From contig JACQIE010000040.1 of the NCBI GenBank assembly GCA_016198645.1, positions 1-10,846 on the forward strand: DNA of 10,846 bases, given 5' to 3'. The first letter of the stretch is position 1, and each line of letters begins with the position of its first letter. Below, piece by piece: positions 1-10,846 of this stretch. The notes under the pieces are model-generated. The model ran no database searches. It was not told the origin of the DNA and worked only from the letters and a program-made list of their open reading frames with translations. The stretch comes from Candidatus Aenigmatarchaeota archaeon. GTDB taxonomy: Archaea > Aenigmatarchaeota > Aenigmatarchaeia > GW2011-AR5. The translations under genes and the position numbers were made by a program.

Positions 1-365
1 ATATTATAAGGTATTCGAAGTTCTTTTGCGATTTCCGCTACTGTTAATTCTCTCTTTATAGCGTCATGTATCTTTGGGAGTAGCCACGAATGAGGTACAT
101 ATTCAGTGAATCCTACGGGATATGAATAATTCAATCTCCAATTTCTTATCGTAGTCACGGGTATTCCCGTTAATTCACTGACAGTCGTGAAGTGTTCATT
201 GCTATGCGCAAGATTCAACACATTCTCATAGTCTTCTCTGGCTTTGCACAAAAAGTTAGGATATTGGCCGCTTCTGCGCCAATATCCTGACGCGTTAGTG
301 GGCATGATAGTCATGCCCACGACTTTTTGTGCAAAGCCGTCTTCTCTGGTATACTTTCTTTTCAC
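1..365 (-). CDS. Helix-turn-helix protein, 3'-truncated by window edge, carrying an in-frame MITE insertion
   Basis: Read on the minus strand from a GTG at 365-363, the frame is open for 121 codons to the window edge. The first nine codons give VKRKYTRED (start read as Met). The next 33 codons (338-240) are encoded by a MITE-like insertion. The frame then resumes with RED, the duplicated target, and YENVLNLAHSNEH. Two helix-turn-helix-like stretches follow: one around FTTVSELTGIPVTTIRNWR, and a second around IKRELTVAEIAKELRIP near the edge. The product is probably DNA binding; its family and regulatory target are not recognised, and similar HTH pairs occur in regulators and in transposon or homing-endonuclease proteins. 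GTG is chosen because an in-frame TGA lies two codons upstream and a TATA-like box lies 20-27 nt upstream, fitting a leaderless transcript. Two ATG codons inside the insertion are alternative starts. The HTH part is convincing; whether the gene is still functional is uncertain. Confidence 0.6.
   Translation of the reverse strand, partial: MKRKYTREDGFAQKVVGMTIMPTNASGYWRRSGQYPNFLCKAREDYENVLNLAHSNEHFTTVSELTGIPVTTIRNWRLNYSYPVGFTEYVPHSWLLPKIHDAIKRELTVAEIAKELRIPYN
231..239. repeat. Target-site duplication, left copy
   Basis: GTCTTCTCT immediately left of the MITE-like element, identical to the copy at 339-347. The left flank could be read as 10 bp if the first G of the terminal repeat is counted. 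Confidence 0.75.
240..338. mobile_element. 99-bp MITE-like element with perfect 17-bp terminal inverted repeats
   Basis: The ends are exact inverted copies: GGCTTTGCACAAAAAGT at 240-256 and its reverse complement at 322-338. A 9-bp direct repeat (GTCTTCTCT) flanks the element immediately at 231-239 and 339-347, as expected for a target-site duplication. The interior is almost entirely two perfect hairpins: an 11-bp stem (258-268 with 278-288, 9-nt loop) and a 10-bp stem (298-307 with 311-320, TAG loop). It is too short to encode a transposase and no parent element is in the window, so it would be mobilised in trans. The ends starting GGCTTTG recall IS6-type termini, but IS6 elements usually make 8-bp duplications, so I do not assign a family. 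Its length is a multiple of three and it has no stop in the frame of the interrupted gene. Confidence 0.8.
339..347. repeat. Target-site duplication, right copy
   Basis: GTCTTCTCT immediately right of the MITE-like element, matching 231-239. On the minus strand this copy encodes the RED that ends the pre-insertion N-terminus of the HTH protein. Confidence 0.75.
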
Positions 366-384
366 ATTTCAAGATGCGACACAT

Positions 385-392
385 CTTATATA
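385..392 (-). promoter_or_regulatory. TATA-like box for the HTH gene
   Basis: The minus strand reads TATATAAG here, 20-27 nt upstream of the GTG at 365. This is the spacing expected of an archaeal TATA box when transcription starts at or next to the start codon. No Shine-Dalgarno sequence lies between, which supports a leaderless mRNA. Confidence 0.5.
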
Positions 393-510
393 CATCTTCA
401 CCAAGGTCGGAGAAAGTGAAAAGTGCGCCCACAAAACGCTTAAGTAATGTCTGAGCGTAGAAGAAGCGTGAGAACATGAGAGGCGAACGTCTTCACGGCG
501 GAATTGGTTC

Positions 511-531
511 ATCTCTGGCAAGAGCAGAGAT
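511..531. other. 7-bp perfect hairpin upstream of the AbrB-like gene
   Basis: ATCTCTG at 511-517 pairs with CAGAGAT at 525-531 around a 7-nt loop. It lies in the roughly 200-bp stretch (366-565) between the divergent HTH gene and the AbrB-like gene, where I see no convincing gene on the plus strand and no clear TATA box. It has no U-tract, so it is not a classic terminator. It could be an operator or leader structure, or chance. Confidence 0.3.
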
Positions 532-565
532 AGCGTAAGAAGGAGAGCCGCGCCTAGCTGTTTCT

Positions 566-789
566 ATGCAAAAATTGACGACAGGGGAAGAATCTATCTC
601 CCTAAAGGGCTACGCGGCAGAAGCATCGGGTTCGGTGTCGATGTCAGAAAACGGATAATCTACGTTCTTGAAGAAGGGCAATATTCCGCCGATTCGCGCG
701 GGCGTGTTTTCGTTCCAGCGGACATCAGGCGGAGCCTCGGCATTGCGCCCGGTTTTCTTGTTAAATTTGTCGGGAGGGGTCTGCGATGA
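566..789 (+). CDS. Tandem AbrB/SpoVT-like DNA-binding protein with apparent 1-nt frameshift at its start
   Basis: The frame ending at TGA 787-789 encodes two AbrB-like swapped-hairpin motifs: KIDDRGRIYLPKGLR, then DSRGRVFVPADIRRSLGI about 25 residues later. AbrB-type domains bind DNA as dimers; two in one chain could form an intramolecular unit, either as a regulator or as the antidote of a toxin pair. The good frame has no ATG, GTG or TTG between its upstream TGA and the first motif. The only ATG (566-568) is one base out of phase, followed by a run of five A (570-574). A sixth A would give MQKIDDRGRI, an ideal AbrB start and a 74-residue protein. So either a base was lost from the homopolymer (mutation or assembly error) or initiation is non-canonical. 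The stop overlaps the next ATG (786), suggesting translational coupling and that the gene belongs to the operon. Confidence 0.6.
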
Positions 790-1091
790 AGCCATACGTC
801 TTCAGGATAGGGAAAGGAGAACTTGTAGAGGGAGCGGAAGCATACCTGAAGAAATGGGGTTTGGGCGTGAAAGTGACAGGAAATGGAAATTACGTTGTTA
901 CCGGTGTGCTGGATTTCGCCCGCGGCTTAATAGTGCTTTATAGCAAAAAGCTTGCGTCGCAGAACAGCGAGCGCCCAACCATGCCTACGCAAGCAGTGCT
1001 GACAGAAAGCAATAAAAAAGACAATTTCCGCGACGTCAATGCAGCGATGTCTTGCGTAGCGGGCAACAGAAGTATGAAAAACGGAGGTTGA
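786..1091 (+). CDS. Unrecognised 101-residue protein
   Basis: Begins with an ATG overlapping the stop of the AbrB-like gene (ATGA), so it is probably translated by coupling. The first 55 residues look like a compact fold with alternating hydrophobic residues (for example GNGNYVVTGVLDFARGLIVL). The remainder, from about residue 56, is polar and looks disordered, rich in Asn, Ser and Lys. No signal peptide, membrane segment or known motif is visible. Position directly after an AbrB-like gene allows a toxin-antitoxin guess, but nothing in the sequence resembles a known toxin, so I assign no function. Support is frame length, the tight junctions on both sides and the good ribosome-binding site of the following gene. 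Confidence 0.55.
   Translation: MKPYVFRIGKGELVEGAEAYLKKWGLGVKVTGNGNYVVTGVLDFARGLIVLYSKKLASQNSERPTMPTQAVLTESNKKDNFRDVNAAMSCVAGNRSMKNGG
1083..1088 (+). promoter_or_regulatory. Strong Shine-Dalgarno sequence GGAGGT
   Basis: GGAGGT lies seven bases before the ATG at 1096 and overlaps the last codons of the preceding gene (Gly-Gly-stop). It is among the clearest Shine-Dalgarno sequences in the window and fixes the start of the 1096-1317 gene. Confidence 0.7.
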
Positions 1092-1095
1092 GAAT

Positions 1096-1317
1096 ATGGG
1101 AGCATATCACGGAGGAACATACGGACCAAACATTGACCCAGATGGTTACATATGTCTAGGCGGCGGTGCTCCGAGAGAACTCTCCGTGGAAGAAATAACG
1201 AACGAACAGAGAAGAAAATACAGGAACGGTGTAATGGAAACGATGCGGAAGCTAATCATGCAGGATTTCGAGAACATGGGCTTCGAACGGTTCATGGAAA
1301 AATACCCCCTTAGATGA
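1096..1317 (+). CDS. Unrecognised 73-residue protein
   Basis: A small protein with a Gly-rich N-terminal half (MGAYHGGTYGPNIDPDGY, then CLGGGAP) followed by a charged helical half ending in MEKYPLR. No family is recognised, and no signal peptide or membrane segment is visible. The start is supported by a GGAGGT sequence at ideal distance. Its stop TGA (1315-1317) overlaps the ATG of hisD at 1314, so it is translationally coupled to hisD and very likely cotranscribed. Whether it has any link to histidine metabolism cannot be judged from sequence. Confidence 0.6.
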   Translation: MGAYHGGTYGPNIDPDGYICLGGGAPRELSVEEITNEQRRKYRNGVMETMRKLIMQDFENMGFERFMEKYPLR

Positions 1318-2555
1318 TGGATATGACGGCGAACAATGCAAGTCAACAAAGCCCGGAAGAAGTGGCAAAAGCTGTGATAGAGTCGATAAAACAGAGAGGC
1401 GATGAAGCGCTGCGCGAGTTCGCGAGGAAATACGACAATGCAGACATAAACGATTTTCTCGTTTCAAAGGAAGAGATAAAACGCGCCCGGGAGTCAGTGC
1501 CACGAGAAATCATGGAAGCCATGCTGGCGGCGAAGAAGAACATAGAGAAATTCGCGCGGCGGCAAATGAGGCAATACGAAGACTTTGAGATAGAAACGAT
1601 GGACGGCGTTTTTGCCGGGCAGCGGATATTACCTATGGAACGGGTCGGCTGTTACGTACCAGGCGGGAATTATCCGTTGCCGTCCACCGTTCTAATGACC
1701 GTCGTACCTGCGAGAGTGGCGGGCGTGAACGAAATAATCGTTTGTTCCCCGCCGAAAGATAACAATACCATAAATCCCGTTACTATCGCAGCAGCCGACA
1801 TCTGCGGAGTAGACAAAATATACAAGATAGGCGGGCCTGCCGCGATAGCCGCGATGGCGCTGGGCACGGAAAGTGTGCCGAAAGTAGACAAAATAGTCGG
1901 CCCCGGTAACGCATACGTTACTGCCGCGAAGAAGCTGCTTTATGGCATAGTAGGAATAGACCTGTTGGCAGGACCTACGGAGATTTTAGTGATAGCCGAC
2001 GGCTCGGCAGACCCGATTCTCGTAGCAGCCGACCTTCTCTCGGAAAGCGAGCACGACGAGAATACTTCGTGCACCCTCATCACGGATTCGGCATCGCTGG
2101 CGTTCAACGTGAAAAAAGAAATGGAGCGGCAACTGGCAAGACTGGAAACGAGAGAGATAACGTCAAAGGCGCTGAGAAACAAAAGAGTGTTTCTCGTGGC
2201 AAGCATGAAGGAAGCGATAGAAAAGGCAAACGAAATAGCGCCGGAGCACGTTGAATTGCAGGCGAAGAACGCTAGCAAGCTCGTGCCGTTGCTTAAAAAT
2301 TACGGCTCGCTGTTCATCGGCAAATACACGCCCAGCGTGCTCGGTGATTATTGCATAGGCACGAACCACGTTCTGCCGACGGGCGGCTCGGCGCGGTTTT
2401 CGTCGGGACTGTCAGTAAAGGATTTTATTAACGTCAGGACATATCAATACGTAAGAAAAGACGGTTATGAGCGCATAGCGGGCATCGCCATAAAATTAGC
2501 CGGCGTTGAAAAGCTGGATGCGCATAAAAAATCGGCCGAAGCGAGAATGAAGTGA
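1314..2555 (+). CDS. hisD: Histidinol dehydrogenase
   Basis: Catalyses the last two steps of histidine biosynthesis: NAD-dependent oxidation of L-histidinol to histidine via the aldehyde, using a zinc-bound homodimer in the cytoplasm. The 413-residue product aligns along its length with E. coli HisD (434 residues), lacking about 20 N-terminal residues. Visible landmarks are VPGGNYPLPSTVLM (115-128), the signature VPKVDKIVGPGNAYVTAAKK (188-207), AGPTEILVIAD (219-229), the catalytic pair Glu311-His312 in APEHVELQ, Asp345 in GDYCIGTNHVLPT with His352, and His404 in LDAHK. The zinc-ligand motif QAEH of E. coli is SEH-type here: Glu244-Ser-Glu-His247, so the usual Gln ligand is replaced by Glu. 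The start at 1314 overlaps the previous stop; ATGs at 1317 and 1323 are alternatives. hisS follows after seven bases. No other his gene is in the window. Confidence 0.95.
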   Translation: MMDMTANNASQQSPEEVAKAVIESIKQRGDEALREFARKYDNADINDFLVSKEEIKRARESVPREIMEAMLAAKKNIEKFARRQMRQYEDFEIETMDGVFAGQRILPMERVGCYVPGGNYPLPSTVLMTVVPARVAGVNEIIVCSPPKDNNTINPVTIAAADICGVDKIYKIGGPAAIAAMALGTESVPKVDKIVGPGNAYVTAAKKLLYGIVGIDLLAGPTEILVIADGSADPILVAADLLSESEHDENTSCTLITDSASLAFNVKKEMERQLARLETREITSKALRNKRVFLVASMKEAIEKANEIAPEHVELQAKNASKLVPLLKNYGSLFIGKYTPSVLGDYCIGTNHVLPTGGSARFSSGLSVKDFINVRTYQYVRKDGYERIAGIAIKLAGVEKLDAHKKSAEARMK

Positions 2556-2562
2556 TAATAAT

Positions 2563-3774
2563 ATGGAATTCCAAACGCCGAAAGGCACCCGTGATTTTTT
2601 GCCGGACGAGATGGCAAAGAGGAGAGCAGTCTTTGATGCGTGCCGCGCTGTCTTCGAAAAGTACGGCTTCGGCGAAGTGGACACGCCGGCTTTTGAAAGC
2701 CTTGAGCTTCTCACGGCCAAGGGCTCTCTGGGCGACGAAGCGGTGAAGGATATTTACCGGTTTGAAGACAAGTCCCAAAGAAAGCTAGGGCTTCGCTACG
2801 ACCTCACGGTGCCGATGGTGCGGTTATTCCTGTCGCAAAAGTTCCCGCGTCCGGTAAAGTGGTATTCCATCGGCAAAGTGTGGCGATATGAAGATATAGC
2901 CAAGGGCAGGTGGCGCGAGTTCTCACAATGTGACGTGGAAATAATCGGCTCGCCGCTTCCCGAAGCAGACGTGGAAGTTCTGGCAGTGGCGATAGAGTGC
3001 CTGTTAGCGCTCGGTCTAAAGGACATAGAAGTCCGCATAAACAGCCGGAAGATAATGGACGCTATGGCAGAGAAACTGGGAATAACGCGGCGCGAGGAAG
3101 TATTCCGCGCGCTGGACAAACTGGATAAGCGCGGAGAGCGCGAAGTAAAGAAAGAGCTTTTGGCTTTCTGTTCATCGGAGCAGGCGGACAAGGTTCTGGC
3201 TTTTATTAAGTCTCCGTCGAAGCAGGAAGAGCTTGAGCGTATAATCGCCCTGCTGCCCGGCGAGTATCGTAAATACGTGCGCCCTGACCTTTCCATAGCC
3301 CGCGGGCTGGATTATTATACGGGTTTCGTCTTTGAAACGTTCGTAAAGGGATTTGAAAATCTCGGTTCCGTCGTTTCAGGCGGGCGATACGACAGGCTTA
3401 TAGAAAAATACGGCGGCGAGCCCGTGCCCGCCACGGGCTTTGGCCTCGGTTCGGATAGGCTCGCGGAAATCGTCAACATTAGTGGCGTGAGAAATCCGTC
3501 CGTGTTCATAGCAAACGTAGACGCGCCCGCGAAGGCACGGGAGCTTTGCTACGCGCTTCGCGCTCTGAACGTCGCAGCAGAGACGGACGTAATGGGCCGC
3601 TCGATATCAAAGCAGTTTGACTACGCCGGCAGGAAAGGCGTTTCTTACGTTGTCGTAATCGGCGAAAAAGAAGTGAAGTCCGGCAAGGCGATGCTCCGCG
3701 ACATGGCTACGGGTAAGGAGAAGCCTGTGGCTCTCGACGCGCGCGCAATAGCCGCCTCGCTCCGCGAACGGTGA
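2563..3774 (+). CDS. hisS: Histidyl-tRNA synthetase
   Basis: Class II aminoacyl-tRNA synthetase charging tRNA-His with histidine in the cytoplasm. The 403-residue protein has the N-terminal TPKGTRDFLPDEM (5-17), motif 1 region, LRYDLTVPMVRLF (77-89), motif 2 GKVWRYEDIAKGRWREFSQC (104-123) with QCDVEIIG, the histidine-specific ARGLDYYTGFVFE (246-258), motif 3 with SGGRYDRL (272-279) and GFGLGSDRL (292-300), then an anticodon-binding domain (about 313-403). Length and domain order are normal for the family. The start ATG is seven bases after the hisD stop, in the same operon. No strong Shine-Dalgarno sequence is seen, so translation may depend on coupling. Its stop TGA (3772-3774) immediately abuts the stop codon of the convergent zinc-ribbon gene. 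Confidence 0.97.
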   Translation: MEFQTPKGTRDFLPDEMAKRRAVFDACRAVFEKYGFGEVDTPAFESLELLTAKGSLGDEAVKDIYRFEDKSQRKLGLRYDLTVPMVRLFLSQKFPRPVKWYSIGKVWRYEDIAKGRWREFSQCDVEIIGSPLPEADVEVLAVAIECLLALGLKDIEVRINSRKIMDAMAEKLGITRREEVFRALDKLDKRGEREVKKELLAFCSSEQADKVLAFIKSPSKQEELERIIALLPGEYRKYVRPDLSIARGLDYYTGFVFETFVKGFENLGSVVSGGRYDRLIEKYGGEPVPATGFGLGSDRLAEIVNISGVRNPSVFIANVDAPAKARELCYALRALNVAAETDVMGRSISKQFDYAGRKGVSYVVVIGEKEVKSGKAMLRDMATGKEKPVALDARAIAASLRER

Positions 3775-3882
3775 CTACCGGGCAACGTATCGGACTTCCT
3801 CCAGTACAGTTCCGCAGGCCGTGCAAAACGCCTCGAAATTATTGTAGACGACCCTACTGGAACCGCAATTTACGCATTCCAT
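3775..3882 (-). CDS. 35-residue TFIIB-like zinc-ribbon miniprotein
   Basis: The minus strand encodes a 35-residue peptide from ATG (3882-3880) to TAG (3777-3775). It contains ECVNCGSSRVVYNN followed by EAFCTACGTVLEE: two CxxC knuckles (Cys3, Cys6, Cys20, Cys23) spaced as in a one-zinc ribbon. The order CxxCGS..VVY....FC.ACG.VLEE closely resembles the N-terminal zinc ribbon of archaeal TFB/eukaryotic TFIIB, the part that contacts RNA polymerase, but the cyclin-like core is absent. It could be a stand-alone transcription-associated or metal-binding miniprotein, or a relic of a larger ribbon protein. A GTG two codons upstream of the Met is an alternative start. A weak AT-rich element (CTTAATTA on the minus strand near 3896-3903) may be its promoter. 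The gene is convergent with hisS with no gap. Confidence 0.7.
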   Translation of the reverse strand: MECVNCGSSRVVYNNFEAFCTACGTVLEEVRYVAR

Positions 3883-3992
3883 GTTCCACACCCTATGTAA
3901 TTAAGGGCGGCGCCAATAAGCCTATTTCCATATTCCCGGATATGTTTCCGAGTAGCGAAAAGATTTTTGAGGCAACCCCTGAAGCCGGCACC

Positions 3993-3999
3993 TTTAAAT
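3993..3999 (+). promoter_or_regulatory. TATA-like box upstream of the PIN-ATPase gene
   Basis: TTTAAAT at 3993-3999 would place transcription start near 4020-4024 and give a leader of about 50 nt before the ATG at 4072. This fits the presence of a Shine-Dalgarno sequence for that gene. The rest of 3883-4071 holds no gene that I can support. Confidence 0.45.
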
Positions 4000-4017
4000 C
4001 CGCTGCTCTCCAATAAT

Positions 4018-4032
4018 AGTAAGGCTCTTACT
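4018..4032. promoter_or_regulatory. Perfect short palindrome at the predicted transcription start
   Basis: AGTAAG-GCT-CTTACT is a perfect 6-bp inverted repeat with a 3-nt centre. It lies exactly where transcription from the TATA-like box at 3993 should begin, a typical place for an archaeal repressor operator. The role is inference; a 6-bp dyad can occur by chance. Confidence 0.35.
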
Positions 4033-4059
4033 TCTTAGATAATGGAGTAATATAACAAA

Positions 4060-4066
4060 AAGGTGA
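4060..4066 (+). promoter_or_regulatory. Shine-Dalgarno sequence AAGGTGA that decides the PIN-ATPase start
   Basis: AAGGTGA ends five bases before the ATG at 4072. The in-frame GTG at 4063-4065 lies inside this sequence and is therefore unlikely to be the initiator. Confidence 0.6.
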
Positions 4067-4071
4067 ATGTA

Positions 4072-5925
4072 ATGAAAAACAATAGGAATCGCGATACAGC
4101 GAAGAATGATACGGCGAAAAACGAAACGGCAAAGAAGCAGGGCAGGATAGTGCCGGATACGAGCGTGATTATTTCAGGCGTGCTTTCGATGTTGATAAAC
4201 AAAGGGGAGCTGAAGGACGCGGAAGTTATAATACCCGAGTTCGTTTTGGAAGAGCTGCGCTCTCAAGCGTCGCGCGGCCGGGAAATCGGTTTCAAAGGGT
4301 TGGAAGAACTCAAGCAGATACGCGTTCTTGAGCAGGAAAAAAAGCTCACCGTTGTCAGAACCGGCCGCCGCCAGACGATGGAAGAAATCCAGCTGGCAAA
4401 GTACGGCAGGATAGACGCGCTGATACTGGACGTGGCGCGGGAAGAGAAAGCGACCATTTACACGTCCGATTTGGTCCAATATACGGTGGCGCAGGCGGAA
4501 AACGTGGACGCGCGGTATTTCCCGCCTTACCAGAAGAAAGAAACCATACTTGCAAAAATGATGACGGACGATACCATGAGCCTCCATCTCAAGGAAGGAT
4601 GCGCGCCCACAGCGAAGCGCGGCATGCCGGGCAACTTTACGTTGATGAAAGTATCAGACGAAGAGCTTACGCCTAAGCGCATGGAAGCGATAATAAAAGA
4701 GATAATGGACGCGTGCCGATACGAAGACGGTTTTCTTGAGGAAGACAGCCACTCGGCTACCGTTGTTCAATTAGGGAATATGCGCATAGCCATAGCGCGC
4801 CCGCCTTTCTCGGACGGGATAGAGATTTCCGTAATCCGCCCCGTAGCCAAGCTCACGCTCGACGATTACAAGCTTTCGGCGAAACTCAAAAAGCGGCTGG
4901 AGGAAAAAGCCGAGGGAATAATAATATCCGGCCCGCCGGGCTCGGGGAAAAGCACCTTTGCCGCGTCGCTTGCGGAGTTCTACGAAAAGAAAGGCAAGAT
5001 AGTCAAGACCATGGAGTCGCCGCGGGATTTGCAAGTAAGCCCGTCAATAACGCAATATACGAAGTTAAAGGGCAGCTTTGAGAACACGGCTGATATGCTC
5101 CTGCTTGTGAGACCGGACTACACGGTCTTTGACGAAGTGAGAAAGACGTCCGACTTTAAAGTCTTCTCCGACATGCGGCTGGCAGGCATAGGTATGGTAG
5201 GCGTCGTTCACGCAACAGACCCCGTCAGCTCCGTCCAGCGTTTCATAGGACGCATAGAGATGGGCATGATACCGCACATAGCTGACACGATAATATATAT
5301 CAAAGCCGGTCTGGTCGAAAAAATATATACGCTCTCGCTCACTGTGAGAACGCCCACGGGCATGACCGAAGCGGACTTGGCACGACCTGTAGTTGACGTC
5401 CGCGACTTTGAAAGCGGCGCGCTTGAATACGAAATATACAGCTACGGCGAGGAGAACGTGATAATCCCGATAAAGAGCGAGCCCCTGTCGCCGCTGCGCG
5501 ATTTGGCAAAAAAGCAGATACTGGCGACGCTGCGCAAATACGACAAAGATGCCGATATTGAATTCGTCTCGGACAGCAGCATAATCGCCTACATGGACAA
5601 TGACGTAATAGCCAAAGTCATAGGCAAGGAAGGAAAGAACGTGAAAGAATTGGAGGAAGCGCTCGGCATTCACATCGAAGTCTCCCCGAAAGTGGAAACA
5701 ACAGGCAAGGAAGCCCGCTTCGTTTACGACGAAACCGGCGGTTACATTCTGCTGAACTTCAGCGAGCGCCTGCACGGGCGCGTCGCTAACTTTTACGTCA
5801 ACGGCGAATACCTGCTCTCCGCCACGATAGGCAAGGGCGGCTCTGTGCGCATATCCAAGGGAAGCGACACCGGGAAAGAGCTTCTAAAGGCTCTCATGAA
5901 CAGCAAGGTCGCCGCTTTCGTGTGA
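4072..5925 (+). CDS. PIN domain-ATPase-KH protein (PINA / COG1855 type)
   Basis: A 617-residue archaeal protein combining three modules. The PIN nuclease-like domain (about 25-150) has PDTSV with Asp29, acidic Glu60/Glu61, IDALILD (114-120) and TSD (131-133). The PilT/VirB11-like ATPase has Walker A GPPGSGKST (287-295), Walker B-like YTVFDEV (350-356) and GVVHATDP (377-384). A C-terminal KH domain has VIGKEGKNVKELEEALGIHI (516-535). The Sulfolobus member, PINA, is reported as a hexameric ATPase that works on Holliday junctions with the resolvase Hjc, so a role in recombination or replication-fork repair is likely. RNase activity of the PIN part is possible from family membership only. The N-terminus carries a short lysine-rich tandem repeat before the PIN domain. 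Monocistronic, with its own TATA-like box and Shine-Dalgarno sequence; tRNA-Arg follows about 50 bp downstream. Confidence 0.92.
   Translation: MKNNRNRDTAKNDTAKNETAKKQGRIVPDTSVIISGVLSMLINKGELKDAEVIIPEFVLEELRSQASRGREIGFKGLEELKQIRVLEQEKKLTVVRTGRRQTMEEIQLAKYGRIDALILDVAREEKATIYTSDLVQYTVAQAENVDARYFPPYQKKETILAKMMTDDTMSLHLKEGCAPTAKRGMPGNFTLMKVSDEELTPKRMEAIIKEIMDACRYEDGFLEEDSHSATVVQLGNMRIAIARPPFSDGIEISVIRPVAKLTLDDYKLSAKLKKRLEEKAEGIIISGPPGSGKSTFAASLAEFYEKKGKIVKTMESPRDLQVSPSITQYTKLKGSFENTADMLLLVRPDYTVFDEVRKTSDFKVFSDMRLAGIGMVGVVHATDPVSSVQRFIGRIEMGMIPHIADTIIYIKAGLVEKIYTLSLTVRTPTGMTEADLARPVVDVRDFESGALEYEIYSYGEENVIIPIKSEPLSPLRDLAKKQILATLRKYDKDADIEFVSDSSIIAYMDNDVIAKVIGKEGKNVKELEEALGIHIEVSPKVETTGKEARFVYDETGGYILLNFSERLHGRVANFYVNGEYLLSATIGKGGSVRISKGSDTGKELLKALMNSKVAAFV
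4093..4137 (+). repeat. Three 15-nt tandem repeats in the PIN-ATPase N-terminus
   Basis: Three consecutive 15-nt units encode DTAKN, DTAKN and ETAKK. The units differ at synonymous and near-synonymous positions (GAT ACA GCG AAG AAT, then GAT ACG GCG AAA AAC, then GAA ACG GCA AAG AAG). This suggests an older in-frame expansion of a flexible lysine-rich tail rather than a recent slip. Confidence 0.7.
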
Positions 5926-5941
5926 CGATTTTAAGCTGTGG

Positions 5942-5949
5942 ATTTTAAA
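5942..5949 (+). promoter_or_regulatory. TATA box of the tRNA-Arg gene
   Basis: ATTTTAAA lies 28-35 bp upstream of the mature 5' end at 5977, as expected for an archaeal tRNA promoter with a few leader bases. Confidence 0.55.
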
Positions 5950-5976
5950 GCCTTTCTTTGAATATTCGGAACAGTT

Positions 5977-6051
5977 GCCCGCGTAGCTCAGCTTGGATAG
6001 AGCATCTCCGTCCTAAGGAGAGGGCCGCGCGTTCGAATCGCGTCGCGGGCG
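5977..6051 (+). tRNA. tRNA-Arg, anticodon CCT
   Basis: A full cloverleaf is present without an intron. Acceptor stem GCCCGCG (5977-5983) pairs with CGCGGGC (6044-6050), with G6051 as discriminator. D stem GCTC/GAGC encloses AGCTTGGATA. Anticodon stem TCTCC/GGAGA has loop GTCCTAA, with anticodon CCT at 6012-6014. T stem GCGCG/CGCGT has loop TTCGAAT and a five-base variable loop. CCA is not encoded, so it must be added after transcription. It reads AGG arginine codons. Confidence 0.97.
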
Positions 6052-6062
6052 CTTTCTTCAAG

Positions 6063-6070
6063 TATAAATA
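6063..6070 (+). promoter_or_regulatory. TATA box of the surface-protein operon
   Basis: TATAAATA here, within AGTATAAATA, predicts transcription start near 6090 and a leader of about 25 nt before the ATG at 6116. The same 10-nt motif occurs twice at the right end of the window. Confidence 0.6.
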
Positions 6071-6115
6071 TTTCCGAAGCAATTTGTATTGTACGCGTGG
6101 CGCAGAGGAATAGGA

Positions 6116-7417
6116 ATGAAAAAGTCGTTATTTTACGGTATTCTGTTTCTTGTGATGGCATTGCCCGCATTCGCCGCCAATCTTACAATCAACGGCACTC
6201 CTACCAGTGCCCAGTTCATAAATACTATCGACCGAACAAGCATGCTGAATCTGACGTTCAACCTTTCCAATACCTCTGACGTCTACAGCCCTTTCGTGGT
6301 GAACATAACCTTCATAAACGTCACGATAAACTCCACCAACGGCATGAACATAACGAACGTCACGGCAATTGAGATAATAAACGCGTCCGGCACGGTAATC
6401 GCATCCAATACGACCAACCGCAGCGCAGACACGTTCCTCATCTACTTCGGCGGAATGGCGGACGGTGGCTTTCTCATAAACTCCAGCAATGCTAACAGGA
6501 CAAACTTCATGATATCCGTGAACATATCCAGCGCAGGCGCTCTGGGAAACAATACACGAGTCAACATAACCTCCAATCTTTCCTTCGGGTGGGTAGGCGA
6601 CCACAACGTCACGCTTAATACGAACCAGTCAGCAACCAACCTCACCACAATAACGGACGTCCACGCCTCTGCCAGCATAACGCCGAGATACGTGGACACG
6701 TTCGCGTTCAACCAGACTTTCATTTACACCATAAACATCACGGGCAGGGACGACGTAGGGAACATCACGATGCTCGTGCCCAGTGAATTCGTAAACGTTA
6801 CTATACGGAGCATCACCAAGGACTCAAGTACGAATCCCACTGACGTCACAAGCAGCAACGTCAGCAGCAGGATGAACATATCGTTCACGACAGCAGCCAA
6901 CTCTTTGATAAAAATCAACTTCACAGCCAACATAACCGGCGCTCTCACGAACACGAGCGTAAACGTCACGCTCGTTGATTCGAGGCTGAACGTCTCGGCA
7001 GACGATAACAATACAGGCGTTCGGACTTTGGCGATGACGATAATAGACACCATCATAGGCACCAAGCTCACGGCGCTCGCCAACGGCTCGGATTACTGGG
7101 AGTTCAACATCTCCCTTAACTTTTCCGCCAACGTTTCCGGCTCGTTCCTCTTCAGGATGGACAGCTGGACGAATAACGCCAGCCAGACCATCGACATAAA
7201 CACCACGAACACAAGTTACGCCACTGCGCGGCTGGATGCCAACGGCACGGCGCTTGCAAACGTCACGAACAGTTACAACTCGTCACGGTACGTCCCGATG
7301 ATTATCAATTCGGTTACGCCCCAGCGCATCGCTCTCAAGATGATAATACCCGGCGGCACACCCGTATCTTCAACGTGGTGGGCGAAATATTTCATGCTGT
7401 TCATAGTCGACCCGTAG
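6116..7417 (+). CDS. Secreted Asn/Thr-rich, heavily sequon-bearing surface protein (S-layer-like)
   Basis: The 433-residue product starts with a signal peptide (KK, then the hydrophobic run FYGILFLVMALP, and AFA before a likely cleavage near residue 20). The mature part is beta-rich and dominated by Asn, Thr, Ser, Val and Ile, with over 40 N-X-S/T sequons by eye, roughly one per ten residues. This is typical of archaeal S-layer or other envelope glycoproteins exported by Sec and modified by the archaeal N-glycosylation system. No clear C-terminal membrane helix or sorting motif is seen; the chain ends with the hydrophobic WWAKYFMLFIVDP. The ATG at 6116 is chosen over the upstream in-frame TTG at 6089 because it begins the signal peptide and follows a GAGGAA element. 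First gene of a three-gene operon, seven bases from the next. The exact family is not recognised. Confidence 0.8.
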   Translation: MKKSLFYGILFLVMALPAFAANLTINGTPTSAQFINTIDRTSMLNLTFNLSNTSDVYSPFVVNITFINVTINSTNGMNITNVTAIEIINASGTVIASNTTNRSADTFLIYFGGMADGGFLINSSNANRTNFMISVNISSAGALGNNTRVNITSNLSFGWVGDHNVTLNTNQSATNLTTITDVHASASITPRYVDTFAFNQTFIYTINITGRDDVGNITMLVPSEFVNVTIRSITKDSSTNPTDVTSSNVSSRMNISFTTAANSLIKINFTANITGALTNTSVNVTLVDSRLNVSADDNNTGVRTLAMTIIDTIIGTKLTALANGSDYWEFNISLNFSANVSGSFLFRMDSWTNNASQTIDINTTNTSYATARLDANGTALANVTNSYNSSRYVPMIINSVTPQRIALKMIIPGGTPVSSTWWAKYFMLFIVDP

Positions 7418-7424
7418 GGGTATC

Positions 7425-8696
7425 ATGATGAAAATGCTGGCAATCCTCCTGCTTCTCTTGTCTTCTGTTGCCTTTGCAGAAGCGTCAGGAGACGTGAATT
7501 CGTCATTGGCCCAACCCATATCCTCCGGAATCTACGGATACTCGGCAGGCAACTGCACGCAGAACTACGGAAATCCGCCCGCCGGATGCGGAACTTACGT
7601 CTGCTTCTTCGTGGCAGGCTCCACGAACAACGGCTCCTGCCTCCCGCCTTCCAACACGGCGTGCTACCAGAACGGTGCGTGGTCTGCCACGGGCGCGGAT
7701 GGCGCTTCGTGCAAGAATACCACCCACAAATGGTCGTGCAGTTCCGGAACATGGGCGGCCTCCGAGTGCAGCAACGGTTGCTCGTCCGGTGCGTGCTCCA
7801 GCACCACGACCACGACGGCCGCCGGCTCCTCCAGTTCAAACAGTGGTAACAACAACACCGTTACCACTACTTACGCGCTTTCCGTGGTTTCCGGCATAGA
7901 CAGCTTCAACATGACCCAGGGCAACACCACGGTCAAGTCCGTCACCGTTAACAACACGGGCAAAGGGGCGGTCACCAACGTCACGTTATCAATATCCGGC
8001 GTTGCTTGGGCGACTGCCACGCCGTCTTCCTTTGCTTCGATAGCGCTGAAGGAGACAAAGACATTCACTATCGGCTTTGCTCCGCCATCTGATGCGCAGA
8101 TAAAAACGTATAGCGTTACGTACACCGCCAGCGGGGCGGAAAGCGGCGCTTCCGTTTCCGGCAGCTTCACGCTGACCCTTCTGCCTACCGAGGAAACGGT
8201 GAACACTGTCATAAAACCCAGATATGATGCTTATCTTCTGCAGTTGCAGTCTTTGGAAGCCAATATAACAGTCCTCAAGAGTTCGGGCGTTGACGTCAAG
8301 GAGATTGAGTCTTTGCTCGGGCAGATAAAGGCCAAAATAAATGAAACCGCCTCTTCCATGGAAAGCGGCGACTATTTTGCGGCATCCGTGGCAATGGACG
8401 AAGCGGATGCGCTCGTTCAGGCGCTGCAGGAAAAATTCACCAAGTCGCCTGAACTGCCCGTGCTTCTGATAGCGGCGGCAGTTATAATAATAGCCACCAT
8501 AGGCGTGGTGATTTATATGTTCATGCCGCCAGGCGCCGGCGGCAAAGGCATAGTTGAGCGCATTCTCGAAAGATTCGGCGGCAGGCAATCGCCGACGTTC
8601 CTTGACAAGAAAGACAACAAGATTAAAGAGCTTCTTGATAAGCTCAGAAAGAAGAAAGGGGACAAGTTCACTTACAGCTTCGGTGGCAAGGAATGA
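7425..8696 (+). CDS. Secreted single-pass membrane protein with Cys-rich, Ser/Thr-stalk and Ig-like domains
   Basis: A 423-residue protein. Residues 1-18 are a signal peptide (LAILLLLLSSVAFA). Residues 40-125 hold ten cysteines in a disulfide-type module ending ECSNGCSSGAC. Residues 126-150 are a Ser/Thr/Asn stalk. Residues 155-255 look like an Ig-like/NEW3-type beta domain with several N-glycosylation sequons. Residues 260-340 are helical. A membrane helix (345-367) is followed by a basic cytoplasmic tail ending in KELLDKLRKKKGDKF. The topology is outside domains, one membrane anchor, short inside tail, suggesting a surface receptor, adhesin or envelope anchor. ATGs at 7425 and 7428 both fit, after a GGGG-containing sequence. 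The stop overlaps the next ATG (ATGA), so the downstream membrane protein is translationally coupled. No specific function is recognised. Confidence 0.82.
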   Translation: MMKMLAILLLLLSSVAFAEASGDVNSSLAQPISSGIYGYSAGNCTQNYGNPPAGCGTYVCFFVAGSTNNGSCLPPSNTACYQNGAWSATGADGASCKNTTHKWSCSSGTWAASECSNGCSSGACSSTTTTTAAGSSSSNSGNNNTVTTTYALSVVSGIDSFNMTQGNTTVKSVTVNNTGKGAVTNVTLSISGVAWATATPSSFASIALKETKTFTIGFAPPSDAQIKTYSVTYTASGAESGASVSGSFTLTLLPTEETVNTVIKPRYDAYLLQLQSLEANITVLKSSGVDVKEIESLLGQIKAKINETASSMESGDYFAASVAMDEADALVQALQEKFTKSPELPVLLIAAAVIIIATIGVVIYMFMPPGAGGKGIVERILERFGGRQSPTFLDKKDNKIKELLDKLRKKKGDKFTYSFGGKE

Positions 8697-9361
8697 ATCT
8701 GCGAACCGTCGGCAAAGCAGTAGGAGGATTGTTCTTTCCGCTGTTCGTTTCGCTCTTTGTAGCTTCACTTTCTCTCGTGCAGATAACCGCCGCCCCGATG
8801 ATGGAACCTCTTTTCACGGAAGTTTTGTCGTCGCAAGTGGCGGGAAACGAGGAGTTGGCGTTGTCAGCTATAAAGGCAGGTTGCGGAAGCAGGGCGAGCA
8901 TGGACGTCCAGTTCTCCGGCGGCTCGCTTTCCGTGGACTGTACGCTACTCAAAAGCGCGACGGGCATAGGCGGCGTGGCAAAAGCCTACTTTTCTGCGTT
9001 ACAGTCAAAGACTTATCAATGCTCTTTCATTGACTGCCCGCCGGAGATTCTGCTATCGGCGCAGGGCGCCTCTCTTCTGAACACCGCCTCGCTTATATTC
9101 CTCGCGCTCTCCGTTGTTTTCGGGCTGATGCTTGCGTTGTCCCTGCAGGGCTTCGGAATAGCAAAGGGCATAGGGGCGTCCTTGACTCTGGTAGGATTGT
9201 CATATTTTACGAAATACATTCCGATTGACCTGCCGTTTGACTCAATGCGCGTTATAATAGAAATTTTCGCTTCCAATTTCTTAATCGCTCTTTACGCCGG
9301 CGCTCTTCTCCTTGCCGTCGGCTTCATATGCGAGATGGCCATGGGAAAGAAGAACGCCTGA
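8693..9361 (+). CDS. Multi-pass membrane protein with small Cys-containing outer domain
   Basis: A 222-residue protein starting at the ATG that overlaps the preceding stop. Hydrophobic segments lie at about 10-33, 131-151, 155-174 and 192-214. Between the first and second is a polar domain of about 95 residues with four cysteines (Cys64, Cys83, Cys110, Cys115), consistent with two disulfides outside the cell. The C-terminus is short and basic (MGKKNA). No family is recognised. The operon with two exported proteins suggests a complex in the envelope, possibly as partner of the preceding single-pass protein. Its last 81 bases overlap the 3' end of the convergent regulator gene. Confidence 0.75.
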   Translation: MNLRTVGKAVGGLFFPLFVSLFVASLSLVQITAAPMMEPLFTEVLSSQVAGNEELALSAIKAGCGSRASMDVQFSGGSLSVDCTLLKSATGIGGVAKAYFSALQSKTYQCSFIDCPPEILLSAQGASLLNTASLIFLALSVVFGLMLALSLQGFGIAKGIGASLTLVGLSYFTKYIPIDLPFDSMRVIIEIFASNFLIALYAGALLLAVGFICEMAMGKKNA

Positions 9362-9658
9362 GCGTGCCGGCAACAGGGCGCATATCTTTCTAATGCTTTC
9401 TTCGAGCGCCTCGTTGTCCGCGCCACCGCGAAGCGCGTCAGAAATTTTGCGCACTTCTTCATTGACAGCATCGCTGCCCGTTATTTCCTTCCTGCCCCGC
9501 AGCCTGCGCACATACTGCGAGACAGCCGGCTGCGTCGTGCCTAAAATCTTCGCAGCTTCGCTTTGGCTCACGCCGTGGCGCGTGATTAGGTCACGTGCCA
9601 CCATCGCGCGCACGCTCGGCAGTATCTCCGCCACGAAATGCTCGCAGAAGAATTTCAT
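9281..9658 (-). CDS. XRE-type HTH transcriptional regulator, COG2522-like
   Basis: A 125-residue protein with the pattern of a conserved archaeal regulator family: MKFFCEHFVAEILPSVRAMV, then an HTH at about 28-52 (GVSQSEAAKILGTTQPAVSQ) and a basic RRLRGRK. A helical C-terminal half follows. Family members usually carry a second cysteine cluster near the end; here only Cys93 (KICALLP) is seen, and the chain runs on into a polar tail from about residue 100. The tail is encoded in the stretch overlapping the convergent membrane-protein gene, so it may be a late extension. ATG at 9658 lies 23-32 nt downstream of a TATA-like box, suggesting a leaderless mRNA. The target genes are unknown. Confidence 0.85.
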   Translation of the reverse strand: MKFFCEHFVAEILPSVRAMVARDLITRHGVSQSEAAKILGTTQPAVSQYVRRLRGRKEITGSDAVNEEVRKISDALRGGADNEALEESIRKICALLPARSGVLLSHGHLAYEADGKEKSAGVKSD

Positions 9659-9680
9659 CTATATGATTTGAAAACGAAAT

Positions 9681-9690
9681 TCTTAAAGGT
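9681..9690 (-). promoter_or_regulatory. TATA-like box of the COG2522-like gene
   Basis: The minus strand reads ACCTTTAAGA, centred about 27 nt upstream of the ATG at 9658. This spacing puts transcription start at or near the start codon. Confidence 0.5.
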
Positions 9691-9759
9691 GACAAATGCT
9701 TGAGATGTTGCGTCAAACGCAGGATATGAACAAAGCAATGTTCTTGTGTTATCGGTTGA

Positions 9760-10071
9760 TTAAAAACGGGGCAATCCGTTTCCTGTCACGCATTCCGTTT
9801 TGAAAATGACAACTGCCCCATTGGCTATAAAAAACCCTGTTCCAAATTCTTCATTTGACATTTTTTCCGCAACTCCTTCGCAATATTTTATTCCGTGAGC
9901 GTATTTAAAACCCGCAAACCGAAAACCACCCATCACGAGAGATAAAGGCGGGTTAGCGAACCATTTCCTAACTAAACGGTAAACAAGTACAACAAAGACT
10001 TTCACTACTTGGGTATACGAGGAATCTTTTAATTCCTCGTAATAAAGCCGAAGACGAACCCGCCCCGTCAA
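9760..10071 (-). CDS. Doubtful ORF in the 9691-10241 region
   Basis: An open minus-strand frame of 103 codons from a TTG (10071), with a TGA two codons upstream. An ATG at Met47 gives a shorter alternative of 57 residues (MGGFRFAGFKYAHGIKYCEG and onward). No motif, signal peptide or family is recognised, and no convincing promoter or Shine-Dalgarno sequence is seen. The DNA is more AT-rich than the neighbouring genes, and a 10-bp hairpin (10016-10041) falls within the N-terminal codons. It may be a decayed or foreign gene, or no gene. Confidence 0.25.
   Translation of the reverse strand: MTGRVRLRLYYEELKDSSYTQVVKVFVVLVYRLVRKWFANPPLSLVMGGFRFAGFKYAHGIKYCEGVAEKMSNEEFGTGFFIANGAVVIFKTECVTGNGLPRF
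10016..10041. repeat. Perfect 10-bp hairpin
   Basis: TACGAGGAAT (10016-10025) pairs exactly with ATTCCTCGTA (10032-10041) around a 6-nt loop. It lies about 70 bp left of the second hairpin in this gene-poor region. Confidence 0.6.
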
Positions 10072-10111
10072 AAATCACTGACGAGGAGTCATTTCCTTCT
10101 CTTTACTAACG

Positions 10112-10131
10112 CCCGCCACTTTAGTGGCGGG
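10112..10131. repeat. GC-rich 9-bp hairpin with CTTTAG apex
   Basis: CCCGCCACT (10112-10120) pairs with AGTGGCGGG (10123-10131). The GC-rich stem with a CTTTAG apex recalls the subterminal hairpin at the right end of many IS200/IS605-type elements (the tnpB guide-RNA end). No tnpA, tnpB or left end is recognisable, so it is only a possible relic; it could equally be a terminator-like stem for the minus-strand gene at 10242. Confidence 0.45.
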
Positions 10132-10140
10132 TAGTTTACT
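10124..10140 (+). repeat. 17-nt imperfect direct repeat, copy 1
   Basis: GTGGCGGGTAGTTTACT, the right arm of the GC-rich hairpin plus flank. It recurs at 10217-10233 with a single T-to-C difference. Confidence 0.65.
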
Positions 10141-10175
10141 TACTAAACGTCGCTACTAATAACCCGAAGGAGCTG

Positions 10176-10190
10176 GACAGCGAAGCTGTC
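10176..10190. other. Short stable hairpin GACAGC-GAA-GCTGTC
   Basis: A perfect 6-bp stem closed by a GCGAAGC-type loop, which is unusually stable for its size. It lies between the two 17-nt repeats. Apart from these hairpins and repeats I see nothing definable in 10072-10241. Confidence 0.4.
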
Positions 10191-10216
10191 ATACGGCATC
10201 GTGCGTCAAGTTGCTT

Positions 10217-10233
10217 GTGGCGGGCAGTTTACT
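10217..10233 (+). repeat. 17-nt imperfect direct repeat, copy 2
   Basis: GTGGCGGGCAGTTTACT, 93 bp after copy 1 and just outside the 3' end of the minus-strand gene at 10242. Here the left hairpin arm is missing. Confidence 0.65.
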
Positions 10234-10241
10234 GCGCGTTG

Positions 10242-10706
10242 TCAGAACGCCTTTACCACACGCACAGCGCGGTTATGCTCGTATTCAATTTTCGCCAGCC
10301 CGTTGTCTTCCAAGAATTTAGCCCACTCCTCTGCCTGCGCTTCGTGTATGCCTGCGCGGCGGGCGAACTTGCCGATGTTGACCGTGCCTTTATCGGCAAC
10401 CTCTTCAAAAAGCGAGCTTATCCCGCTGTTCGTGGCTATTTTTACTGCTGCGCCGCCTTCTTTAAATGCGGGCGCGACGAATTTCTCGAAAATCTGCTTC
10501 GGCAGCGCGTTCTCCTTGGGAATAAGCGCCAGTAAGCGTTTATTCGCGACGAGCAGTTGCTCCCGCTCCCGCGATGCCGCGTTCCTCTCTTCGGCAAGCT
10601 TCTTTATCACGTCAGAGAGCACGTTCACGGACGAGGCAAGATTGCTGACGCGCTCCTCCAGTTTTTTCAGCCGCCTTTCCGTTGCGCTGTCCTCGAAAAA
10701 TGCCAT
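10242..10706 (-). CDS. Coiled-coil plus winged-helix protein
   Basis: A 154-residue protein. Residues 8-62 form a heptad-like helix (RRLKKLEERVSNLASSVNVL and continuing), a probable coiled coil for dimerisation. A linker of about 40 residues follows. Residues 105-150 look like a small winged helix (GTVNIGKFARRAGIHEAQAE, then WAKFLEDNGLAKIEY). Such wHTH modules, with the EEWAKxLExxGL pattern, occur in many archaeal proteins including DPANN ones, some membrane-linked and some DNA-binding; this copy has no membrane segment. It could be a transcription factor or a scaffold; the function is not established. Start ATG (10706) lies 23-30 nt downstream of a TATA box with no Shine-Dalgarno sequence, fitting a leaderless mRNA. 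Confidence 0.8.
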   Translation of the reverse strand: MAFFEDSATERRLKKLEERVSNLASSVNVLSDVIKKLAEERNAASREREQLLVANKRLLALIPKENALPKQIFEKFVAPAFKEGGAAVKIATNSGISSLFEEVADKGTVNIGKFARRAGIHEAQAEEWAKFLEDNGLAKIEYEHNRAVRVVKAF

Positions 10707-10728
10707 GCATAAAGAACGGGGGTAAAGA

Positions 10729-10736
10729 TTATATAA
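10729..10736 (-). promoter_or_regulatory. TATA box of the coiled-coil/wHTH gene
   Basis: The minus strand reads TTATATAA, 23-30 nt upstream of the ATG at 10706. This is one of the best TATA matches in the window. Confidence 0.6.
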
Positions 10737-10813
10737 CGCATAGTCAACGGCATCGGTTTTTACGCAGCTACGACCACTTTTGCCGCCAATAACAAGGAAT
10801 TGGTCACCATACG

Positions 10814-10823
10814 AGTATAAATA
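10814..10823 (+). promoter_or_regulatory. TATA-type motif AGTATAAATA, copy 1
   Basis: Identical to the motif in front of the surface operon (6061-6070). It points toward a gene beyond the right edge, and is repeated 23 bp downstream. The stretch 10740-10813 holds nothing else that I can define. Confidence 0.45.
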
Positions 10824-10836
10824 GTTACTGTTAAGT

Positions 10837-10846
10837 AGTATAAATA
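10837..10846 (+). promoter_or_regulatory. TATA-type motif AGTATAAATA, copy 2
   Basis: An exact second copy ending at the last base of the window, 23 bp from copy 1. It may be the promoter proper of the next plus-strand gene. Confidence 0.45.

Follow-up and report, generated by a model that had tools for sequence, protein, structure and literature searches.

The window, a stretch of 10,846 nucleotides, is contig C10 of a 655,388-base, 96-contig genome that is about 70% complete. At its left end lies an open reading frame on the minus strand for a putative helix-turn-helix (HTH) protein, and near the start of this frame sits a short palindromic element flanked by a direct repeat. Elsewhere in the window, a stop-to-stop frame at 472-789 (plus strand) holds two motifs, DDRGRIYLPKGLRG and DSRGRVFVPADIRR, which we take to be AbrB-like, with no ATG, GTG or TTG before the first of them, and the protein encoded at 4063-5925 (plus strand) has a KH domain as well as PIN and secretion-type ATPase domains. 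The features of the HTH locus are as follows.

3..365, minus strand: ORF of the putative HTH protein, 121 aa, GTG start at 365, running off the contig end with its 3' end open
3..230, minus strand: HTH-bearing part downstream of the element, with weak profile matches
231..239: target-site duplication, copy 1, GTCTTCTCT, read as RED in the ORF
240..338, minus strand taken as sense: 99-bp Y-shaped MITE, consisting of end repeat, arm A, linker, arm B and end repeat
240..256, no strand: terminal inverted repeat GGCTTTGCACAAAAAGT, complementary to the other end at 17 of 17 positions
258..288, minus strand: hairpin arm B, from fold and covariation
289..297, minus strand: unpaired linker joining arms A and B, reading TAACGCGTC on this strand, from fold and alignment
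298..320, minus strand: hairpin arm A (GTGGGCATG...CATGCCCAC), from fold and covariation
322..338, no strand: terminal inverted repeat, perfect complement of 240..256
339..347: target-site duplication, copy 2, GTCTTCTCT
386..392, minus strand: TATA-box-like TATATAA, 20 nt before GTG 365, read from the sequence

The element makes up residues 10-42 of the ORF, having entered after codon 9. A preliminary description of this DNA had stated that the 99-bp element and its 9-bp duplication add exactly 36 codons, and the perfect 17-bp ends with GTCTTCTCT on both sides agree with this: the insertion adds 99 + 9 = 108 bp without closing the HTH frame. Six-frame reading likewise confirmed that a single stop-free minus frame joins the two parts of the ORF, since of the three minus frames only frame 0, which is that of the ORF, is free of stops. 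One plus-strand frame of the element is open as well, and with two of six frames open, an open frame by itself is weak evidence; for the subtype found in the window, its chance was 1 in 3. The two in-frame ATGs that the description had placed inside the element lie at 314 and 305, both within arm A. When the 108 bp were removed computationally, the empty site joined as VKRKYTREDYENV, giving the plausible N-terminus that had been foreseen; HTH homologues that lack the insert would be expected to read MKRKYTREDYENV, and a predicted peptide of the ORF as it stands is FAQKVVGMTIMPTNASGYWR.

A DNA search found 38 matching pieces across the same genome. We examined 23 places, 13 with both flanks and 10 cut by contig ends, a count that leaves out partial matches on contigs C85 and C74 and a weak match on C90. 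The 9-bp duplication was perfect in 8 of the 13 two-flank copies and matched at 8/9 positions in two, 7/9 in two and 6/9 in one; among seven copies in related genomes, three duplications were perfect, five matched at 8/9 or better and the remaining two at 5/9 and 4/9. End complementarity was 15-17 of 17 positions in 19 of the 21 measured copies (98-187 bp), and the two outliers, with 14 and 7 of 17, carry a one-base indel and lack one base at a contig edge, respectively. The family thus has what defines MITEs, being short and multicopy, with inverted ends, a target duplication and no internal transposase gene. The central claim of the preliminary description, that a MITE has inserted in frame in an HTH gene, is upheld by copy number, duplication and frame.

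Six of the 13 own two-flank copies are 98-99 bp long, and the others measure 126, 127, 128, 155, 155, 182 and 187 bp. The longer forms have longer hairpin arms; only the 126-bp form among them gives a multiple of 3 together with the duplication. The ends occur as paired types with the same core at both ends of a copy (CACAA, CAATT, TGTAG or TTTAA), and these types are combined with a short or long arm A and a short, long or extra-long arm B. The open frame is not constant but varies between subtypes. In the own copies (e.g. L026, L025, L054, L023 and L030), arms and end types reassort as modules while each arm is still a hairpin, which suggests recombination or template switching between copies. 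At L013:118-140, another GGCTTTGCTGAAAAAT end-like sequence stands right after the presumed duplication of the copy on contig C36 and is perhaps a second element.

With a covariance model, we found the family in 6 of 156 genomes of the phylum, all six within the 19 genomes of the window's own taxonomic family; the search used stricter filters, and weak copies may be lost from this count. The relatives include 99-bp copies with quite different arms, and in one of these genomes (G006) there are forms of 128 and 131 bp. When named genomes were scanned for the pattern, 14 stretches and one viral stretch came up; by hand check, 7 of the 15 were Y elements, and the remaining eight were rejected as chance matches. 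The seven, in JACPJX01 (three) and JAGVVU01 (two), both titled Candidatus Aenigmatarchaeota, and in 'archaeon' JACPVU01 and archaeon GW2011_AR5, are the same copies as those in G016, G018, G013 and G015 and are not independent finds. According to the named records, the hosts are Aenigmatarchaeota.

A strand of the element folds as a Y, formed in the canonical 99-bp form by an end stem, two hairpins and a short linker. Compared with shuffled sequences, the fold had z scores of -10.0 to -13.0 in eight strands (five copies, three of them on both strands). Because of the 38 genome matches, the 9-bp duplications and a fold z of about -12 against shuffles, a chance origin of the element is unlikely. 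We counted pair changes first in a plain, sequence-only alignment of nine copies, in which 11 of 37 pairs showed two-sided changes and the covariation score was 0.276, compared with 0.097 for shuffled alignments and at most 0.087 with partners slid. In the same alignment, every change in the five variable core pairs of the end stem is two-sided, three other stem cells are unpaired, and arm B is paired in just 75.8% of cells. Of the five covariation measures, that of pair types showed no excess, 256 of 500 shuffles being as high. When 13 distinct copies were aligned by fitting them to the model, a procedure biased towards the structure, 462 of 476 cells were in Watson-Crick pairs and three in G-U pairs, with at least two Watson-Crick types in 21 of 37 pairs. 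In the family alignment, the linker of the window copy (289..297) resembles that of most other copies. If selection acted on an RNA fold alone, G-U pairs should be more frequent than these few, and we therefore lean to the view that the pairing is kept at the level of DNA.

The strong conserved fold, the many copies near gene starts and the terminator-like form of arm A with its T run on the plus strand could also be expected if the element were no transposon but a structured RNA or regulatory module of the host, multiplied through recombination. We consider this very improbable, given the 9-bp target duplications at most own sites, the GGCTTTG-type ends with like ends beside some IS5-like transposases, and the presence of the family in just 6 of 19 family genomes; furthermore, an Rfam scan of the window returned no family at the gathering threshold.

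As for a candidate mover, transposases of PF01609 were present in 8 of the 19 family genomes, and none was found in the window's own, 70% complete genome. For the two that were scanned (L076 and L078), the nearest NCBIfam model was transpos_IS5_2, with scores under its cut-off, and both matched a SWIM finger, the Pfam cut-off being passed by one of them and missed by the other. Six of 12 transposase loci hold an end of the form GGCTTTG-5-AAAGT at 11 or 12 of its 12 fixed positions. This end lies within about 40 bp of the 3' end of the gene at L074, L076 and L078, about 80 bp past the matched domain at L080 and about 1 kb away at L082; at L083 it is farther off and identical to the end in the window. 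No second transposon end was found at eight loci by end match, duplication or local alignment. PF13737 was detected in 0 of 19 family genomes, and the positive control was silent too. The IS903 group of the IS5 family has 18-bp ends, GGCTTTGTTGAATAAATC, and a 9-bp duplication, and the copy in GW2011_AR5 begins GGCTTTGTTGAAAAAGT. A link of the element family to IS5 is probable.

We looked at where the copies sit relative to genes. The copies in the window and on contig C32 were the sole clear in-frame N-terminal fusions (2 of 13 own two-flank copies), and 10 of the 13 seem to lie outside genes, so that in-frame insertion was rejected as a rule of the family. By our reading, eight of the 13 are followed 14-77 nt downstream by a likely gene start, as listed here.

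C36b: 40 nt
C88: 44 nt
C86: 14 nt
C50: 35 nt
C5: 52 nt
C24: 43 nt
C30: 45 nt
C25: 77 nt

Six of the eight are at 35-52 nt, where promoters would lie. Pfam supports six of the eight downstream genes; it gave no support for that of C30, and that of C24 was outside the scan. The C24 copy is also directly 3' of a stop codon, and those on C72 and C29 are downstream of genes. The copy on C95 breaks a possible 151-codon stop-to-stop ORF and counts neither way, because the downstream part of this ORF had no match in the 155 other genomes of the phylum. Further open frames (e.g. at C36b, at C30 and on the antisense strand of C32) were discounted, as they did not resemble genes. In a related genome, a copy (L050:1501-1598, G016) falls within the final codons of an ORF for a membrane protein, and this ORF ends inside the element as ...VLKRGFV instead of ...VLKRWI.

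The frequency of copies upstream of genes bears on how the window is read, since the element might have entered a 5' leader, with the HTH gene starting 3' of it at one of the candidate starts GTG 221 or TTG 218 and the frame open by luck. The eight upstream copies and the two open frames in six would agree with this, as would the C50 copy, through which a frame is open and yet the AAA gene has its own ATG 35 nt later. Against it, a start at 221 or 218 would probably cut the first HTH helix, and the part of the ORF before the insert joins plausibly to the part behind it. An in-frame TGA lies at 371-369, GTG 365 is the sole start between it and the element, and the TATA-like box is spaced for this GTG. 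A TATA box about 20 nt before the start codon has the spacing of a leaderless archaeal start, and that of TATATAA suggests a leaderless start at GTG 365. On balance, an insertion into a leader seems rather unlikely, though it is the strongest competitor of the translated fusion that we prefer. The mRNA of the gene is predicted to fold with about -60 kcal/mol near its 5' end, and so strong a fold could block translation.

The identity of the HTH gene is inferred from profile scans, in which its HTH part gave weak matches to HTH_23, MerR, ISL3-HTH and others, all under curated cut-offs. No convincing homologue was found in 40 related genomes or in the 155 other genomes of the phylum (156 including the own), nor in Pfam, NCBIfam, PHROGs or PDB sequences, and none in phages or viral contigs. 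The protein collection held none either, in searches that admitted relatives of about 67-212 aa and 47-149 aa and could miss a long full protein. A match in one genome (G012; E 0.004, 54% over 28 aa) was dropped as a homologue, as it sits in an Lrp-like ORF. The own genome had no overlapping contig that would extend the gene past the contig end, and a 19-base match on C1 was rejected as its continuation because it falls inside an unrelated ORF. The part 3' of the element had the best codon score of the six frames, yet one under the norm of the genome (-0.34 versus 0.33 ± 0.14 for 228-nt pieces of the genome's genes, which were cut from the same genes that trained the codon table). The low score and the lack of a homologue may mean that the gene is foreign, decaying or misread. 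With the ORF incomplete at the contig end, these two observations would also fit a relic or a non-gene, in which an in-frame insertion had no consequence. The 121 open codons, 76 of them downstream of the element and in the best-scoring frame, the weak HTH matches and the length windows of the protein searches speak against this possibility, which we regard as improbable.

The clearest case of a coding consequence lies outside the window. At G000:C32:4748-4846 (L035:1501-1599), a copy sits at the start of a gene for a CW_binding_2-type secreted protein, in the orientation opposite to that of the window copy and with another frame in use. On the gene strand, AAAAGGGAGCTGAT-AT is followed by the element, from GGCGTTG, and then by AGATGATACGAAAGCCGCATTT; the duplication reads AGCTGATAT in its first copy and AGATGATAC in its second. 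If the former is ancestral, the old start would have been GGGAG-CTGAT-ATG-AAA-GCC-GCA, leading into MKAAFLGFVALSLLISSGVAFA, a signal peptide, and the original ATG AAA GCC would now read ACG AAA GCC. The new ATG is formed by the upstream duplication copy and the first G of the element and stands behind GGGAG, which would be the ribosome-binding site of the old start. From there the reading frame crosses the element without a stop (MALHKKLGYWPLLRQYPDALVGMIVMPTTFCAKPDD-TKAAFLGF), a predicted peptide is LGYWPLLRQYPDALVGM, and the database-predicted protein of 664 aa begins at the junction ATG.

The C32 protein was matched in 12 of the 19 family genomes, its own included. The two genomes of the same genus had no match, and the closest comparison with an empty site was therefore across genera. 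At all nine inspected orthologous loci an ATG stands directly before the signal peptide, some loci having further upstream starts, and the element peptide was present at none of the nine. Nine further homologues, listed with E values of 1e-20 or better (best 7999 candidates scored), also lack the extension, and one protein (P0008) has an unrelated extension of 10 residues. These comparisons give good support to the view that at C32 the start codon comes from the insertion junction and that the element has become N-terminal coding sequence. The proposal in the preliminary description that such an element turns coding or supplies starts therefore holds as an idea at C32, with its new junction ATG and open frame. 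At the HTH locus, a coding role of the insertion is plausible rather than proven; the outcome is better shown at C32, with its junction start codon and the apparent loss of the old start.

We compared the Y elements with known systems. In a 2024 review (PMC10969869), as far as its excerpted text goes, in-frame fusions of intragenic MITEs are not unusual, the Rickettsia palindromic elements (RPEs) being the extreme case; RPEs are about 150 bp long, the peptide that they encode is conserved, and in R. conorii nearly half of them lie in ORFs. The same text lists archaeal MITEs from Sulfolobus, Halobacterium, Haloquadratum, Desulfurococcus and several other archaeal genomes. The Y elements resemble RPEs as short palindromic repeats in frame inside protein-coding genes (PMC10969869, excerpted text). 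They differ in that only 2 of 13 are clearly in frame, the frame varies by subtype, the hosts are archaeal, the duplications are 9 bp long and the Y has two arms; neither a conserved coding peptide nor frequent insertion into ORFs was found. With the Sulfolobus MITEs SMN1 and SM3A they share an archaeal host, a non-autonomous nature and dependence on an IS transposase, whereas these MITEs measure 320 and 164 bp, MITE interiors are described as lacking ORFs, and no Y architecture is described in the excerpted text (PMC3718332).

Prokaryotic MITEs derived from IS5 elements are like the Y elements in being short and multicopy, without a transposase gene, and in their GGCTTTG inverted ends and 9-bp duplication. 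The Y elements differ from them in their paired end variants and two kept hairpins, and no autonomous two-ended copy was found. Searches of the open-licence literature on MITEs, on DPANN/Aenigmarchaeota and on RPEs brought up no such element in titles and the opening lines of abstracts.

Taken together, we put at roughly 60% the probability that the window element is an IS5-like MITE whose insertion leaves the HTH gene translated with an N-terminal extension. The element would be one copy of a non-autonomous IS5-like MITE family of Aenigmatarchaeota, its 99 bp arranged as three palindromes, the end stem and two hairpin arms, in a Y. A transposase acting in trans probably moved it, leaving the 9-bp duplication, and it would have landed behind codon 9 of the HTH gene. 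Since the insertion amounts to 99 + 9 = 108 bp and a minus frame without stops runs through the element, the ORF remained open; RED in front of the first helix would have been restored by the duplication. Translation would most likely run from the leaderless GTG 365 through the element, or restart at ATG 314 or 305 inside it, and the protein would gain up to 36 N-terminal residues ahead of an intact HTH domain.

The family is best read as IS5-like MITEs of a Y-shaped variant, which now and then turn into N-terminal coding sequence in the manner of RPEs. A bolder view, which we hold doubtful, would make the Y elements a distinct class of archaeal mobile DNA, in whose three palindromes a process acting on DNA, such as fold-back copying or conversion between the ends, keeps G-U pairs to a minimum, whose end types and arm lengths reassort as modules and whose frame-neutral 108-bp insertions have repeatedly donated start codons and N-terminal coding sequence, as at the window and C32. 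The locus offers a testable archaeal case of mobile DNA turned protein, the start codon at C32 itself apparently coming from the insertion. It also introduces, from a DPANN lineage, a compact family of Y elements with end repeats that change in step, so that the upkeep of short perfect palindromes becomes testable by sequence comparison.
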